Below the pieces are notes generated by a model. That model did not search any database, had not been told where the DNA came from, and saw only the letters and a list, made by a program, of their open reading frames with translations. Positions 1-64,000 of a stretch of DNA of 64,000 bases are shown piece by piece. Position 1 is the stretch's first letter. Every line of letters begins with the position of its first letter. Position numbers and translations under genes: made by a program. Source of the DNA: Spirochaetales bacterium (GTDB taxonomy: Bacteria; Spirochaetota; Spirochaetia; JABEVK01); assembly GCA_947478845.1 (NCBI GenBank), contig CANJXC010000003.1, positions 241,659-305,658 on the forward strand, written 5' to 3'.

Positions 1-422
1 TTACCCTCGACGATATGGTGGGTGGAAAGCTTGATCCACACCTGTTTTGCAAACCCCTGCTCAAGCGCCCGGAAGACCGTCAGGCCCTCTTGGATGCCGC
101 TTTTTCTGGTAGCCCCCAATGGTTTTTTGGCAGCGACAGTGCCCCCCATGCTCGTGAAGACAAGGAAGCCTCGCTTTGCAGCGCAGGCTGCTATACCATG
201 CCCGTTTCGCTGAGCCTCCTTGTCCAGTTGTTTGAGGACCACGGAGTGCTCGACAAACTTGAAGGCTTCGTGAGCCGCTTTGGGGCCGAGTTCTACGGCC
301 TTTCGCAAAACCAGGACACCGTGACCTTCGCCAAGGAGCCTTGGACGGTTTCCAAGATGTACCACAATGTGGTGCCCCTGTGTTCGGGGCAAACCCTGAA
401 CTGGTCCCTGACCGGAGGTTAA
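1..422 (+). CDS. pyrC: Dihydroorotase (class II, PyrC type), 3' end only
   Basis: Dihydroorotase cyclises N-carbamoyl-aspartate to dihydroorotate in pyrimidine synthesis. The window opens inside the gene; the frame is open from base 3 and about 140 C-terminal residues remain. The run FGSDSAPHA followed by a Cys-containing CxxGC segment is the conserved C-terminal block of E. coli-type PyrC, in which the Asp of the GSDSAPH motif is catalytic. The C-terminal EFYGL and W-S residues also match the family. It is the first visible gene of a tight + strand run. Its GGAGG just before the stop serves as ribosome site for the next gene, so the two are probably co-transcribed. Confidence 0.9.
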   Translation, partial: TLDDMVGGKLDPHLFCKPLLKRPEDRQALLDAAFSGSPQWFFGSDSAPHAREDKEASLCSAGCYTMPVSLSLLVQLFEDHGVLDKLEGFVSRFGAEFYGLSQNQDTVTFAKEPWTVSKMYHNVVPLCSGQTLNWSLTGG

Positions 423-424
423 GC

Positions 425-865
425 GTGTACGACAGTAACAATATCTTTGCCCGGATTCTCCGCCACGAACTGCCAAGTCACCTGATCCATGAGGATGAAC
501 ATTGCATCGTGATCCTCGACATCTTCCCCATCAACCCGGGCCACACCTTGGTGATCCCCAAGGCGCCCGTAGAAGATTTCTCGGAACTTCCGTCGGCGGT
601 GGCAGCCCATGTGATCCAGCTAGGTCAGCGGGTGGCGAAGGCGCAAAAGGCGGCCGCCAAAGCAGGAACCCTGCGCTGTGACGGGGTCAATTTTCTCATC
701 AGTGATGGCCCAAAGGCTGGTCAAGAGATTCCCCACGCGCACCTGCACGTCCTTCCCCGCTTCGAGGGCGATGGGTTTGGGTTTAAGTTTGGTGCCAAAA
801 ACCGCAAGTCTCATACCCCCGAGGCCCTCTCAGTTACGGCGCAGACCCTGAAAGGCAACCTCTAA
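425..865 (+). CDS. HIT family hydrolase
   Basis: This is a histidine-triad nucleotide hydrolase of 146 residues. The triad H-A-H-L-H is at residues 104-108, and the N-terminal half has the usual PINPGHTLVIPK block. HIT proteins split nucleoside phosphoramidates or dinucleoside polyphosphates; the exact substrate cannot be told. A longer in-frame ORF begins inside pyrC, but GTG 425 is chosen because GGAGG lies 7 bases before it and the conserved fold begins there. It sits between pyrC and hisA with a 2-bp spacer and a likely shared transcript. Confidence 0.85.
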   Translation: MYDSNNIFARILRHELPSHLIHEDEHCIVILDIFPINPGHTLVIPKAPVEDFSELPSAVAAHVIQLGQRVAKAQKAAAKAGTLRCDGVNFLISDGPKAGQEIPHAHLHVLPRFEGDGFGFKFGAKNRKSHTPEALSVTAQTLKGNL

Positions 866-866
866 C

Positions 867-1613
867 ATGCTGATTGTGCCGGCCATCGACCTGCTTGCGG
901 GCCAGTGTGTGCGGCTCCGCCAAGGCGACTACAACCAGGTGGAAACCTACGGCCTCGACCCGGTCGAAGTGGCGCGGGAATTTTCGGCGCAAGGGGCCAA
1001 ACGGCTTCACATCGTCGACCTCGATGCCGCTCGTAGCGGAGCTTCCAATAACCGACCAGTGATTCACGCCGTGCGCCAAGCCTTTGGCGGACTCGTGGAA
1101 GTGGGGGGAGGGGTCCGCAGCGAGGCCGACGTTGAGGAATTGCTCGAGGCAGGAGCCGACAGGCTGATTGTCGGAACGCTCCTGGTGCGGGAACCGGAAA
1201 CCGTGGCTCGGTGGGTGAAACGTTATGGTAGCGTGTTCATCGGCGGCATTGACGCCCGTGGCGGCGAAGTGAAGGTGGCAGGCTGGGAAGAGGGTAGCAA
1301 ACTGCTGGATACCGAACTGGCCGCCCGGTGCCGCGCTCTGGGACTTATCAGCTTGGTGTACACCAACATAGACCGCGACGGGACCCTTTTGGGGCCCGAC
1401 TTGGAAAGGACTTTGCTGGTGGCCGAGGCGGCTGGGCTCCCCGTCATTCTTTCTGGCGGAATCGCGTCTAGGGCGGACTTCGCTGCCGTGGCGGAGGTCA
1501 ATCACCCCCTTCTGGCGGGAGTCATTACTGGCAAGGCCATCTACCAAAACCGCATCGACTTGGCGGAAGTGATCCGCCACTATCAAACCCCTGATACCGG
1601 AGGTCTCTGGTGA
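867..1613 (+). CDS. hisA: Phosphoribosylformimino-5-aminoimidazole carboxamide ribotide isomerase HisA
   Basis: HisA carries out the Amadori isomerisation of ProFAR to PRFAR in histidine synthesis. The 248-residue TIM barrel starts MLIVPAIDLLAGQCVRL, where the Asp of PAID is the catalytic base. It has the glycine-rich phosphate-binding VGGGVRS and ILSGGIAS loops and the second catalytic Asp in TNIDRDGTL. Length is normal for the family. Its stop overlaps the GTG of the next gene by 4 bp (GTGA), which ties it translationally to the HisE protein. No other his genes are in the window, so the pathway is split across the chromosome. Confidence 0.95.
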   Translation: MLIVPAIDLLAGQCVRLRQGDYNQVETYGLDPVEVAREFSAQGAKRLHIVDLDAARSGASNNRPVIHAVRQAFGGLVEVGGGVRSEADVEELLEAGADRLIVGTLLVREPETVARWVKRYGSVFIGGIDARGGEVKVAGWEEGSKLLDTELAARCRALGLISLVYTNIDRDGTLLGPDLERTLLVAEAAGLPVILSGGIASRADFAAVAEVNHPLLAGVITGKAIYQNRIDLAEVIRHYQTPDTGGLW

Positions 1614-2194
1614 ACGACGGTCTTATTCTTCCGCTGGAAGTCCGTTCCCACGACGGCAGTTTTCTCGGCGCCCTGCTCACCAACCGGAAGGCGTACCAGA
1701 AAAGTTTGGAGAGGCGCGAGCTTTGGTTTGTTCACCCGGTGAGCCATCGAGTTTTGCCGCTGGAGGGGGTTGGGTTTGTGCACCTCGAAATCTCGGCTCC
1801 CACCCACTACCGCGTGGTTCTCGATTCCAGTGGGGTCAAGGCCTTTGCCCAGGAACGGGAACGCCAAATGGGAGACTTACTTGGTCTTGATGCCCAGAGC
1901 CCGGTTGCAGGTCACAGCCCGCACGATTCGACGCTCGAGAAGCTCCGCCAGGTGATCGCTAACCGACGTCGCGAGCTTCCCGAAGGCAGCTACACGACCC
2001 ACTTGTTTGAAAAAGGCGAAGACAAAATCCGTAAAAAGACCGGGGAGGAGGCCATAGAGCTGATCCTCGCCACCGAACGAAAAGACCTGGTTGGTGAAGC
2101 TGCCGACCTGATTTACCACCTCATGGTTCTCCTCGAAGTGAAAGACATCCCGGTGGGCGAAGTGCTGGCCGAGCTTGAAGCGCGGCTGAACTGA
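1610..2194 (+). CDS. hisE: Phosphoribosyl-ATP pyrophosphatase (HisE) with degenerate HisI-like N-domain
   Basis: The C-terminal half (about residues 105-194) is a complete HisE domain: SYTTHLFEKGEDKIRKK, then GEEAIE and EAADLIYHL give the acidic, magnesium-binding helices that hydrolyse PR-ATP to PR-AMP. Residues 15-62 align with the start of HisI (GSFLGALLTNRKAYQKSL, like the GEVLMLAYMNREAL block). The HisI metal and catalytic motif (DxDxD plus the Cys/His zinc ligands) is absent; residues 63-100 contain no Cys. It therefore looks like a former HisIE fusion that has lost cyclohydrolase chemistry. GTG 1610 follows GGAGG and overlaps the hisA stop. Confidence 0.85.
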   Translation: MNDGLILPLEVRSHDGSFLGALLTNRKAYQKSLERRELWFVHPVSHRVLPLEGVGFVHLEISAPTHYRVVLDSSGVKAFAQERERQMGDLLGLDAQSPVAGHSPHDSTLEKLRQVIANRRRELPEGSYTTHLFEKGEDKIRKKTGEEAIELILATERKDLVGEAADLIYHLMVLLEVKDIPVGEVLAELEARLN

Positions 2195-2195
2195 C

Positions 2196-4046
2196 ATGCG
2201 CAAGCCCTACCTCGAACGCCTGACAGACGGCGTGTTGCTGTTCGACGGAGCCATGGCCACCTACCTCTACTCCAAGGGTATTTACCTCAAAAAGTGTTTT
2301 GAGGAAGTTTGTATGACCCACCCGCAACTCGTGCTCGACGTGCATCGGGAATACATCGCGCGCGGGGCCCAAGCCATCGAGACCAACACCTACGGCGCCA
2401 ACCCCCTCAAACTGCGGGGCTGGCACCTCAGCGAAAAGACCGAGGCCATTAACGCGAGTGCTGTGCGTTTGGCGCGGCAAGCAGCGGGAGACGAAGTGTA
2501 CGTCGCCGGTTCGGTAGGACCAACCGGGCAATTGCTCGCAACGGATTCCGCATCAGGGCTAAGAGGTCTGTCCCCCGAACAAGCCCGGGCCAGCTTTGCG
2601 GCTCACATCGGGGCGCTCGTGCGGGCTGGCGTCGACCTGCTGTTGCTAGAGACCTTTCAAAACCGAGCGGAACTCAAGATTGCCGTGGAAGTGGCCCGCG
2701 ACCTCGCTCCTAAACTTCCCTTGCAGGCGCAGTTCACCTTTGGCCGTGCGGTGTTTATGGGCGAAGATTACTACACCACTGAGGCCGAGGCTTGGGCAGA
2801 GTTCTTGTTGAAGCTTCCTGTCGATGTGGTGGGAGTCAACTTGATGGGCCCCAGCGATGCCCTCGATGTGCTGGGAATCCTGCGCAAACGGCTCACCAAG
2901 CCCGTGATTGTCATGCCCGATAGCGGCATGCCCAAGGAAATCGACGGCCGCCAGTTCTACACCACCACACCGGACTCGTTCGCCGAGTTTGCCAAGCTTT
3001 TTGTGGATGCTGGCGCCGCTGGCGTGGGTGGGTGCTGCGGAACCACCCCCGAGTTCATCGAAAAGGCCGGCCTCGCCATCCTGAGCTTTGACGCGGGAAG
3101 GCGTCAGGTGAAATGGGTGCCTACCACCCCCGAAATCGAGGAACTGCCCTCGGAGCGGTTGGCGCAGCGCTCAAAACTCGGCGCGGCCCTAGCAGCCGGA
3201 GAGTGGATTGAGACCGTAGAGTTGGTTGCCCCGCTCGGGGTCGATGCCGGCGCGGTGGTTCAAAAAGCCCGCGAGCTGGAAGCTGGCGGGGTGAAGTTCG
3301 TCAACCTTCCCGACGGCCCCCGCGCCAGTGCGCGCCTGAGTGCCCTCATGACGGCAAGCCTGATTGCCCGCGCCACCACCCTCGAACCCATTTTGCACCT
3401 GGCGTGCCGCGACAAGAACTTGATTGGACTGCAAGGCGATTTATTCGGCTACCATGCCGACGGAATGCGAAACGTTCTTCTCGTGACGGGTGACCCTCCT
3501 AAAGTAGGAAAATACCCCAATGTGAGTGGGGTTTTTGATGTCGATTCTATTGGCCTTACCAACATTGTGCGCCGGTTCAACGGGGGAGTGGATATGGGTG
3601 CCGAGAGGCTCCCGCAGCAAACCTCGTTTGTCCACGGCACGGGTGTAAACCCCGCGTTTCCGGTGAGAGAAAAAGAACTCGAACGTGCCCGCCAAAAGGT
3701 AGAAGCAGGTACCGAATACTTTATCACTCAGCCGGTCTGGGACCTTGCTGTGTTGGAGAAGTTCCTGGAAGACCTCAACCTTTTGGGTGTGCCGGTGCTC
3801 CTGGGAGTTTGGCCCTTGGCCAGCTACCGCAACGCGTTGTTTCTCGGCAGCGAAGTTCCGGGAGTGTCAATTCCTCAGAATATCCTCGACCGGATGGCCC
3901 GCTTCGACGACAAGGAACGCGCCCGTCAGGAAGGCATTGCCATCAGCCGCGAGATCATCGAACGGTTTCGGCCGTTGGTGCGGGGAATCCAGGTTAGTCC
4001 GCCGTTTGGAAACGTCCGAACAGCCTTGGAAACCCTCGGCACGTAG
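2196..4046 (+). CDS. yitJ: Bifunctional homocysteine S-methyltransferase / 5,10-methylenetetrahydrofolate reductase (YitJ type)
   Basis: 616 residues, matching B. subtilis YitJ in size and order. Residues 1-300 are a homocysteine methyltransferase barrel (LFDGAMATYLY, IETNTYGAN, LLETF, GGCCGTTP). Residues about 320-616 are a MetF-type reductase (RDKNLIGLQGDLFG, VTGDPP, FFITQP-like YFITQPVWD). Together they would reduce methylene-THF and methylate homocysteine. Cys280 and Cys281 of GGCC supply two zinc ligands, but the third, normally the Cys of GxNC, is Leu216 (GVNLMGP). That could weaken the methyltransferase half. The gene begins 1 bp after hisE and ends the housekeeping run. Confidence 0.88.
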   Translation: MRKPYLERLTDGVLLFDGAMATYLYSKGIYLKKCFEEVCMTHPQLVLDVHREYIARGAQAIETNTYGANPLKLRGWHLSEKTEAINASAVRLARQAAGDEVYVAGSVGPTGQLLATDSASGLRGLSPEQARASFAAHIGALVRAGVDLLLLETFQNRAELKIAVEVARDLAPKLPLQAQFTFGRAVFMGEDYYTTEAEAWAEFLLKLPVDVVGVNLMGPSDALDVLGILRKRLTKPVIVMPDSGMPKEIDGRQFYTTTPDSFAEFAKLFVDAGAAGVGGCCGTTPEFIEKAGLAILSFDAGRRQVKWVPTTPEIEELPSERLAQRSKLGAALAAGEWIETVELVAPLGVDAGAVVQKARELEAGGVKFVNLPDGPRASARLSALMTASLIARATTLEPILHLACRDKNLIGLQGDLFGYHADGMRNVLLVTGDPPKVGKYPNVSGVFDVDSIGLTNIVRRFNGGVDMGAERLPQQTSFVHGTGVNPAFPVREKELERARQKVEAGTEYFITQPVWDLAVLEKFLEDLNLLGVPVLLGVWPLASYRNALFLGSEVPGVSIPQNILDRMARFDDKERARQEGIAISREIIERFRPLVRGIQVSPPFGNVRTALETLGT

Positions 4047-4093
4047 TCCACAAGGTCGAGATAGCAGAGTATATTTCAGGCAGGAGTTCCTGC

Positions 4094-5062
4094 ATGAAAT
4101 ACCGTCGTTTGGGCCGCACAGGCCTTGAAGTCTCTGAACTTTCTTACGGGTCGTGGGTGACCTTTGGCACTCAACTGGATGTGGATGGTAGCAAGAAATT
4201 GATCCGCCAGGCCATCGATGCTGGAGTCAATTTCCTCGACAACGCCGAAGCCTACGCGGCCGGCATGAGCGAGTCGCTGATGGGCGTAGCGCTCAAAAGC
4301 TACCGCCGGGAAGATCTGGTGATCAGCACCAAGATCTTCTGGGGAGGCGCCGGCCCCAATCAGACAGGGTTGTCGCGCAAGCATCTGCTGGAAGGAACTC
4401 GCAACAGCCTCAAGCGCCTTCAGCTCGACTATGTCGACCTGCTTTTTTGCCATCGGCCCGACCCCAACACCCCCATCGAAGAGACGGTGATGGCCATGGA
4501 CAGTTTGGTCCGCAGCGGCCAAACCCTTTACTGGGGAACCAGCGAATGGAGTGCCGATCAGATTGTGAAGGCCATCGAGTTTGCCAAAGACTACCGAGCC
4601 ATCGGCCCCGTAATGGAACAACCCCAATACAACTTCTTGGTTCGCGAACGCTTTGAAAAAGAGTACAAGCCGGTGTTTAACAAATACGGTTACGGGACCA
4701 CGATTTGGAGCCCACTGGCTTCCGGCGTTCTTTCTGGCAAGTACAACAAGGGTATACCCGAAGGCAGCCGCCTGGCCCGCGAGCTCTGGATCAAGAACAT
4801 CATGGACGAGAACAAGCTGATGACGCCCGAGGTGTTTGCCAAGATCGATGGGTTGGCCACAATTGCCAAGTCGATGGACGCCACCTTGAGCCAGTTGGCT
4901 ATTGCTTGGACGCTCAAGAACCCCAATGTTTCTACCACGATTCTCGGGGCCAGCAAGCCCGATCAGTTGGCCGAAAACCTGAAGGCTGCAGACTTCGTCG
5001 ACAAACTTGATGACGGGGTGATGAAACAAATCGAAGGTATTCTGAAGAACAAGCCTGCCTAA
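4094..5062 (+). CDS. Aldo/keto reductase, potassium-channel beta-subunit-like
   Basis: An NADPH-dependent aldo/keto reductase of 322 residues. The catalytic tetrad is visible: Asp49, Tyr54 (FLDNAEAY), Lys80 (ISTK) and His120 (LLFCHRPD). The N-terminus (RRLGRTGLEVSELSYG) and the C-terminal SPLASGVLSGKYNKG segment are typical of the Kv-beta/AKR6-like group, whose natural substrates are mostly unknown. ATG 4094 has AGGAG 7 bases upstream. It is separated from yitJ by 47 bp and its TAA overlaps the galK stop on the other strand by 3 bp, so the two units converge with no room for a terminator. Confidence 0.88.
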   Translation: MKYRRLGRTGLEVSELSYGSWVTFGTQLDVDGSKKLIRQAIDAGVNFLDNAEAYAAGMSESLMGVALKSYRREDLVISTKIFWGGAGPNQTGLSRKHLLEGTRNSLKRLQLDYVDLLFCHRPDPNTPIEETVMAMDSLVRSGQTLYWGTSEWSADQIVKAIEFAKDYRAIGPVMEQPQYNFLVRERFEKEYKPVFNKYGYGTTIWSPLASGVLSGKYNKGIPEGSRLARELWIKNIMDENKLMTPEVFAKIDGLATIAKSMDATLSQLAIAWTLKNPNVSTTILGASKPDQLAENLKAADFVDKLDDGVMKQIEGILKNKPA

Positions 5063-6444
5063 CGGGCTAAAACCGCGGCCCCTTCGCTTGGTCTGACTGT
5101 AAAAACAGGCGGAGCGGAAGGGGCTGGCCTCCGGGAAAAGTACCCTCGATTGAGGGCAGCGGAAACCTCCGCGATGAACTGATAGTTCACCAGCGACACC
5201 GTGCACCCACCGAAACCGGCCCCGGTCATCCGGCTCCCATAGCTCCCGGCCTCGCGGCTCAACGACGATAACTCGTCCAGCTCAGGGCAGCTGACTTCCA
5301 TGGAAAAACGGCAACTTTCGTGGGAGGCATTCATCAGCGACCCAAACCAAAAGGCGTCTCCCGATTCCAGCGCCTGCGCCGCGTCTTCGACCCGCCGCCA
5401 CTCCGTGAAAACGTGCTGGAAACGGCTGAGTAGTTTGAACCCTTCAGCCGGCTCGGTGATGGGCCTCCCAATTCTGTTATGGCCCAAAATCTCGTAAACC
5501 CTGTTGTACGTCCAGTGGTCGTCGTGGAGAAGATTCCTAGCTTTGGCGAACAACGCGTCGGTTGAGAGTGAAAGTTGTCCGATTCGCTGAAGCGGATACC
5601 CTAGCGAGCCCATCAACCCGGCCTCGAGCACCATAGTCGCAAGCCGGCATTCCAGCGACCTACGGTTGTACTCGTAGAGGGCCGACTCGGTCTTCGGGGC
5701 TTTGACGAGAGTGTCAGCCACCAAGATCACGCTGCCGGGCGGAAGCGACAGGGGCCTCACTCGAAGGGGAAAGAAGTCGATTTTCAATGCCTGTCCGACA
5801 CGGCCGTTGAGCGATGCGGCCTGGTCCATCCCGCCACCCTGGGTTCCCACATAGCGTTCGGCTCCCGCCATTAGCGTTGCGAGTTCCAGAGGTGAGTGGC
5901 TCAGATGGTTCACCTCCGCAAAGACCAGACCGCAAAGCACGACAAGAGCCGACGACGAGCTCAGGCCCGCTGCCGGAGGAATGGTTCCATGGAAGAGCAG
6001 GTCGAAGCCCAGGACTGGGGTATCCGACCCCGCCCGCTCCGCCTCCGAGACCAGTGCCTGAATCGCCGCCTTGGGATAATTGCCGAAGTCTCCCCTTGGG
6101 TAGGGAGCGATTACAGAACTGGCAAGGAACTGGCGCTCGCCGAAGGCGCCAGAGGCTTCCTTGACCCGGATCAGTTGGTCGGTTCGTGGCCGAAACACCC
6201 CCACAAAATCTTTGTCGGTGGCTACGGGCATCACGGGGCAACCGTTGTAGTCGGTATGCTCGCCAATCAGGTTGACGCGGCCCGGGGCTCGAGCGAGTCC
6301 GAGCCCGTCTTCGCCCAACCAGCCCCGGGCGGCTTCCACTAAATCGGAGTACCTCTTCTTTGCTTCGGGAAGGTTGGCATACCACCGCTCCAGTTGCTCG
6401 TGAAGAGACCCCAAAAACAACAAGCGCAGGTCTCGGGCTGTCAC
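5059..6444 (-). CDS. galK: Galactokinase
   Basis: GHMP-family kinase that phosphorylates galactose with ATP. The galactokinase signature APGRVNLIGEHTDYNG, the ATP-binding IPPAAGLSSSSALVV loop and the MDQAASLNG segment with its catalytic Asp are all present, as is the C-terminal MTGAGFGGC glycine loop. At 461 residues it is longer than the usual 390, with an N-terminal extension of roughly 50 residues. GTG 6444 is chosen because it overlaps the stop of the upstream gene (GTGA); the open frame extends further 5' but without family similarity. It is cotranslated with the DUF4922 gene, pointing to a Leloir-type galactose route. Confidence 0.92.
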   Translation of the reverse strand: MTARDLRLLFLGSLHEQLERWYANLPEAKKRYSDLVEAARGWLGEDGLGLARAPGRVNLIGEHTDYNGCPVMPVATDKDFVGVFRPRTDQLIRVKEASGAFGERQFLASSVIAPYPRGDFGNYPKAAIQALVSEAERAGSDTPVLGFDLLFHGTIPPAAGLSSSSALVVLCGLVFAEVNHLSHSPLELATLMAGAERYVGTQGGGMDQAASLNGRVGQALKIDFFPLRVRPLSLPPGSVILVADTLVKAPKTESALYEYNRRSLECRLATMVLEAGLMGSLGYPLQRIGQLSLSTDALFAKARNLLHDDHWTYNRVYEILGHNRIGRPITEPAEGFKLLSRFQHVFTEWRRVEDAAQALESGDAFWFGSLMNASHESCRFSMEVSCPELDELSSLSREAGSYGSRMTGAGFGGCTVSLVNYQFIAEVSAALNRGYFSRRPAPSAPPVFTVRPSEGAAVLAR

Positions 6445-7448
6445 AGGCGGCCCGTCAGGCTGGCAAACTGCTCGGATCCTTGGGCTTTCCAAGGGTCGAT
6501 GCCGCGCAGGATGCCCAAGCAAAGGCTTCGCCCCTGATGAACAATCTCGTTTTGGATTTCCAGGGCTTCGGGGCCCGTCGGCACCGGCAAGATGATCTCG
6601 CCGCCCGCCTCGATGACGCCAATGCCTTCGGTTTTGTAGCGTCGCAGCGGCTCGGGGGTCAGGTGCGCGCGGCTGCGAAAAAGCAGCGTCAGTTCCGATT
6701 GACCTGATTCGTTCCATCGCCAGCAAAGGTTTAACGAATGGGTGCCGGGCGCTTGCTCCTTCCAGGCGGAAATCAGCTGTTCTGCCGCGTTGAGCAGGTC
6801 AGCGGGAGTGTTAGCCAGCAGCCGGATGGCGGCGAGGGGATACTCCAACCACTGCACTTCGACTCGCCGGAGCGTCAGTGACTTCCGGCTTTTGGCGCGC
6901 ATCACCGGAAGCATGGTGTTGCGGCCCACTTGGTAGTGCAGATGTTCCAAGATGGAGGCGCCGGTTTCTGGCAGGTCGGAGTTTGAAAACCAGCTGTAGG
7001 CAGGCGCCAGTTCCTGAAACGCTGCGCCATCTTCCAACGTTTGCCTGTCCATCCGCATCGGACTGTGCTGGGTCTGAATCACGACTCCATGTTGCGGAAA
7101 CAAAGGGAAAGGCGTCCATTGAAAAAAGAACTCCCGGCTCGGCGACAGAAGGAAGGCAAAGACTCTTAAGTTCTCCCTACCCGGCGAGCCTTCGTTCTGG
7201 CGGCAGATTCGGCACTCCGCGCCGGCCGGGAGGGGGTGACTGGCTGCGTAGGCTGAGCGGGCTCGATTGATCTGAACCTTGAACTCCAAGTCGTATTCTT
7301 CCCCAGGAAACCGTAAGCGGAGGTTGTTCTCAAGGTCGCTGGGCGTCAGGTAGCCGCTAGCGAGAGCGTCGGCCTCCAGAGCCTCGAGCGAGGCTAGGAA
7401 CTCTACGGGATTTATGGATCCTGAGCCTTCAACCGGCCGTGCAGACAC
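6441..7448 (-). CDS. DUF4922 protein, GalT/HIT superfamily, probable hexose-1-phosphate nucleotidylyltransferase
   Basis: 335 residues resembling DUF4922, a branch of the GalT/HIT superfamily that includes nucleotide-sugar phosphorylases. A CRIC zinc-like pair is near residue 80, and GASILEHLHYQVGRN carries an H-x-H motif in the place of the HxHxQ active site of GalT. Overlap with galK and the lack of an ordinary galT nearby suggest it supplies the galactose-1-phosphate uridylyltransferase step, but that is inference. GTG 7448 is chosen because GGAGG ends 4 bases before it and the longer frame runs into the upstream gene without similarity. Confidence 0.72.
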   Translation of the reverse strand: MSARPVEGSGSINPVEFLASLEALEADALASGYLTPSDLENNLRLRFPGEEYDLEFKVQINRARSAYAASHPLPAGAECRICRQNEGSPGRENLRVFAFLLSPSREFFFQWTPFPLFPQHGVVIQTQHSPMRMDRQTLEDGAAFQELAPAYSWFSNSDLPETGASILEHLHYQVGRNTMLPVMRAKSRKSLTLRRVEVQWLEYPLAAIRLLANTPADLLNAAEQLISAWKEQAPGTHSLNLCWRWNESGQSELTLLFRSRAHLTPEPLRRYKTEGIGVIEAGGEIILPVPTGPEALEIQNEIVHQGRSLCLGILRGIDPWKAQGSEQFASLTGRL

Positions 7449-7456
7449 TTCGCCTC

Positions 7457-9826
7457 CTACTCCGAGATCAGGTAATTGATGCAGTCGCGGGCCTCGACCC
7501 GGAACGATTTTTTGCCTTGCACCAGCCGGGCCGAAAAGTGGCCCGCGCAGCCGTCTGGGCACCGTGGGCCTGCCGCGGGGCGTGCTACCGCTTGGCCCTT
7601 GAGGCGCGCCTGTATCCAATCGCGGGAATCGAAAGCTTGATTACCCGCTGTGGGTTTTGCCGAGGGGGCTTCGGCGCCAAAACTATTGCGAAGCATGCAG
7701 GCGCGGCTCGTGAACAGGGGAGGGAAATAGCTGCGATCGGGACAAGCCGGGTCTTCCAGCCAATGGACGGCAAAGGCGAACCCCGGCAGAGTCAGGCTCA
7801 ACTGCGCCGGAGTGAGGGGGTTGGCCGAATGGAAGCCCCAATCGGCAAACCAGGAGGTGAGTTCAATTCCCTCTTCGCGGAGGCGTCGCAGCCACGTCAA
7901 GTGACAGGGATTGCTCACGCCAACCAGCACGGCAGAGTTATCTTCGCCACGAAGGCGGACCAAAAACTCGCGTAGCCTCGAGTAGTACGACTCCTCATCG
8001 GGGGTAAACGGTGCAAGCGGGAGGGCGAGTCCCCAGGGAGTGCTCGCCAACTGCGTGCCCCGAAGGTTTTCCCACTCAGTGATAAAGCCGGTCAGCTTGT
8101 TGACGCCCTGAAGCGGTGACAAAGAGGCACGCGCAGGGGCAAGGGGGTTCGAGCGCGCTGCCAACGACGCGGCAGCTTTCACGCGGCCGGGCACGGCCTC
8201 AACGAACCCGCGGGCTTTTTCGGCGACCAACGCGTACCAGCGGCGACGGAGTTCTTTGAGCAATTTCGGCTGTATAAATACCGTGCCCGCAGAGTTTTCG
8301 ATATCGAGGGTGGAAGGTTCAAACGGGCTGTCGGACGCGCGGAAAATCTCGGTGAGAGAAGACTCGATGCTCTTGCTTCCATGGGCCTCTTGCACTGCAA
8401 ATGACTCGCTCAGGGAAAAGCCGCCCCAAAGGGGTGAGGCTACCGTCAGTTCAAGGGTTTCAGTAAAGGGTGCGGTATCGTGGCCCGGTGGGTGACCCAA
8501 GGCTCGGCGAAGCTCCAAGGTGGTCGCTATTTTATGCCTGTGCGGCCGCCCCGGCTTTTTCACAGGGAGTTTGCTGTCGTGACGGCTAATTAACCACAGC
8601 GTCCCGCCACGCGCATCAAAGCCAATTCTGTCGTTGAGTTCAAGTTCGGCAACAGTTCCAGCGGTCAGGGAAAGGGTCGCGAGCGCACCTCGAAACACGT
8701 CGCCAGGTGTGGTGCCTAGAATCAACAGTCCATCGCCCTTGGCCAGAGTTCGAAATACCTTGGCTCTGGCTTCCACCCGAACGCTCGCCCTGCGGTCGCT
8801 CGACGAGGTCACCAACCCCAGCGGCATGCCAAGCGTACCGGCCCACGAGGGATTGGTCTGCGAGAGTGCCTTGTGGCCATCGAACCAACCGGCGGAGGCT
8901 AAACGGCCATAGCGAACCCGCGCCTCGTCGAGCCAGTCCCAGGCTTCGGCGTCTTGGGCGCCGTCGAGGAAAGCGCGGTACGCCCGGGCCGTGTTGTAGC
9001 TGTAAGCGGGGGGCTTCATGCGACCCTCGATTTTAAAACTCTGGACTCCAAGGTCGCGAAGTTCACGGATACGGGCCCCGAGTTCAAGGTCGTTCATGCT
9101 TGCAAAGGCACCCACGGTACCCACTTTATGAAGGCTTTCTCCGGGGGGAGCGTGTATACCCTCGGGCAGGCCCTCTTCATGCGGGCTTTCTCGCCTTTGG
9201 GGGCCAGGGATGAGGTAGTCGAGCTCGAAGTTGGTTCGGCAGATCTGCCCGCAATCTCCCCTGTTGGCAGAGCGCCCTATCATGATGCCCGAGGCCATGC
9301 AGTTGCCCGACACCGCGTAACAAAGAGCGCCGTGCACAAACACCTCATACTCCATCGACGGGTCTGCTTTCACTATGGCGCCTATCTCGGCCATCGTGAG
9401 CTCTCGGGCCAACACCACGCGGCAGAAACCCATCAGCTTGAGGGCCGCCACCCCACCCGGATTGTGGACCGCTGCCTGCGTGGAGGCGTGCAGGTCCATC
9501 GGTGGCCCGAACTTGCGCAGTGCCAGGGCGAAGCCAAGGTCCTGCACAATGAGCGCATCCACGCCTCGGAAGTGCAATTCCCAGCTCAGGGCGACGGCTT
9601 CGGCCACCTCGTCGGTGGTTAAAATGATGTTGACGGCAACGAAGACCCGGGCGCCCTTGGCGTGGGCAATCGAGGTGAGGGCCGACATGTCGTCGAGGGT
9701 GAGGTTATGGGCGTGGCTTCGGGCCGAGAACTTCTGGAAGCCGACGTAAATGGCGTTGGCCCCCCCCTCGAGGGCCCAAAGCGCGTGATCAAGACTTCCA
9801 CCCGGTGCAAGAACTTCGCCATTCAT
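7457..9826 (-). CDS. U32 family peptidase / RlhA-like protein with DUF3656-type region
   Basis: 789 residues. The N-terminal TIM-barrel part begins NGEVLAPGGSLDHALWALEGGANAIYVG, and the family signature with clustered cysteines (HGALCYAVSGNCMAS, then GDCGQICR) lies near residues 165-200. The middle part resembles DUF3656 regions of large U32 proteins, and the C-terminus has a further Cys-rich PRCPDGC segment. E. coli RlhA of this group hydroxylates a 23S rRNA cytidine; others are called collagenases. The cysteines may hold an Fe-S cluster, but the substrate is not predictable here. It heads the DUF4922-galK unit and ends 9 bp before the next start. Confidence 0.8.
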   Translation of the reverse strand: MNGEVLAPGGSLDHALWALEGGANAIYVGFQKFSARSHAHNLTLDDMSALTSIAHAKGARVFVAVNIILTTDEVAEAVALSWELHFRGVDALIVQDLGFALALRKFGPPMDLHASTQAAVHNPGGVAALKLMGFCRVVLARELTMAEIGAIVKADPSMEYEVFVHGALCYAVSGNCMASGIMIGRSANRGDCGQICRTNFELDYLIPGPQRRESPHEEGLPEGIHAPPGESLHKVGTVGAFASMNDLELGARIRELRDLGVQSFKIEGRMKPPAYSYNTARAYRAFLDGAQDAEAWDWLDEARVRYGRLASAGWFDGHKALSQTNPSWAGTLGMPLGLVTSSSDRRASVRVEARAKVFRTLAKGDGLLILGTTPGDVFRGALATLSLTAGTVAELELNDRIGFDARGGTLWLISRHDSKLPVKKPGRPHRHKIATTLELRRALGHPPGHDTAPFTETLELTVASPLWGGFSLSESFAVQEAHGSKSIESSLTEIFRASDSPFEPSTLDIENSAGTVFIQPKLLKELRRRWYALVAEKARGFVEAVPGRVKAAASLAARSNPLAPARASLSPLQGVNKLTGFITEWENLRGTQLASTPWGLALPLAPFTPDEESYYSRLREFLVRLRGEDNSAVLVGVSNPCHLTWLRRLREEGIELTSWFADWGFHSANPLTPAQLSLTLPGFAFAVHWLEDPACPDRSYFPPLFTSRACMLRNSFGAEAPSAKPTAGNQAFDSRDWIQARLKGQAVARPAAGPRCPDGCAGHFSARLVQGKKSFRVEARDCINYLISE

Positions 9827-9866
9827 GGCACGGAGTATAGACCGTTCGTGCTGCGAACTGGAAGCT

Positions 9867-9914
9867 CAAGCTTCTTGCTAAGGCTTCTTGCTAAGGCTTC
9901 TTGCTCAGGCTTCC
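9867..9914. repeat. 13-bp tandem repeat, three copies plus a partial
   Basis: The unit AAGGCTTCTTGCT occurs at 9880-9892 and 9893-9905, with a one-base variant at 9867-9879 and a partial copy after 9906. The stop codon of the small gene at 9905-10144 falls inside the last full copy, and the array lies 41-88 bp upstream of the U32 start. No known function; probably slippage-derived. Confidence 0.8.
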
Positions 9915-10144
9915 CATTCTCCGAGTTCTTCGAGTTCGGGGCGGTACTCTTGCAGTTTGGCCTTTAGATAGCTGGTACGGATTTTGTCGAACTCGCTGTT
10001 GGACACCGGCCGGCCCCAGCGTTCTTCGGCGATTTCGGCGATGTCGTATTCGTCGTGACCCGGGTATTGCCTCACCAGTTCGGCGACAACGCCTCCCCAG
10101 TTGGACGGGCGTGCAGGGTATAAAGTGCGGGTGGTCATGGTCAT
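9905..10144 (-). CDS. Small hypothetical protein, 79 residues
   Basis: Not recognised. The protein is acidic and likely helical, with a hydrophilic stretch WGGVVAELVRQYPGHDEYD and no Cys, membrane segment or signal peptide. ATG 10144 follows AAGGAG with 8-base spacing, which supports translation; a second ATG lies 6 bases further on. It is separated from the lipoprotein gene upstream by an intrinsic terminator and reads toward the U32 gene, so it may be the first gene of that unit. Its stop lies inside a 13-bp tandem repeat, so its C-terminus may vary between strains. Confidence 0.6.
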   Translation of the reverse strand: MTMTTRTLYPARPSNWGGVVAELVRQYPGHDEYDIAEIAEERWGRPVSNSEFDKIRTSYLKAKLQEYRPELEELGEWEA

Positions 10145-10217
10145 GCTTGAGTCTCCTTGCGAGGATTCAGGTCTTCGCTTGATAACAACTTCGCATGGAT
10201 GGGTGCATTATTGGTGC

Positions 10218-10252
10218 AAAAAAAGCCTACCCATGATGCGGGTAGGCTTTTT
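10218..10252 (-). terminator. Intrinsic terminator, bidirectional in form
   Basis: A perfect 8-bp stem GCCTACCC/GGGTAGGC (10225-10232 and 10240-10247) with a 7-base loop has seven A on the left and five T on the right. It can stop transcription of the lipoprotein gene, which ends at 10269 on the minus strand. Confidence 0.85.
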
Positions 10253-10268
10253 CAAAACAATGGCTAAA

Positions 10269-12128
10269 TCAGATTTGCGGGTAGCCGGATAGGTCGGCCT
10301 CAACAATGGGAGCCACGCCCAAACCAGTGGCCAGGCCCGAAAGTGCCGTGGCAGTCACGATTGTGTCTTTGGCCGTGTTGGCTAGTGTCTCCAATTGAGC
10401 ATGCACACCGCTCATGGCGTCCGTTGTGGTGGAGGCCACCGCAAAACCTGGGGGGCAAAGTTCGGTTGAGGTGGCCACGATGCCATACTTTGTCACCACG
10501 GCTTGCGTAGCCGGATCCCAATGGCTGAAGTCCATCACTCGCAGAACGTTGGTCACATCCAAGTCGCCAGTGCTAGGGTCGAAACCAGTGTGGACTGAAC
10601 TGGTCTTTTGTAGCCAAAATTGCTCGGGCGATGTGTTGTTTTCCTTTATGGTGTAACCCGCGCTCACAAGGTCTGAGTTCAGCGTCAGGAACTTCAGAGG
10701 GAAAGAGTAAGACTGATAGAAGCCATTTACAGGATCACCGTAATGCACAACGCGCGCCGGGTACACAAAGCCACGCTGGTAGGTGAAGATTGTGTCGGAG
10801 CCTGAGACCTCTCTCTTAGTGTTGTAATAGAGCGCATCTCCTGCAGCCCAGGTGGTATCGTTTATTGCTGTGTTAGCCTTATAGATCAACATCCAAGGCG
10901 CAGGAACAGTAGAACCGTTGAACGCAAGCATAGAGGCCTTCACATCGTTGCCGTAGGTTGTTCCTCCGTCCGTGCTGAGTTTGGCGCTGGTGAGAGTGCG
11001 GGTCGTCCCTGACCATGACTCGGTCACCTTTACCTTAAGGATTGCGTCAGCCCCGGGAGCGGAGCTAAGGGCCGTGCCGAAGTCGCTGCCATGGAGGTTG
11101 TTAAACTTGGCAGACACGCCAGCAAGCCACGGGAAGTTTGCATTTTCTTCACCACGAGTCATGCCGATGAGCTCGCCGGAAGCGTTGTAGAACTCCTCGT
11201 TGAACTGGTAACTGCCGTCAGAGGCGAAGGCTCCCTTCGAAAGAACTCCTCCCGAGGTGTCGTTGCCGTAGGCCACATTGAAGTGGGGCCCATCGCTGCT
11301 CAAGAACGAAACATTGCTACCCGACTTGGTGACGCTTTCATAGCGGCCCTGATCGTAGGTAATGGTACCGTCAGCGTTGGTCTTAGGTCCATACAGCACA
11401 GTGTTCGAGCCTGTTTCGGAGTCAAAGGAACCCTGAAAGCCGTACTTGAACACATGGCCAGCGGCATACTGGATGTTGTTGGTGGTATCATTAAAGGAAC
11501 TTGCGAGCGTCTGTGTCCCGTAGAAGGCAAGCTTGGCCTTCATGGTTGCCGGGGTCAGCGCATTGCTCAGGACAAGGTGAACGTAATAATCATACGTACC
11601 GGCCTGGGGGGGGGCCGTGTTCTTAGGAATGCGGAAGTTGCCTGAACCACTCATATGCCACTTGATATCCACCGAGTTGCCGGTGTCGTCGAGTTGGTGA
11701 ATGATGGCCTTACCGGCATCAATTTGATTGGGAACGCCAAGTATGGCCGCCTGCTCGTTGTTGATGGTGCCCTTGCCCAAGGAATACACAGTTTCCAAGG
11801 TAGGCGAGGTGTTATTAGCAAACGCGCTCTGCATGAGCGCCATCACGCCCCCTACGACGTTCTCGCTCAGGTCTTTTTGCAGTTGGCCGTAGCCCTTCGA
11901 TTGAATACCATCCTGGCTCGAGGCAACAACATCCACGACAGCTTTGCCAGTGCTACTGCTCTTGAGACTTTTCGGGAGCATGGAAGAGCTGGACTGAATG
12001 GAGAGCAAAGCCGTGATGGCGGACGATACTGTTGAGCTCAGCGAGCTCACGGCACTGGTGCAGGAACTCAATGCTACAGCCAGAAGCGTTAGTGCTACCA
12101 AAGACTTGGTCCCTAGGGGTAATTTCAT
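10269..12128 (-). CDS. Large secreted lipoprotein of unknown function
   Basis: 619 residues. The N-terminus MKLPLGTKSLVALTLLAVALSSC is a lipoprotein signal with lipobox L-S-S-C, followed by a Ser/Thr-rich linker. The rest is rich in Gly, Thr, Asp and aromatic residues in short alternating stretches, suggesting a beta-rich extracytoplasmic protein. No domain is recognised. ATG 12128 has AAGGAG 5 bases upstream and lies 21 bp after the histidine kinase stop, so it is the last gene of a regulator-kinase-lipoprotein operon and may be a target or accessory of that two-component system. A strong terminator follows. Confidence 0.75.
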   Translation of the reverse strand: MKLPLGTKSLVALTLLAVALSSCTSAVSSLSSTVSSAITALLSIQSSSSMLPKSLKSSSTGKAVVDVVASSQDGIQSKGYGQLQKDLSENVVGGVMALMQSAFANNTSPTLETVYSLGKGTINNEQAAILGVPNQIDAGKAIIHQLDDTGNSVDIKWHMSGSGNFRIPKNTAPPQAGTYDYYVHLVLSNALTPATMKAKLAFYGTQTLASSFNDTTNNIQYAAGHVFKYGFQGSFDSETGSNTVLYGPKTNADGTITYDQGRYESVTKSGSNVSFLSSDGPHFNVAYGNDTSGGVLSKGAFASDGSYQFNEEFYNASGELIGMTRGEENANFPWLAGVSAKFNNLHGSDFGTALSSAPGADAILKVKVTESWSGTTRTLTSAKLSTDGGTTYGNDVKASMLAFNGSTVPAPWMLIYKANTAINDTTWAAGDALYYNTKREVSGSDTIFTYQRGFVYPARVVHYGDPVNGFYQSYSFPLKFLTLNSDLVSAGYTIKENNTSPEQFWLQKTSSVHTGFDPSTGDLDVTNVLRVMDFSHWDPATQAVVTKYGIVATSTELCPPGFAVASTTTDAMSGVHAQLETLANTAKDTIVTATALSGLATGLGVAPIVEADLSGYPQI

Positions 12129-12148
12129 AAAATCTCCTTGCGGAAACT

Positions 12149-13417
12149 TTATCGGGACTTTGTCACATTTTTGTCTCGGGCCTGTCCTTTGTTGGTCTGT
12201 CCAAACTCGAGGATGGCCGTAGTACCCTCGCCGAATACGCTTTCGATAAGCAATTGACCACCCTGCGCTTCCATCAGAGATTTGACAACGCGCAGGCCCA
12301 AGCCGCTGTGCTGGTCGCCGGGACTTCGGGCCGCACTGACCTGATAGAATGGTTCGGTGACAAAAGGGAGCTTTTCTGCAGGGATTCCTGGTCCTGTATC
12401 GCGCACCACGATGCGGGGACGGTCAAGTTCGACTACCTCAACCGAGACAGAGGATCCAGGCCCACCGTAGGTGAGGGCGTTGTCCAACAGGTTGTCGAGA
12501 CACTGCGCCACCCTATCGGGATCAGCAACCACTGAAACCGGACCTTCGCTGGTCACAACCAGCAACAGTTTTGATCTCTGGGATAGGGCTTGGTCTTGTC
12601 GGTTCTCGATACACGAGCTGACCAATTCGCCCAAATCCAGTTTCTGAGAGTGCAGAGGAAGCTCTTTCAGGTCAAGGCGGGAGAGCTCCAGCAGGTCGCT
12701 GACCAGGCGCAACAGACGGTCTGCCGTACGGGAAATAGAATCGACGGCTCTTCGATGCCGTTCTGGGTCGTTCGCCAGCCCATCCCGCAGCGCTCCAGCC
12801 ATAGTAGAGAGGGTGGTCAACGGGGTTCGAAACTCATGGGCGATGTCTGCCATAAATTGCCTGCGTGCAAGGCCCTCGTGTTGAAGCTCTCTCATTTGGT
12901 AGGAAATCCGTGCCCCAAGGGTATCAAGGGTAACGGCCAATTCTGTCAGCTCACCGGGACCCCGAAGGGTGGGTTTCTGCAAATAGTTTCCCTCCGTCAT
13001 GGCTCGGGCCGTCGAGATAAGCGAATTGAAAGACTTGCTGAATCTCAGCCAAAAGGCGAAACCGACGAACAAGGAGAAAAAAACACCGGCGCTCATCTTC
13101 CAGATGAAGATTCTAACCGTGATGCCTGCACGCTCCACGTCAAAGCGCTTGATATCGTCACCCGGCGGCTGAGAACTCGTGGCAGGGTGAAGTACCGGAA
13201 AAGCCCCCAGGTAGAACTCAGAGTATCCAAAATGTGGAGGACTTGGTGGGTTTGGATACAGGCTCGGATGCGCAACCGCGAAATCGTAGTCGTCTTTTTC
13301 CCTCAAGTAAAGGAGGTAGTTGCTGATTCCCACGGAGACAATTCCGCTCACGAAAGTGATGAGAAAGACGGCGATGGTGATTTCCCACCGGAGGCTAAGC
13401 TTCCGGACGGAAGGCAT
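12149..13417 (-). CDS. Sensor histidine kinase
   Basis: 422 residues. A membrane segment at about 13-35, an extracytoplasmic loop rich in Pro and aromatic residues at about 36-100, a second membrane segment at about 105-127, then HAMP, HisKA with phospho-acceptor His194 (DIAHEFRTPL), and HATPase_c with NLLDNAL (N box), DTGPGIP (G1) and GLGLRVV (G2). The loop is short, so the signal may be membrane or small-molecule stress. ATG 13417 has GAGGGG upstream and overlaps the response-regulator end by 23 bp. The partner is the adjacent OmpR-type regulator. Confidence 0.93.
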   Translation of the reverse strand: MPSVRKLSLRWEITIAVFLITFVSGIVSVGISNYLLYLREKDDYDFAVAHPSLYPNPPSPPHFGYSEFYLGAFPVLHPATSSQPPGDDIKRFDVERAGITVRIFIWKMSAGVFFSLFVGFAFWLRFSKSFNSLISTARAMTEGNYLQKPTLRGPGELTELAVTLDTLGARISYQMRELQHEGLARRQFMADIAHEFRTPLTTLSTMAGALRDGLANDPERHRRAVDSISRTADRLLRLVSDLLELSRLDLKELPLHSQKLDLGELVSSCIENRQDQALSQRSKLLLVVTSEGPVSVVADPDRVAQCLDNLLDNALTYGGPGSSVSVEVVELDRPRIVVRDTGPGIPAEKLPFVTEPFYQVSAARSPGDQHSGLGLRVVKSLMEAQGGQLLIESVFGEGTTAILEFGQTNKGQARDKNVTKSR

Positions 13418-14087
13418 AGCCCACCCCTCGAATCGTGACAATGGGGCAGTCGGCGAGTCCGGCGCCGATGAGCTTCTCTCTGAGCCGGTAAATCTGGTTG
13501 TCTACCTGGCGCATGCCTACATGGTAGGTGTCGCCGTCGCCCCACACCTTGCGGATCAACTGATTCCGGTTGAAGACGGTCTTCGGTTGCTCCATGAGTG
13601 TCACCAAGAGGTCAAACTCAAGGGAGGTCAAAACCACGTCTTTGGACTCAACTACCACCCGGTGCTCGTCCAGATAAACCGCTAGTCCGGACCATTGGAG
13701 CGATGCAGCGTTCTGAGTTTCCCGCTTGGTTCGCCGCAAGAGCGCTCTCAAACGCGAGACCACCTCGGCAGCTGAAAAAGGTTTCGTGACGTAGTCGTCG
13801 GCACCTTTGTCCAGAGCCCGGATTTTGTCCATTTCTCCCTCTCGTGCCGAGAGCATCAGGATGGGGACAGTCGATTGGCGTCGGATTCTCTCGCAAACCG
13901 ATACGCCGTCGAGCTCAGGCATCATGACATCGAGAATGACGAGGTCGGGTTGTTTGGAGGAGAACCTTTCGAGGGCTTCCCGGCCATTAGTTGCGCGCAC
14001 GACTTCAAAACTTGCGGCTTCCAAATACCAGCTCAAACCTTCGATGAGATCGCCATCATCGTCGACAACCAAGACAACAGTACTCAT
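13395..14087 (-). CDS. OmpR/PhoB-family response regulator
   Basis: 230 residues. The receiver domain has the acidic pocket D10/D11, phospho-acceptor Asp53 (LDVMMPELDG), Thr/Ser80 and Lys102 (VTKPFS). A winged-helix trans_reg_C domain follows (LTSLEFDLLVTLMEQP, then the recognition helix region NQIYRLREKL and VRGVGYAFRP). It is the first gene of the operon with its kinase and a large lipoprotein. ATG 14087 has GGGAG 6 bases upstream. The 105-bp gap before the GntR stop must hold its promoter. Confidence 0.95.
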   Translation of the reverse strand: MSTVVLVVDDDGDLIEGLSWYLEAASFEVVRATNGREALERFSSKQPDLVILDVMMPELDGVSVCERIRRQSTVPILMLSAREGEMDKIRALDKGADDYVTKPFSAAEVVSRLRALLRRTKRETQNAASLQWSGLAVYLDEHRVVVESKDVVLTSLEFDLLVTLMEQPKTVFNRNQLIRKVWGDGDTYHVGMRQVDNQIYRLREKLIGAGLADCPIVTIRGVGYAFRPEA

Positions 14088-14191
14088 GTTTGCTCCCCGA
14101 GCACTATAGTCCTTCTAGACTACAGGATATGTCTCAAATCTGTCTATTTCTTGTACCAAATGTGATCTAAGTCGTGGACTGTTTCCCCCTT

Positions 14192-14872
14192 TTAGTCGGG
14201 TGAACGGGTCTTTTTGCCAATCTGGCGTCCTTTAGCAGCCTTCAGTGCAGCCTCAACATTCGATTCCGCCCATTCGATATTGCGACTGATGGCGATGAGG
14301 GCATTCTTCAGGTCACGGCGACGCACCGCGTTGATGATTTCCAAGTGGTCGACGCAAGTTTTGGCGAGGCGCTCTAAGTTGGTAATGTCTGAGAGCCTGA
14401 CGAAATGGATCTGCGAGTCGATGGCAGCCAAACTCTTGGCCAACACACTGTTTCCCGTAGCCTCGGCCAACGCATGGTGGAAGTGCTCGTCTTCCTCGGC
14501 GGCATGGATGAAGAGGTCGGGCAGGCCATCGCGCAGTTCGGTCCAGCGGGCTTCCAGGCGGTCAAGGAATGCGTGATCTAGTTCCTGTTTGCACAGCAAC
14601 GACACCACTTCAAGTTCCAAGACGAGCCTGACATGGTAGGCATCCCGTATTTCTTTGAGCTCAAGTTCGCGCACCGCATAGTTCTGACGGGGATTTTTTT
14701 TTACCAAACCCCGTTGCACCAACATGTTGAGCGCCTCTCGAACAGGGCTACGACTGACCTGGAACTCGGCGCAAAGACCTTCCTCGGTCAGCCTGTGTCC
14801 CGGGGCATATTCGAGTTTGAGAATCCGAAGGCTTAATCGCTCGTAGATATCGACACTGAGGTTTTCAGCCAA
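14192..14872 (-). CDS. GntR/FadR-family transcriptional regulator (FCD domain)
   Basis: An N-terminal winged helix (LTEEGLCAEFQVSRSPVREALNMLVQRGLV) is followed by an all-helical FCD ligand domain with metal-type His residues (EEDEHFHHALAEATGN). TTG 14872 is chosen since AGGGAGGAG stands just before it; ATG 14893 and TTG 14908 are in-frame alternatives that lack such a site. It is divergent from the permease-carbamate kinase operon, and perfect or near-perfect TGTATACA-type palindromes lie in the shared 249-bp gap. It is therefore probably the operon's repressor, released by a ureide or carboxylate ligand. Confidence 0.9.
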   Translation of the reverse strand: MAENLSVDIYERLSLRILKLEYAPGHRLTEEGLCAEFQVSRSPVREALNMLVQRGLVKKNPRQNYAVRELELKEIRDAYHVRLVLELEVVSLLCKQELDHAFLDRLEARWTELRDGLPDLFIHAAEEDEHFHHALAEATGNSVLAKSLAAIDSQIHFVRLSDITNLERLAKTCVDHLEIINAVRRRDLKNALIAISRNIEWAESNVEAALKAAKGRQIGKKTRSPD

Positions 14873-14910
14873 CTTCTCTCCTCCCTGGCGCATCCATCGC
14901 CTGTTCAATG

Positions 14911-14926
14911 TATATCAGTATACAAT
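14911..14926. promoter_or_regulatory. Probable GntR operator near its own start
   Basis: TATATCAGTATACAAT contains the half-site GTATACAAT shared with the perfect operator at 15045-15056. It covers a TATACT -10-like hexamer (minus strand, 14922-14917), so binding would limit the regulator's own transcription. Confidence 0.55.
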
Positions 14927-15011
14927 AAATATCCAATTTTGTAGTTCACCACAGCAATTGATAAAAACTAACTCTATATATTACAATTAAATAATGACAT
15001 TTAACAATTTG

Positions 15012-15056
15012 TTGACAGTTTTACAATCTCCCCATACAATGAAAATTGTATACAAT
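15012..15056 (+). promoter_or_regulatory. Sigma-70 promoter with GntR-type operator over the start site
   Basis: TTGACA at 15012-15017, a 17-bp spacer and TACAAT at 15035-15040 form a near-consensus promoter. The perfect 12-bp palindrome ATTGTATACAAT at 15045-15056 covers the expected start point near 15047, the classic position for repression. It drives the permease operon starting at 15121. Confidence 0.8.
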
Positions 15057-15120
15057 ATCGGCGTTGCCGTTGATCTTTGGGGCTTATCCCCGCGCATTCG
15101 ATCGAAATGAGGAGTTTCGC

Positions 15121-16713
15121 ATGCCACAAGAATTGACCAAACCGAAGCTGTGGGTTCTAGGAGACCTGAACGGGTTTTTCGGCCTGTTCACCAATGTTCT
15201 TCTCAACACCATTGTCCTGACTAGTCTTTCACTCTTTGTGGTGAAAATCCCTGAGGCCACGGTTTACGGGCGCATTCTTCCCGCTCTGGGGCTTGCGCTG
15301 ATGCTTGGCAACATTTTTTATGCTTATCTGGCTTACCAAAAAGCCAGAAAAGAGCAGCGGGACACCGTCGCGGCCTTGCCCTATGGGCCCTCGGTTCCGC
15401 ACATGTTCATCGTGGTCTTCGCTGTCATGTTGCCCTCATATCTGGCTACACAGGATCCTCTTTTGGCATGGGTTCTTGGACTCATTTGGGCCCTCATCAT
15501 CGGCCTGATTGTCATGGCTGGTGCGCTCATTGGCCCCATCATCCGCAAATACACGCCCAAGGCGGCCATGTTGGGCACTTTGGCCGGCATTTCGATCACC
15601 TTCATCTCGATGGCTCCGGCCTTTCAGATGTTCGACGTCGCTTGGATTGGCCTGATCTGTTTCATGATCATCATGATTTCGTGGATGGGTAATGTGCGTT
15701 TGCCCTTCGGCATCCCTGGTGGTCTGGCGGTCGTCCTGGTCGGAGCCATCCTAGCTTGGGGTGCGGTGTTGCTCGGCTTGCCAGGGTACTCAACCCTCAT
15801 GCACCCCGAAGCGGTTACGGCATCGTTCCAGCAGTTCGGCCTGCGCCTGCCCACCTTCAGCTTCGATGTCTTCTCGAAATCCGCTGACTTGGTTTGGCCA
15901 CTGTTGGTCACGGCTATCCCCCTGGGCATCTACAACTTCACCGAGGCCATGAACAACGTCGAGTCTGCCGCGACGGCCGGTGATGACTACGACCTCCGCG
16001 CGGTGTTGCTGGCCGACGGTACAGGCGCCGTTTTAGGCGCGTTTGCCGGTTCGCCCTTTCCTCCCGCTGTGTACATTGGCCATCCCGGCTGGAAGGCCAT
16101 CGGTGGACGCATCGGCTACTCGTTAGGCACAGGAATCGCCATCGGGCTGGTCTGCATGCTCGGGCTCACGGCCCTGCTGCTGGCTGTTATTCCCCTAGTC
16201 GCCATCCTACCAATTCTTCTCTTCATTGGCCTCATCATTGGCTCGCAGGCCTTCCAGGCCACCCCAAGACGCCACGCTCCGGCGATCATTTTGGCCCTCG
16301 TGCCCAACATTGCCGATTGGCTTCACACCCAAGTGAACAATGTGGTATCGGTCGCAACCGGCACAGGCGTGACCCCCAAGCTCGCTGCCGACCTAGCCTC
16401 GAATGTTTCGGTGTACTACACAGGCATGTCGGTTGCCGGTGGAGGTGGAATCCTAGCCGGTTTGGTGCTCGGTGCCATCGGGGTGTTTGTGATTGAGAAG
16501 CGCTTCAATTGGGCCGCCGTCTACGCGGGCATAGCAACGGTGTTGTCGTTCTTCGGCTTCATCCACGGCAGCCAGCTCGCCGTCAACGCCTCACCCACAG
16601 TGACCTTCGCTTACCTGGTTTCTACATTGATCTTTGTCTACTTCATGTACCAAGAGAAAAAAGATGGACGCGGAATCAGCTGGAAGCCCATCAGCGAAGC
16701 TGCGGACGACTGA
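15121..16713 (+). CDS. NCS2-like xanthine/uracil/azaguanine-type permease
   Basis: 530 residues with about 12-14 hydrophobic segments. The start (LGDLNGFFGLFTNVLL) and the PYGPSVPHMF segment resemble the AzgA-like branch of nucleobase permeases; the mid-protein TEAMNNVESA block corresponds to the conserved acidic motif of helix 8 in this superfamily. It probably imports a nucleobase breakdown product or cyclic ureide. ATG 15121 has GAGGAG 7 bases upstream; the frame is open further 5' but that part overlaps the promoter. It is the first gene of the operon controlled by the divergent GntR protein. Confidence 0.82.
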   Translation: MPQELTKPKLWVLGDLNGFFGLFTNVLLNTIVLTSLSLFVVKIPEATVYGRILPALGLALMLGNIFYAYLAYQKARKEQRDTVAALPYGPSVPHMFIVVFAVMLPSYLATQDPLLAWVLGLIWALIIGLIVMAGALIGPIIRKYTPKAAMLGTLAGISITFISMAPAFQMFDVAWIGLICFMIIMISWMGNVRLPFGIPGGLAVVLVGAILAWGAVLLGLPGYSTLMHPEAVTASFQQFGLRLPTFSFDVFSKSADLVWPLLVTAIPLGIYNFTEAMNNVESAATAGDDYDLRAVLLADGTGAVLGAFAGSPFPPAVYIGHPGWKAIGGRIGYSLGTGIAIGLVCMLGLTALLLAVIPLVAILPILLFIGLIIGSQAFQATPRRHAPAIILALVPNIADWLHTQVNNVVSVATGTGVTPKLAADLASNVSVYYTGMSVAGGGGILAGLVLGAIGVFVIEKRFNWAAVYAGIATVLSFFGFIHGSQLAVNASPTVTFAYLVSTLIFVYFMYQEKKDGRGISWKPISEAADD

Positions 16714-16716
16714 GCC

Positions 16717-17106
16717 ATGCCTAAGATTCTCTTTGTCAACGGGACCTTGATGCGGGGTCTTGGCCTCCACAAGAATCTCGCCGGCGCTGAGTTTCTAGGT
16801 GAGTTCGTCACAAAAGCCAAGTACCGTGTGTTCAGTATCGGCGACGTTCACCCTGGCATGTACGAAGTGAAGCAGGGTGGAGTTGCTTTCGCCGGAGAAC
16901 TGTATCGGCTCCCCGACGACGTTTGGAAGCGGGTGGAAGCCGGCGAACCTCCTCACCTGTACGATGGCCCGGTGGAACTGGAAGACGGCCGGATCGTCGA
17001 CGGAATCCTGTATCCTCGAGACAAGATTCGAAGCGAACACGTCGACATCTCTGAGTTTGGAGATTGGCGCAAGTACATGGCGAGCAAGAAGGGGAACCCA
17101 ACATGA
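16717..17106 (+). CDS. Stand-alone allophanate hydrolase C-terminal-domain-like protein
   Basis: 129 residues. It matches the C-terminal domain of allophanate hydrolase (AtzF_C, a gamma-glutamylcyclotransferase-like fold): [17 protein letters not shown] at the start, the YRVFSIG strand, [12 protein letters not shown], the [13 protein letters not shown] strand pair and the closing [11 protein letters not shown]. In allophanate hydrolases this domain acts on the product of the amidase domain. Here the amidase domain is missing and the C-domain is a gene of its own, 3 bp after the permease and overlapping the biuret-hydrolase-like gene. It may process a carbamoyl compound; generic annotation would call it GGCT-like. 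Confidence 0.75.
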
Positions 17107-17768
17107 AGAAAGAAATCGTCGCGCAGCCCTACAACCTTAAGTTTGACCCTAAGACGACTGCGCTCATCGTGATCGACATGCAACGGGATTTTGTCGAAGA
17201 AGGCGGCTTTGGAACCCTTCTTGGCAACGATGTCTCGCTCCTCCGAGCGGCGATAAAACCTTGCCAGGCGCTTCTCAAGGCCGCTCGGCAAGCCGGTCTT
17301 CGGGTTTTGCACACCCGCGAGGGTCATGATCCATCGATGTCAGATTGTGCTCCCACCAAGAAGGCCAGAGGAAACTTGAAGACTGGAATTGGCGACAGCG
17401 GACCTATGGGCCGGATTCTCATCCGGGGTGAGAAGGGCCACGGAATCATTCCAGAACTTCAACCCCTGCCCACCGAAGCCGTGATCGACAAGCCCGGCAA
17501 GGGTTCGTTCTACGGCACCGATCTTGACCTTATTTTGCGCAACTACGGCATCAGCACCCTGTTGGTTTGCGGAGTCACCACCGAAGTCTGCGTGACAACA
17601 ACAGTGCGAGAAGCCAACGACCGCGGCTATGAGTGTGTGGTCGCCTCTGACGCCGTTGCTTCGTATTTTCCCGAATACAACCGGATGGCTTTGGAAATGA
17701 TTCAGGCTCAGGGCGGGATTTTTGGCTGGGTAACCCCCTCGCAGCACATCATCGAAGCGATTTCGTAA
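17103..17768 (+). CDS. Isochorismatase-family cysteine hydrolase, biuret hydrolase-like
   Basis: 221 residues with the triad Asp25 (VIDMQRDF), Lys130 ([10 protein letters not shown]) and Cys163 ([20 protein letters not shown]). The long matching blocks [26 protein letters not shown] and [10 protein letters not shown] place it with biuret hydrolase and ureidoacrylate hydrolase rather than with true isochorismatases. Such enzymes split a terminal carbamoyl amide, releasing ammonia or carbamate. ATG 17103 overlaps the previous stop (ATGA). Its operon partners handle carbamoyl groups, so a ureido substrate such as biuret or a relative is likely, though not proved. Confidence 0.85.
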
Positions 17769-17775
17769 CCGACGG

Positions 17776-18576
17776 ATGGCTGGCATACTCAGGGCCAAAG
17801 ACTACGGCGATCGTGTCTTTCGTGGCGAAGAAACTGCAACAGTGCATTCAGTTTTTGAGCGGGGATTCAACCTCGCGATGGCCGACGGCCGGCTAGTTCA
17901 CGTTGCTATCGACAAACCCTCTGAGCATTCTCAAATGGTGGGCTTCGGCGCCTGCGCGGGTGCTTGGCTTGGGCCAGAAGTGGGGAGCCGGTTTCAGGTT
18001 TCAGAATCGCGAAAGCTTTTGCAAGGCTCAAACTTGGTAATCGATTGCCGCCACGCGTTACCGTTGGAAGCCCTTGCCCTGCAAGCAACCTGCCTTTCTC
18101 AGGAGCAGTTGCGACAAATTAACAGCTCGGTGCGAATCAGGATGCAAGGCCGGGACTTGGAACATTGGCAGGTGTATTTCACCGCGATTGAGTCTCAGGT
18201 TCGGGCTTTCGCGTCCACGGGCAGGGTAGGGCACCTCGAGTCTGTGGTCGGACTAGGGCTGGGACTCACGCCTACTGGGGACGACGTTCTGGTGGGTCTT
18301 TTGGCGTCTCTGAAGAGCCGGGGTTCGCAGCACACAAAAGACCTCGAAGACCTGATGCGGGGCTACGCGGACCGAACTACCGACGTGAGTGCCGATCTGT
18401 TGAGGGCAGCGGCCGCAGGGTACTTTCCGTTTGCGCTGGTAGATCTGGCCAACTCAAAACCCGACCGTGGAGCGGGGGAAATCGAGTCTTTGGTGACGCG
18501 CATCTGCGCCATCGGGGCTACGTCGGGAATGGATACTCTGCTCGGATTTATGATGGGAATGCAGGAGGTTCATTAA
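17776..18576 (+). CDS. DUF2877 protein (YlbF/AllH-like)
   Basis: 266 residues. The conserved GLGLGLTPTGDDVLVG motif at about 155-170 and the C-terminal GATSGMDTLLGFMMG helix are the marks of DUF2877. In E. coli the homologue YlbF belongs with FdrA and YlbE to the proposed oxamate carbamoyltransferase (AllFGH). Here the three genes are in direct order DUF2877-FdrA-DUF1116 followed by carbamate kinase, the same association. It starts 7 bp after the cysteine hydrolase with a weak ribosome site, so translational coupling is likely. Confidence 0.85.
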   Translation: MAGILRAKDYGDRVFRGEETATVHSVFERGFNLAMADGRLVHVAIDKPSEHSQMVGFGACAGAWLGPEVGSRFQVSESRKLLQGSNLVIDCRHALPLEALALQATCLSQEQLRQINSSVRIRMQGRDLEHWQVYFTAIESQVRAFASTGRVGHLESVVGLGLGLTPTGDDVLVGLLASLKSRGSQHTKDLEDLMRGYADRTTDVSADLLRAAAAGYFPFALVDLANSKPDRGAGEIESLVTRICAIGATSGMDTLLGFMMGMQEVH

Positions 18577-18578
18577 CC

Positions 18579-20114
18579 ATGGAAAACACACAACACTTCC
18601 TCACAGGGTATTACCGCGACTCAGTGGCCTTGATGCAGCTCTCGTCCAAGCTCGCCGCGCAAGAGGGGATTGCTTCCGCCTCGGCGCAAATGGCTACGGC
18701 CGCCAACCTTGAACTTCTGGTGAATGCCGGTTTGCTCGACCAGGTTGTGCCCGCCCGCCCGAACGACCTGCTGCTTGTCATCCGAGCCTCGACGGCCGAG
18801 CACGGGCAAGCCGCGTTCGAGTTTGCCAAGAAGACTCTTGACGAAAAACCCTCGGGGGGCGGCCCCGAAAAACCCGAGCCGCCGCGTTCGGTTGAAATGG
18901 CACTTTCTGCGCATCCAGAAAGCAATCTGGTTCTCATCTCGACCCCGGGGGAGTTTGCCGCAGCGGAAGCGCTCAAGGCCCTAAAACAGGGGCTCAACGT
19001 GATGATCTTCAGCGACAACGTTTCTGGAGCGCAGGAGGTCATGTTAAAGACCTATGCCCGCGACCATGAACTGCTGGTGATGGGCCCCGATTGTGGAACC
19101 TCCCTTATTGGTGGAGTTCCGTTGGCGTTTGCCAATGTAGTGGCCGCGGGGGCCATCGGTGTCGTGGGGGCTTCCGGTACGGGCATTCAGCAAGTCACTT
19201 GCCTCGTGGATGCGCTGGGCGAGGGGATCTCTCACGCTATTGGTACTGGTGGTCACGACCTGAGTGAAGAGGTTGGCGGGATCACGATGCTCTCAGCCTT
19301 GGATTTGCTGGCCCATGACAACAACACGGAAGTGATTGTTTTACTTTCCAAACCCCCGGCTAGGTCGGTGGCGTTGAAGATCATCGCTGCGGCCAAGCTT
19401 GTGCCCAAGAAGGTTGTGATCTGTTTCCTGGGGGCAGTCGAACAACTCGATGGAAGCAACCTCTCGTACGCTCGCACCTTGGAAGAGGCGGCCATGCTTG
19501 CTGTGGGTCTGCTTCGCCCCTCACGAAAGCTATCCCTCACCGGCCGCCTGGTGAGGGAAAAAAATCAGCTCGACCCCCATCGCACCAAAGGCTTTGTACG
19601 GGGCCTTTATACCGGTGGTACCTTCTGCTACGAAGCGCAAATCCTGCTTCAGTCTGCCCTTGGTGAGGTGTATTCCAATATTCCTACCAAGGGTGTCAAA
19701 AAACTTCCTGACCTTTGGACAAGCGTGGGCCATACCATCCTCGACTTGGGCGACGATGTTTTCACCCGGGGCAAGCCGCATCCGATGATCGACCCCTCCA
19801 CCCGTAATGAAAGGCTTCTCAAAGAGGCCCTTGACCCCCAAACCGGACTTATCTTTTTTGATCTGGTGCTGGGTTACGGAGCTCACGAAGACCCCGCGGC
19901 CGGTCTTGTCGAGGTGATCCGCCAGGCACGTGAATCGGCCCACAAAGGCGGCCGGAGACTCGAGTTCGTGGGCTTTATTTGTGGCACGACGAAGGACCCC
20001 CAGGGCTTCGAAAAACAGGCTTCCACCCTCCGTGGCGCGGGTGTGATTTTAGCGCAAAGCAATGCCCACGCCGCCGAGATGGTGCAATACCTCGTTACCG
20101 GGAGGCTTTTGTGA
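18579..20114 (+). CDS. fdrA: FdrA-like acyl-CoA synthetase-fold protein (AllF-like)
   Basis: 511 residues, the full FdrA length. It has a Rossmann-like succinyl-CoA-synthetase-alpha fold: LVLISTPGEFAAAEALKAL, then MGPDCGTSLIGGVPLAFAN and GVVGASGTGIQQVTCLVD, and a second half with GLYTGGTFCYEAQ and LVLGYGAH. In E. coli FdrA is one of the three proteins assigned to oxamate carbamoyltransferase, which phosphorolyses oxalurate to oxamate and carbamoyl phosphate. ATG 18579 follows GGAGG. Its TGA overlaps the GTG of DUF1116 by 4 bp. Confidence 0.9.
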   Translation: MENTQHFLTGYYRDSVALMQLSSKLAAQEGIASASAQMATAANLELLVNAGLLDQVVPARPNDLLLVIRASTAEHGQAAFEFAKKTLDEKPSGGGPEKPEPPRSVEMALSAHPESNLVLISTPGEFAAAEALKALKQGLNVMIFSDNVSGAQEVMLKTYARDHELLVMGPDCGTSLIGGVPLAFANVVAAGAIGVVGASGTGIQQVTCLVDALGEGISHAIGTGGHDLSEEVGGITMLSALDLLAHDNNTEVIVLLSKPPARSVALKIIAAAKLVPKKVVICFLGAVEQLDGSNLSYARTLEEAAMLAVGLLRPSRKLSLTGRLVREKNQLDPHRTKGFVRGLYTGGTFCYEAQILLQSALGEVYSNIPTKGVKKLPDLWTSVGHTILDLGDDVFTRGKPHPMIDPSTRNERLLKEALDPQTGLIFFDLVLGYGAHEDPAAGLVEVIRQARESAHKGGRRLEFVGFICGTTKDPQGFEKQASTLRGAGVILAQSNAHAAEMVQYLVTGRLL

Positions 20115-21523
20115 ACAACTTTCTTACCAGCAAAACGCAAGTCATCAACATCGGTTTGGCTTCGTTTTCCCCCCCTATCCGGTCGCACGGCGGCACCTCG
20201 GTTGACCTGGAGTGGCGTCCGCCGGCCGAAGGCAACAGTGCTTCGGGATTGGCGTTGGCCCAGCTGATGAGCGACGGCAAGATCAATGCTGCCAACCAAG
20301 TGGCTTTGGAGCGTTACCAGGCGGCTCAGCCTATCCTCGTCGGAGTTGGGGTGGCTCGAGAAGAGCTCAAAGGTCTCGGGCCCCGTATGCTACTGCACTC
20401 CGGACCTCCCATCGCCTGGGAAAATATGTGCGGCCCGCAAAAGGGTGCGGTGCTCGGCGCCATTGTTTTTGAAGGTTGGGCCAGCACGCTCCTAGAAGCC
20501 GAAAGTTTAGTGGCCCACGGGGAGGTGAAACTCGACGCCTGCAACCACCACAGCGCAGTTGGTCCCATGGCCGGCATCATTAGTCCTTCCATGCCTGTGT
20601 GGATCATCGAGAACACCACGCACGGCAACCGCTCCTACTGCAACATGAACGAAGGGCTGGGCAAGGTGCTTCGTTTCGGCGCCAACGGCCCCGAGGTCAT
20701 TGAACGCCTGGTTTGGATGCGTGAGGTGCTCGGCCCCACAGTGAAATCCATCTTGCAACACCTGGGCCCGGTTGCTCTGGGGCCCCTGATAGCGCAGGCC
20801 CTGCACATGGGCGACGAGGTTCACAACCGCAATGCGGCAGCCAGTGGCCTTTTCTTCAAAAAGCTCACCCTCGCAGGCCTTGAAATCCTTGCCAAATTGG
20901 ACGCCAGAAAACTAAAAGATACCCTGGCCTTCATTGCCGCCAACGATCACTTTTTCCTGAACCTTTCCATGGCGGCCTGCAAAGTGATGCTCGAAGCCGC
21001 CGATGGTGTCGAGAACTCCACGATGGTAACCGTCATGGCCCGCAATGGCGTCGATTTTGGCATCCAGATTTCTGGCCTCAAGGGGCGCTGGTTCACCGCT
21101 CCAGCACCCTTTGTCGAGGGGCTGTTTTTCTCCGGCTACAGCCAGCTCGATGCCGCCCGCGACCTAGGTGACAGCGCCATCACCGAAACCGCAGGTGTGG
21201 GCGGCTTCTCGATGGCTGCCTCTCCCGCCATTGTTCAGTTTGTCGGGGGAACCCCCGCAGACGCCCTTGCCAACACGCGAAGAATGTTGCAAATCACGCT
21301 CGGTCAAAACTCTGCCTTTACCTTGCCGGCGCTCAACTTTGGGGGTTGCCCGGCGGGGATCGATGTTCGAAAGGTGGTCGACTCTTCCATCCTTCCGGTG
21401 ATCAACACCGGAATTGCCCACAAGCTTGCGGGCATAGGACAAATCGGAGCAGGCATTACCCACGCCCCGCTTTCCTGCTTTGTGAAGGCAGTCGAGGCCT
21501 TGGCCCTCAAAGGAGTGAACTAA
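20111..21523 (+). CDS. DUF1116 protein (YlbE/AllG-like)
   Basis: 470 residues. GTG 20111 is used because it overlaps the fdrA stop (GTGA) after GGGAGG; the frame is open 132 bp upstream inside fdrA but without similarity. The DUF1116 blocks are clear: the SDGKINAANQVALERYQAAQPILVGV start, HHSAVGPMAGIISPSMPV, MNEGLGKVLRFGA and the C-terminal NTGIAHKLAGIGQIGAGI. The family is the partner of FdrA; in E. coli YlbE is part of the oxamate carbamoyltransferase. It is presumed to form a complex with FdrA and DUF2877. Confidence 0.9.
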   Translation: MNNFLTSKTQVINIGLASFSPPIRSHGGTSVDLEWRPPAEGNSASGLALAQLMSDGKINAANQVALERYQAAQPILVGVGVAREELKGLGPRMLLHSGPPIAWENMCGPQKGAVLGAIVFEGWASTLLEAESLVAHGEVKLDACNHHSAVGPMAGIISPSMPVWIIENTTHGNRSYCNMNEGLGKVLRFGANGPEVIERLVWMREVLGPTVKSILQHLGPVALGPLIAQALHMGDEVHNRNAAASGLFFKKLTLAGLEILAKLDARKLKDTLAFIAANDHFFLNLSMAACKVMLEAADGVENSTMVTVMARNGVDFGIQISGLKGRWFTAPAPFVEGLFFSGYSQLDAARDLGDSAITETAGVGGFSMAASPAIVQFVGGTPADALANTRRMLQITLGQNSAFTLPALNFGGCPAGIDVRKVVDSSILPVINTGIAHKLAGIGQIGAGITHAPLSCFVKAVEALALKGVN

Positions 21524-21524
21524 A

Positions 21525-22499
21525 ATGGCAGGAAGCAAAATTGTCGTTATCGCTGTTGGAGGAAATGCCCTCATTAAGGACGCCAACAGGAACTCGATCG
21601 CCGACCAGTTTGAGGCGGCCGAACAGACCGCAAAAATGGTGGTGCGTCTGGTCAAAGAGGGCTGGCGAGTTGTACTGACCCACGGCAACGGACCACAGGT
21701 AGGCTTTGCCCTGCGCCGCTCGGAGTTGGCCGCCAAAGAGCTGGCGCCGGTGCCCATGGACTACGCCATAGCCAACACGCAGGGAACCATTGGCTATATG
21801 TTTCAAAAGGCTTTCTACGAAGCATTTGCCCAAGAAGGGATGGACGTGCCCGTCGCAACAGTGATCACGCAAACCATCGTAAGCAAGGATGACGTTGCGT
21901 TTCTCAACCCATCCAAGCCCATTGGCGCGTTTTACGAAGAGGAAGTGGCCAAACACCTGGCCCAGGAGATGGGCTGGACGGTCATGGAAGATTCGGGACG
22001 CGGTTGGCGGCGTTGTGTTCCTTCTCCCGCCCCGCTCGAACTCGTCGAGTTCAGACAAATCAAGAAACTCTCCGAGGACGGCTACCTCGTCATTGCCTGC
22101 GGAGGCGGAGGTATGCCTGTTGTGCGCGAGGGTAAGGTGCTAAAAGGCATTGAAGGCGTCATCGACAAAGACCTTACCTCTGCCCTTTTGGCCAGCCTGC
22201 TCAAAGCCGATTACTTAGTGATTCCAACAGCTGGTGGCGATGGCATCGCTCTTGATTTTGGTAAACCCACCGAGCGACGCCTCGCCAAACTGACCTTTGC
22301 GGAGGCGAAACAACGCTGCGAGGCAGGTTATTTTGCCAAAGGAAGCATGCTCGAAAAGGTCATGGCCACCGTAAAATACACCGGAAATTACCCCGAGGGC
22401 ACAGCAATCATCACAACCTTAGACCGCATGCTCGAGGCTATTCGAGGAGACGCCGGTACACAAATTAGCCAGCGAATCGCAGAGACAATCTCGCGCTGA
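21525..22499 (+). CDS. arcC: Carbamate kinase
   Basis: 324 residues of the amino-acid-kinase fold. The start IVVIAVGGNALIKDAN, THGNGPQVGFALRRSE, the RRCVPSPAPL segment, VIACGGGGMPVV and GVIDKDLTSALLA are all typical of carbamate kinase. It converts carbamoyl phosphate and ADP to ATP, ammonia and carbon dioxide. Coming right after the FdrA/DUF1116 pair it matches E. coli YbcF (AllK) in role: it turns carbamoyl phosphate from ureide breakdown into ATP. ATG 21525 follows 1 bp after the DUF1116 stop. Confidence 0.93.
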   Translation: MAGSKIVVIAVGGNALIKDANRNSIADQFEAAEQTAKMVVRLVKEGWRVVLTHGNGPQVGFALRRSELAAKELAPVPMDYAIANTQGTIGYMFQKAFYEAFAQEGMDVPVATVITQTIVSKDDVAFLNPSKPIGAFYEEEVAKHLAQEMGWTVMEDSGRGWRRCVPSPAPLELVEFRQIKKLSEDGYLVIACGGGGMPVVREGKVLKGIEGVIDKDLTSALLASLLKADYLVIPTAGGDGIALDFGKPTERRLAKLTFAEAKQRCEAGYFAKGSMLEKVMATVKYTGNYPEGTAIITTLDRMLEAIRGDAGTQISQRIAETISR

Positions 22500-22516
22500 C
22501 GCATTAATATGGACGG

Positions 22517-24547
22517 GTGAAATACCAAAAGTCTGACCTAGTTCTTATTGTTGCTCACTCCACGGTTCGTGCCCACGACCTCTTGGAGCCATTGGAGGAG
22601 CTGAATCTGCGCCACGAGTTCCGAACAGCTTCGCAAGTGCACGAAGTCGACCCTGCAAACTACGCAGCGTTGTGGCTGATGGCTGGCCCCAATCCGCATC
22701 CAGAAGTGCTCAGCCCTGAACTTTCTGAGTTGGCGCAAGGGTTCTTGACGGCGGGTTTGGGGGTTTTTGCAGAGTTTGTCAGAGGGTTTGTCCCTTTGGG
22801 CGCTGAGGGGAAACTGCGCCGAGCCGGAGCTGCCCGAGTGGTTGTCGGCGAGGGTTTTGGGGGAGCAGGCGCCCTTCCCCGCGACAGAATTCTCGTAGCC
22901 CACGATGCCCTCACGTTGGAGATTCCCAAAAAACACCTTGTGTTTGCTAGCTTCGAAGACGTCGTCGGTACGAACCGAGTTCTCTCTCGCCATGGTACCC
23001 CTTGGCCCGCCTTAGTTGGCGGGGAGGCTGTCGGTAAATGGGTCTGGTCGGCCTTTAGGTTATCTGACTTTGTCCACAGGCAGTTTTCGCCTCAGGTTTG
23101 GTGGCGTGCTCTGGTACGGGACGTTCTTCGCTGGCTGCTTTCACCCGAGGCCCGGGAGCGAACTGAGGCCCACAGCATTCCTGTGGCCGTTTGGACAGAA
23201 CCCAGGACTTGGGCGCCCGGAACGCTGGAAGTGGTGGTGAATACGCTCCCGGGGGCGCAGGTTACAGCGATAGGCTTGGAGTTCCAGGAACAGACCCTAG
23301 GACACTTTGTGGCAACAGCGCACGCAGCAGGGACTTGGTCGGTCAAAGTTACCAGAGACAACCGATCCCGCAACCACCGTGTGACCTCAGAAGGTGGCGA
23401 CCGTATGCGTGCCTATCGCCGGTCTCTGGACAGAAGTTTGGGCTGGTTTGAACATTCAGGCGTGCTCTTGGCTGCAGACGGGTCGCTGGGAGTTGCCCAG
23501 TGGATTTCAGGCCCCGATGGAGAGGGCAAACGCATCCCCTTCGGTAAAGAGCAGATGTTCGACCCCGGCCGAGCCGACTCCCTGTTTCAATCGGGGCTGG
23601 CCTTTCTTCAGTACGGAACCCTGGCTTCAGATCCACGGCACCGGTCGATAGGCCGCAACATCCTCCTTCGTGTTCTTGAGTTCCAAAGGCTTTCCCCCGA
23701 CGACGAGTTCGGGGGCCTGTGGTTTACCCGGGGCCGCTCCGGGCCTCCTTACGAACAGGATGAGGCCATGGCCATTCTTTTTTCCCTCGCGGCCTGGAAC
23801 GATACGGGTGAGAGCCTCTTCCTCGAGCGGGGCATGCTCGCGGCCCGCAAGAGTCTGGACTTATTCGGCTTAGGGACTTCTGCCAGCTCCAAGGCCACTA
23901 ACGACACCGAGCACCCTAGCGTCAGGGGCCAAATGTATGCGGCTTGGTTGGCAGTGTTTCTCGCTACCGGCGAAACTCAGTACCGAGACCAAGCGCTCGC
24001 TGGCCTTCTGAACATGCGCGAACGTTGGAAAGTAGTCCAAAAGACGACTATTTCGCAGACCTCTGAGGCCGCACGTTGGTTGCTCCCCCTAGCGTTGGCT
24101 TGCCGTTGTTCGGACAACCCGGTTTTTCGTGAGGAATTGGCGACAACGGCAGCCTACTTGCGCTCCCGAAGAGCCCCCTGTGGTGCCATCCGGGAGGAGT
24201 GCCACAACCCTGAGGGCAGTCACGACAACACGGAACCCTTAAGTGACCAACTGTACACGACGGGGTGGGGTGCCTTAAACCTGTTGACCGCTTACAGGTT
24301 CACTGGCGAAAAAGTTTACTTGGAAGATTTTGAGATTCTCATGGATTATCTGGTTCGCATCCAGTGTCGCACCGAAGACCGCAGCCTCTACGGTGGATGG
24401 ACCCGCTGCTTCGACTTTAACCTGTGGGAAAGCCATGGTTCCAATGCCGACCTCGGGAGTGCTTGGTGCCTGGAGACCGGTTGGTGCAACGCCATCATCG
24501 CGCTCGCTCTGGCTGGCTACTTAAAAGAGCGTACTGAGAAAGCTTGA
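22517..24547 (+). CDS. Unknown 676-residue cytoplasmic protein with possible alpha-helical toroid C-domain
   Basis: Not recognised as a named family. Residues 1-150 have an alternating alpha/beta pattern recalling an amidotransferase-like (ThuA-like) domain: SDLVLIVAHSTVRAHDLLEPL, then YAALWLMAGPNPHP. The centre is beta-rich, and residues about 350-676 are helical repeats with D-E-A-A, W-G-A-L-N-L and W-C-x-E-T-G-W-C segments, recalling six-hairpin (alpha/alpha)6 glycosidases. No signal peptide is seen. It starts with GTG 22517 without a clear ribosome site, 17 bp after carbamate kinase, and ends the ureide gene run. A link to that pathway is by position only. Confidence 0.6.
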   Translation: MKYQKSDLVLIVAHSTVRAHDLLEPLEELNLRHEFRTASQVHEVDPANYAALWLMAGPNPHPEVLSPELSELAQGFLTAGLGVFAEFVRGFVPLGAEGKLRRAGAARVVVGEGFGGAGALPRDRILVAHDALTLEIPKKHLVFASFEDVVGTNRVLSRHGTPWPALVGGEAVGKWVWSAFRLSDFVHRQFSPQVWWRALVRDVLRWLLSPEARERTEAHSIPVAVWTEPRTWAPGTLEVVVNTLPGAQVTAIGLEFQEQTLGHFVATAHAAGTWSVKVTRDNRSRNHRVTSEGGDRMRAYRRSLDRSLGWFEHSGVLLAADGSLGVAQWISGPDGEGKRIPFGKEQMFDPGRADSLFQSGLAFLQYGTLASDPRHRSIGRNILLRVLEFQRLSPDDEFGGLWFTRGRSGPPYEQDEAMAILFSLAAWNDTGESLFLERGMLAARKSLDLFGLGTSASSKATNDTEHPSVRGQMYAAWLAVFLATGETQYRDQALAGLLNMRERWKVVQKTTISQTSEAARWLLPLALACRCSDNPVFREELATTAAYLRSRRAPCGAIREECHNPEGSHDNTEPLSDQLYTTGWGALNLLTAYRFTGEKVYLEDFEILMDYLVRIQCRTEDRSLYGGWTRCFDFNLWESHGSNADLGSAWCLETGWCNAIIALALAGYLKERTEKA

Positions 24548-24605
24548 CAATCGGTGGGCAATCGATTCGGGCCTAGTTTATAGTTCCCTTTAGGCAGGCG
24601 TCGCA

Positions 24606-25526
24606 GTGAACAACCTTTATGTGATTGGCAGTCTTAACATGGACCTCGTGGGCAGGTCGCCCCGCTTCGTAGAACCGGGTGAAACCCTCATGGGTGGTAC
24701 CTTCGGCCAATACCCCGGTGGCAAGGGGGCCAACCAAGCGGTTGCTTTGGCGCGCCTGGGCGGCAAGCCCCTTCTCATCGGGGCCCTCGGCGATGACACG
24801 TTTGGACGCGCCTACCGGGAAATCCTTGGCGCGGAAGGCATTGATGATCGCAACATCGTCACCAAGAAAGGGTCTGCCACCGGTGTGGCCATGATAGAGG
24901 TAGCGGAAACCGGTGAAAACCGCATCCTTGTCCTTCCCGGGGCCAACACCCAGTTGACTCCAGAAGATGTACTACCTGCCCTGGCAAAGCTCCAGCCAGG
25001 AGATCTGGTTCTGATGCAACTCGAAATTGCACTGGCGACGGTCATCGCCCTCATTCCCGCCATCCATGCGCGGGGGGGGCGGGTTATTCTCGACCCCGCG
25101 CCTGCGGCAGTGCTACCGAAGTTGGTATTGCAAAACGTGGACATTATGACTCCGAATCAAACCGAGGCTCAGTTGATGGCAGGGATCACTTCGGCAGAGG
25201 CTCTTGCGGTAGATTTGACTCCGGCAAGGGTTTTGTGTGACCTAGGAATTCCAGTTGTGGTGCAGAAAGCGGGCCGCCATGGCGCCTGGTGGGTGCAAAA
25301 GGGCCTGGAAAAGCAGTTTCCCGCCTTTCCCGTGACGGTGGTTGATACTACGGCGGCGGGTGATACCTTTAACGCAGGCTTGGCCCTTGCTCTCGCCCAG
25401 GGGAAACCCCTAGAAGAAGCCATGACTTGGGCCAACGCCGCGGCCGCACTTTCCACCACCAAACACGGCGCCCAAGCGGGGATGCCAACTTGGAACGAAG
25501 TTCAGAACTTCCTTGCGCAACGCTGA
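24606..25526 (+). CDS. rbsK: Ribokinase (PfkB family)
   Basis: 306 residues. VIGSLNMDLVGRSPRFVEPGETL and YPGGKGANQAVALARLGG are the ribokinase N-terminal signature; VVDTTAAGDTFNAGLALAL holds the catalytic Asp and anion hole. It phosphorylates ribose, or a closely related pentose, with ATP. GTG 24606 lies 58 bp after the unknown gene with a poor ribosome site. It could be the last gene of the ureide operon (ribose from nucleoside breakdown would fit the nucleobase permease) or have its own promoter. Converges with the MFS gene, stops 7 bp apart. Confidence 0.9.
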   Translation: MNNLYVIGSLNMDLVGRSPRFVEPGETLMGGTFGQYPGGKGANQAVALARLGGKPLLIGALGDDTFGRAYREILGAEGIDDRNIVTKKGSATGVAMIEVAETGENRILVLPGANTQLTPEDVLPALAKLQPGDLVLMQLEIALATVIALIPAIHARGGRVILDPAPAAVLPKLVLQNVDIMTPNQTEAQLMAGITSAEALAVDLTPARVLCDLGIPVVVQKAGRHGAWWVQKGLEKQFPAFPVTVVDTTAAGDTFNAGLALALAQGKPLEEAMTWANAAAALSTTKHGAQAGMPTWNEVQNFLAQR

Positions 25527-25542
25527 AGTCATTTATTCAGCG
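25521..25542. terminator. Hairpin between converging rbsK and MFS genes
   Basis: A perfect 7-bp stem CGCTGAA/TTCAGCG with an 8-base loop spans both stop codons. There is no clear T tract on either side, so termination is uncertain; it may protect both 3' ends. Confidence 0.4.
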
Positions 25543-26789
25543 GCAACCTTCGAAACAGGGCGAGCAATTCGCAGCACCAAATACGCCGCCACGAGGCACA
25601 GCACCGCGCTGATGTAAAACGCAAGGGCGTAGTCGCCGAACTGTACCCTGAGCAAGGCTGCCCCAAAGGCTGCTACGGCCCCGCCAATTTGGTGCGAGGC
25701 AAACACCCAACCGTACACCACGGTACCCCGTTCGGGGCCGAGGACCTTTCGACAAAGGAGAATGGTCGGGGGTACCGTTGCCACCCAGTCCAGGCCGTAA
25801 AAAATCACAAACACCAAAGTCGACGGGTGCACGGTGCTAAACAAAATCGAGGGAAGTAAAAACAGCGACAGCCCGCGCAGGCCATAGTAAGCGAACAGGA
25901 GCCGGCGGGCATCGAACCGGTCGGTAAGCCACCCGGAGGCCAAGGTGCCCACTACGTCGAAAACGCCCACCAGCGCCAACAAGCCCGCTGCGACCGGCTC
26001 CATCATGCCGTGGTCGTGGGCCGCGGGGATAAAGTGGGTACCCACCAGCCCATTGGTGGAAAGGCCGCAGACGAAGAACGACAGCACGAGGTACCAGAAA
26101 GTCTTTTCCTTGGCCGCTTGCCTCAAGGTATCGAGGGCGAGCTTCCCAGCGGGCATCGTGTTTTTGGGGGGAGGAGCCCAGTCTTCGGGAGCGCCGTAAG
26201 GCTTGAGTCCACGTTTCTGCGGACTCTCACCGAGAAAAAAGAACACCAAGGGAACGACCAAAAGAGAACACGCCGCCACAGTGAGCGAAACACTCTTCCA
26301 GCCCCAGTCCATGGCCAGCATGGCCAGACCTGGGAGAAACACCAGTTGCCCTGTGGCCGAGGCGGCCGTCAACAACCCTGTGACCAAACCCCGCCGAGCC
26401 ACAAACCAGCGAGAGGCAACCGTGGCCGCGAAAACCAAGGCCATGGAGCCTGTGCCTACGCCCACCACCACGCCCCACAACACCACCAACTGCCAGGGAG
26501 CGTTGATGAAAATGGTCGCTGCCGAGCCGGCGGCCACCACGGCCAGCGCCGTCATTACCACCCGGCGTATACCAAACCGTTCCATCAGAGCGGCTGCAAA
26601 GGGGGCCACGAGCCCAAACAACAGCACATTCACCGCCACGGCAAACGAGATGTCGGCCCGGCTCCAGCCAAAAGCGTCTTCGAGAGGAATGATGAGCACG
26701 GAAGGCGCCGAACGGAAGCCGGCGGTGGCCATCAAGGTGACAAAAGCCACCCCGACGGCCACCCAGCCTGGATGAAATTTCCGGGTCAT
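25533..26789 (-). CDS. MFS transporter
   Basis: 418 residues with 12 predicted membrane segments. FGWSRADISFAVAVNVLLFG and the loop motif MERFGIRRVVMTAL after helix 2 belong to the major facilitator superfamily; the SRWFVARRGLVTGLLTAASATGQLVF segment recalls the monocarboxylate/oxalate-formate-like group. A central basic loop (SPQKRGLKPYGAPEDW) divides the halves. The substrate is unknown. Its ATG overlaps the stop of the S1 protein gene (ATGA), so the two are translated together, an unusual pairing of a transporter with an RNA-binding protein. Confidence 0.88.
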   Translation of the reverse strand: MTRKFHPGWVAVGVAFVTLMATAGFRSAPSVLIIPLEDAFGWSRADISFAVAVNVLLFGLVAPFAAALMERFGIRRVVMTALAVVAAGSAATIFINAPWQLVVLWGVVVGVGTGSMALVFAATVASRWFVARRGLVTGLLTAASATGQLVFLPGLAMLAMDWGWKSVSLTVAACSLLVVPLVFFFLGESPQKRGLKPYGAPEDWAPPPKNTMPAGKLALDTLRQAAKEKTFWYLVLSFFVCGLSTNGLVGTHFIPAAHDHGMMEPVAAGLLALVGVFDVVGTLASGWLTDRFDARRLLFAYYGLRGLSLFLLPSILFSTVHPSTLVFVIFYGLDWVATVPPTILLCRKVLGPERGTVVYGWVFASHQIGGAVAAFGAALLRVQFGDYALAFYISAVLCLVAAYLVLRIARPVSKVAAE

Positions 26790-27946
26790 TTCTTCCTCAA
26801 GAGCGCAGCGAACGGGTTATAGGTGTCGCTATCGGCTGCGCTTCCTAGGTATTTAGCCGAGGTTTCATCCTCCTCACGGGTTGTGGCCTGCTTGAGAGAA
26901 ATCCTTCGGTTAGCGCGGTCCACACCCAACACCTGCACCGAGAGGGTCTGCCCCAACTTAACGTTGATTTCGCCGCTATCGCCAAACTTGCCGGCACTGC
27001 GAAAGTCGGAAATGTGAACTAGTCCGTCTAGGCCAGGTTCCAGTGCAACAAAAGCCCCAAAATCGGTGAGCCGCACCACCTTTCCGACGTGTTTGGTCCC
27101 TTCGGGGTATTTCCCTACAGCCTGGTCCCAAGGATCAGCCAAGAGGCTCTTCATGCTCAGGGTGATCCGCTCTGTTTTCCAATCAATCTTGAGGATGGAC
27201 GCCTGGATCTCCTGACCAACCGACAAGATAGCCCGAATATCGTCTACCCTCGCTCTGCCAATCTCGCTGACGGGAAGGAGTCCTTGAGCACCGCCTAAGT
27301 CGACAAAAGCCCCGAAATCCTGGATGGACTTGATGGAACCCTTGATGACCATGCCTTCGTGGAGGTTCTTTTTCAAGGACTCGAGGGTGATCAGACGGGC
27401 TTCTTCATGGATGGCCCTGTTGGAAACCAGAATGTTGCGCCCGTTTTCCTTGTACTCCTGAATCTTGAACCTCAGGTGCTTGCCCACGTAGTCTGCGGAG
27501 TTGTCGGTTCTTTTTTCGCCCATCTGCGAGTACGGACAAAAGGCGCGTGACTCCCCGATTTTGATCTGGAAGCCACCCTTGATCTCTTTCTCGACCAAGC
27601 CTTCGACAGGAATCTTTTCCTGAAAGGCTTTCTCCAACATTTCTGGGCCGGCAGACTCGCCGCTGATGCGAGTGGTGAACTGCATTTCGCCATTGTCGGC
27701 CTTGAGAAAGTACACCTTCAGGGGGTCGCCGATATGAATGGAAAGGTTGCCCTCCTTGTCGGTGAGTTCCTCTCGGGGAAGAATGCCCTCACTCTTACCG
27801 TTCAGTTGCAAAAAAATCGTATCTTTGCCGATCGACAAGACAACAGTCTCTAGCAGTTGCCCCGGCTTGTAGGTCTCCATTTTGGAGAAACTCTTTTCGT
27901 AGAGGCTGGCAAAGTCTTCGCTGGCGGCGGGTTCGGATGTTTTCAC
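26786..27946 (-). CDS. S1 RNA-binding protein with four S1 domains (RpsA-like)
   Basis: 386 residues with four S1 repeats, starting near residues 26, 110, 200 and 285. The last two are the most typical (VIKGSIKSIQDFGAFVDLGGAQGLLPVSEI and GKVVRLTDFGAFVALEPGLDGLVHISD). The first is diverged (GQLLETVVLSIGKDTIFLQL). Ribosomal protein S1 or related translation-helper proteins have 4-6 such repeats. GTG 27946 follows AGGAG with 7-base spacing. The C-terminus is short and basic. It may be a minor S1 paralogue, as it sits in a non-ribosomal context. Confidence 0.9.
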   Translation of the reverse strand: MKTSEPAASEDFASLYEKSFSKMETYKPGQLLETVVLSIGKDTIFLQLNGKSEGILPREELTDKEGNLSIHIGDPLKVYFLKADNGEMQFTTRISGESAGPEMLEKAFQEKIPVEGLVEKEIKGGFQIKIGESRAFCPYSQMGEKRTDNSADYVGKHLRFKIQEYKENGRNILVSNRAIHEEARLITLESLKKNLHEGMVIKGSIKSIQDFGAFVDLGGAQGLLPVSEIGRARVDDIRAILSVGQEIQASILKIDWKTERITLSMKSLLADPWDQAVGKYPEGTKHVGKVVRLTDFGAFVALEPGLDGLVHISDFRSAGKFGDSGEINVKLGQTLSVQVLGVDRANRRISLKQATTREEDETSAKYLGSAADSDTYNPFAALLRKK

Positions 27947-28015
27947 GGAGGTACTCCTAGGGAGCCCTGACTATAGCAGGAATCGCCGATTTGAAAAAAG
28001 CGATGGGGCGACGGG

Positions 28016-28480
28016 CTAGTATTCGCCTTTGACAACGAAAAACGATCCACGGATGGTTCCGGCGAGTTTCGATTTCTGCCTGGCAAACTTGAACTTTTCA
28101 GCCAGTTCGAGGGGCACTTCCATCCCATCGCAGAGCTTAAAGCCCACGGCGCGCCTCTTCGGGTCGTCGACCGTGTACATCACATTGACGACCAGGCCGC
28201 TTTGGTAAAACACATACGCGAACTTGATGTTCTCGACCTGAAACTGCGAGGTTTCCAAGGGCTTGGAGGCACACTCCAGTTTCCGCTCGTCTTTGAGCAC
28301 CCGCTGAACGTAGGCGAGGGTATCCTGGCTTTCGCCGGCGGCTGTAACCGTGAAGGCGTGCTTGTACTTGTTGGAAAAGTAGCGAGCCTCATTGGCCCGC
28401 AAACCGGCGAGGGCCTGCACCACCGGTGAGCTCTCCAAACCAACTGTGGACACTTTGGCAAAATCAACAACGTAAGGCAT
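28016..28480 (-). CDS. Hypothetical protein, 154 residues
   Basis: Not recognised. The protein starts MPYVVDFAKVSTVGLESSP, has no signal peptide and only one Cys pair, and shows an alpha/beta pattern with basic patches (FSNKYKHAF, RQKSKLAG). ATG 28480 follows CAGGAG with 8-base spacing. It lies 18 bp after the SUMF1-like lipoprotein gene on the same strand and 70 bp before the S1 gene, so it may be co-transcribed with either. No function is inferred. Confidence 0.6.
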   Translation of the reverse strand: MPYVVDFAKVSTVGLESSPVVQALAGLRANEARYFSNKYKHAFTVTAAGESQDTLAYVQRVLKDERKLECASKPLETSQFQVENIKFAYVFYQSGLVVNVMYTVDDPKRRAVGFKLCDGMEVPLELAEKFKFARQKSKLAGTIRGSFFVVKGEY

Positions 28481-28498
28481 TCTCTGGGCTCCTGTATT

Positions 28499-29446
28499 TC
28501 ACGGACGCAACACAACCCGGAAACCGAAGTTGTTGCCGTCGTAGTCGGGGAAGTAGCTTCCACGGCATTTCACCTCCGCACCGACACCGCAGCCGCCGGC
28601 CCAACCACCGCCGCGAAGGGCGCGGCCGGACCCAGAGTCTGCCCCCACCGGATCGGTTTGATCGGTGGTGGGGTAGTCGTCGTACCAGTCTTGGCACCAT
28701 TCCCACACGTTGCCACTGAGGTCGTACAAGCCCAGTTCGTTGGGCGAAAGCGAAGCCACTTCATGCGGTTGGTTGGAACTATTTTCGGAGGTCCAGGCCA
28801 CTTCCGATACGGTGTTGCTACCCGCGTACCGGTAGCCTGCACTGAGGTTACCACCCGCGGCTGCAAACTGCCATTCTGCCTCGGTTGGCAGCCGGTAACC
28901 ATTCTTGGTCATGTCGAAGCTCACGGTGGCAGAAGTGATGGGGTAACCGGTTTCGGGAGTCCTGTCGGTGATGCTGTACACCTTCTCTCGGCCCGCAAGA
29001 ACGCTAAGCTTGTTGCAGAACTCGGCGGCATCGTACCAGGTAACATTTTCCACGGGCTTATTGTCGAAGTCGTTGAAGGTGCTTGGATTGTAACCGGTTA
29101 CCGAGCGGTACAAACCTTGTGGAATCTCTGTGGTGGACATGCGAAAGCTGGTGAGCGTTATGTTGCTGACGCCGTTGTTGAACGTTCCCCCGGGCACCAG
29201 GACGGTTTCGGGAGCAACTCGACCAACGGTGGCCACTTTGGCACCCGCGGGGGAATCGACCGCCGATTTGCCTACGGGGGAGTTTACGATGACGACGGGC
29301 GTCACTTTTTCGGGAGAGCTGGCGATCGCGACCACGGGGGCCTTGAGTTCTTGGGCGATGGGTTTCGGTTGGGTAGCGCCGTCGCAGTTGGTGAGCAGCG
29401 GTAGAAGTGTGAGCAAGAAAACGGCAAATCCTGTGAGGCGATCCAT
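28499..29446 (-). CDS. Lipoprotein with formylglycine-generating-enzyme (SUMF1-like) domain
   Basis: 315 residues. MDRLTGFAVFLLTLLPLLTNC is a lipoprotein signal (lipobox L-T-N-C). After a low-complexity linker, residues about 90-315 form the SUMF1/EgtB/PvdO domain: VPGGTFNNG, the IPQGLYRSVTGYNPS block, PVENVTWYDAAEFCNKLS, YRLPTEAEWQFAA, and GLYDLSGNVWEWCQDWY ending in GFRVV. True sulfatase activators need a pair of Cys near the C-terminus; this copy, like many secreted SUMF1-like proteins, may have another role. ATG 29446 is chosen by the signal peptide; its ribosome site is weak. It lies 38 bp after arsC. Confidence 0.85.
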   Translation of the reverse strand: MDRLTGFAVFLLTLLPLLTNCDGATQPKPIAQELKAPVVAIASSPEKVTPVVIVNSPVGKSAVDSPAGAKVATVGRVAPETVLVPGGTFNNGVSNITLTSFRMSTTEIPQGLYRSVTGYNPSTFNDFDNKPVENVTWYDAAEFCNKLSVLAGREKVYSITDRTPETGYPITSATVSFDMTKNGYRLPTEAEWQFAAAGGNLSAGYRYAGSNTVSEVAWTSENSSNQPHEVASLSPNELGLYDLSGNVWEWCQDWYDDYPTTDQTDPVGADSGSGRALRGGGWAGGCGVGAEVKCRGSYFPDYDGNNFGFRVVLRP

Positions 29447-29483
29447 AACTATGCCCATCATGGGTGCATCTTTGAAAAAGAAT

Positions 29484-29933
29484 CTACTGGCTGGGGTTTG
29501 GGTTGACCAGCCACTGTTCAATCTGTGCTTGGATCGCGTCCCGTATTGGGCGTATGCCGGCTAGTTTTTCTTCCTCGGTGCCTTGAAGAGCGCTAGGATC
29601 GGGAAAGCCCCAATGGAGCCGAGTGGCGTTGGCATTAGTACCCCGCCCCGGGAACATCGGGCACCGTTCGGCGTTGGTTTCATCACAAACGGTGATCACG
29701 GTGTCAAACTTTTCACCGGCATCGATGAGGTCTTGAGCCTTTTTGGCAAAATGGCCCGAGATATCGATACCCACCTCGGCCATCGATTTAACCACCAGCG
29801 GGTTGAGCTTGCCCGATTCGATGCCGGCGCTCGCCACCTCGAATTGGTCGCCGGCCAGATGCCGCAAAAACCCTTCCGCCATTTGGCTGCGGCCCGAATT
29901 GTGAATGCAAACATAAATCACGCGCTTGTTCAT
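29484..29933 (-). CDS. arsC: Arsenate reductase, low-molecular-weight phosphatase (thioredoxin) type
   Basis: 149 residues. The P-loop CIHNSGRSQ with catalytic Cys10, the VCDETNAERCP segment with a second Cys pair and the FPDPSAL block with its general-acid Asp mark arsenate reductase of the LMW-PTP fold. It reduces arsenate to arsenite. ATG 29933 has AAGGAG 6 bases upstream and overlaps the acr3 stop by 4 bp (ATGA), so reduction and export are coupled. No arsR is in the window. Confidence 0.92.
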   Translation of the reverse strand: MNKRVIYVCIHNSGRSQMAEGFLRHLAGDQFEVASAGIESGKLNPLVVKSMAEVGIDISGHFAKKAQDLIDAGEKFDTVITVCDETNAERCPMFPGRGTNANATRLHWGFPDPSALQGTEEEKLAGIRPIRDAIQAQIEQWLVNPNPSQ

Positions 29934-30979
29934 GCGTTGCTCCTTGTGGTCCAAAGTTTGTTCTTCCACGAGAGTCCCACTTTGACCAGCAGGATCATCA
30001 CCGGCACCTCGATCAGCGGCCCAATGACGGCGGCAAAGGCTTGTGGCGAGGCAGCGCCCCAAAGGGCGATTGCCACGGCAATGGCCAGCTCAAAATCGTT
30101 GCTGGCCGCCGAAAAAGCCGCCGCTGTGCTTTCTTCGTAGCTACCCCCCAAAGCGCGGGCAATAAACAGCGTAGAGAGCCAGATCACCACAAAGTACACT
30201 ACCAAAGGAAGCGCCACCAACAGTACATCCAGCGGCCGGTCGAGGAAGTTCCGTCCTTGAAGCGAGAACATCACGACAATTGTGAACAATAGGAAGATGA
30301 GGGTCAGTGGCGAAATGCGCGGCACAAATACGGTGTCGTACCATTCTTTGCCTTTGGTTCGAACCAAAACCAATCGGCTCAAAAGTCCGGCCAGAAACGG
30401 GATGCCCAGATAAATTAACACCGTGAGAGCCGAATCCCAGAAGGAAACCGAGGCTTGCACCCCGGGAACCAAGCCCGTGGACCCAAGGAACACCGTGATG
30501 AACAGCCAGATGTAGAAGGCATAAAACAGCACTTGGAAAATGGCATTAAGAGCCACGAGGCCGACGCCAAACTCACGGTGCCCTCCCGCTAGGTCGTTCC
30601 AAACAACCACCATGGCAATGCATCTGGCCAAGCCGACCAGAACCACGCCGATCAGGTAACCCGGGTAGGCGTGCAAAAAAACCACGGCCAGGGCGGTCAT
30701 CAGCACCGGCCCAACAAGCCAGTTCTGCACCAGCGACAAAACCAGCAGTTTGCGATTCGCCCCCAAGGATTTGCCCATCTCCTCGTAGCGCACCTTGGCC
30801 AAGGGAGGGTACATCATCAAAATCAATCCAATAGCCAGGGGAATCGACGTAGTACCCACCGAAAGGGAGGAAATTCAGCTCGTCCAACCCGGAAACCAGG
30901 CTCCCAAGGCGAGGCCGAGCGCCATGGCAAGGACAATCCAAAGGGTGAGCCAGCGATCCAAGAACGACAAATGTTTCAT
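29930..30979 (-). CDS. acr3: Arsenite efflux permease Acr3, reading frame broken by an in-frame TGA
   Basis: Acr3 exports arsenite through the inner membrane. From ATG 30979 the frame reads a normal Acr3 N-terminus ([21 protein letters not shown]), meets TGA as codon 35 (30877-30875) and continues in the same frame with [30 protein letters not shown] and the whole rest. The essential Cys (GLARCIAMV) and Glu ([10 protein letters not shown]) remain. No frameshift is present, just one stop. GTG at codon 41 (30859) could serve as a late start but has no ribosome site and would cost the first membrane segment. A sequencing or assembly error, a young pseudogene or readthrough are all possible. Downstream arsC is intact. 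Confidence 0.8.
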
Positions 30980-31083
30980 GGGCAAACTATATGGCTACAT
31001 GCTCATCCCGCACAAGCAAAGGCTCGTGGCAAGTTTGTCGCAGTGGAGTTATGCTAGGGATGCTACCATAAGGAGGTGCAGCG

Positions 31084-31401
31084 ATGTCGTTTCAAGCGTA
31101 TTTGGACGCAGTAGAAGACAAGACCGGGAAGACGCCCAACGAGTTGATTGAGCTCGCACGTCAAAAGGGCTTTCAGGATCCGAAGACCAAGGCCGGAGTG
31201 ATCCTCGAGTGGCTGAAGGCAGACTTTGGGCTCGGTAGAGGCCATGGAATGGCGCTTGTCCACGTGATCAAACATGGCCCCCAGATTTCCGACAAACACG
31301 TGGGCACCGGTACGGCACATTCTGACCCGTCTCATCTGTTGCACCTTGATGGCAAAAAGAATCGCGGCGCTGCACCTACCGCATCGCCCGCTCATGACTA
31401 A
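31084..31401 (+). CDS. DUF4287 family protein
   Basis: 105 residues. The N-terminal 65 residues carry the DUF4287 block MSFQAYLDAVEDKTGKTPNEL then GVILEWLKADFGLGRGHGMALVHVIK; the Gly/His-rich stretch is conserved in the family. The C-terminus is hydrophilic and probably disordered. Such small proteins are common in bacteria and their role is unknown. ATG 31084 has a consensus AAGGAGG upstream. It converges with ogt and their ends overlap by 26 bp. Confidence 0.85.
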   Translation: MSFQAYLDAVEDKTGKTPNELIELARQKGFQDPKTKAGVILEWLKADFGLGRGHGMALVHVIKHGPQISDKHVGTGTAHSDPSHLLHLDGKKNRGAAPTASPAHD

Positions 31402-31927
31402 GAAGGATTTCCTTTCGTTCCAGACCCCATTTGTAGCCTCCGAGCCCTCCGTCACCCCGGAGGACTCGGTGACACGGTACCAGCAGTGCTACCCGGTTTT
31501 TGGCGCACGCCGAGGCAACGGCGCGAACCGCTTTGGGTCGTCCGAGAGCCTGGGCCACTTCGCTGTAACTTCGCACCTCACCGGCCGCTATCGTTTGAAG
31601 GTATTGCCAAACCGACCTCTGAAACGTGGTTCCTCGGAGATCCAAGGGTAGGTTTGGTAATGCCGTGCCCTCGAGGAACTCCACGATCGCTTTTGTCCAA
31701 CGCGTAAACTGCGGTGCCGCAGGAATGGGCACCGGTTCAATAGTGGCATGACTAAACTCCGACCCGAGGGCAGCAAGAAGGCCGTCCCGGTCGTTGGAAA
31801 ACTGAAGGAAGCAAATGCCGCGGTCAGTGGCTCCTAGGCCGAGCCATCCCAGGCGGGTGAGAGAATCTGCGAAAAACACCCGGGCTGGCAACGCTAGGTT
31901 TCGAGGCTCAACAGGCACCTTCGTCAT
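31376..31927 (-). CDS. ogt: Methylated-DNA--protein-cysteine methyltransferase
   Basis: 183 residues. The active site VPCHRVL and the following GDGGLGGYKWGLERK block are exact for O6-alkylguanine-DNA alkyltransferase, which takes the alkyl group onto its Cys in a suicidal repair reaction; the helix-turn-helix part GEVRSYSEVAQALGRPKAVRAVASA precedes it. ATG 31927 is chosen because it overlaps the stop of the desaturase gene by 4 bp; the longer frame upstream is the desaturase's shadow. A short relic of a second ogt-like gene lies at 63139-63186. Confidence 0.93.
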   Translation of the reverse strand: MTKVPVEPRNLALPARVFFADSLTRLGWLGLGATDRGICFLQFSNDRDGLLAALGSEFSHATIEPVPIPAAPQFTRWTKAIVEFLEGTALPNLPLDLRGTTFQRSVWQYLQTIAAGEVRSYSEVAQALGRPKAVRAVASACAKNRVALLVPCHRVLRGDGGLGGYKWGLERKEILLSHERAMR

Positions 31928-33402
31928 CTTCCTATTTGTGCGCTGGCGATTTTGGCACTGAGCAATACGACCGGCATTCCGGCACCCGGATGGCCGCCTC
32001 CGCTCACAAACCAAAGACCTTTGTGTCGAGTGCTTTGGTTGGGGTGGCGATTGAAGGCCGCCATGGTTGAGTTCGACGACATCCCGTAGATGCTGCCGAA
32101 AGAACTGCCGGTGAGACGCTCGATGCCTGGTGGGTCGAGAACTTCCTCGTGAACCAGATGCTCCCGGACGGACTTGCCTAAGAGTTTTTCAATTTTATCG
32201 AGCACAACCTCGCGATTTTGCGCCGCCAAGGAAGCCCAGTCTTGCCCCCGATTGGGAGGCACATTGACCAAAATAAACCAGTTTTCGCAACCTTCGGGCG
32301 CGTCGCCGGGGGTCAACTTGGAGGTGATGTTGAGGTAAACCGTCGGGTCCTCGGCGGTAATGCCTTGGTCAAAGAGTTGGGCAAACTCCTTTTGGTAGTC
32401 GCCGGAAAAAAAGATGTTGTGGAGTCCGAGTTCGGGGAACGACTTCTTCACGCCCCACGTGTACACCAGCCCTGAAGACGAGGGTTGGAGTTTCCGGTAG
32501 CGTTTGGCCCAGGGCGAGTTTTCGTCTCCGAGCAGTTGGTAGGTCTTGAGCACATCCGAGTTCGACACCACGACGTCGGCTTCATAGCTCCCCTTGTCGG
32601 TCACAATTCCGGTTACCCGGCCCCCCTGGCGAGTAATTTGGGTGACGGTTTCGTTGTAATGGTAAAGGGCCCCTTTTTCACGGCCTAACTGCTCGATGGC
32701 CGTAGGAAGGGCATAAATACCTTCATTAACCCCCGAACCGCCTAAACTGTATTCCAGCCACGGGATAATGCCCAAGGTTCCTGGGGTTTTGTAGGGCGAA
32801 GACCCGTTGTAGGTAGCGTAGCGGCCAAAGAGTTGGAGCATCTTGGCGTTGTCGAAGTACCGGCGGTTCATCCCATCAAGGGTTGTAAACACGTCCAGAA
32901 AAGGCATGCGCAATATGCCCCGCAACCCTTCCGGGCCCAACCAGGTGGCCACCGATTGAAGGCTTTTTTCGAGGAACAACGTGCCGGCGGTCTCATACAG
33001 GAACTTCAAGTGCCGAAAGTACTTTTCTAACGACCTTTGGCTAGCCCAGCCTCGGGAACTGAGGGCAGAGATTGCCCCTTCCACCGAACCCGGCATGGCC
33101 AGGGTGTCCCCGTCTTCAAACCAGTAGTGGCAAATCGTATCGAGTTTCGTCAGAGGTACCCTCTGGTGAAAATCGGCCCCGCAATCGCGGAAAAGCTCTT
33201 CGAACACGGGCACCAGGGTGAGGTTGCTAGGCCCAGTATCGAACCGGTAGCCACCCCTGTTGGCGGTAAAGGCCTTGCCGCCCGGTCCGCTGCGGCGGTC
33301 GAACACTTCTACCTGCCAACCTTGGTTCGACAGGCGCGCGGCTGTTGCCAAGCCCCCCAAACCAGCGCCCACAATCAGAGCGCGCTTTCGTGCTGCCTGC
33401 AT
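31924..33402 (-). CDS. Phytoene desaturase-family FAD oxidoreductase (CrtI/CrtD-like)
   Basis: 492 residues. ALIVGAGLGGLATAARLSNQGWQVEVFDRRSGPGGKA is the FAD-binding dinucleotide fold, and the C-terminal GLWFVSGGGHPGAGMPVVLLSAKI is the carotenoid-desaturase signature. The enzyme would desaturate or isomerise a carotenoid; whether it is CrtI, CrtD or a diapocarotenoid type cannot be decided. No crtB, crtE, crtY or blh is in the window. It is translationally coupled to ogt, an odd pairing that may reflect light or oxidative stress control. It could supply pigment for the rhodopsin encoded 19 kb away, which is inference. Confidence 0.85.
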   Translation of the reverse strand: MQAARKRALIVGAGLGGLATAARLSNQGWQVEVFDRRSGPGGKAFTANRGGYRFDTGPSNLTLVPVFEELFRDCGADFHQRVPLTKLDTICHYWFEDGDTLAMPGSVEGAISALSSRGWASQRSLEKYFRHLKFLYETAGTLFLEKSLQSVATWLGPEGLRGILRMPFLDVFTTLDGMNRRYFDNAKMLQLFGRYATYNGSSPYKTPGTLGIIPWLEYSLGGSGVNEGIYALPTAIEQLGREKGALYHYNETVTQITRQGGRVTGIVTDKGSYEADVVVSNSDVLKTYQLLGDENSPWAKRYRKLQPSSSGLVYTWGVKKSFPELGLHNIFFSGDYQKEFAQLFDQGITAEDPTVYLNITSKLTPGDAPEGCENWFILVNVPPNRGQDWASLAAQNREVVLDKIEKLLGKSVREHLVHEEVLDPPGIERLTGSSFGSIYGMSSNSTMAAFNRHPNQSTRHKGLWFVSGGGHPGAGMPVVLLSAKIASAQIGR

Positions 33403-33461
33403 ACTACCCCCTGCCTAAGCACTCCTAATGTACGAAAAAAGTCGGCTCGCGTGGGCCGGCC

Positions 33462-34730
33462 TCAATTAGTCTTCGGCGAGTGCCGAGGGTCGCTGACCCC
33501 AAAACGATACACAGCCCAACCAGCGAGGGCCATCGCAGCACTGAGGGCAAACATCACAGGGTAGCCAAACAAACTTCCCAAAAGGCCACCAAGGAGGGGG
33601 GCCAAAGCTCCGACCAACCCTGGAAGGGTGTTGGCAAGTCCAAGGTAGACCGCCCGATCTTCGGCACCGCTAAACTCGTAAACAATGGCACTGCCAGAAA
33701 TAACCTGGGAGGCATTCATGGCGCCCCTCAAGAAGAAGATCAGCGAAAAGGCCCAGGGTGCGTTTAGCAGCCACGCCAAAATCAGCGAAACCACGTTAAG
33801 CAAAAGGCCCCACTCCAGCCCTCTACGGTGCCCGAATCGGTCGGCCAAAAACCCGAAACCGAGGTTGGCTAAAGCCAACCCTACCTGCAGCCACACGGTA
33901 AACGCGCCAGCCTGCGAATCGTTGAGGCCCCCTGTCTGCACCGCATGGACGAGCAGAAACCCTGCCGCCATGCCACTGAGCGCTGTGAGGCTTTGGCTGA
34001 TCAGAAACCGTCGGAAATTGCCATCTCGCTTCACGATGGAAGGCAAACTGGATAAATAATCCAGCCATGTAGGCTGAACCACGGTGCTTTCAACGGCTGG
34101 CTCCCGGGTTAATAGCAGAAACCCCCACGAAACCAGCATGCTGAGGGCCGCAATTCCAAAGGCCAGGGTGAAACTGGTACGGAAGTCAGACATCAGGAGG
34201 AAAAAAGGAAGAGCCAGTGCCCCGAGAATACCCGTCCCGTTTCCGATGAAATTGGTAATTCCGAAAAACCGACCTCGCCTATCGGCCGGAATGATTTTGG
34301 CAATCATGTCTTGCCAGCCCACTGTAATCACCCCTACGCCTGCGCAATGCCAGCCATACAAAAGAAAGAACGCGGTGAGCGCCCAGAGGGGCTGACCCTC
34401 CGAAAGAAACCACACCGCAATCGGCAAGAGGATGAGTGGAAGCCGCTCGAAAAAAAAGCCGACGTGAGCGGGAAAGACAATTTTCCGCGGAGCATGAGCC
34501 ACCCACCGGGCCACCAACAATTGGGGCACGAGAGGACCGGCTGCCGTGAGAAACGCTATAAGTCCAATCAGTAAAGGATTGGAAGTGAAGTGGCTTACAA
34601 ACAGCGGAAGGATGACCGCTGTGGATAGGAAGCTCATCCCGAACCAGAACGTGGCGCCGTCGAGGACATTAACGGTGAAGTTCCACCTGTAGTTTTTTTC
34701 GATCAAAGGCGCGGCTTCACTTTCGAGCAC
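33462..34730 (-). CDS. MFS transporter
   Basis: 422 residues with 12 membrane segments and an N-terminal KNYRWNFTVNVLDGATFWFGMSF start, seen in a group of uncharacterised MFS proteins. The DRRGRFFGITNFIGNGTG and LADRFGHRRGLEWG loops are MFS loop motifs. GTG 34730 is chosen because AAGGAG stands 6-7 bases before it; the open frame extends 55 codons further and would run over the start of the divergent AraC gene. Substrate unknown. It is on the same strand as the desaturase, with a 59-bp gap. Confidence 0.85.
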   Translation of the reverse strand: MLESEAAPLIEKNYRWNFTVNVLDGATFWFGMSFLSTAVILPLFVSHFTSNPLLIGLIAFLTAAGPLVPQLLVARWVAHAPRKIVFPAHVGFFFERLPLILLPIAVWFLSEGQPLWALTAFFLLYGWHCAGVGVITVGWQDMIAKIIPADRRGRFFGITNFIGNGTGILGALALPFFLLMSDFRTSFTLAFGIAALSMLVSWGFLLLTREPAVESTVVQPTWLDYLSSLPSIVKRDGNFRRFLISQSLTALSGMAAGFLLVHAVQTGGLNDSQAGAFTVWLQVGLALANLGFGFLADRFGHRRGLEWGLLLNVVSLILAWLLNAPWAFSLIFFLRGAMNASQVISGSAIVYEFSGAEDRAVYLGLANTLPGLVGALAPLLGGLLGSLFGYPVMFALSAAMALAGWAVYRFGVSDPRHSPKTN

Positions 34731-34830
34731 AGAGGACTCCTTTTTTTGACCTAGCACGAGGCGCGAAGGCTTTAACCTATCAGTTATCAAAACCGGCGTC
34801 AGCCTCTTTGGTCGTGCTACAGTCAGATCC

Positions 34831-35898
34831 ATGGAGTTCGTAATTGTTGCCGGTAGTTCCCTCGCGCTCTTCTCGTGCCTGCTTCTTCTGGCCAAGCGAC
34901 CGCTGACCAGTTCCGAGGGTATCGGGATAGGTTTGTTGTTTACCCTTGTCGTGCCGATGCTCGAAAAGCTCGTTCTCGAGGGAACCCTAGGACTGCCCTA
35001 TTTCCGAACGGCGGTATTTTCGGGGTCGCCTTTGGCCTTTGGTCCGCTTCTTTACCTGTATGCCCGCTGCGTGATCGAGCCCGATAGCCTCCTGACCAAG
35101 CCCCTTTGGGGCCATTTTGTTCCGTTTGTCGTCTCTGTGGTGCTCTTTTTGGTGGGCAACTTTGTTCGGTTGTCCGACCTCACGAGTTTGTTTGCCGGAA
35201 TGGCCGTAATCACCTCGTTTCTGGTTTACACCTTCTGGATCGCTGTCAAACTGCGCCACTACCGACAAGGAATGAGGAACTACTTCTCTCACGATTCACT
35301 CGATAACAATCTGAAGTGGTTGGGTTGGATTACCTGGGCGTTTTTTGCTGCCTACGCCCTGGTGGTTCTCGGCGAGCCCGCGCTTGCCTTTCAGTCCACG
35401 GGTCGGGCGGATCTTTCGTACTTCCGCGATATCGGAACTCTGTTTTTTGTCGTGGCTTTTGGGTTCGGTGCCATCAAGCAGCCTTCCCTGTTCCGCGCGG
35501 CAATCGCCGAACCGGCGGCAAAAAAGTACGAACGTTCGGGGCTAGCAGGACAAGCGAGTCCGGCGCTATTGGCCCGCTTGGAAGAGCACATGCTCTTGGC
35601 CAAACCATGGCTTGACCCTGACCTCACTATCGAAGAACTTTCAGCCCAACTGGCGGTCGCTCGGCACCACATCACGCAAATCATCAACGAACAACTGGGC
35701 AAAAACTTCTACCGCTTCGTCAACGAGTACCGCGTCGAAGAAGTCAAACGGAAGATCGCAGGAGGCGAGGCCGACAGGCTCTCGCTCTTGGGGGTCGCCC
35801 TCGACGCAGGGTTCAATTCCAAATCGACGTTCAACGAAGCGTTCAAGAGCATCTTGGGCACCACACCCTCCGCGTACCGCAAAAGCGTCCGAACTTAG
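34831..35898 (+). CDS. Membrane-bound AraC-family transcriptional regulator
   Basis: 355 residues. The first 220 residues contain about seven hydrophobic helices with no signal peptide; residues about 250-355 are an AraC-type double HTH (TIEELSAQLAVARHHITQIINEQLGKNFYRFVNEYR, then GVALDAGFNSKSTFNEAFKSILGTTPSAYRK). This architecture, sensor in the membrane and DNA-binding domain in the cytoplasm, is known from uncharacterised regulators. The gene is divergent from an MFS transporter (101-bp gap). Its last codons are part of the 48-bp repeat that flanks the higBA module. Confidence 0.88.
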   Translation: MEFVIVAGSSLALFSCLLLLAKRPLTSSEGIGIGLLFTLVVPMLEKLVLEGTLGLPYFRTAVFSGSPLAFGPLLYLYARCVIEPDSLLTKPLWGHFVPFVVSVVLFLVGNFVRLSDLTSLFAGMAVITSFLVYTFWIAVKLRHYRQGMRNYFSHDSLDNNLKWLGWITWAFFAAYALVVLGEPALAFQSTGRADLSYFRDIGTLFFVVAFGFGAIKQPSLFRAAIAEPAAKKYERSGLAGQASPALLARLEEHMLLAKPWLDPDLTIEELSAQLAVARHHITQIINEQLGKNFYRFVNEYRVEEVKRKIAGGEADRLSLLGVALDAGFNSKSTFNEAFKSILGTTPSAYRKSVRT

Positions 35899-35915
35899 CG
35901 GGGCGGTCGATCGCG
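35868..35915. repeat. 48-bp direct repeat, copy 1
   Basis: Identical to 36604-36651. It contains the last codons and TAG of the AraC gene, then continues GCGGGGCGGTCGATCGCG. The two copies bracket higBA exactly. A related 29-nt core recurs at 42244-42272. Confidence 0.95.
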
Positions 35916-35924
35916 TTGAATTTT

Positions 35925-35978
35925 ATATCTCTATAAGAGATATGTCTGATTGACAGATATTGTGGTACTGGGTAGGAT
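35925..35978 (+). promoter_or_regulatory. higBA promoter and operator
   Basis: ATATCTCT/AGAGATAT (35925-35932 and 35936-35943) is a perfect 8-bp inverted repeat, a likely HigA site. TTGACA at 35950-35955, a 17-bp spacer and TAGGAT at 35973-35978 form the promoter. GTG 35985 is only 7 bases from the -10, so the transcript is probably leaderless or nearly so. Confidence 0.7.
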
Positions 35979-35984
35979 CTTCTT

Positions 35985-36266
35985 GTGATCAAGTCGTTTG
36001 GGGACTCTGAAACTGAGTCGATTTACCAGCAACGAAAATCGAGGAAGCTTCCGCCCGAGATTCAGGTTCGCGCCCTAGTGAAGCTGCTCATGATCGACGC
36101 AGCAACCATCGAGGCTGACTTCAGGGTTCCACCGTCGAATCGCTTTGAGCAGCTTTCCGGTCGACGGAACGGTTATTGCTCAATCCGAATCAATGATCAG
36201 TGGCGGATCATCTTCCAATTTGAAGACGGAGACGCTTTTGAAGTCAGCATCGTGGACTATCACTGA
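35985..36266 (+). CDS. higB: HigB-like toxin (RelE superfamily mRNA interferase)
   Basis: 93 residues. It begins MIKSFGDSETESIYQQRKSRKLP, and the C-terminal NRFEQLSGRRNGYCSIRINDQWRIIFQFEDGDAFEVSIVDYH is the HigB fold with the basic and aromatic residues that cut ribosome-bound mRNA. The start is GTG 35985. The antitoxin gene follows 13 bp downstream in the toxin-first order of higBA. The surrounding 700 bp is visibly more AT-rich than the neighbours and is bracketed by a perfect 48-bp repeat, signs of acquisition. Confidence 0.92.
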   Translation: MIKSFGDSETESIYQQRKSRKLPPEIQVRALVKLLMIDAATIEADFRVPPSNRFEQLSGRRNGYCSIRINDQWRIIFQFEDGDAFEVSIVDYH

Positions 36267-36279
36267 GGAGGGTACTTGT

Positions 36280-36585
36280 ATGCAACAGGAAGATTTGATT
36301 GCGACCCCGGGAATTGGCGACATTATCCGAGACGAGTTTCTTGTGCCGCTTGGAATCACGCCCTACCGACTTTCCAAGGAACTGAATGTCTCTACCAGTT
36401 CGATTCTGGATCTCGTCAATAACCGACGAAAAATCACGGTTGAAATGTCGCTTCGCCTGGCAAAGTACTTTGGCAATTCGCATCGGTTCTGGCTGAATCT
36501 CCAAAACGAACTTGAGGTCCGTGAGGCCAGATCTAGACTTTCAAAGGACTTGGACAACATTCATGTCTATTGTGCGACGGTGTGA
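36280..36585 (+). CDS. higA: HigA-like antitoxin (XRE family)
   Basis: 101 residues. An HTH_3/XRE domain (TPYRLSKELNVSTSSILDLVNNRRKITVEMSLRLAKYFGNSHRFWLNLQNELEVREA) typical of HigA/VapI antitoxins, which neutralise the toxin and repress the operon. ATG 36280 has GAGGAGG 7-9 bases upstream; the frame is open further 5' inside higB but that is the toxin's shadow. It should bind the inverted repeat upstream of higB. Confidence 0.93.
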   Translation: MQQEDLIATPGIGDIIRDEFLVPLGITPYRLSKELNVSTSSILDLVNNRRKITVEMSLRLAKYFGNSHRFWLNLQNELEVREARSRLSKDLDNIHVYCATV

Positions 36586-36603
36586 TTCTCTGAGAAAGAC
36601 GCT

Positions 36604-36651
36604 CTCCGCGTACCGCAAAAGCGTCCGAACTTAGCGGGGCGGTCGATCGCG
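36604..36651. repeat. 48-bp direct repeat, copy 2
   Basis: A perfect copy of 35868-35915 starting 19 bp after the higA stop. It includes an orphan duplicate of the last AraC codons. The unit from repeat to repeat is 736 bp and carries only higBA. Confidence 0.95.
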
Positions 36652-36672
36652 CCACCTCCAGGCAGTAATGTC

Positions 36673-36690
36673 CCTCCTGTACACGGGAGG
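36673..36690 (+). promoter_or_regulatory. Hairpin that hides the ribosome-binding site of the ABC ATPase gene
   Basis: CCTCCTG (36673-36679), loop TACA, CGGGAGG (36684-36690): seven pairs including one T-G wobble. The right arm is the GGGAGG ribosome site 4 bases before ATG 36695, so folding would block translation of the export operon's first gene. Confidence 0.65.
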
Positions 36691-36694
36691 TGAC

Positions 36695-37417
36695 ATGAAT
36701 CGAAATGGTTTGGAGAAAGCCGTCGTTTCCGTCCGGGGGGTCAAAAAGATGTACCCCCTTGGCAAGACCGAAGTCTGGGCCCTGCGGGGCATCGATTTTG
36801 ACCTGAGCCGGGGCGATTTTATCTCGATCGCGGGGCCTTCGGGCTCCGGAAAGACCACACTGCTCAACCTGCTAGGTTGCCTCGACACCCCCACCGAAGG
36901 CGAAGTGTTTCTCGAAGGCGTCTCGACCCGCAGTTTGGGAGACGACCAGATCACCGACCTGCGCCACCAGGTCATCGGCTTCATCTTCCAGTCGTTTAAC
37001 TTGATCCCAGTGCTCTCGGTGCGCGAAAACGTGGAGTTTCCGCTGCTGATTGGCACCCGTCGGCGGCCCGCTCCCGACCAACAATGGATCGACCATCTGA
37101 TCGAGGCGGTGGGGCTTTCCGACTGGAGGCTACACAAGCCAAATGAACTCTCTGGTGGCCAGCGCCAACGGGTCGCTATCGCTCGGTCGCTGGTAAACCG
37201 TCCCCGCATCGTCATTGCCGATGAACCCACTGCCAACCTCGACTCCAAGACCGGCGAAGCCATCATCGACCTGATGAAACGCATCAGCCATGAGCTTGGG
37301 ACTACCTTCATCTTTTCGACCCACGACCAGAGGATCGTCGACGTGGCCGACCACGTGATTCGCATCCTCGATGGGGTAGTGGTCGAAAACTCGCTGGCGT
37401 CGGGGGTCATGTTGTGA
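36695..37417 (+). CDS. ABC transporter ATP-binding protein, LolD/MacB type
   Basis: 240 residues. Walker A GPSGSGKTT, Q-loop FQSFNLIPVLSVRENVEFPL, signature LSGGQRQRVAIARSLVNRP, Walker B IVIADEPTANLD and H-loop STHD are complete. LolD-type ATPases power export of lipoproteins or other envelope substrates with FtsX-type permeases. ATG 36695 follows GGGAGGTGAC, a site that can be masked by a hairpin (36673-36690). The gene overlaps the first permease by 4 bp. Confidence 0.93.
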   Translation: MNRNGLEKAVVSVRGVKKMYPLGKTEVWALRGIDFDLSRGDFISIAGPSGSGKTTLLNLLGCLDTPTEGEVFLEGVSTRSLGDDQITDLRHQVIGFIFQSFNLIPVLSVRENVEFPLLIGTRRRPAPDQQWIDHLIEAVGLSDWRLHKPNELSGGQRQRVAIARSLVNRPRIVIADEPTANLDSKTGEAIIDLMKRISHELGTTFIFSTHDQRIVDVADHVIRILDGVVVENSLASGVML

Positions 37418-38865
37418 AGTGGCCGGTGTTATGGACTATTGCCTACCGGAACCTAGCCGAACACCGGCGCCGAACCCTGAGCGTCGGGGGAATCATGGCC
37501 CTGGGCCTCGCCCTGGTCATCGTGGGCAATGGCTTTCTCGATGCGGCCACCGAAGGGCTGCGCCAGTCGTACCGAGATAAGTATACCGGAGACGTGTTTT
37601 TGGCCGCGCCCACCAAGGCTTCCATTACTGTCTTTGGATCCGACGCAGGGCCAAACTCCGAGAAGGTGGCGCCCCTGTCTGGCTTTTCAAAGGTTGAAAT
37701 GGTGCTAAACGCGTCGAGTCTGGTGGCACATTGGAGCGGGCAGAACGTTGCGCGAGTGTTGTTGCTCGTGGGGGAAAAGGCCAGCGCAATGGTCCAGGTG
37801 CTGGGGATTGACCCTGATCGCTATCAGGCCGCTTTTCCCCAGACTCTCAGCTTTGAGCAGGGCGGATATTGGAAAACTGGCGACCGTGGCCTGATTTTGA
37901 ACGCCGGCACCCTCGCATCGTTAAACAAGCGAGCCGGGACAACGCTTGGGCTCGGCGACAAACTCAATGTGTCGCTGGCAGTGGCCGGGGGCAAGATCGT
38001 GGAACTGCCACTGGTGGGCATTACGGCCAACCCTGTGGCTCAGGGGCCTCTGGCGCAAATCGGTTGGTGCGATAGCAACAGCCTTCGTTTGCTCAAGGGT
38101 TACACCGTCGAAGCTTCGGCGACACCGGCGACTCCTGCGGCAACCCCCTCGGCTTCGGTGCTGGATGAGGAAGCGTTGTTCTCGGGCGATTCAACCCAGC
38201 TCGCAGGTTCCTCGGGCGTCAACCTTGACACCATCACCTCCGGTGGCATCGGTCGACCAGTACCCCTCAGCGCCGACCCCAACGCCTGGGAAATCGTGAC
38301 CGTGGGCCTGAAAACCGGCGTGGATTCCGAGGCCGCAGGTAAGATTCTGTCGAAAGCTTTGGCGGAAGCAGGCGCCGAAGTTCAGGTGCAAGACTGGCTT
38401 GTCGGCGCTGGAAGAAGCGCCACCCCCGTGGTGGCGATGAAGTCGGCTTTTAGTCTAGTGATCTTGGTGATCGCTTTAGTGGCGGTATTCATCGTCACCA
38501 ACGCGCTGCTCATCTCGGTTTCCGAACGAACCTCCGAAATCGGCACGATGCGTGCCCTTGGTGGGCGCCGAAGCGTAATCCGCAACCTCATTTTGCTCGA
38601 GGTGCTCTTTCTGGGGGTGGCGGCGGGGGCCGTAGGCGTAGTCCTCGCTTGGCTTGTCTTGGGCTTTGCCAACGGTATTGGGCTTGCAGTGGACTCGACG
38701 TTCCTGCAGATGCTGTTCTCGGGCAAGCAGGTCAAACCCGTCCTCTCGCCCTTGGGCTCGTTGTTGGCGTGGGCCCAAATGGTGGCTGTGGCGCTTTTAG
38801 CTGGGTTGTACCCCGCACAAACCGCCCTGAGCCTAAGCCCCCTGAAAGCTATCCAGGCAGACTGA
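37414..38865 (+). CDS. ABC transporter permease, FtsX/LolC-E type (first)
   Basis: 483 residues. An N-terminal membrane helix (about 25-45), a large periplasmic domain of about 300 residues, and three C-terminal helices with the FtsX block SERTSEIGTMRALGGRRSVIRNLILLEVLFLG. The periplasmic part holds an Ala/Pro/Thr-rich insert near residues 230-250. GTG 37414 overlaps the ATPase stop (GTGA). It pairs with the next permease to form a heterodimeric exporter. Confidence 0.9.
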   Translation: MKWPVLWTIAYRNLAEHRRRTLSVGGIMALGLALVIVGNGFLDAATEGLRQSYRDKYTGDVFLAAPTKASITVFGSDAGPNSEKVAPLSGFSKVEMVLNASSLVAHWSGQNVARVLLLVGEKASAMVQVLGIDPDRYQAAFPQTLSFEQGGYWKTGDRGLILNAGTLASLNKRAGTTLGLGDKLNVSLAVAGGKIVELPLVGITANPVAQGPLAQIGWCDSNSLRLLKGYTVEASATPATPAATPSASVLDEEALFSGDSTQLAGSSGVNLDTITSGGIGRPVPLSADPNAWEIVTVGLKTGVDSEAAGKILSKALAEAGAEVQVQDWLVGAGRSATPVVAMKSAFSLVILVIALVAVFIVTNALLISVSERTSEIGTMRALGGRRSVIRNLILLEVLFLGVAAGAVGVVLAWLVLGFANGIGLAVDSTFLQMLFSGKQVKPVLSPLGSLLAWAQMVAVALLAGLYPAQTALSLSPLKAIQAD

Positions 38866-38880
38866 ACCAAGGAGATTCCT

Positions 38881-40197
38881 GTGAACTTGATTGCTCTCGC
38901 ATTTCGCAACCTTGTCCGCCAGAAGCGCCGGACGAGCCTCTTGGCTTTCGCCGTTGCCGTAGGGTTTGCGGCAGTGGCCCTCCTATTGGGCCTAACCGGC
39001 GGCATGTCCGACAACCTCAAGGAAAACATGACCCGTGCGCACGGTGGACACGTTTTTATCAAGGCTGAGGTGTGGAACGCCAACGGCAAGGTCATTTCGG
39101 CGCTCACACCGACCGCTGAACTCGACGCTGCCATCGCGACACAAGGCAATCTTGTCAAATCTTTCCATCGCCGATCGTCGGTAGAAACGACATTGATCTT
39201 TGGTTCGAAGTCGGCGCAAACCCGCCTCATCGGCCTCGAATGGGAAAGGGAGACCGACGTTCAAGCGGGTCTGACCGCCACCGCTGGAACCCTTCCTTCG
39301 AGCTTGGGCCAAGGGCAGGTGGTGCTCAACTCGGGCACCGCCATTCGCTTGGGAGTTCAACCCGGCGACAGCTTGCTCCTTAAGTTCAATACCCTCGACG
39401 GCCAGCAGAGCGTGCTCGACGTCACTGTGGCCGCCGTGGCCCAAAGTGACTCAAGCGGGTTGTTCGGTTCCGACAGCTACCTGGCTTTGGCGCAGGCCGG
39501 TCAAATGCTGGGCCTGGAACAGGGGCAGTTTCAAGCGCTGAACCTAACCCTCAACGATCTGAATCAACAAACCAAGGTCGCGGCCAGTCTGGAACAAACG
39601 CTGGCAGCGGTAGCTAAGGTAAAGTTCAGGCGCGACACGAAAACCGAAAACGACCCCTCTCAGATGGACCTCGGGAACGAGGGCCCAGAGGTTCGGTGGT
39701 CGGGTCCCCGGTACTCAGTGAGTATACTCGACGACTTTTTGTCGATGTTCACCTCGCTTTTTTCCACCATTCAATCGCTTTCGCTGGTGATCTTTATTGT
39801 CCTGATGTCCGTCATCGTGCTGGGTATTTCGAACACCTTCCGCATGATTCTCAGCGAACGCACCGTCGAGATCGGCACCCTAAGGGCCATCGGACTCCGC
39901 AAAAAGGGAATCCTGGTCGTCTTTCTGGGAGAAGCCGCCGCCGTTCTCGCCCTGGGTCTGGTTGGCGGTGCCGTGCTGGCCCTTTTGGTAGGAGCAATCC
40001 TGTCGTGGGGCACCTTCGACCTAGGCAACACCCTAGGCATCTTTTTGTCGCGCGGAAAGCTCCGCTTCGTGCCCGAACTTTCGCAAGTCCTCGCCGCGGC
40101 TGTTTTGATTTTTGCTTCCGGCCTTGTGGCCGCGTGGCGACCGGCACGAGCCGCCGCCAACCTACTTCCTGCTGCCGCCCTCAGGAGCCACCAATGA
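38881..40197 (+). CDS. ABC transporter permease, FtsX/LolC-E type (second)
   Basis: 438 residues. Same plan as its neighbour: RNLVRQKRRTSLLAFAVAVGFAAVALLLG near the N-terminus, a periplasmic domain, and the C-terminal ISNTFRMILSERTVEIGTLRAIGLRKKGIL block. GTG 38881 has AAGGAG 6-7 bases upstream. The two permeases are only distantly alike, as in LolCE. Its TGA overlaps the LolA-like gene by 4 bp, so ATPase, two permeases and periplasmic carrier are translationally linked. Confidence 0.9.
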   Translation: MNLIALAFRNLVRQKRRTSLLAFAVAVGFAAVALLLGLTGGMSDNLKENMTRAHGGHVFIKAEVWNANGKVISALTPTAELDAAIATQGNLVKSFHRRSSVETTLIFGSKSAQTRLIGLEWERETDVQAGLTATAGTLPSSLGQGQVVLNSGTAIRLGVQPGDSLLLKFNTLDGQQSVLDVTVAAVAQSDSSGLFGSDSYLALAQAGQMLGLEQGQFQALNLTLNDLNQQTKVAASLEQTLAAVAKVKFRRDTKTENDPSQMDLGNEGPEVRWSGPRYSVSILDDFLSMFTSLFSTIQSLSLVIFIVLMSVIVLGISNTFRMILSERTVEIGTLRAIGLRKKGILVVFLGEAAAVLALGLVGGAVLALLVGAILSWGTFDLGNTLGIFLSRGKLRFVPELSQVLAAAVLIFASGLVAAWRPARAAANLLPAAALRSHQ

Positions 40198-40943
40198 AGC
40201 ACCTCATTCTGCTATGGGTCACGACCCTCGTGGTGCCGCCCTTCGCCTTTGCCCAAACCATGGATTTTGCCAAACTGTTGGCGCAGGTCGACAAGGCCAC
40301 CGATTTCGATGACGTGGACTGTTCTGCGGTCGTCCAGCTCAAAAAGACCGACCCGGAAAACGGGAACTCCGACGAAACCTTCGCCATCTTCCGCCGCGAT
40401 GCCAAAAGTACCTTCACTATTTTGCAGCTTTCCCCAGAAGCCAAAAAGGGGACGGGGTACCTCAAAAACGGGGAGGATCTCTACACCTACGACCCCAGCA
40501 GCCGCAAGTTCAGCTTCACCTCGATGAAAGACAGCTTTTCCGGTAGCGACGCCCGTAACTCCGACATGGAAAAGTCCACCCTCGCCGCCGACTACAAGGT
40601 GACGGGCTCCACTTCGGGCACCCTGGGCAAGTTCGACGTCTGGATCCTCGAGCTCGAAGCGGTGAACACAGGTGTGACCTATGCCAAACAAAAGCTCTGG
40701 GTCAACAAAGCCAACAGCACCGCCCTCAAAGCGGAGGAGTCGAGCCCCAATGGCCGGTTGCTACGGACCAGCCTCTTCCCCTCGTACGCCAAAGTTGGAT
40801 CCAAGCTCATCGCCATCCGCAAGATCTACGTGGATGCCCTGGTAACCGGCAAACGCACCGAAATGACCATTTCAGACGCTTCGGTCAAGACTTTGTCGGA
40901 CGAAATCTTCACCAAAGCCTTTCTGGAAAAGGCCACCAACTAG
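40194..40943 (+). CDS. LolA-like outer-membrane lipoprotein-sorting protein
   Basis: 249 residues. MKHLILLWVTTLVVPPFAFAQ is a Sec signal peptide without lipobox. The mature part resembles the outer membrane lipoprotein-sorting protein family (LolA-like half-barrel): DVDCSAVVQLKKTDPENG, then GTGYLKNGEDLYTYDPSSRKFSFTS and the TLGKFDVWILEL and KLWVNKANSTALKAEE strands. It would carry a lipidated or hydrophobic substrate from the FtsX permeases to the outer membrane. ATG 40194 overlaps the permease stop; GGAG lies upstream. Confidence 0.85.
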   Translation: MKHLILLWVTTLVVPPFAFAQTMDFAKLLAQVDKATDFDDVDCSAVVQLKKTDPENGNSDETFAIFRRDAKSTFTILQLSPEAKKGTGYLKNGEDLYTYDPSSRKFSFTSMKDSFSGSDARNSDMEKSTLAADYKVTGSTSGTLGKFDVWILELEAVNTGVTYAKQKLWVNKANSTALKAEESSPNGRLLRTSLFPSYAKVGSKLIAIRKIYVDALVTGKRTEMTISDASVKTLSDEIFTKAFLEKATN

Positions 40944-40955
40944 GAGCCCCCCAAC

Positions 40956-42242
40956 GTGAAACCTCCGATGAGAATCCTCCCCGCAGTTTGTTTCGTAGCC
41001 CTTTTGGCCTTGAGGTCTGTCCCCGTTTATGGCCAGACGCCTGACGACGCCCTGTTCGACGCCCCCGAGGCCGGCGTCGCCGCCGAGCCTGCCGCCCCGG
41101 CGGTCGATGTGGCCGGGAAGTTTTTGGGGACAGAGCTCAAAACCAGCCTTTTTGGTGAGCTCAGTACCCGGGCAACCGCGACTTGGACGGAAGACGACCC
41201 CGTCCTTTCTCAGTCGCTGTCGCTTGACCTTGGCCTGACGGCTCGGCCGGACGAGAATCTGCGTATTGGTGCGAAGTCTAGTTGGAGCTTTGACCCCGGC
41301 ACCGAAACGGCGAGCTTCCACGTCAGTGAGGCCTTTGCAGACTTTCAAGGCGGCGAGAGCGCCTATTTCCGGGTGGGCAAGCAGTTCCTTTCGTGGGGAA
41401 AAGGCCTCTACTACAGCCCAGCGGACGTGCTGAGCTTGTCGGTTATCGACCCTGCCGACACCGGTGCAAGCCGCGAAGGTCCCACCGCGTTCAAGGCCTC
41501 GCTCGAGGCGGGTGCGCTGGGCACCTATCAGGCCGTAATTTCCACAGAGGCGGTGATGGTGGGCTCTGATGTGACATTTTCGGCGCTGGCTACCTGGGTG
41601 GTCGCCGGTACCGAGTTGGCCGCAGGGGGTTTTTACCAGGCGTCGAAAGACAAATCGCCCCGACTCTTCGCCACCACGGTGTTCCGACTGCTGAACCTCG
41701 ATTGGTACACCGAGTCGGTGTTGTTGTGGGGCAATGATCAAAACCGCGTTGCCGACAACGGCCTCGGTGGTTTGGTGGTCGAAACCAACGACGGTAATCT
41801 ACTGACGCAGCAAACGGTAGGCTTTAGTTATAGCAAAGACGACTCGGAAAAGCGCTTCGCCCTCAGTGCCTCCGGTCAGTACTACTACAACGGCACCGGC
41901 GATGGCACCCACTACGTAGCCGGGAGCCTAGGGCTTTCCAAGCTCGGCGGGTCTACCTTTTCGGTATCGTGCTCAGGCCTCGACTCGCTCTCCGAGGATT
42001 CGTGGCAGCTCAGTCCCCGCCTCGGTTGGGTCGCCAGCCCCGACCTAACCTTCGCAGCCGGTGGAACTTGGTACCACGGTGCATCGAAGTCGGAATATGC
42101 GCCCTTGGGTGCGCTGAGCTCATGGCAGGCCGAAGCCAAACTGTACTCCCACCTCACAGTGACCGGCACCGGCCCGCTGCCCGGCTCGGAAGACGAGATT
42201 GATCCGCAACTGAAAGTCACGTTTAGCGGGTTCGCCTTTTGA
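40956..42242 (+). CDS. Probable outer-membrane beta-barrel protein
   Basis: 428 residues. The signal peptide ends near VPVYGQ; a short Ala/Pro-rich linker follows, then many alternating hydrophobic/polar strands (RIGAKSSWSF, FALSASGQYYY, KLYSHLTVTG) and a C-terminal Phe (LKVTFSGFAF), the outer-membrane insertion mark. It may be the outer-membrane partner or cargo acceptor of the export system. GTG 40956 has AGGAG 9 bases upstream; ATG 40968 is an alternative. It lies 12 bp after the LolA-like gene, so it is in the same operon. Confidence 0.72.
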   Translation: MKPPMRILPAVCFVALLALRSVPVYGQTPDDALFDAPEAGVAAEPAAPAVDVAGKFLGTELKTSLFGELSTRATATWTEDDPVLSQSLSLDLGLTARPDENLRIGAKSSWSFDPGTETASFHVSEAFADFQGGESAYFRVGKQFLSWGKGLYYSPADVLSLSVIDPADTGASREGPTAFKASLEAGALGTYQAVISTEAVMVGSDVTFSALATWVVAGTELAAGGFYQASKDKSPRLFATTVFRLLNLDWYTESVLLWGNDQNRVADNGLGGLVVETNDGNLLTQQTVGFSYSKDDSEKRFALSASGQYYYNGTGDGTHYVAGSLGLSKLGGSTFSVSCSGLDSLSEDSWQLSPRLGWVASPDLTFAAGGTWYHGASKSEYAPLGALSSWQAEAKLYSHLTVTGTGPLPGSEDEIDPQLKVTFSGFAF

Positions 42243-42243
42243 T

Positions 42244-42272
42244 AAAGCGTCCGGCCTTAGCGGGGCGGTCGA
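42244..42272. repeat. 29-nt dispersed repeat (third copy of the core of the higBA-flanking repeat)
   Basis: AAAGCGTCCG, then two variable bases, then CTTAGCGGGGCGGTCGA, matching 27 of 29 positions with 35882-35910 and the copy inside 36604-36651. It starts 2 bp after the stop of the beta-barrel gene, so again at a gene end. Confidence 0.85.
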
Positions 42273-42337
42273 AGTGCAACCCAAGGCACACGTAAGTTGG
42301 GCTCAGGCGCCCAAGGCGGCGATTCCCAGGAGGGAAA

Positions 42338-43102
42338 ATGACGAAACTATTCCAACGGCTTTTGCTGGCGGCCGTTGCCCTGCTTGCCAACTCACTCACC
42401 GCCCAGGACGCTCCCCCGCAAGGCCCGGGCCAGGGCCCTGGCCCGGGCTTTATCTTTTCCCAGGCCGTGGGGGCCCAGTACGACAGCAAGGCGGGGTTCG
42501 TTCCGACCTACCAGGTGGAGCTCACCGCTCCCCTCGTTCGAAAGCAAGACCTGATGGTCGAAGCGAAGCTGGTCAACGACTTTGCCGTCCTGGCCGACAA
42601 ACTCGACCTGTCGCTGGCAACGCGCTTCCGGCTCGCTCCTTGGCTGAGTGCCTCGCTCGAGACGCCGTTTTCGCTGACCTACCGGGCACCCACCGACTTC
42701 AGCGGGCAAGTTGCCGCTGCGGCCAAGCTCGCGGTCAGTAACCGCACGGAGTCCGAGGACCGCCCGGGTCGCGGAGCACCGGGTTCCGTCCAATCGGGTT
42801 GGGTGCTGGGCGCCGAGTTGTCGGCGACGGCGACCGCCGGTTGGAGCACGACACTGCAGGCAGCCATGCCTGCCTACCTCGCCGCCGCGCAGTTTGAGCT
42901 CGGCTACCAAGGCGTTGTTTCGCCCAACTTGAAAGTTGTCGCCACGGCGGACCTTGGCGAGTTGACCCTCAGTGACGTGAAAAGTGTCGCGAGTTTGGCC
43001 TTCAACTGGGACCACCTCTTGGCCAACCTCGCCGTAAGTGCCTCGCAGCTGGCCACTCAGCCTGTTTTTGCCTGCACCGTTGGTGTTGGGTACCGATTCT
43101 AA
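42338..43102 (+). CDS. Probable outer-membrane beta-barrel protein, small
   Basis: 254 residues. The signal peptide ends near SLTAQ, followed by a Gly/Pro/Gln stretch (about residues 27-37). The rest is alternating strands (YQVELTAPLV, VEAKLVNDF, ASLETPFSLTYRA) and ends VGVGYRF with C-terminal Phe, as in outer-membrane proteins. ATG 42338 follows CAGGAGGGAAA. Between the two barrels lies the dispersed 29-nt repeat. Function unknown; it precedes the multicopper oxidase by 31 bp. Confidence 0.68.
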   Translation: MTKLFQRLLLAAVALLANSLTAQDAPPQGPGQGPGPGFIFSQAVGAQYDSKAGFVPTYQVELTAPLVRKQDLMVEAKLVNDFAVLADKLDLSLATRFRLAPWLSASLETPFSLTYRAPTDFSGQVAAAAKLAVSNRTESEDRPGRGAPGSVQSGWVLGAELSATATAGWSTTLQAAMPAYLAAAQFELGYQGVVSPNLKVVATADLGELTLSDVKSVASLAFNWDHLLANLAVSASQLATQPVFACTVGVGYRF

Positions 43103-43133
43103 ATTAGACCTCGCAGTCACTTGGAGAAAACCC

Positions 43134-44594
43134 ATGGTTCTTTTTCGCCCTTTGGAAGTCCTCGTTCTCGTCTTCTTTTTTGCCCTCGCCTCGTGCACCT
43201 CGCTCCTCAGCTCGAGCAGCGGCACCCACAACGCCCTTTGGATTCCGCCCCTCCTTACGGGCACCACAACAACCGCAGGAACCGAGTTCCAGCTGACGGT
43301 GTCGGCAACAACCAAATCCTTTCGGGAAGGTAAGGAAACCGCCACCTACAGCTACAACAACACCGGCTTTTGGGGCCCCACGTTGGTTGTGAGGAAAGGC
43401 GAAAAGGTGACCATTCACGTGAACAACAACTTGCCGGTAGAGACGACCACCCACTGGCATGGCCTGCATGTGCCCGCTGCAATGGATGGCGGCCCCATGC
43501 AAGTGGTTGAACCCGGTGCGACTTGGTCGCCCACCTTCACCGTGATGAACCAGGCGGCAACGTTTTGGTACCACCCCCACCTGCACACCACCACTGCCAA
43601 ACAGTTGGCGCTCGGTGCCGGTGGCTTTCTGTTGGTGCGCGACGCCGACGAGGCCAAGCTGGCGCTTCCCCGCACCTACGGCGTCGATGACCTGCCCGTC
43701 GTTCTCACAAGCCGGACCTTTGACGCCAGCAATCAGATCCAGACCGATACCATTTATGGTGATCGACTTCTGGCCAACGGCACTCTCAACGCCCAGGCGA
43801 CGGTCGGCGCGCAAGTTGTCCGCTTGCGGTTGCTCAACGCCGAGATCGAGCGAGCCTACTCGCTCGGGTTCGCCGACAACCGCAAGTTCTTCGTGATCGC
43901 AGGAGACGGCGGCCTGCTTGAAAAACCCGTGCCCGTGACCCGCTTGCTGATGTCACCCGGCGAACGGTACGAAGTCCTGATCGACCTAACAAAGGATCCC
44001 GTCGGTGCCAGCGTGCCTCTGTTGGCCTACAATCGGAACCAGGAGTTTGGGTTTCCCGGTGGCGAACCGAACCAGACCGGCGACTTTGGTAGCCTGCTCA
44101 ATAACACCACCTTCGAGGTGCTGAACCTCAAGGTCAGGGCCGCCGGTACCGAGGCACTGCTGACCATTCCCACAGCGCTGATCACGAACAACTACCCGAC
44201 CATGGAGGTTTCCAACAGCCGCACGATCAACATCACCGACCAAGGGCCGGGCACGCCGTTCACCTTCGACAATGCCGGCTATGACATGATGATGATCAAC
44301 CAGACGGTAAAACTCGGTGCCACCGAAAAATGGAGCGTGGTCAACGATTTCGTCTTCGGCCACTCGTTCCACATTCACGACGTGCAGTTCAAACTTGTTT
44401 CGCGCAGTTCGGGGCCCGTCGGAGCGTGGGAGTCGGGGTGGAAGGACACATTTTTCATCCAGCGTAACGAAACGGTGAGCTTCGTGGCACGGTTCGAGGA
44501 CTTCGCCGACCCCGTGAACGCGTTCATGTACCATTGCCACATGGCCAACCACGAGGACGGCGGGCTGATGGGGCAGTTTGTCGTGGTGCCTTAG
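43134..44594 (+). CDS. Multicopper oxidase lipoprotein
   Basis: 486 residues. The signal ends in a lipobox L-A-S-C at residues 18-21. All four copper motifs are present: THWHGLHV (H107, H109), WYHPHLH, HSFHIHD and the C-terminal YHCHMANHEDGGLMG with the type-1 Cys/His/Met. It belongs to the CueO/CotA-like group and would oxidise cuprous copper, metals or phenols outside the inner membrane. ATG 43134 follows GGAG with 8-base spacing; the frame opens earlier over the previous gene. No Met-rich copper loop like that of CueO is seen, so a copper role is not certain. Confidence 0.92.
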   Translation: MVLFRPLEVLVLVFFFALASCTSLLSSSSGTHNALWIPPLLTGTTTTAGTEFQLTVSATTKSFREGKETATYSYNNTGFWGPTLVVRKGEKVTIHVNNNLPVETTTHWHGLHVPAAMDGGPMQVVEPGATWSPTFTVMNQAATFWYHPHLHTTTAKQLALGAGGFLLVRDADEAKLALPRTYGVDDLPVVLTSRTFDASNQIQTDTIYGDRLLANGTLNAQATVGAQVVRLRLLNAEIERAYSLGFADNRKFFVIAGDGGLLEKPVPVTRLLMSPGERYEVLIDLTKDPVGASVPLLAYNRNQEFGFPGGEPNQTGDFGSLLNNTTFEVLNLKVRAAGTEALLTIPTALITNNYPTMEVSNSRTINITDQGPGTPFTFDNAGYDMMMINQTVKLGATEKWSVVNDFVFGHSFHIHDVQFKLVSRSSGPVGAWESGWKDTFFIQRNETVSFVARFEDFADPVNAFMYHCHMANHEDGGLMGQFVVVP

Positions 44595-45080
44595 TTACGC
44601 CCTGTTTCGAGGCAACCCAAACGGTGTAATCACGACTGCAAAAACCCAGATCACCGGCCCTGAGATGCTTTCCCAGCCCGCGGGGATGATCCCGGGCGTC
44701 ACCAGGCAAAACGTGAAGGCCAAATCGGAAATACCGATGACAACCAGCCCAATGAAGTAGCCAAGCCACGAGCCCTGTTTCCAGATCATCCAGGCGACGA
44801 ACACTCCCAAAACCCCATAACCACCCACGTCTAACACGAAATTACCAAAAAGGTGCGAAAGAGCATTGAGCGTCACCTTGTCGGTGGGCAGCACGATAGC
44901 GCTCCAAGGGGCGTTGGTTCCCCCGAACAGCATTTGAAACTGGGAATCTGCAGTACCCGTGAGAAAGGCGACTAGGCCCGCCACACCCACATACACGTGC
45001 AAAAAACTCCAAACAAGAAACAGTACAGCTCCGATCTTGGCCAAAAGACCGACAGGCACAGAATTTTCCGTTTTTTCCAT
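44595..45080 (-). CDS. Four-helix membrane protein of unknown function
   Basis: 161 residues with four hydrophobic segments (about 12-35, 65-90, 98-115 and 128-150). No family is recognised. ATG 45080 follows AAGGAG with 5-base spacing and the frame upstream lacks such a site. It converges with the multicopper oxidase with no gap between the stops and is divergent from the AraC gene at 45215, which may control it. Charges on the short loops suggest both ends in the cytoplasm. Confidence 0.65.
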   Translation of the reverse strand: MEKTENSVPVGLLAKIGAVLFLVWSFLHVYVGVAGLVAFLTGTADSQFQMLFGGTNAPWSAIVLPTDKVTLNALSHLFGNFVLDVGGYGVLGVFVAWMIWKQGSWLGYFIGLVVIGISDLAFTFCLVTPGIIPAGWESISGPVIWVFAVVITPFGLPRNRA

Positions 45081-45214
45081 AGTAACTCCTTGCAGGAAAG
45101 CTATTCTTTGCCCCTGAAAGTTTCCATCCACAAAAGCGGTATTCTTTGGCACTTTTCCGAGAATTGACTTCTAGTGCGCTTGAATAACCGGCCCGAGTCG
45201 GGCACGCTTCCCCT

Positions 45215-46060
45215 ATGGGTTTTTCCTTCGCTACCGCGCATCAGAGTTTGGCTCACCTCGAAGTTCGATCCATCGGTCCCTCGGATGACGAAAGGCCTTT
45301 GGCTCCCGCGGTCGACTATCAAATCCTGTGGGTCACCCAAGGCGAAGCAGAGGTTTCCATCGACTTTGAGTCCTACCGAGCTACACCCGGTTGCCTGTAC
45401 TTCCGGGCGCCGGGGCGCGCATTTGGCTGGCGGCACGGAGTGGAGTTTTCTGGTTGGGACCTTCGGTTTTCCATCGACTTCCTCGATGGCGGTGCTCCCG
45501 ACCAACGGCTCCTTCGCACCCTTGGCTATTTTCACTCTATCGACCGTCAGCCCGAACTCAAAGCCACGGGTGGGGACCAGCTGGTGCTGCACAACCTCTT
45601 TATTCAGCTGGAACGAGAAGCGCGGCCTTCGGACTTCGGGGCAACGGTAGTCCAAAAATCTCTCCTCCGTATTCTGCTGGTGACGCTTCAGCGGAAATAC
45701 CCTGATTTCTGGGCCGGGGTACCCGCTAGTGCCGCCCGACGCCTCGTAGAAGAGTATTGCCTGCTGGTTTCCGAGGAGTTTCTTCACCACCGCCAGATTG
45801 CCGATTATGCGGGTCGCCTCGGTGTCACCCCAGACCACCTTGCGTCCTCGTTTCGAAAGCTTTTGGGGTTCTCACCGAGTCAACTCATCCAAAACCACCT
45901 CGTTTTAGAGGCCAAGCGCCTCCTGACCCACACTGGATTGACGGTAGGCGAGATTTCTAACAAGCTCAAGTTCTCCGATCAGGCCTATTTCAGTCGGTTT
46001 TTTCGCAAGCTTGTGGGCCTCGCTCCCTCTGATTTCAGGTCAAGTTCAAAAAAAGACTAG
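45215..46060 (+). CDS. AraC-family transcriptional regulator
   Basis: 281 residues. An N-terminal cupin-like part (about 20-130: ILWVTQGEAEVSIDFESYRATPGCLYFRAPG) is followed by a C-terminal AraC double HTH (FLHHRQIADYAGRLGVTPDHLASSFRKLLGFSP, TVGEISNKLKFSDQAYFSRFFRKLVGLAPSDFR). It should respond to a small organic ligand. ATG 45215 has no convincing ribosome site; a leaderless or coupled start is possible. The gap to the divergent membrane protein is 134 bp. Confidence 0.88.
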   Translation: MGFSFATAHQSLAHLEVRSIGPSDDERPLAPAVDYQILWVTQGEAEVSIDFESYRATPGCLYFRAPGRAFGWRHGVEFSGWDLRFSIDFLDGGAPDQRLLRTLGYFHSIDRQPELKATGGDQLVLHNLFIQLEREARPSDFGATVVQKSLLRILLVTLQRKYPDFWAGVPASAARRLVEEYCLLVSEEFLHHRQIADYAGRLGVTPDHLASSFRKLLGFSPSQLIQNHLVLEAKRLLTHTGLTVGEISNKLKFSDQAYFSRFFRKLVGLAPSDFRSSSKKD

Positions 46061-46171
46061 TTGCATTTGGTGCCAAAGTGGGTGCCACGGCCTTAACGGC
46101 GGCCAAGAGAGTAACTGTGGCTGATGTAAGGACAAATGGGGGTTGCCGTGGCAATGATGGAAAGAATGTCG

Positions 46172-47119
46172 TTACTTCCCTTCGCCTTCCCAAAGCCCCC
46201 GCCAGTCGTCCGGTAGCGGCGCCTCATAACTAACCGCCGTTCCGGTAAACGGGTGCTCGAAGGCCAGCCTCCGGGCGTGAAGGGCTTGGCGGACCGCGGC
46301 GGGTCCGCCGTAAAGTTTGTCTCCCACCAAGGGCCAACCCTGCTCGGCTAGGTGCACCCGAATCTGGTGGGTACGCCCGGTTTCCAAACCTAGGTTTACC
46401 TGAAAGCGCCCGCGAGCGACTTCGGGCCCCCAAACCCAGTGAGTCAGCGCGGCTCTGGCTCCGGGAACCCCCACCGCTTGGATCTGACCCCTCAATGGAT
46501 CTTCAGTACGCCCCAGGGGTAGGTCGATGAGCCCTTGTTCCCCTTCTTTGGGCACCTTGCAACCGGGAACCGGTGCAACGACGGCCACGTACTGCTTGGT
46601 GATCTGCCGGCTTTCAAACAGGTTTAGTATGGCCGCCAGCGCCAATTTGGTTTTCGCGAACAGCACAAGGCCCGAAGTCTCCCTGTCGAGCCGGTGAGCG
46701 GGGTCGGCCCTCGTCCAACTTGGATTGCCCGCGTTTCGCACTTGGTAAACCAGATTCGAGGTGTAAGATTTTCCCATTCGGTGCACCAAAAGATTTCCGG
46801 GCTTATCGGCTACGAGATACCACTGGTCCTCAGCGGCTACCGACCAATTGAGGTCGGCAGGCGGTTCCACTACGGGGGGCATTTTATACGTAAGAAGCTG
46901 CCCCCTCTCGAGTTTCTGCGCCGCATGCGCCTGGTTCCCTTCGACGAAAAGAAGTCCCTTGGAAATCGCCTTTGCCCAGGTCTCCCGGTCGAAATAAGGA
47001 AAGCGGTCGACGAGGTGGTCGAGGAGGAGTCGGCCGTGGGCAAACTTGGGGATGCGGGAGGACTGGTCCAAGGTCCCACGATAGAGTTTGAAGGTGGAGG
47101 GGTCAAGAAGGTTTGCCAC
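46172..47119 (-). CDS. RluA-family pseudouridine synthase
   Basis: 315 residues. An S4-like N-terminal part (LLLDHLVDRFPYFDRETWAKAISKGLLFVEG) is followed by the RluA catalytic block PAHRLDRETSGLVLFAKTKLA with the essential Asp, and the QPVSKQYVAVV-type and GRTHQIRVHLA segments. It makes pseudouridine in rRNA or tRNA; the exact site is unknown. GTG 47119 follows GAGGGTGAG. It is divergent from the GyrI-like gene with a 118-bp gap. Confidence 0.9.
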   Translation of the reverse strand: MANLLDPSTFKLYRGTLDQSSRIPKFAHGRLLLDHLVDRFPYFDRETWAKAISKGLLFVEGNQAHAAQKLERGQLLTYKMPPVVEPPADLNWSVAAEDQWYLVADKPGNLLVHRMGKSYTSNLVYQVRNAGNPSWTRADPAHRLDRETSGLVLFAKTKLALAAILNLFESRQITKQYVAVVAPVPGCKVPKEGEQGLIDLPLGRTEDPLRGQIQAVGVPGARAALTHWVWGPEVARGRFQVNLGLETGRTHQIRVHLAEQGWPLVGDKLYGGPAAVRQALHARRLAFEHPFTGTAVSYEAPLPDDWRGLWEGEGK

Positions 47120-47237
47120 CTCACCCTCACCGCCCGAAAGGCTCTCGCCGAGGCCCCCTTGTCAAGCGAACGGCGGCAACGCTATTTTCTGAGGGTCGCT
47201 GGGCACGTCGCCCAAGCCAAATAAGCGAGGCTTTAGC

Positions 47238-47747
47238 ATGAAACACCGCTTCGAATCGAAACCCGAGTTGGAAGTAGTTGGCTACACTTTTCGCACTACC
47301 ACCGCTGAGGGCCAAAGCATGCGAGAGGTTCCTCCTTTTTGGGGCCGGTGCACAGCAGAAGGAAAAATTGACCTCCTGAACGCAGTAGCTAGCCCCTTTG
47401 GCCTGTTCGGGCTCTGCGCTGAGTTCGACGACAAAATGGAGGCCTTTACCTACGTGATAGGCGTCGAGCTCAAACCCGGAGCCAAGGCGCCCACCGGAAC
47501 GAAGCGGGTCAAGATTTCTGCTGCTCACTACGCGGTGTTCAGTTGCGTGGGCGCCATGCCTCTGGGAATCCAGAACGGCTGGCACGAAATCATGGGATCC
47601 TGGTTTCCCACGTCCACTTATGCGCAAGCCTCGCCAGTCAATTTTGAGCTCTATCCCTATTTCCCAGCAAGGGACGAACGCGGCGACCCTACCAGCCCCA
47701 ATTGCTACACGGAAATCTGGATCCCGGTCGAGAAGAAGGGCAACTAA
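47238..47747 (+). CDS. GyrI-like effector-binding domain protein
   Basis: 169 residues. It matches the AraC effector-binding/GyrI-like fold: VVGYTFRTTTAEGQS, the IPPFWGR-type EVPPFWGRC block, then FTYVIGVEL, ISAAHYAVFSCVG and the FELYPYFPARDERGDP-YTEIWIPV end. Stand-alone members bind small hydrophobic cations or act on gyrase; the role here is unknown. ATG 47238 has GCGAGG 6 bases upstream. No DNA-binding domain is attached. Confidence 0.85.
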   Translation: MKHRFESKPELEVVGYTFRTTTAEGQSMREVPPFWGRCTAEGKIDLLNAVASPFGLFGLCAEFDDKMEAFTYVIGVELKPGAKAPTGTKRVKISAAHYAVFSCVGAMPLGIQNGWHEIMGSWFPTSTYAQASPVNFELYPYFPARDERGDPTSPNCYTEIWIPVEKKGN

Positions 47748-47776
47748 ATGATAAGCTCTCGGAAGCCCAACGGAGC

Positions 47777-48325
47777 CTAGCCGGGGACCTTTCGCCAAGC
47801 GGTCTTGTACTTGGTTTGATACTTTGGATCGGTTTCTTCCAAAATGAGTCTACGGGCAAGAGTGGCTACCGCAGGGTCGGGCTGCTGATTGTAGACCTCG
47901 CGCAGGCACACTTGGAGGTCGTAGCGGATCAGCGTTGTGTTCTTCTCGCTGGTACAGGACCGGAAGCGCTCTTGGTAATAGTCGAGAAGACGCCGTTTGT
48001 GCTCTTCCCCCGCCAGGGCAAAACGGTGCGACGCTTGCAGGGTGTGGCGTGCGGAAACAAACATCTTGTCGGTGGCAACCGCCTTCCAACGTTCCCAAAG
48101 GCCCCAGATTCGCCCTTCGGGGTCACTCGCGGCGAAATGGGAGAAAAGCTGGCCTCCAATCGAGCGAATGTGATTGCTGCTGTGGCCCAGCATCGCCGCA
48201 AACCTCGACCACTGGGAGTAAACCTCCGCCGGGCTGTCTTTGCGGCTCAAAACCTCAAGGTAGGCTGAAACCCTTGCTTGGTCGTCAGGGCCTTCAATTT
48301 GGTCAAAAAGGGCAGCTAGGGTCAT
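47777..48325 (-). CDS. Hypothetical helical protein
   Basis: 182 residues, mostly helix-forming, with a HEAT-repeat-like look (TLAALFDQIEGPDDQARVSAYLEVLSRK, then WSRFAAMLGHSSNHIRSIGGQLFSHFAASDPEGRI). Not assigned to a family. ATG 48325 overlaps the stop of the membrane protein gene by 4 bp (ATGA); the longer frame upstream is a shadow. It is the last gene of a three-gene unit with an XRE regulator and a four-helix membrane protein, and converges with the GyrI-like gene. Confidence 0.65.
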   Translation of the reverse strand: MTLAALFDQIEGPDDQARVSAYLEVLSRKDSPAEVYSQWSRFAAMLGHSSNHIRSIGGQLFSHFAASDPEGRIWGLWERWKAVATDKMFVSARHTLQASHRFALAGEEHKRRLLDYYQERFRSCTSEKNTTLIRYDLQVCLREVYNQQPDPAVATLARRLILEETDPKYQTKYKTAWRKVPG

Positions 48326-48828
48326 CTTCCGGCCTCGTCCCAAGTAAGAACCGCCGAGGGAAGCAGAAGCATCGGAATGAAGAAGAACCAGACGACCGCT
48401 TCCACTTGGCCAAAGGACAAGTCGAAACGGTAAGAAGCTACCTTTTGAACATCCTGGGAAATCGTGAAGAGCAGCAATGCCAGCGCCATCACCGAAACGA
48501 CGCCACCAATGAGTTGGTAGGCCTGCAGATAGGTACGATTGCGCAGCTTGAGTTGACGCTCGTCGAGAAAGCGATCTGGAAGATCGGCAATAGACCTCAC
48601 CGACACGCGAAGTAACAGATAAACTGCAAAACAGAGGGCAAGAGGAATCACTCCCCAGATGTCCGACCACACAAACACCGTGCAAGTGGCCACCCAGCAC
48701 AAGACTCCCAAAATCACCAACGCGCGGCGAGCCAGGGTGGTCCTGGTCCAGTTCCAGGACGTATCGGCCATTAAGGTTGCCACCCGCTTCTCGAGAGCAG
48801 CCTCCTGTTTCTCATTCTTTGGACTCAT
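48322..48828 (-). CDS. Four-helix membrane protein next to XRE regulator
   Basis: 168 residues with four hydrophobic segments arranged in two pairs (about 38-78 and 105-160), separated by a charged loop VSVRSIADLPDRFLDERQLKLRNRTY. It is of the kind often found downstream of small XRE regulators in bacteria, with no known activity. ATG 48828 lies inside the end of the XRE gene (17-bp overlap), so translation is coupled. GGAGG upstream of ATG gives a good ribosome site. Confidence 0.7.
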   Translation of the reverse strand: MSPKNEKQEAALEKRVATLMADTSWNWTRTTLARRALVILGVLCWVATCTVFVWSDIWGVIPLALCFAVYLLLRVSVRSIADLPDRFLDERQLKLRNRTYLQAYQLIGGVVSVMALALLLFTISQDVQKVASYRFDLSFGQVEAVVWFFFIPMLLLPSAVLTWDEAGR

Positions 48829-49063
48829 GATTCGTTTCCTCCTTCAAGGAAAAAAGTTGCTCGATGGTCACCCCAAGCGCCTGGGCCAGCCTCAGTGCCA
48901 GAACCAAGCTGGGGCTATACTCCCCCCGTTCCAGGTATCCCATCGTTTGGTAATGCACCCCAACCCGGTCGGCAAGCTCCTGCCTCGACCAACCCAAACG
49001 TGTCCGGTTGTCTTCGATGTGGTTGAGAATCAGGTCTTCTTCCGTAGCGGGTTTGCGTCCCAT
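48812..49063 (-). CDS. XRE-family HTH transcriptional regulator
   Basis: 83 residues. A single HTH_3 domain (RTRLGWSRQELADRVGVHYQTMGYLERGEYSPSLVLALRLAQALGVTIEQLF) of the kind that drives small membrane-protein operons. Preceded by TTGCAT-N17-TATACT (minus strand), whose -10 ends 6 bases before ATG 49063, so the mRNA is probably leaderless. GTAGTAT direct repeats in that region may be its operator. First of three overlapping genes. Confidence 0.9.
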   Translation of the reverse strand: MGRKPATEEDLILNHIEDNRTRLGWSRQELADRVGVHYQTMGYLERGEYSPSLVLALRLAQALGVTIEQLFSLKEETNHESKE

Positions 49064-49098
49064 GATTGTAGTATAATTGCTATGTAGTATTAATGCAA
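49063..49098 (-). promoter_or_regulatory. Promoter and repeat operator of the XRE operon
   Basis: Minus strand: TTGCAT (49098-49093), 17-bp spacer, TATACT (49075-49070). Two GTAGTAT repeats on the + strand (49068-49074 and 49084-49090) start 16 bp apart and cover the -10 and spacer, so XRE binding would repress. Confidence 0.65.
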
Positions 49099-49626
49099 CA
49101 CCCTAAAGATCGCACGCGCCACGGCTTCACGGGAAGCGAGCTCGGGATGCGCTCCAGCATAACAGAGCACACCCAAGAGCCCAGCTATTCGGTATTCCAA
49201 AACGAGGTCGCGCTCCAAGGGACCTTCTGGCAAAAGTGCCGACTTCAGTGCGGGCGTATTTTCAATACGTAAAATCGCCGCCTTGGTTTCGTCGATGAGC
49301 CGCCTCCGGAACGAGGGGTCGCCGTTTTCTCCCAAGAGCACGTTGTAGTAAGACGCCTTTTCTTCGTATAACGCCAAAAAGGTCTGCAGAAAGGCGGAGG
49401 ATGGCTCAGCGCTCGTCAAGACAGGCGGCAACTCTTCGAGGTTGGGGAGGCATCGTTGCTCGAGTTCGCGTAAGCAAGCCTGAACGTCGTCGAAGTGTTC
49501 GTAGAAAGTACTGCGGTTGTAGCCGGCTTTGGCGGCCACTTCTTTTACGGTGATGTGCTCGATGCCGGCCTGGCAATAGAGGCCCCAAAAGGCCTCGAGT
49601 AAGTGGACACGCGCTTTTTCCGACAA
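49090..49626 (-). CDS. TetR-family transcriptional regulator
   Basis: 178 residues from TTG 49626, chosen because GGGAGGAA stands just before it; the frame also opens at GTG 49659, inside a palindrome. The N-terminal HTH (ITVKEVAAKAGYNRSTFYEHFDDVQACL) is typical TetR; the rest is a helical ligand domain. It is divergent from the glycosyltransferase gene, and the inverted repeat CCAACA-CGT-TGTTGG between them is a likely operator. Confidence 0.9.
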   Translation of the reverse strand: MSEKARVHLLEAFWGLYCQAGIEHITVKEVAAKAGYNRSTFYEHFDDVQACLRELEQRCLPNLEELPPVLTSAEPSSAFLQTFLALYEEKASYYNVLLGENGDPSFRRRLIDETKAAILRIENTPALKSALLPEGPLERDLVLEYRIAGLLGVLCYAGAHPELASREAVARAIFRVLH

Positions 49627-49652
49627 AGTTCCTCCCTGTGTTGGTTGATTCC

Positions 49653-49667
49653 CCAACACGTTGTTGG
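49653..49667. promoter_or_regulatory. Probable TetR operator
   Basis: CCAACACGTTGTTGG: perfect 6-bp arms and a 3-base centre between the TetR gene and the glycosyltransferase gene. The position suits repression of both. Confidence 0.6.
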
Positions 49668-49691
49668 AATACTACAGCGGATGAGGCCCCC

Positions 49692-50963
49692 ATGATCACC
49701 ATCCTATGTTCTGGCACTCGTGGCGACGTTCAGCCCTACTTGGCGCTGGCCCAAGAACTCCAAAAGCTCGGGTTGGCCACGCGCATTGCCACCAACCACG
49801 ACTTCGAGGCCTTTGTGCGCGGTTACGGGCTCGATTTTTACCCCATTGCCGTAGATTTCGCCTCTGCTGGGGTGGACCCTGAAATGGTGCGCCAGGCCCA
49901 GCGGGCCGACAACCTGCTGAAAATGGTGGGCACCTTTCAAAAGATGAAGGCCTACGGAGTGCACATGGTGCAGGCCTACCACGAGGCTTGCCTTGGCAGC
50001 GACGCCTTGGTGTACCATCCCGGGCTTACCATTGGTTATTTTATGGCCCAGCAGTTGGGAATCCCGTCGATTCTCGCAAGCCCTTTCCCGTTGCACCGCA
50101 CATCCTTAAGGCCTTCGGTGGTGCTCTATGGCAAGGCGCCAAACTGGGGCCCGATCAACCGCCTGAGCTATGGTGCGCTTCAAGGTATGCTTTGGATGGC
50201 CTCCGGGGCGTCGCTGGCGCCGTTTTGGAAGCAGAAATACGGCAAACTTCCACCCGGCTTTGGCCAACCCTTTGAGAAGCACACTACCACCCGTTTGCCG
50301 GCCCTTGCCTCGTGCAGCGAGTTCGTCTTCTCAAGGCCTACCGATTGGAACGCCAACGTTCATCAAACCGGGTACTGGTTCGTGGAAGAGCCCGAAGCCT
50401 ACCAACCCTCGGCCGAATTGACCGAGTTCCTGTCGGCTGGCGAAAAACCAGTCTATGTGGGCTTCGGCTCGATGTTCCACAAAGGCGACACGGAAACAGT
50501 GGGACGAACGGTGGTCGAGGGGCTCTTACTTGCCGGAAAACGCGGTGTAATCAACGGCATGAGCGGGCTTAAACTTCCCGAAGGAATGCTCGCTGTAGAA
50601 GGTGTTCCGCACTCTTGGCTGTTCCCCCGCATGGCAGCGGTGTGTCACCATGGCGGAGCCGGAACCTCGGCGGCGGGCTTTCGAGCCGGGGTACCGAGTG
50701 TCATTGTACCCTTCGCGCTCGACCAATTCGCTTGGGCGCAGCGGGCGTTTGAACTCGGAGTAGGGTCGCCTCCGCTGCCGGTAAAGAAGCTGACCGCAGC
50801 CAAGTTGGCCGAGGCGCTCAATCTCGCGCTTCAAACTAGGGTTATCACGGCCGCCGCGGAGCTCGCTCGAGCCATCGCCACCGAACACGGAGCCCGGGAC
50901 GGCGCGAGGGTTATCGCCGCGTCGCTTGCCACAGCACGTGAGGCCTCGAAGTTTCATGCCTAG
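49692..50963 (+). CDS. GT1/GT28-type glycosyltransferase (sterol/lipid glucosyltransferase-like)
   Basis: 423 residues. The N-terminal ILCSGTRGDVQPYLALAQEL and the C-terminal CHHGGAGTSAAGFRAGVPSVIVPFALDQFAWAQ are the signatures of the UGT80-like group that glucosylates sterols, hopanoids, rhamnolipid precursors or carotenoids. It has a GT-B fold and needs a UDP-sugar. ATG 49692 follows GAGG. Regulated by the divergent TetR protein. In this setting a carotenoid or membrane-lipid acceptor would be interesting because a rhodopsin gene lies 1 kb away, but nothing in the sequence fixes the acceptor. Confidence 0.85.
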   Translation: MITILCSGTRGDVQPYLALAQELQKLGLATRIATNHDFEAFVRGYGLDFYPIAVDFASAGVDPEMVRQAQRADNLLKMVGTFQKMKAYGVHMVQAYHEACLGSDALVYHPGLTIGYFMAQQLGIPSILASPFPLHRTSLRPSVVLYGKAPNWGPINRLSYGALQGMLWMASGASLAPFWKQKYGKLPPGFGQPFEKHTTTRLPALASCSEFVFSRPTDWNANVHQTGYWFVEEPEAYQPSAELTEFLSAGEKPVYVGFGSMFHKGDTETVGRTVVEGLLLAGKRGVINGMSGLKLPEGMLAVEGVPHSWLFPRMAAVCHHGGAGTSAAGFRAGVPSVIVPFALDQFAWAQRAFELGVGSPPLPVKKLTAAKLAEALNLALQTRVITAAAELARAIATEHGARDGARVIAASLATAREASKFHA

Positions 50964-50988
50964 CGCCGGTTGTCTTTAGCTCCCCAAA

Positions 50989-51873
50989 TTAGGTCAATAG
51001 TTCGCCTAGGCGGGTCCGCAAGGAGTTCATGGAACCCACGTACTCGAGTCCTGCGTCGGAAAGGGTTTGGGAGCTCTCCCGGTCGATTCGTCCTCCGAAG
51101 AACACGGGAATAAACGCTGGGGTTAGGCGCCTCACAAGGATGGCTTCGGCCACGGCCTGAACCATGGTCCCGGCGGCTTTCGCGGTGAGCAAAATGCAAT
51201 ACACCACCGCCTTGGCCTTCATGCTCACAGCGGCAAAGGCAAGTTCTTCAGCCGGGGTGCCAGGGCTGAAGCGCACCGGTCGCCAACCTGCAGAAGTGGC
51301 ATGAATGGCCGAACCGAGCTGGCCTGGTTCATGTTCGAAACCAGCAGGGCTTCCGATCACTACGTTGGGAGCATTTTCTGAACGCTTGCCTGAGGCATCC
51401 ACCAGCGCCAGCAGGTCCCGCAATCGTGCTTGGGCAAACGAGAGGTGAACTTGGCCCAAACGTCCTTCGGCAATGGCGAGCTTGACCCCGCTGACAAAGG
51501 GAAAAACAAAACCATCAATGAAATCCAGTCGCCCAAAAGCTTTGAGCGCTCGCTGCAGTTCCTGATCCAACAACACCGCGTCGAGCAGGGCGAGGTAAGA
51601 CACAGCCTTGTCCACCGTCGATACACCGGTTTGCTTACTCGATAGTTCCTTGAGTTCAGCCAAGGGAAGCATTGCGATCGATCCTATGGAATGGCCGGCA
51701 GCGCGGGCCGTGGCCAGCAACTCAAGTCGCAACAATTGCTCGGTAGAATAACGCCGTTGTCCTGAGGCATTGCGAAGCGGTCGCACCGCAGCGTAACGGT
51801 TTTCCCAAGCCCTCAATACGTGAACTGATAGTCCCGTTCGTAGCGATACAAAACGTATTGGGTATTCACTCAT
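50989..51873 (-). CDS. MerR/B12-type (CarH/LitR-like) regulator, light-sensing motif degenerate
   Basis: 294 residues. MerR HTH at residues 5-70 (IRFVSLRTGLSVHVLRAWENRYAAV...RRYSTEQL), a helical linker (about 90-160), and a C-terminal B12-binding Rossmann-type domain (about 165-290) with HEPG at 181-184, the HxxG of the cobalamin-binding motif. The four-helix part carries AIAEGRLGQVHLSFAQ where photosensory CarH proteins have W-x9-E-H; Trp is Ile134 and Glu-His is Leu144-Ser145. So B12 may still bind, but the AdoB12 light reaction may be lost or changed. ATG 51873 has AAGG upstream; a longer frame opens at 51930. Divergent from the rhodopsin gene, so its likely target. Confidence 0.8.
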   Translation of the reverse strand: MSEYPIRFVSLRTGLSVHVLRAWENRYAAVRPLRNASGQRRYSTEQLLRLELLATARAAGHSIGSIAMLPLAELKELSSKQTGVSTVDKAVSYLALLDAVLLDQELQRALKAFGRLDFIDGFVFPFVSGVKLAIAEGRLGQVHLSFAQARLRDLLALVDASGKRSENAPNVVIGSPAGFEHEPGQLGSAIHATSAGWRPVRFSPGTPAEELAFAAVSMKAKAVVYCILLTAKAAGTMVQAVAEAILVRRLTPAFIPVFFGGRIDRESSQTLSDAGLEYVGSMNSLRTRLGELLT

Positions 51874-51879
51874 TTTTAC

Positions 51880-51909
51880 CTTATACCGCCCTTTCAGGGT
51901 GAGGGTCAA
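51880..51909 (-). promoter_or_regulatory. Promoter of the CarH-like regulator
   Basis: Minus strand: TTGACC (51909-51904), 18-bp spacer, TATAAG (51885-51880). The -10 ends 7 bases before ATG 51873, so a leaderless transcript is expected. Confidence 0.55.
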
Positions 51910-51923
51910 AGGGTTAAGGCTGT

Positions 51924-51949
51924 CTAACAAAGGCTAACAGGTTTGTTAG
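51924..51949. promoter_or_regulatory. Inverted-repeat operator between regulator and rhodopsin
   Basis: CTAACAAA and TTTGTTAG (51924-51931 and 51942-51949) form a perfect 8-bp inverted repeat with a 10-base spacer. A further CTAACA at 51934-51939 stands 10 bp after the first. It lies between the two divergent promoters and is the best candidate site for the MerR-type regulator. Confidence 0.65.
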
Positions 51950-51957
51950 ATACAAGC

Positions 51958-51986
51958 TTGACGGCTCAATGAAGGAGGTTTATCGT
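51958..51986 (+). promoter_or_regulatory. Promoter of the rhodopsin gene
   Basis: TTGACG (51958-51963), 17-bp spacer, TATCGT (51981-51986). The start point would be near 51993, giving a leader of about 58 nt before GTG 52051. The inverted-repeat operator is 8 bp upstream of the -35. Confidence 0.65.
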
Positions 51987-52050
51987 TCTGGTTACCCTGC
52001 GGAACGAGACGTTTGTCGAGAAACCGCAAAATAGATTAAGGAGGATTTCA

Positions 52051-52878
52051 GTGCTCAGTCTTGATTTTGCCCAATACCAGACCGTTTATAACGTTCTGTC
52101 GTTCGGCTTGGCCTCAATGGGGGCCACTCTTGTGTTCCTTATGGCGGTTCAGGGCCGTGTTTTGCCCCGCTACCGTCAGGCCTTGGTAGTGTCGGCTATC
52201 GTTTGTCTGATTGCCGCTTATCACTACATCCGTATTTTCAATTCCTTCACCGAAGCCTACGTGGCCAAGGATGCGGGAGCTGCGGTGAGCGCCGTCGGTG
52301 CCGTGAGCTATTTCCTGGTCAATGGCCCCGGCTTCAACGAAGCTTACCGCTACATTGACTGGCTCCTCACCGTGCCTCTGCTCTTGTTCGAAACCATTGC
52401 CGTCTTGGCCTTGGCGCCTGCGCTCCGGTCGAACCTGATGTGGAAGTTGATCCCTGCTGCTGCCTTGATGATCGTTTTGGGCTATCCCGGCGAGATTTCG
52501 TTGGATAACACAGTTCGCGCCATCTGGGGTGCCTTGTCGACTATCCCGTTCCTCTACATTCTCTACGTTCTGTGGGTTGAGCTCGGACGCTCTCAAGCCT
52601 CACAGCCGGAACAGGTCCGCAAAGACCTCAACGTGCTGCGGTTGCTGCTCTTGGCCACCTGGGGTGTTTACCCGATCGCTTACCTCATGCCTCAGCTGGG
52701 CTTCAGCGGAGCCGACGCCTTCGTGTACAAGCAAGTGGGCTACTCCGTCGCCGACGTGCTGGCCAAGTGTCTGTTCGGGCTCTTGATTTACAAGATCGCC
52801 CGCGAGAAGAGCTTCCATGACGACCATGCCTTCGCCGATCAGGAAGTCAAGGCCGCTCCTTCCTCCGAGTCGAAATAA
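52051..52878 (+). CDS. Light-driven proton-pump rhodopsin, xanthorhodopsin/Gloeobacter-rhodopsin type
   Basis: 275 residues with seven membrane helices. Retinal Lys239 and Asp235 are in helix G (YSVADVLAKCLFG). Helix C reads RYIDWLLTVPLLLFE: acceptor Asp103, Thr107 and carboxylic donor Glu114 (DTE pattern), with Leu111 at the colour switch, so green absorption is expected. His58 in helix B (AAYHYIRIF) pairs with the acceptor. Gly160 in IWGALSTIPFLY is where Gloeobacter rhodopsin has the glycine that opens the carotenoid-antenna window; proteorhodopsins have Trp there. The spacing Asp-Gly (57) and Asp-Lys (136) equals that of Gloeobacter rhodopsin. Consensus AAGGAGG precedes GTG 52051. Confidence 0.95.
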   Translation: MLSLDFAQYQTVYNVLSFGLASMGATLVFLMAVQGRVLPRYRQALVVSAIVCLIAAYHYIRIFNSFTEAYVAKDAGAAVSAVGAVSYFLVNGPGFNEAYRYIDWLLTVPLLLFETIAVLALAPALRSNLMWKLIPAAALMIVLGYPGEISLDNTVRAIWGALSTIPFLYILYVLWVELGRSQASQPEQVRKDLNVLRLLLLATWGVYPIAYLMPQLGFSGADAFVYKQVGYSVADVLAKCLFGLLIYKIAREKSFHDDHAFADQEVKAAPSSESK

Positions 52879-52916
52879 CTGCTCGGGCTTTCGAACAAAA
52901 GGTTTGGACTTAGCTA

Positions 52917-52950
52917 GAAGGCGGGTGCTACGGCACCCGCCTTCTTTTAT
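52917..52950 (+). terminator. Strong intrinsic terminator after the rhodopsin gene
   Basis: A perfect 12-bp stem GAAGGCGGGTGC/GCACCCGCCTTC with loop TACG, then TTTTAT. It ends the single-gene rhodopsin transcript 39 bp after the stop. Confidence 0.95.
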
Positions 52951-53049
52951 TCACCACTTCCATTGCCGTCAATAAGTGCTCCCTAGGCTAGCGACTCTTC
53001 ATCAGTTCTGCTAGAATCGTTTCGAGTGTGATCCGCAAGGAGCTTTTCT

Positions 53050-54054
53050 GTGACTACCATTAAGGATATCGCCAAGCGAGCTGGCGTATCTATTTCTACC
53101 GTTTCCTACTCGCTCAATGGGATTCCGAAGGTCAATCCGGAAAAACGGGATAGAATTCTGGCCCTTGCCAAGGAAATGGGCTATTACCCCAACAAGCAGG
53201 CCCGCAACCTAAAAATGGGATCTTCCCGACGTATTGGTGTGTTTACCAATGAACTGGGAAGTTCGTGCCTCGGTGCCATCATGCGGGGCATTCAGGAGGC
53301 CTTGTCTGGGTACGACTACGACGTCCTTGTGGCCACCGTGAGCCGGAATAACAAAGACCGTGCGTACCGTCTGCTGCGAGAAAAATGGCTGGATGGCGCC
53401 ATCATGCACAACTCCGCCGACATTGACCTCGATTTGCTCCAAACTGCCGGCGAAATCTGTCCCTTGGTGTTGATGGACCGGGAGCCTAACCTCGACGTAC
53501 TTGGAATTAGCAACATCTGCACGATGACGATCGATAACGAGTTTGCCACAAAAGAGCTCACCGAGCGCTTGGTCGCCAACGGCAGAAAAAAGTTCCTTTT
53601 TCTCGGAGGAACTCATGGCTCTTACGACAACCTAATGAGGTTTGAGGCCTTCCGAAAAGTGCTGCAAGGCGCAGGAATCCTCTTTGATCCCTCGTGGTAC
53701 GTAGAGGGGAACTTTACTGAGGCGTTGGGCTATTCCCAAATGGTCGCGGCCCTCGGCCAGGGAAAAGTTCCCGATGCCGTGGTAAGCGCCAACGATGAAA
53801 TGGCTATCGGTGCCCTGTTGGCCCTCGCAGAACGCGGTTTGCGTGTGCCTCAAGATGTCGCAGTAACCGGATTTGACGATAACGAGTTTGCCCGGCACTG
53901 CGCACCCCCCTTAACCACCGTATTCTACGACCGAGTAGGTATGGGCGCGAAGTCTGTCCATGCCTTGATGGACATGCTCCAAGGAAAGAATGAGAACCAT
54001 CAGATTCTCATCCCCACACAGTTGGTGCTACGGAGCTCCTGCGGTACCGCCTAA
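53050..54054 (+). CDS. LacI-family transcriptional regulator
   Basis: 334 residues. The HTH and hinge TTIKDIAKRAGVSISTVSYSLNG is exact LacI; a periplasmic-binding-like sugar domain follows (GIFTN-type RIGVFTNELG, TGFDDNEFARHCAPPLTTV). GTG 53050 has AAGGAG 7 bases upstream. It heads the glycan locus, and GAAACGTTTC palindromes, classic for this family, stand in the promoters of the downstream genes. The half-like AATCGTTTCGA just before its own start suggests self-control. Confidence 0.93.
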   Translation: MTTIKDIAKRAGVSISTVSYSLNGIPKVNPEKRDRILALAKEMGYYPNKQARNLKMGSSRRIGVFTNELGSSCLGAIMRGIQEALSGYDYDVLVATVSRNNKDRAYRLLREKWLDGAIMHNSADIDLDLLQTAGEICPLVLMDREPNLDVLGISNICTMTIDNEFATKELTERLVANGRKKFLFLGGTHGSYDNLMRFEAFRKVLQGAGILFDPSWYVEGNFTEALGYSQMVAALGQGKVPDAVVSANDEMAIGALLALAERGLRVPQDVAVTGFDDNEFARHCAPPLTTVFYDRVGMGAKSVHALMDMLQGKNENHQILIPTQLVLRSSCGTA

Positions 54055-54063
54055 CGAAAAACA

Positions 54064-54092
54064 TTGACAGACCAAATCGAAACGTTTAACCT
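54064..54092 (+). promoter_or_regulatory. Promoter with LacI-type operator before the aldehyde dehydrogenase gene
   Basis: TTGACA (54064-54069), 17-bp spacer, TAACCT (54087-54092). GAAACGTTTA at 54079-54088 lies in the spacer and overlaps the -10. Confidence 0.7.
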
Positions 54093-54109
54093 AGCCACGA
54101 GGTGAAACT

Positions 54110-55564
54110 GTGAACCCCGATTTCAAAGGCCATTGGATCCACGGACGTGAACAACCTTCTCTAGCTGGCGAAAGCTTTGACGTGTTTGATCCCGGTAATG
54201 GCGAGCTTGTGGGTAAAGCTGCCCGAGGCCGGGACGCCGATGTGACAGCCGCGATTGCCAGCTCCCGTGCCGCATTTCGCTCTCGTGAATGGGCGAATGT
54301 TGACGCTCTCGTGCGGGGACGGTGGCTTGCCAAGCTCGGGCAGTTGCTCGAACGTGATAAGGACCGCCTAGCCACGCTTTTGGCCCGCGAAAATGGTAAA
54401 CCACTGGGCGACGCTCTGGGCGAAATAGGCGTAGCAGCCCGTTACTGCGAGTTTTTTGCCGGTTGGGCCGACAAACTCGACGGCCGCGAGATTCCACTCC
54501 CCGAGGGAAACTTCGCCGTCACGCGACGGGAACCCGTAGGCGTTGTGGCTCATATCATCCCGTGGAACTACCCATTAGACATCCTCTTGAGGGGCGCCGC
54601 GCCGTGTTTGGCTGCTGGGTGCACGGTGATTGCCAAGCCTGCCGAAGACACGCCGCTGGGCGCTGTCGAAGTCGCCCGGTTGGCTACCGAGGCCGGATTT
54701 CCCGATGGCGTGTTTAATGTCGTGTTGGGGTTCGGCCCCGAGGCTGGGCAAGCCCTGGTGTCTTCTCCTGAACTCGATGGAGTAGTTTTTTGCGGTTCCG
54801 CAGAAGTGGGTGTGCAGGTGCTTCATTCCACGGCCAAGAATCTTGTGCCGGTTCTTTCCTTGGAGCTTGGGGGAAAAGCCCCTTGCTTGGTCTTAGCAGA
54901 TGGAGATGCCGAAAAGGCTGCGGCCGGGTGCGCGGGCGGCTTGGTTCACAATTCCGGTCAGTCTTGCGGTTTGCGCTCGCGCCTTATCATTCCGGCGTCG
55001 AGCTTGCCCCGTGTGCTTGGCGTACTTAAAGCGCGGTTGGGCGGTGTGAAGCTCGGCCACTCGATGTCCAAACCCCAAATGGGTCCTCTGGTCAACCTGA
55101 AGCAGAGGAAAAAAGTCCTCGACGCCATCGCCCGTGGGAAGCAAGAAGGTGCCCATTTGGAGTTTGGGGGCGAAGTTCCCGACGGTAGCCTGGCTGCTGG
55201 AAGTTTCCTGACTCCAGCCGTTTTTTCGGCAGTTCAGCCGTCTATGTCGCTGGCGAAAGAAGAGATTTTTGGACCCGTACTCAGTATTCTGTGCTACCCC
55301 GACGGTGACGAAGAGGCCGGCTTGGCGCTGGCCAACGACTCTGTCTATGGCTTGTCGGCCGAACTATGGACTTCCGACCCGGGGCGCGCCATCGCCTTTG
55401 CCAGGCGCCTTAACGCTAGCCATGTCACCATCAACGGATCAGGTGGTTTCGGCCTTGAAGTTCCCTTCGGTGGTGTTGGGCAAAGTGGTTTTGGGCGTGA
55501 AGGCGGCCTCGAGAGTCTGTTGCCCTATACCCGGGTCAAAAGCCTGTTTCTCAAGACAAGTTGA
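54110..55564 (+). CDS. Aldehyde dehydrogenase (NAD(P)-dependent, betaine-aldehyde-dehydrogenase-like)
   Basis: 484 residues. IIPWNYPLDILLRGAAPCLAAGCTVIAKPAEDTP is the nucleotide-binding block; LSLELGGKAPCLVL holds the catalytic Glu, VHNSGQSCGLRSRL the nucleophile Cys, and KEEIFGPVLSI the C-terminal ALDH motif. In a glycan locus it may oxidise a sugar-derived aldehyde, for example a uronate breakdown product; the substrate is open. GTG 54110 with GAGG upstream. First gene under the LacI-type operator. Confidence 0.9.
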   Translation: MNPDFKGHWIHGREQPSLAGESFDVFDPGNGELVGKAARGRDADVTAAIASSRAAFRSREWANVDALVRGRWLAKLGQLLERDKDRLATLLARENGKPLGDALGEIGVAARYCEFFAGWADKLDGREIPLPEGNFAVTRREPVGVVAHIIPWNYPLDILLRGAAPCLAAGCTVIAKPAEDTPLGAVEVARLATEAGFPDGVFNVVLGFGPEAGQALVSSPELDGVVFCGSAEVGVQVLHSTAKNLVPVLSLELGGKAPCLVLADGDAEKAAAGCAGGLVHNSGQSCGLRSRLIIPASSLPRVLGVLKARLGGVKLGHSMSKPQMGPLVNLKQRKKVLDAIARGKQEGAHLEFGGEVPDGSLAAGSFLTPAVFSAVQPSMSLAKEEIFGPVLSILCYPDGDEEAGLALANDSVYGLSAELWTSDPGRAIAFARRLNASHVTINGSGGFGLEVPFGGVGQSGFGREGGLESLLPYTRVKSLFLKTS

Positions 55565-55613
55565 GAGCCAATAGTCCGGAGATGGCTAGGACAGACACTC
55601 CGAACGAATTTTG

Positions 55614-55656
55614 TTGACAGATTTCCGAAACGTTTCTATCATGCTAGAAACGTTTC
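55614..55656 (+). promoter_or_regulatory. Promoter with two LacI-type operators before the SDR gene
   Basis: TTGACA (55614-55619), 17-bp spacer, TATCAT (55637-55642). GAAACGTTTC occurs at 55627-55636 (in the spacer) and at 55647-55656 (over the start point), 20 bp centre to centre, two helical turns, so dimers can sit side by side on one face. Confidence 0.85.
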
Positions 55657-55679
55657 GAAGACACCGCAAAGGAAAAGAA

Positions 55680-56384
55680 ATGGACGGATTTCAAGGTAAA
55701 CGAATTGTCTTGACTGGTGCTTCCCGCGGCGTCGGTTTTGAGGCAGCCAAACTCTTTCTGGCGGCCGGCGCAGAAATAATAGGAACCGGACGTGACCCAG
55801 AGCGTTTGAAAAAGGCCACAGGAGATTTGCAGAAAATCGGCAAGTTCTATCCCGTCTTGGCAGATTTTGACAATCCGACGGCTCCGTCTGCGGTGGCCGC
55901 AGAGGTAAGCGCGCGCTGGCCCGCCCTCGATATGCTTTTGAATAACGCCGCCGTGCAAACCTACAAAAAGGATTGGGCGGGCGAGGGATTGGAGTTGTTG
56001 AACCAGCAATGGCGTTGCAACGTTTTCGCACCCCACGAGTTGATCTTTCATTTGGTAGGTTTGCTGGAAAAAGGCGATCAGCCCCGTATTGTGAATGTTA
56101 GTTCGGGCGCGGGCAATGTCCAGGCGCTGCGCACGTCGTCTGACATGCCGACCTATCGGCTTACCAAATATGCGATGGGAGGTATGACCATCCTTTGGGC
56201 CACAACCCTGAAAGGCAAAGTCGCCGTGAACTGCTTGGATCCTGGCTGGTTGAAGACCGACCTAGGGGGCCCGAATGCCCCTGGAGTTCCCGCCGATGGT
56301 GGCCAAAGAATGTGGGAAATCTGCTCTTTGCCATGGACGGAAACCGGGAAGTTCTGGTACGGCAACAAGGAGATTTCCTTTTGA
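55680..56384 (+). CDS. Short-chain dehydrogenase/reductase
   Basis: 234 residues. NAD(P)-binding TGASRGVGFEAAK, NNAA and the catalytic Tyr-Lys in PTYRLTKYAMGG are typical of classical SDR enzymes; Ser in VNVSSGAG. It would reduce or oxidise a sugar keto or hydroxy group. ATG 55680 follows AAAGGA with 7-base spacing; the frame opens earlier but over the operators. First gene of the transporter operon and translationally joined to the UPF0303 gene (TTGA overlap). Confidence 0.9.
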   Translation: MDGFQGKRIVLTGASRGVGFEAAKLFLAAGAEIIGTGRDPERLKKATGDLQKIGKFYPVLADFDNPTAPSAVAAEVSARWPALDMLLNNAAVQTYKKDWAGEGLELLNQQWRCNVFAPHELIFHLVGLLEKGDQPRIVNVSSGAGNVQALRTSSDMPTYRLTKYAMGGMTILWATTLKGKVAVNCLDPGWLKTDLGGPNAPGVPADGGQRMWEICSLPWTETGKFWYGNKEISF

Positions 56385-56860
56385 ACGCACCAACTACCTT
56401 CGCCGACTGCCTCGCGCAGGAAGACGAGCTATTGCTAGAAAACTTTTCGCAACGCAATGCGATGGAAATTGGCCTGGCCGTGATAGAAGCCGCGCTCGAG
56501 CTCACGGGCAAACCAATTGCCGTCCACGTTCAAAATCACGACCATCCGCTGTTCACGCATTTCATGGATGGCACTGGCCCGGTGAATTGGGACTGGATCG
56601 GTAAAAAGAGCAGGGTAGTTCACGTTGTTGGACACAGTTCATGGGGCGTCGGAATTGACTACCGTGAGAGAGGACTGAACTTCAACGAAGTGACCAGACT
56701 TGATCCCGAACTGTTCCGCGCGGAAGGGGGCTCCATTCCATTAATCGTCCGGAATCACGGCTGTGTGGGTAGCGTGACGGTTTCGGGCCTTTTGGGTGAT
56801 GAAGACCACGAAGTAGCCGTTGAGGGCCTCCGTCGATGGCTCAAAACTACTAAAAAATAA
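56381..56860 (+). CDS. UPF0303 / HbpS-like (heme-degrading-domain) protein
   Basis: 159 residues. DWIGKKSRVVHVVGHSSWGVG, LDPELFRAEGGSIPLIVRNHGCVGSVTVSGLLGDEDHEVAVEGL match UPF0303, a relative of the GlcG/HbpS fold. Such proteins are frequent beside sugar-acid catabolic genes but have no proven reaction. TTG 56381 is chosen because AAGGAG precedes it and it overlaps the SDR stop. A second, more distant member of the same fold closes the locus at 63211. Confidence 0.82.
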   Translation: MNAPTTFADCLAQEDELLLENFSQRNAMEIGLAVIEAALELTGKPIAVHVQNHDHPLFTHFMDGTGPVNWDWIGKKSRVVHVVGHSSWGVGIDYRERGLNFNEVTRLDPELFRAEGGSIPLIVRNHGCVGSVTVSGLLGDEDHEVAVEGLRRWLKTTKK

Positions 56861-56867
56861 CAAAATA

Positions 56868-56881
56868 TCGAAACGTTTCGA
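56868..56881 (+). promoter_or_regulatory. LacI-type operator before the transporter genes
   Basis: TCGAAACGTTTCGA, a perfect 14-bp palindrome 8 bp after the UPF0303 stop and just before the ribosome site of the first permease. It is the best match to the family consensus in the window; it may be a roadblock within the operon or mark an internal promoter. Confidence 0.85.
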
Positions 56882-56896
56882 AAATGGGAGGTTGCC

Positions 56897-57826
56897 TTGG
56901 TTGCGAATATTGCTCCACCAAAACGGATTAAAAAAGCCAATTGGGGCTTGCTGGTGATGATGGTCCCTGGGTTTGTAGCCCTGTTCGCCTTCAGCATCCT
57001 CCCCATGTTTGGTATTTTCATCGCCTTCAAGAACATTGACTACGAAAAGGGACTTCTCGGAAGCGACTGGGTTGGTCTCGACAACTTCCAGTTCTTTGTA
57101 GCGACGCCCGACGCCTTCGTGATCACCTTCAACACGATTGCCTATAACTTGGTATTTCTCGCAGTCGGGACCGCTGCTGCTCTTGCGGTGGCACTTGGAC
57201 TGGAGAATCTGCGGGCAAAAAAGGCCACAAGGTTCTACCAGGCCATCATGTTTTTGCCCTATTTCCTTTCTTGGGTGGTAGTGAGCAACCTCGTGTTCGC
57301 CCTGTTGTCGGTCGATCAGGGAGTATTCAACCGTCAGATTGTCCAACCCCTCGGCGGCGAGGAGATCTATTGGTACAACCGGCCCGAACTCTGGCCCTAC
57401 ATTCTGACGTTTGCCAACCTTTGGAAGTACGTAGGCTACACCAGCGTGATTTATCTCGCTGCCATGATGAGCATCGACCCGGGCTACATCGAGGCCGCTT
57501 CGCTGGAGGGGGCAAACCGGTCCCAAATCGTCAGGCGCATCATCCTTCCGCTGATTTCGAACGTCATCATCATTCTGGTGCTCCTGCAGATCGGCAAGAT
57601 CTTCTTCTCGGACTTTGGACTCTTCTACAACGTGACCATGAACATGGGTTCGCTATTTCCGACAACGCAGACCATAGATACCTACGTTTACCGAACTCTG
57701 ATGAACATGGGTGATCTGGGAATGTCGTCGGCGGCCGGTCTGTACCAGTCCGTTGTTGGCTTCGTGATTGTTGTTTTGGCCAATCTGGTCGTCAAAAAAA
57801 TCGACCCAGAAAAGAGTCTGTTCTAA
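56897..57826 (+). CDS. Sugar ABC transporter permease (LplB/UgpA type)
   Basis: 309 residues with six membrane segments. WGLLVMMVPGFVALFAFSILPMFGIFIAFKN is the first helix; the EAA loop SIDPGYIEAASLEGANRSQIVRRIILPLI contacts the ATPase. LplB-like permeases import oligosaccharides or uronic-acid oligomers. TTG 56897 follows GGGAGG with 6-base spacing. It pairs with the next permease; no ATPase gene is in the locus, so a shared MsmX-type ATPase must serve. Confidence 0.92.
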   Translation: MVANIAPPKRIKKANWGLLVMMVPGFVALFAFSILPMFGIFIAFKNIDYEKGLLGSDWVGLDNFQFFVATPDAFVITFNTIAYNLVFLAVGTAAALAVALGLENLRAKKATRFYQAIMFLPYFLSWVVVSNLVFALLSVDQGVFNRQIVQPLGGEEIYWYNRPELWPYILTFANLWKYVGYTSVIYLAAMMSIDPGYIEAASLEGANRSQIVRRIILPLISNVIIILVLLQIGKIFFSDFGLFYNVTMNMGSLFPTTQTIDTYVYRTLMNMGDLGMSSAAGLYQSVVGFVIVVLANLVVKKIDPEKSLF

Positions 57827-57836
57827 GAGGATTTCC

Positions 57837-58733
57837 ATGGTAGCCCGCAAACGCTTTGACCTGTCTACGATTGCCAAACACACCACCTTCCTCGTGCTCT
57901 GTTTCCTTTGCCTTTATCCGCTGGCCTTGGTGTTGGGAATCTCGTTTTCGGACGAATTGGAAATCGCAAAAAGTGGGTTCAGCGCTATTCCCGTGAAGTT
58001 CAGCACTAAGGCCTACGAGTTTCTCTTCACTTCAGCTGATACCGTTATTCGCGCCTATGCGCTCACCATTTTTGTCACCGTCGTGGGCACGGCGGTCAGT
58101 ACGCTCATCATCGCTATGTTCGCTTATCCCCTTTCGCGCAAGGACTTCCGGGAGAGAAAGTTCTTTAACGGCACCATCATTCTCACGATGCTGTTCAGCG
58201 GCGGGTTGATTCCTTGGTTCATGGTGTGTGTCAACGTTCTGCACATTAACGACACCGTTTTGGCGTTGATTCTCCCCTACCTCATGAGCCCCTGGTACGT
58301 GGTCATCATGCGAACCTTCTTCAAGTCCAGCATTCCCGATTCCATTGTTGAATCGGCCAAAATGGACGGTGCAGGCGAACTGAAGATTTTCTTCTCGATC
58401 GTTATCCATTTGGCCGCGCCGGGGATGGCGACCATCGCTCTTTTCAACACCATCACCTACTGGAACGACTACTGGATCAACATGACCCTAGTCAACGATC
58501 CGATGCTCTACAACCTCCAGTTTCTGATGATGCGGGTGCAAATGAACATCCAGTACCTCTCGGCAAATGCCGCCAACCTCGGTGCCGCCTCGGCCGAAAT
58601 TGTCCGCAACCTACCCTCCCGTTCGGCACAAATGGCCATGACCATCATCACCATCGGCCCCATCGTTTTGGCCTACCCGTTCTTCCAGCGTTTCTTTGTG
58701 AAAGGAATCACGATTGGATCACTCAAAGAATAG
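57837..58733 (+). CDS. Sugar ABC transporter permease (LplC/YtcP type)
   Basis: 298 residues with six membrane segments and the EAA loop IPDSIVESAKMDGAGELKIFFSIVIHLAAPG. The N-terminal TFLVLCFLCLYPLALVLGISFSDELEI and C-terminal YPFFQRFFVKGITIGSLKE match the second permease of carbohydrate importers of the LplABC kind. ATG 57837 has GAGG 6 bases upstream. It is 10 bp after the first permease. Confidence 0.92.
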   Translation: MVARKRFDLSTIAKHTTFLVLCFLCLYPLALVLGISFSDELEIAKSGFSAIPVKFSTKAYEFLFTSADTVIRAYALTIFVTVVGTAVSTLIIAMFAYPLSRKDFRERKFFNGTIILTMLFSGGLIPWFMVCVNVLHINDTVLALILPYLMSPWYVVIMRTFFKSSIPDSIVESAKMDGAGELKIFFSIVIHLAAPGMATIALFNTITYWNDYWINMTLVNDPMLYNLQFLMMRVQMNIQYLSANAANLGAASAEIVRNLPSRSAQMAMTIITIGPIVLAYPFFQRFFVKGITIGSLKE

Positions 58734-58760
58734 GTAGCGTCTGTTTCCCATTGGTTTCCA

Positions 58761-58777
58761 ACACGCAGTTTGCGTGT
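58761..58777 (+). promoter_or_regulatory. Hairpin before the binding-protein gene
   Basis: ACACGCA, loop GTT, TGCGTGT: a perfect 7-bp stem between permease and binding protein, followed by CAAAAAAG rather than T. It is more likely an mRNA-processing or stability hairpin than a terminator. Confidence 0.55.
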
Positions 58778-58805
58778 CAAAAAAGATTGTTTCGAGGAGA
58801 AAGAG

Positions 58806-60275
58806 ATGAAAAGAGTGAAGACGCTCTTGTCGGTTTTGGCCTTCTGTATGGCTTCGGCCGTGACCCTGATGGCCGCGCCCTATGAGGTTGTCTGGTACGT
58901 GATTGGTAACGGGACACCTCCCGATATCGCCGCAGTGCAAGACGCCGCCAATAAATACCTGGCGGAAAAGAACATGGATGCAACGTTAAAGTTGGTGACC
59001 TTTGATTGGGGAACCTACGACGGCAAGATGCAACAAATTATTGCGTCGCAGCAGCCATTCGATATCAGCTTCACCGCGAGCTGGACGAACAACTTCCGCC
59101 TGAACGCTCAGCGCGGAGCCTTCCTAGATATCACTAAGCTCTCCCGCGAGTTCGCGCCCAAAACCATGGCCGCCCTTGGCGACAGCTTCGTAAGTGGCTC
59201 CGCGATTGCTGGGAAGAACTATGCTATCCCTGCCAACAAGGAAAAGGCCCATAACTGGGGTTTCTTGATCCGCAAAGACCTGATCGACAAGTACAAACTC
59301 GACATCAGCAAGATCAAGAAGTTCGAAGACATTGAGCCTCTGCTCAAGGTAATCAAAACCAACGAGCCTGAAGTGTACCCGCTCGAGTCGGTAGTGGGTG
59401 AAAACCCCGCCCGCCTGCTCGATCCGGACCTCTTTGCGGACGACAACCTGGGAATCGGGCTGATGAACACCAACAAGTCGGGCAAGGTGATCTTTTCGCC
59501 GGCCACACCCGAGGCCAAGGCACTCTACACCTCGATGCGCAAGTTTTACTCCGCAGGCTACATCCGCAAGGACGCTGCCGCTGTGACCGACTACAATGCT
59601 GACGAAAAGGCAGGCAAAGTTTTCGCCGCCATCAAGTCGCTCAAGCCTGGAAAAGACGCTGAAGTTTCGCTGGCTACCGGCTATCCTTGGGTGCAAATCG
59701 ATATCACTCCTGTGGTGATGACCAATCGCGAGACCATCGGTTCGCTGCAGGCGATCAGTCGCACCTCGAAGAACCCCCAAAAAGCCCTCCAAGTACTAGA
59801 GTTGTTCAACAGTGACCTGTACTTCAACAACCTGATCAACTGGGGCGTGGAAGGCAAGCACTACGTGAAGTCCGACAAAATGGACGCCACGGGAGTTGCC
59901 ATGATCAAGGCTGGTCCTGACAAGGAAAAGTACAACGTCGGTACCCCTTGGATGTTTGGTAATACCTTCATCAACTACCTTGATGTGTCTGAGAATCCCA
60001 AGAAGGCTCAGATGTTCTTGGACTACAATGCCAAAGCCTTGCCCTTGAAGAGCCTCGGCTTTGACTTTGACATCAGCAAGGTCAAGAACGAGGTCACCGC
60101 CATCAAGAACGTGTGGGCTGAGTTCATGGGTGGCCTGGAAACAGGTTCCACCGACCCCGCTACCGAATTGCCCAAGGCCCTGACTAAGTTCCAAGCTTCT
60201 GGATTAGACAAAGTGGTCGCTGAAGCCCAAAAACAGTACGATGCCTGGTGCGTCGCGAACAAAGTGAAGTATTGA
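58806..60275 (+). CDS. Extracellular sugar-binding protein, LplA-like (DUF3502-type)
   Basis: 489 residues. MKRVKTLLSVLAFCMASAVTLMAA is a Sec signal peptide; the usual lipobox is absent, so it may be soluble in the periplasm. The mature part (YEVVWYVIGNGTPPDIAAVQDAANKYL, then NFRLNAQRGAFLDITKL and DLYFNNLINWGVEGKHYVK) matches binding proteins of LplABC-type importers with a C-terminal DUF3502-like region. ATG 58806 has GAGGAG 7 bases upstream. It lies between two mRNA hairpins, which would raise its level above the permeases. Confidence 0.92.
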   Translation: MKRVKTLLSVLAFCMASAVTLMAAPYEVVWYVIGNGTPPDIAAVQDAANKYLAEKNMDATLKLVTFDWGTYDGKMQQIIASQQPFDISFTASWTNNFRLNAQRGAFLDITKLSREFAPKTMAALGDSFVSGSAIAGKNYAIPANKEKAHNWGFLIRKDLIDKYKLDISKIKKFEDIEPLLKVIKTNEPEVYPLESVVGENPARLLDPDLFADDNLGIGLMNTNKSGKVIFSPATPEAKALYTSMRKFYSAGYIRKDAAAVTDYNADEKAGKVFAAIKSLKPGKDAEVSLATGYPWVQIDITPVVMTNRETIGSLQAISRTSKNPQKALQVLELFNSDLYFNNLINWGVEGKHYVKSDKMDATGVAMIKAGPDKEKYNVGTPWMFGNTFINYLDVSENPKKAQMFLDYNAKALPLKSLGFDFDISKVKNEVTAIKNVWAEFMGGLETGSTDPATELPKALTKFQASGLDKVVAEAQKQYDAWCVANKVKY

Positions 60276-60283
60276 TTGGAAGA

Positions 60284-60319
60284 AACAGGGTTGCTCGGCC
60301 TTACACGGGCAACCCTGTT
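60284..60319 (+). terminator. Hairpin after the binding-protein gene
   Basis: AACAGGGTTGC and GCAACCCTGTT (60284-60294 and 60309-60319), a perfect 11-bp stem with a 14-base loop and no T tract, 9 bp after the stop. It may stop 3' decay or cause partial termination before GH9. Confidence 0.55.
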
Positions 60320-60331
60320 CAGAGGATTTTT

Positions 60332-62002
60332 ATGCCCTATACTGCTGGACTCCGCAGGGTGGTCCTGCTCTGTTTCTTAGCTGTTGCCGCCCCGAGTTTC
60401 TGCCAAAGTGAGGCACCCGTGAACGTCGACCCGAGAATCTGGATTGACCAGCTGGGATACCGGCCCCAAGATCTCAAGTTGGCCCGTTTCACAGGTCAGG
60501 AAACCCCCTTTGCTTTGGTAAACGAGTCCGGGAAAGCCGTATTCAGCGGGACGAGTACGGTTGCGGTTTTTGACCCGCTGAGCGGCGAGTCCTTGCGGAC
60601 TTTCGATTTTTCCGGCTTCACCCAAGCAGGTGTCTATCACCTTGCGATTCCTACGGGGGGACGCTCACCGGATTTCATCATCGCCGACGATGTTTACCAG
60701 AAACTTACTTTGGCTTCCTTGCAGATGTTGACCTACCAGCGTTGTGGCACTGAGTCGGGGTCAAACCTCGACTCAGATTTTTACCATGCGGCGTGTCACC
60801 TTGGTAAAGCCGAGATCTGGGGCACCTCCAAGACCCTGAAAGCCGAAGGGGGCTGGCACGACGCCGGCGATTACGGAAAGTACGTGGTTCCTGGCGCCAT
60901 CGCCGTAGGGCATCTGCTGTTTGCTTGGGATCTGGGAGCGAAGGTTCCCGGCCTCTTGGAGGAGGCGCGCTTTGAACTGGAATGGTTGCTGCGCATGCAG
61001 GATGCGGGTTCCGGGGGCGTGTACCATAAGTTGACCAGCCGGAGCTTTCCCGGTATGGACGTCTCTCCAGACTACGACCTGACGACCATGGTGGTTTCGC
61101 CCATTTCGTATACAGCAACAGCCGACTTTGGCGCTGTGATGGCCATGGCCTTCCGAATCTGGAAGACCACCGATCCGTCGTTTGCCAAAAAATGCTTGGC
61201 CGCTGCGCGAAAGGCCCAGGGGTGGATCTCGTCCCATCCGTTCATCCCGTTCACCAACCCTGCTGGAATCACCACCGGGGAATACGGCGATTCGGTGGGG
61301 CGCGACGAGGCACTTTGGCTTTCGGTGGAGATGCTGCGTGCTACCGGTGAAAAGGCCTTCGCCACCGCCGTAAAAAAGGCGGTCGACAGCTTTGGGCTCC
61401 GCGCCGACAGTTTCGGATGGGCCGACACCGGCATGTTCAGTGTGGCCGGGGTTCTGGCCTCTGACGAAAGGCTGATCGACGCGTCGGTCCGCCAGCAAGC
61501 CGAGTCGGTGTTGAGTGCACGGGCGGGGCAGTTGTTGTCGATCGCCAAGGCGTCGCCGAGTGGCACCATGCTCCGAGCCAGCGATTTTCACTGGGGAAGC
61601 AACATGACGGTACTCGACCAAGCGATGATTCTGATCACCGCCTCCAAGTGGAAGCTCATTTCCGATGTGGCTCCTGTTTTGGAGAACCTGCATTACCTGC
61701 TCGGTAGTAACCCGATGGGTGTTTCCTACGTCACAGGCTTTGGGTCCAATCCTGTGAAGAATCCCCACCACCGACCGTCCATCGCCGCCGGGGTCTTCCG
61801 CCCCATAGCGGGCATGTTGTCGGGTGGCCCCAACGCCGACTTGCAGGATTCTCTGGCAAAGAACAGTCTGGTGGGGCAGCCTCCGGCGAAAGCGTTTTTG
61901 GACGATTCGGGAAGCTACTCCACCAACGAAGTTGCCGTTTACTGGAACACTCCATTAGTTTTCGTTCTTGCCGTGTTGGGCCGACCGGACGGGCGGCTCT
62001 AG
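60332..62002 (+). CDS. Glycoside hydrolase family 9 (endoglucanase/cellobiosidase-like)
   Basis: 556 residues. A signal peptide (about 1-25), a CelD-type N-terminal Ig-like domain (IWIDQLGYRPQDLKLARF... to about 120) and the GH9 (alpha/alpha)6 catalytic domain. AEGGWHDAGDYGKYVVPGA holds the catalytic Asp177/Asp180 pair, NPHHRPS the substrate His, and YSTNEVAVYWN the acid Glu at about 533. It cuts beta-1,4- or mixed-linkage glucans. ATG 60332 has GAGG 6 bases upstream. It is secreted, so breakdown starts outside the inner membrane. Confidence 0.93.
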   Translation: MPYTAGLRRVVLLCFLAVAAPSFCQSEAPVNVDPRIWIDQLGYRPQDLKLARFTGQETPFALVNESGKAVFSGTSTVAVFDPLSGESLRTFDFSGFTQAGVYHLAIPTGGRSPDFIIADDVYQKLTLASLQMLTYQRCGTESGSNLDSDFYHAACHLGKAEIWGTSKTLKAEGGWHDAGDYGKYVVPGAIAVGHLLFAWDLGAKVPGLLEEARFELEWLLRMQDAGSGGVYHKLTSRSFPGMDVSPDYDLTTMVVSPISYTATADFGAVMAMAFRIWKTTDPSFAKKCLAAARKAQGWISSHPFIPFTNPAGITTGEYGDSVGRDEALWLSVEMLRATGEKAFATAVKKAVDSFGLRADSFGWADTGMFSVAGVLASDERLIDASVRQQAESVLSARAGQLLSIAKASPSGTMLRASDFHWGSNMTVLDQAMILITASKWKLISDVAPVLENLHYLLGSNPMGVSYVTGFGSNPVKNPHHRPSIAAGVFRPIAGMLSGGPNADLQDSLAKNSLVGQPPAKAFLDDSGSYSTNEVAVYWNTPLVFVLAVLGRPDGRL

Positions 62003-62040
62003 AGTCCCTAGGTTGACCCGAGATTCCAAGGAGAACTGCG

Positions 62041-63153
62041 ATGTTTGATGAAAAGCTCACCCTTGCGCGCGCGCTCGCGAAAGTGACTAAGACTGCCGAA
62101 AGGGTTCGAGATCGTATTCCCTACCGTACCGTCGACGGAGTGTTTGACGACTGGTCCGACACCGACATCAGTTGGTGGACAAACGGTTTCTGGCCCGGGC
62201 TGCTGTGGCTCACCTGGCGCGAAACAGGCGACCGAAATCTTGCCACTTGGGCGGAAGGCGTCGAAGGCAGGCTCGACCAGGCGCTGATCGAGCACGTAGG
62301 GCTTCACCACGACGTGGGGTTCATGTGGTACATCTCTTCTGGTGCTCGGTACCGGTTGATCGGAGGCGAATCGGCCCGCACGCGCACCCTCCACGCGGCC
62401 AATGTGCTGGCCGGTCGCTTCAATTTGGCAGGCCGATTTATACGCGCGTGGAACGACGACAAAACCGGTTGGGCCATTATCGACTGCCTGATGAACCTGC
62501 CACTTCTTTATTGGGCGACCATCGAGACGGGCGACCCACGCTTCCGGCAAATTGCCGAGGCCCACACGGCTACGGTACTTCAACACTTCCTCTACCCTGA
62601 CGGATCTTCGCGCCACATTGTCGAGTTCGACGCTTCCACCGGCGCTTACCTACGGACCCACGCCGGTCAAGGCTACAGTGACACTTCGGCTTGGAGCCGG
62701 GGATGCGCTTGGGCGTTGCATGGGCTGGCCCTCGGGGCCCAATACACGGGAAGAGCCGATTTCTTAGCCGGAGCCGAAAAGGTGGCGGGTTACTTTCTTG
62801 CCAACCTCCCGGGTGACAAAGTGCCAGTTGCGGATTTCAAAGCCCCGCAGGACCGAGCCAACCACAAGGACTCCAGCGCCGCCGCCTGCGCGGCCAGTGG
62901 CCTGCTCTTGCTGGCCACCCTTGTTCCAGAACGAAGTCGTCAAGCTCTGTTGACCGGCGCCAAGGACATTGTGGCTAGCCTAGCCGAAAACTACGCCGAC
63001 TGGGACGGCACAGAGGCCTTGCTCTCGCACGGGTGCGCCTCCTACGACAATTACCGACCGGGTTGGGAAGACACCTCGCTCATCTACGGTGACTATTACT
63101 TCCTCGAGGCGCTTACAAGGCTGAACGGCAAGCCTGGGTTGTTTTCGTTGTAG
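62041..63153 (+). CDS. Glycoside hydrolase family 88 (unsaturated glucuronyl hydrolase)
   Basis: 370 residues without signal peptide. WWTNGFWPGLLWLTWRETGD, HHDVGFMWYISSGARYRL and MNLPLLYWA belong to GH88, which removes an unsaturated uronic acid left by polysaccharide lyases. YSDTSAWSRGCAWALHGL and DSSAAACAASGLL complete the fold. Such an enzyme points to import of lyase-made oligouronides, though no lyase is in the window. ATG 62041 follows AAGGAG. Its last four codons lie over a 48-nt relic of an ogt-like gene on the other strand, so its 3' end seems to have been remade. Confidence 0.9.
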   Translation: MFDEKLTLARALAKVTKTAERVRDRIPYRTVDGVFDDWSDTDISWWTNGFWPGLLWLTWRETGDRNLATWAEGVEGRLDQALIEHVGLHHDVGFMWYISSGARYRLIGGESARTRTLHAANVLAGRFNLAGRFIRAWNDDKTGWAIIDCLMNLPLLYWATIETGDPRFRQIAEAHTATVLQHFLYPDGSSRHIVEFDASTGAYLRTHAGQGYSDTSAWSRGCAWALHGLALGAQYTGRADFLAGAEKVAGYFLANLPGDKVPVADFKAPQDRANHKDSSAAACAASGLLLLATLVPERSRQALLTGAKDIVASLAENYADWDGTEALLSHGCASYDNYRPGWEDTSLIYGDYYFLEALTRLNGKPGLFSL

Positions 63154-63186
63154 TCCCCACTTGTAGCCGCCAAGACCACCGTCGCT
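63139..63186 (-). pseudogene. Relic of an ogt-like alkyltransferase gene
   Basis: Read on the minus strand, 16 codons give SDGGLGGYKWGLQRKQ, almost the same as the GDGGLGGYKWGLERK after the active site of the intact ogt at 31376-31927. Most base differences are at third codon positions, so it comes from a once functional, diverged gene. No active-site PCHR or other part remains. Confidence 0.65.
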
Positions 63187-63210
63187 GTATTCTAATCGCG
63201 AGGTACACTG

Positions 63211-63627
63211 ATGCAATCCATTCATGAACTAAGCGAAGCCGAGGCCACCGCCGCCGTCCAAACCATCCGCGACGAACTAGTTAGGCGGAAGAAGGTCGCC
63301 GTCATCGCCGTGGGTGATTCCCACGGCGAACTCATCACGCTGCTACGGATGGATGGCGCTCCCCTGCCGTCGCTTGAAGTGGCCACCCGCAAGGTCCTTA
63401 CCGCTGCCCGGGAACAAAAAGAGACTGGCGAACTCGGCGAAGGCTTCCTGAAGAACGGCTGGCAGATGGCCAATACAGACCCACGCTTCACGGGTTGGAA
63501 TGGCGGCGCACCGGTGATCTTCCAAGGTCGGGTTGTAGGCGCCGTGGCGGTAAGCGGGTTGTCACAGGAAGAAGATATCGAACTTGCCCGGCTCGGGGTG
63601 GCAAGAATCCTTCGCTCGCCGAAATAG
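63211..63627 (+). CDS. HbpS/GlcG-like (DUF336) heme-binding-fold protein
   Basis: 138 residues. VIAVGDSHGELITLLRMDGAPLPSLEVATRKVLTAA, then APVIFQGRVVGAVAVSGLSQEEDIELARLGV match the GlcG/HbpS family, often found beside sugar-acid or glycolate genes; some members bind heme or protect enzymes, most are untested. ATG 63211 has GCGAGG 6-8 bases upstream. It is 57 bp after the GH88 gene and ends the glycan locus, 24 bp from the converging DUF1415 stop. Confidence 0.85.
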   Translation: MQSIHELSEAEATAAVQTIRDELVRRKKVAVIAVGDSHGELITLLRMDGAPLPSLEVATRKVLTAAREQKETGELGEGFLKNGWQMANTDPRFTGWNGGAPVIFQGRVVGAVAVSGLSQEEDIELARLGVARILRSPK

Positions 63628-63651
63628 TCGCTGGTGGATTCCCGAGTACCC

Positions 63652-64000
63652 TCAGCGGTCCGGCAGACGCGGCGCGAAAGAGGTCGACCTCGATTCCTCG
63701 AGCATCTCCCTCATCCGCTTGAGTCCCAACCTGCGGGCATTGCGGATGTTGGTCTCGGGAATTTCCTCTATGTCACCGTTGTAGGAATCGATGGCTTCGG
63801 TAAGGGCGTCTTCGCGCAACAGGTGAAGAATTGGGTAGGGCGAACGGTTGGTATAATTTGCGGGGTCCTCAGTCTCGGTGCCCTCGAAAACATAGTCGGG
63901 GTGAAAACTCGCCACCTGGTAGATCCCCTCATAGCCTTCTCCGGCGAGCTTGTGCTCGACCAAATCGACCAAATCAAGGTAATCAAGAAACTTTCCAAAG
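63652..64000 (-). CDS. DUF1415 protein, N-terminus beyond the window
   Basis: The frame is open from the window end to the stop at 63654-63652, giving about 115 C-terminal residues. KFLDYLDLVDLVEHKLAGEGYEGIYQVASFHPDYVF, then YTNRSPYPILHLLREDAL and PETNIRNARRLG are the conserved DUF1415 blocks. The protein family is small, cytoplasmic and of unknown activity. The 5' end is cut by the window edge. Confidence 0.88.
   Translation of the reverse strand, partial: FGKFLDYLDLVDLVEHKLAGEGYEGIYQVASFHPDYVFEGTETEDPANYTNRSPYPILHLLREDALTEAIDSYNGDIEEIPETNIRNARRLGLKRMREMLEESRSTSFAPRLPDR

Follow-up and report, generated by a model that had tools for sequence, protein, structure and literature searches.

A spirochaete genome with an actinorhodopsin-type rhodopsin gene divergent from a CarH-like MerR regulator gene

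The rhodopsins closest to the one described here are actinorhodopsins of freshwater Actinobacteria, among them RlActR of Rhodoluna lacicola (PDB 9hfk) and ActR-13023, which pumps protons and is reported to bind carotenoid (PMC8113403). The other solved sequences nearest to it are psXR (9wfa), Gloeobacter rhodopsin (GR, 6nwd) and the Kin4B8 xanthorhodopsin (7ytb, 8i2z). At the carotenoid position a glycine is found in Salinibacter xanthorhodopsin (XR, 3ddl; Gly156), GR (Gly178) and Kin4B8 (Gly153) (PMC9151804, PMC12308411), and the residue there is Phe in green and Trp in blue proteorhodopsin (PMC9151804). The regulator gene beside the rhodopsin gene recalls the LitR/CarH family, in which an adenosylcobalamin (AdoCbl) light signature, GxxW, EH, GxxH and GxxxP, marks CarH and class I LitR (PMC11796333), and in which B12-independent LitR classes also exist (PMC9758184).

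An actinorhodopsin in an unexpected host

The window, a stretch of 64,000 nucleotides from a draft spirochaete genome, contains a known rhodopsin type in an unexpected host. FlaA, the periplasmic-flagellum protein, is a spirochaete protein; we take the host to be a spirochaete because its genome has three FlaA genes. The same search was positive in 32 of 41 genomes, most relatives among them, and in none of 14 control genomes.

The rhodopsin reading frame begins with GTG, and its product matched Pfam Bac_rhodopsin with 134.8 bits (cut-off 24.6; E 4e-39), so the match is not due to chance. Pfam, alignment and the fold match to solved rhodopsins confirmed a seven-helix domain with the retinal lysine, Lys239. 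Alignment with solved rhodopsins placed His58, Asp103, Thr107, Glu114, Gly160, Tyr211, Asp235 and Lys239 at the key sites, with the conserved His and the DTE motif both present. The residues listed in a first-pass annotation of this DNA (His58, Asp103/Thr107/Glu114, Gly160 in IWGALSTIPF, Lys239) were all where it had put them; its statement that ordinary proteorhodopsins have Trp at the Gly160 site holds for the blue form and fails for the green, which has Phe.

When each species was represented by one genome, a scan found rhodopsin relatives at 38 loci. The closest genomes, with rhodopsins 68-78% identical, were without exception actinobacterial or unnamed lake MAGs and included several Nanopelagicales, whose actinorhodopsins reach up to 78% identity with the window protein. 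Some lake MAG records with freshwater-type actinorhodopsins are titled Bifidobacterium breve or Streptomyces griseus (L004, L005, L011, L029). These titles are probably wrong, and given such odd titles the affiliation of the nearest actinorhodopsins was taken from the whole group.

In a maximum likelihood tree the window rhodopsin fell in a 15-row clade (99/99), the other rows of which are all actinobacterial or unnamed lake MAGs, and this clade was nested in a 29-row actinorhodopsin clade (100/100) that contains RlActR. Na+ pumps joined XR in the tree, a grouping that was flagged as a long-branch effect and left unused. The AlphaFold model (pLDDT 86.8) matched psXR, RlActR, GR, zeaxanthin-bound Kin4B8 and XR with TM scores of 0.84-0.87 by query length (0.84-0.86 for GR, psXR and XR). 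GR, psXR and XR have the key residues in common with the window rhodopsin, including the glycine and the Tyr207 equivalent, but are 48-56% identical to it and lie outside the actinorhodopsin clade. RlActR and ActR-13023 share its clade, DTE motif, His58 and glycine window. Taken together, the nearest sequences, the tree and the fold matches place the window rhodopsin among the actinorhodopsins, inside the wider xanthorhodopsin group. The first-pass reading of a xanthorhodopsin-type DTE proton pump stands as to the broad XR/GR/actinorhodopsin group and the DTE type, and is refined in that the protein is an actinorhodopsin from Actinobacteria and no sister of Salinibacter xanthorhodopsin. What sets it apart from the actinorhodopsins of freshwater Actinobacteria is a spirochaete host, a spirochaete-type MerR partner and a genome without Blh.

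We consider it likely that the gene encodes a light-driven, outward proton pump of the actinorhodopsin branch that came from freshwater Actinobacteria, is adapted to the codon usage of its host, is transcribed alone with a MerR gene divergent from it, and depends on retinal from outside. In such a pump Lys239 would bind retinal, Asp103, paired with His58, would take the Schiff-base proton, Glu114 would re-donate a proton, and light would drive transport outward. The gene appears to be monocistronic, as the predicted promoter and terminator enclose it singly (Table 1); 0.5 matches to the promoter pattern are expected by shuffling. Very little is known of rhodopsin phototrophy among spirochaetes, and a complete, expressed-looking pump would add a lineage to those that capture light energy.

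Table 1. Positions in the window of the rhodopsin gene, its predicted signals, the adjoining regulator gene and a carotenoid gene
Feature	Position	Strand	Basis
CrtD-like 1-hydroxycarotenoid 3,4-desaturase, native host carotenoid pathway	31924..33402	-	NF042421, 467.7 bits (cut-off 500)
CarH-like MerR regulator, divergent from the rhodopsin gene	50989..51873	-	start 51873 by alignment with relatives
Putative operator CTAACA-N4-CTAACA-N4-TGTTAG (two direct boxes, one inverted), between the divergent genes	51924..51949	.	pattern match
Sigma-70-like promoter TTGACG-17-TATCGT, into the rhodopsin gene	51958..51986	+	consensus match only
Ribosome-binding site AAGGAGG	52038..52044	+	direct reading, just upstream of GTG
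Actinorhodopsin-type DTE rhodopsin, 275 aa	52051..52878	+	residues, Pfam, tree, fold
Gly160 codon (in IWGALSTIPF)	52528..52530	+	alignment
Intrinsic terminator, 13-bp stem and T tail, 3' of the rhodopsin gene	52916..52945	+	predicted, strong

Carotenoids and retinal

Fenestrated relatives of this protein raise the question of a carotenoid antenna, in which a host pigment at the Gly160 window would hand blue-green energy to retinal. Two carotenoid-site residues are present, Gly160, the glycine pointed out in the first-pass annotation, which aligns to XR Gly156, and Tyr211 at the Tyr207 position; with Kin4B8 the window rhodopsin has in common the glycine window, the equivalent of Tyr204 and the fold. 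Exposure of Gly160 was judged only from the fold match. In the same alignment Na+ pumps carry Gly at this position too, and Gly160 was accordingly rejected as proof of an antenna: a glycine there is necessary but not sufficient. Ser208 and Tyr209, which in Kin4B8 bind 3-hydroxy carotenoids, are replaced by Gln215 (polar, but neither Ser nor Thr) and Leu216 (hydrophobic); the pair is missing from XR and GR too, which use keto carotenoids.

Genes for carotenoid synthesis were found in the host, among them crtB, crtI and a lycopene cyclase gene, which the first-pass annotation had suggested looking for. A crtI-crtB-crtYcd group is located on contig 18; a second crtI-type gene, above the NCBIfam CrtID cut-off, lies on contig 1 (L080:7915-9378) apart from other carotenoid genes; and a CruF homologue is encoded on contig 4, within a block that is conserved in a genome of the same genus. 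In other spirochaetes, orthologues of the CrtD-like protein encoded in the window adjoin crtI-crtB and a CruF-like gene. This gene set suggests monocyclic 1'-hydroxy carotenoids as the probable products of the host. The predicted pigment is 1'-hydroxytorulene-like, which would be the skeleton of salinixanthin without the 4-keto group that salinixanthin bears. Neither CrtW nor CrtO ketolase was found in the host genome, where the two full-length FA_desaturase matches were fatty-acid desaturase-like and the three CrtI-family proteins included no CrtO. On contig 18 (L058:10931-16971), genes for a methyltransferase, a type III polyketide synthase-like protein and an FAD monooxygenase precede crtI, crtB and the lycopene cyclase gene on one strand, possibly forming a single pigment or lipid cluster.

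The first-pass view that the pump probably has an antenna is thus unsupported, given that glycine is insufficient, no CrtW or CrtO was recognised and the Kin4B8 pair is Gln215/Leu216 here. We regard an antenna as unlikely, even with Gly160 and Tyr211 conserved, a carotenoid binder reported in ActR-13023, and a host whose carotenoid enzymes comprise CrtB, a pair of CrtI type, a lycopene cyclase of CrtYcd type, and the CruF homologue and CrtD-like protein. Against these points, XR and GR use 4-keto carotenoids and no ketolase was found in the window's host, and Kin4B8 needs a 4-keto or 3-hydroxy ring and does not bind beta-carotene (PMC12308411). It is possible that the glycine window could take a carotenoid, be it a pigment with a modified ring that is still to be traced or one acquired from outside.

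The supply of retinal is a separate matter. Blh (PF15461) was absent from the host genome, which is 99.75% complete, and the same model scored 126.7 bits with Blh of Polymorphobacter and 90-94 bits with actinobacterial Blh. RPE65-type carotenoid cleavage oxygenases were likewise absent from this genome. The outcome for blh, which the first-pass annotation had named together with the crt genes, leaves self-made retinal unsupported. With neither Blh nor a carotenoid cleavage oxygenase found in the host, retinal is probably scavenged from the surroundings; a divergent Blh or an unfamiliar retinal-forming enzyme is possible.

The same absences are compatible with an opsin that is mainly retinal-free and acts as a phospholipid scramblase. 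Nanopelagicus actinorhodopsin, when purified, scrambles lipids in the absence of retinal, an activity offered as an explanation for why some genomes encode an opsin but not the last step to retinal (PMC12805836). We find this reading improbable for the window protein, in which all photochemical residues are kept, needless for a pure scramblase; scrambling is also a moonlighting activity of several rhodopsins and hence does not explain why the gene was acquired. A proton pump fed with external retinal is the reading we prefer. In a host without retinal-making genes, retinal sharing in the plankton, or else a retinal-independent role, becomes directly testable.

The divergent MerR gene

The regulator resembles TtCarH and other members of the LitR/CarH family in its MerR N-terminal domain and overall layout, but scored 71.6 bits with the NCBIfam CarH model, far under the 400-bit cut-off. 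Its mechanical reading frame starts at 51930, and the start in Table 1 was preferred from the alignment of relatives. It differs from TtCarH-type regulators in the loss of GxxW and EH and in adjoining a rhodopsin gene rather than carotenoid genes.

Among 393 genomes of the phylum, its best relatives were MerR proteins encoded divergently from Na+-pump rhodopsin genes, in G418 (144 bits) and G431 (93 bits, best piece); the third-ranked relative reached 64 bits. A related MerR gene of G020, a genome outside the 393-genome sample, scored 81 bits and is not linked to a rhodopsin gene. The three rhodopsin-linked MerR proteins form a clade (99/97). Near actinobacterial rhodopsin genes no relatives of this MerR were found, and no rhodopsin gene was found within 6 kb of its best plasmid relative (Gemmatirosa).

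In the AdoCbl light signature, GxxW and EH are missing from all three members of this clade, whereas rhodopsin-unlinked CarH-like proteins of G020 and G031 retain them. The window MerR, which has GxxH and shows SxxxP for GxxxP, was rejected as a standard B12 photoreceptor because the signature is lacking. As B12-independent LitR classes exist, it could respond to light by another route.

In G431 (L054:92-2024) and G418 (L056:399-2280) an NDQ Na+-pump rhodopsin gene is accompanied by a divergent CarH-like MerR gene. These pairs share the MerR clade and the divergent layout with the window locus, but their pumps are of another type, with 25-29% identity to the window rhodopsin. Pumps of differing type beside one MerR clade indicate separate histories of regulator and pump.

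The putative operator pattern, written after the site was seen, occurred once in the 64 kb and never in 100 shuffles. Upstream of the G418 MerR gene (L056:1317-1476) are three ACA boxes at an 11-bp pitch (TATACA, TGTACA, TGTACA), which we take to resemble the CarH operator pattern. An operator common to all three MerR-rhodopsin pairs was not established, the G418 TGTACA boxes being 11-bp-spaced and the CTAACA boxes of the window 10-bp-spaced. In our model the CarH-like MerR, devoid of the B12 light signature, would bind the shared intergenic region and control the singly transcribed rhodopsin gene.

More tentatively, and with somewhat less than even confidence, we propose that spirochaetes have a B12-independent branch of CarH/LitR devoted to rhodopsin genes, in which the regulator stays and the adjoining pump is exchanged (Na+ pumps twice, an imported H+ pump here). 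If true, this would amount to a plug-in control slot for phototrophy in spirochaetes. No description of a MerR-rhodopsin pairing was found in the literature searched, coverage of which was partial. The pairing rests on three cases and is the part most worth following, and the MerR partner is a candidate, open to test, for the little-understood means by which bacteria turn on rhodopsin genes.

The conserved divergent pairing might also be read to mean that the rhodopsin senses light and signals to the adjoining MerR, and is not a pump. This is very improbable, since the full DTE set including the Glu donor is present, the partner rhodopsins of the other two spirochaetes carry the Na+-pump motif NDQ, and no transducer-like gene lies between the MerR and rhodopsin genes.

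On the far side of the MerR gene, at 49090-50963 and apart from the rhodopsin unit, a TetR regulator gene is divergent from a gene for a GT1-type glycosyltransferase resembling macrolide glycosyltransferases. The best family models for the latter (49638-50963) were of rifamycin/macrolide type. A role as a CrtX-like partner was set aside, its gene being divergent from its own TetR gene and convergent with MerR.

Distribution and gene transfer

No rhodopsin was found in 97 searched relatives of the host. Elsewhere in the phylum there were three among 393 genomes, 30-39% identical over the matched part: the NDQ-motif Na+-pump types of G418 and G431, and a proteorhodopsin in G170. The last (L055:1495-2280) is a DTE proteorhodopsin from another class of the phylum, with no MerR gene adjoining. 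With a spirochaete host and rhodopsins this rare in the phylum, the first-pass remark that such a pump would be notable in a spirochaete is borne out.

Because its relatives have no rhodopsin and the three others in the phylum are distant, the host most likely acquired the gene from freshwater actinobacteria. The actinobacterial pump gene would have entered the spirochaete and then adapted to its codon usage. Codon adaptation to the host was highest for the rhodopsin among the 17 window genes compared, which suggests that the transfer was not very recent or that the gene is highly expressed. A spirochaete pump of this kind would put on record a transfer from the abundant actinobacteria of fresh water.

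The host genome comprises 2.99 Mb in 22 contigs. That an actinobacterial fragment was fused to a spirochaete contig during assembly, as the actinobacterial affinity of the nearest rhodopsins and the draft state of the genome might suggest, is scarcely credible for a gene that lies inside a 315,720-base contig (a position that counts against contamination, given as 1.3%), has the best host codon fit of the genes compared, and adjoins a MerR gene that has its best relatives among spirochaetes and no relative near actinorhodopsin loci.

Carriage by phage was not indicated, as no relative was found on viral contigs. Plasmid rhodopsins were distant only (45% identity or less), and at the one plasmid rhodopsin locus opened no MerR gene stood beside the rhodopsin gene. 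On the Polymorphobacter plasmid NZ_CP080242.1 (L130:6001-7771) the rhodopsin gene is followed directly by blh, a mobile and complete retinal-rhodopsin unit.
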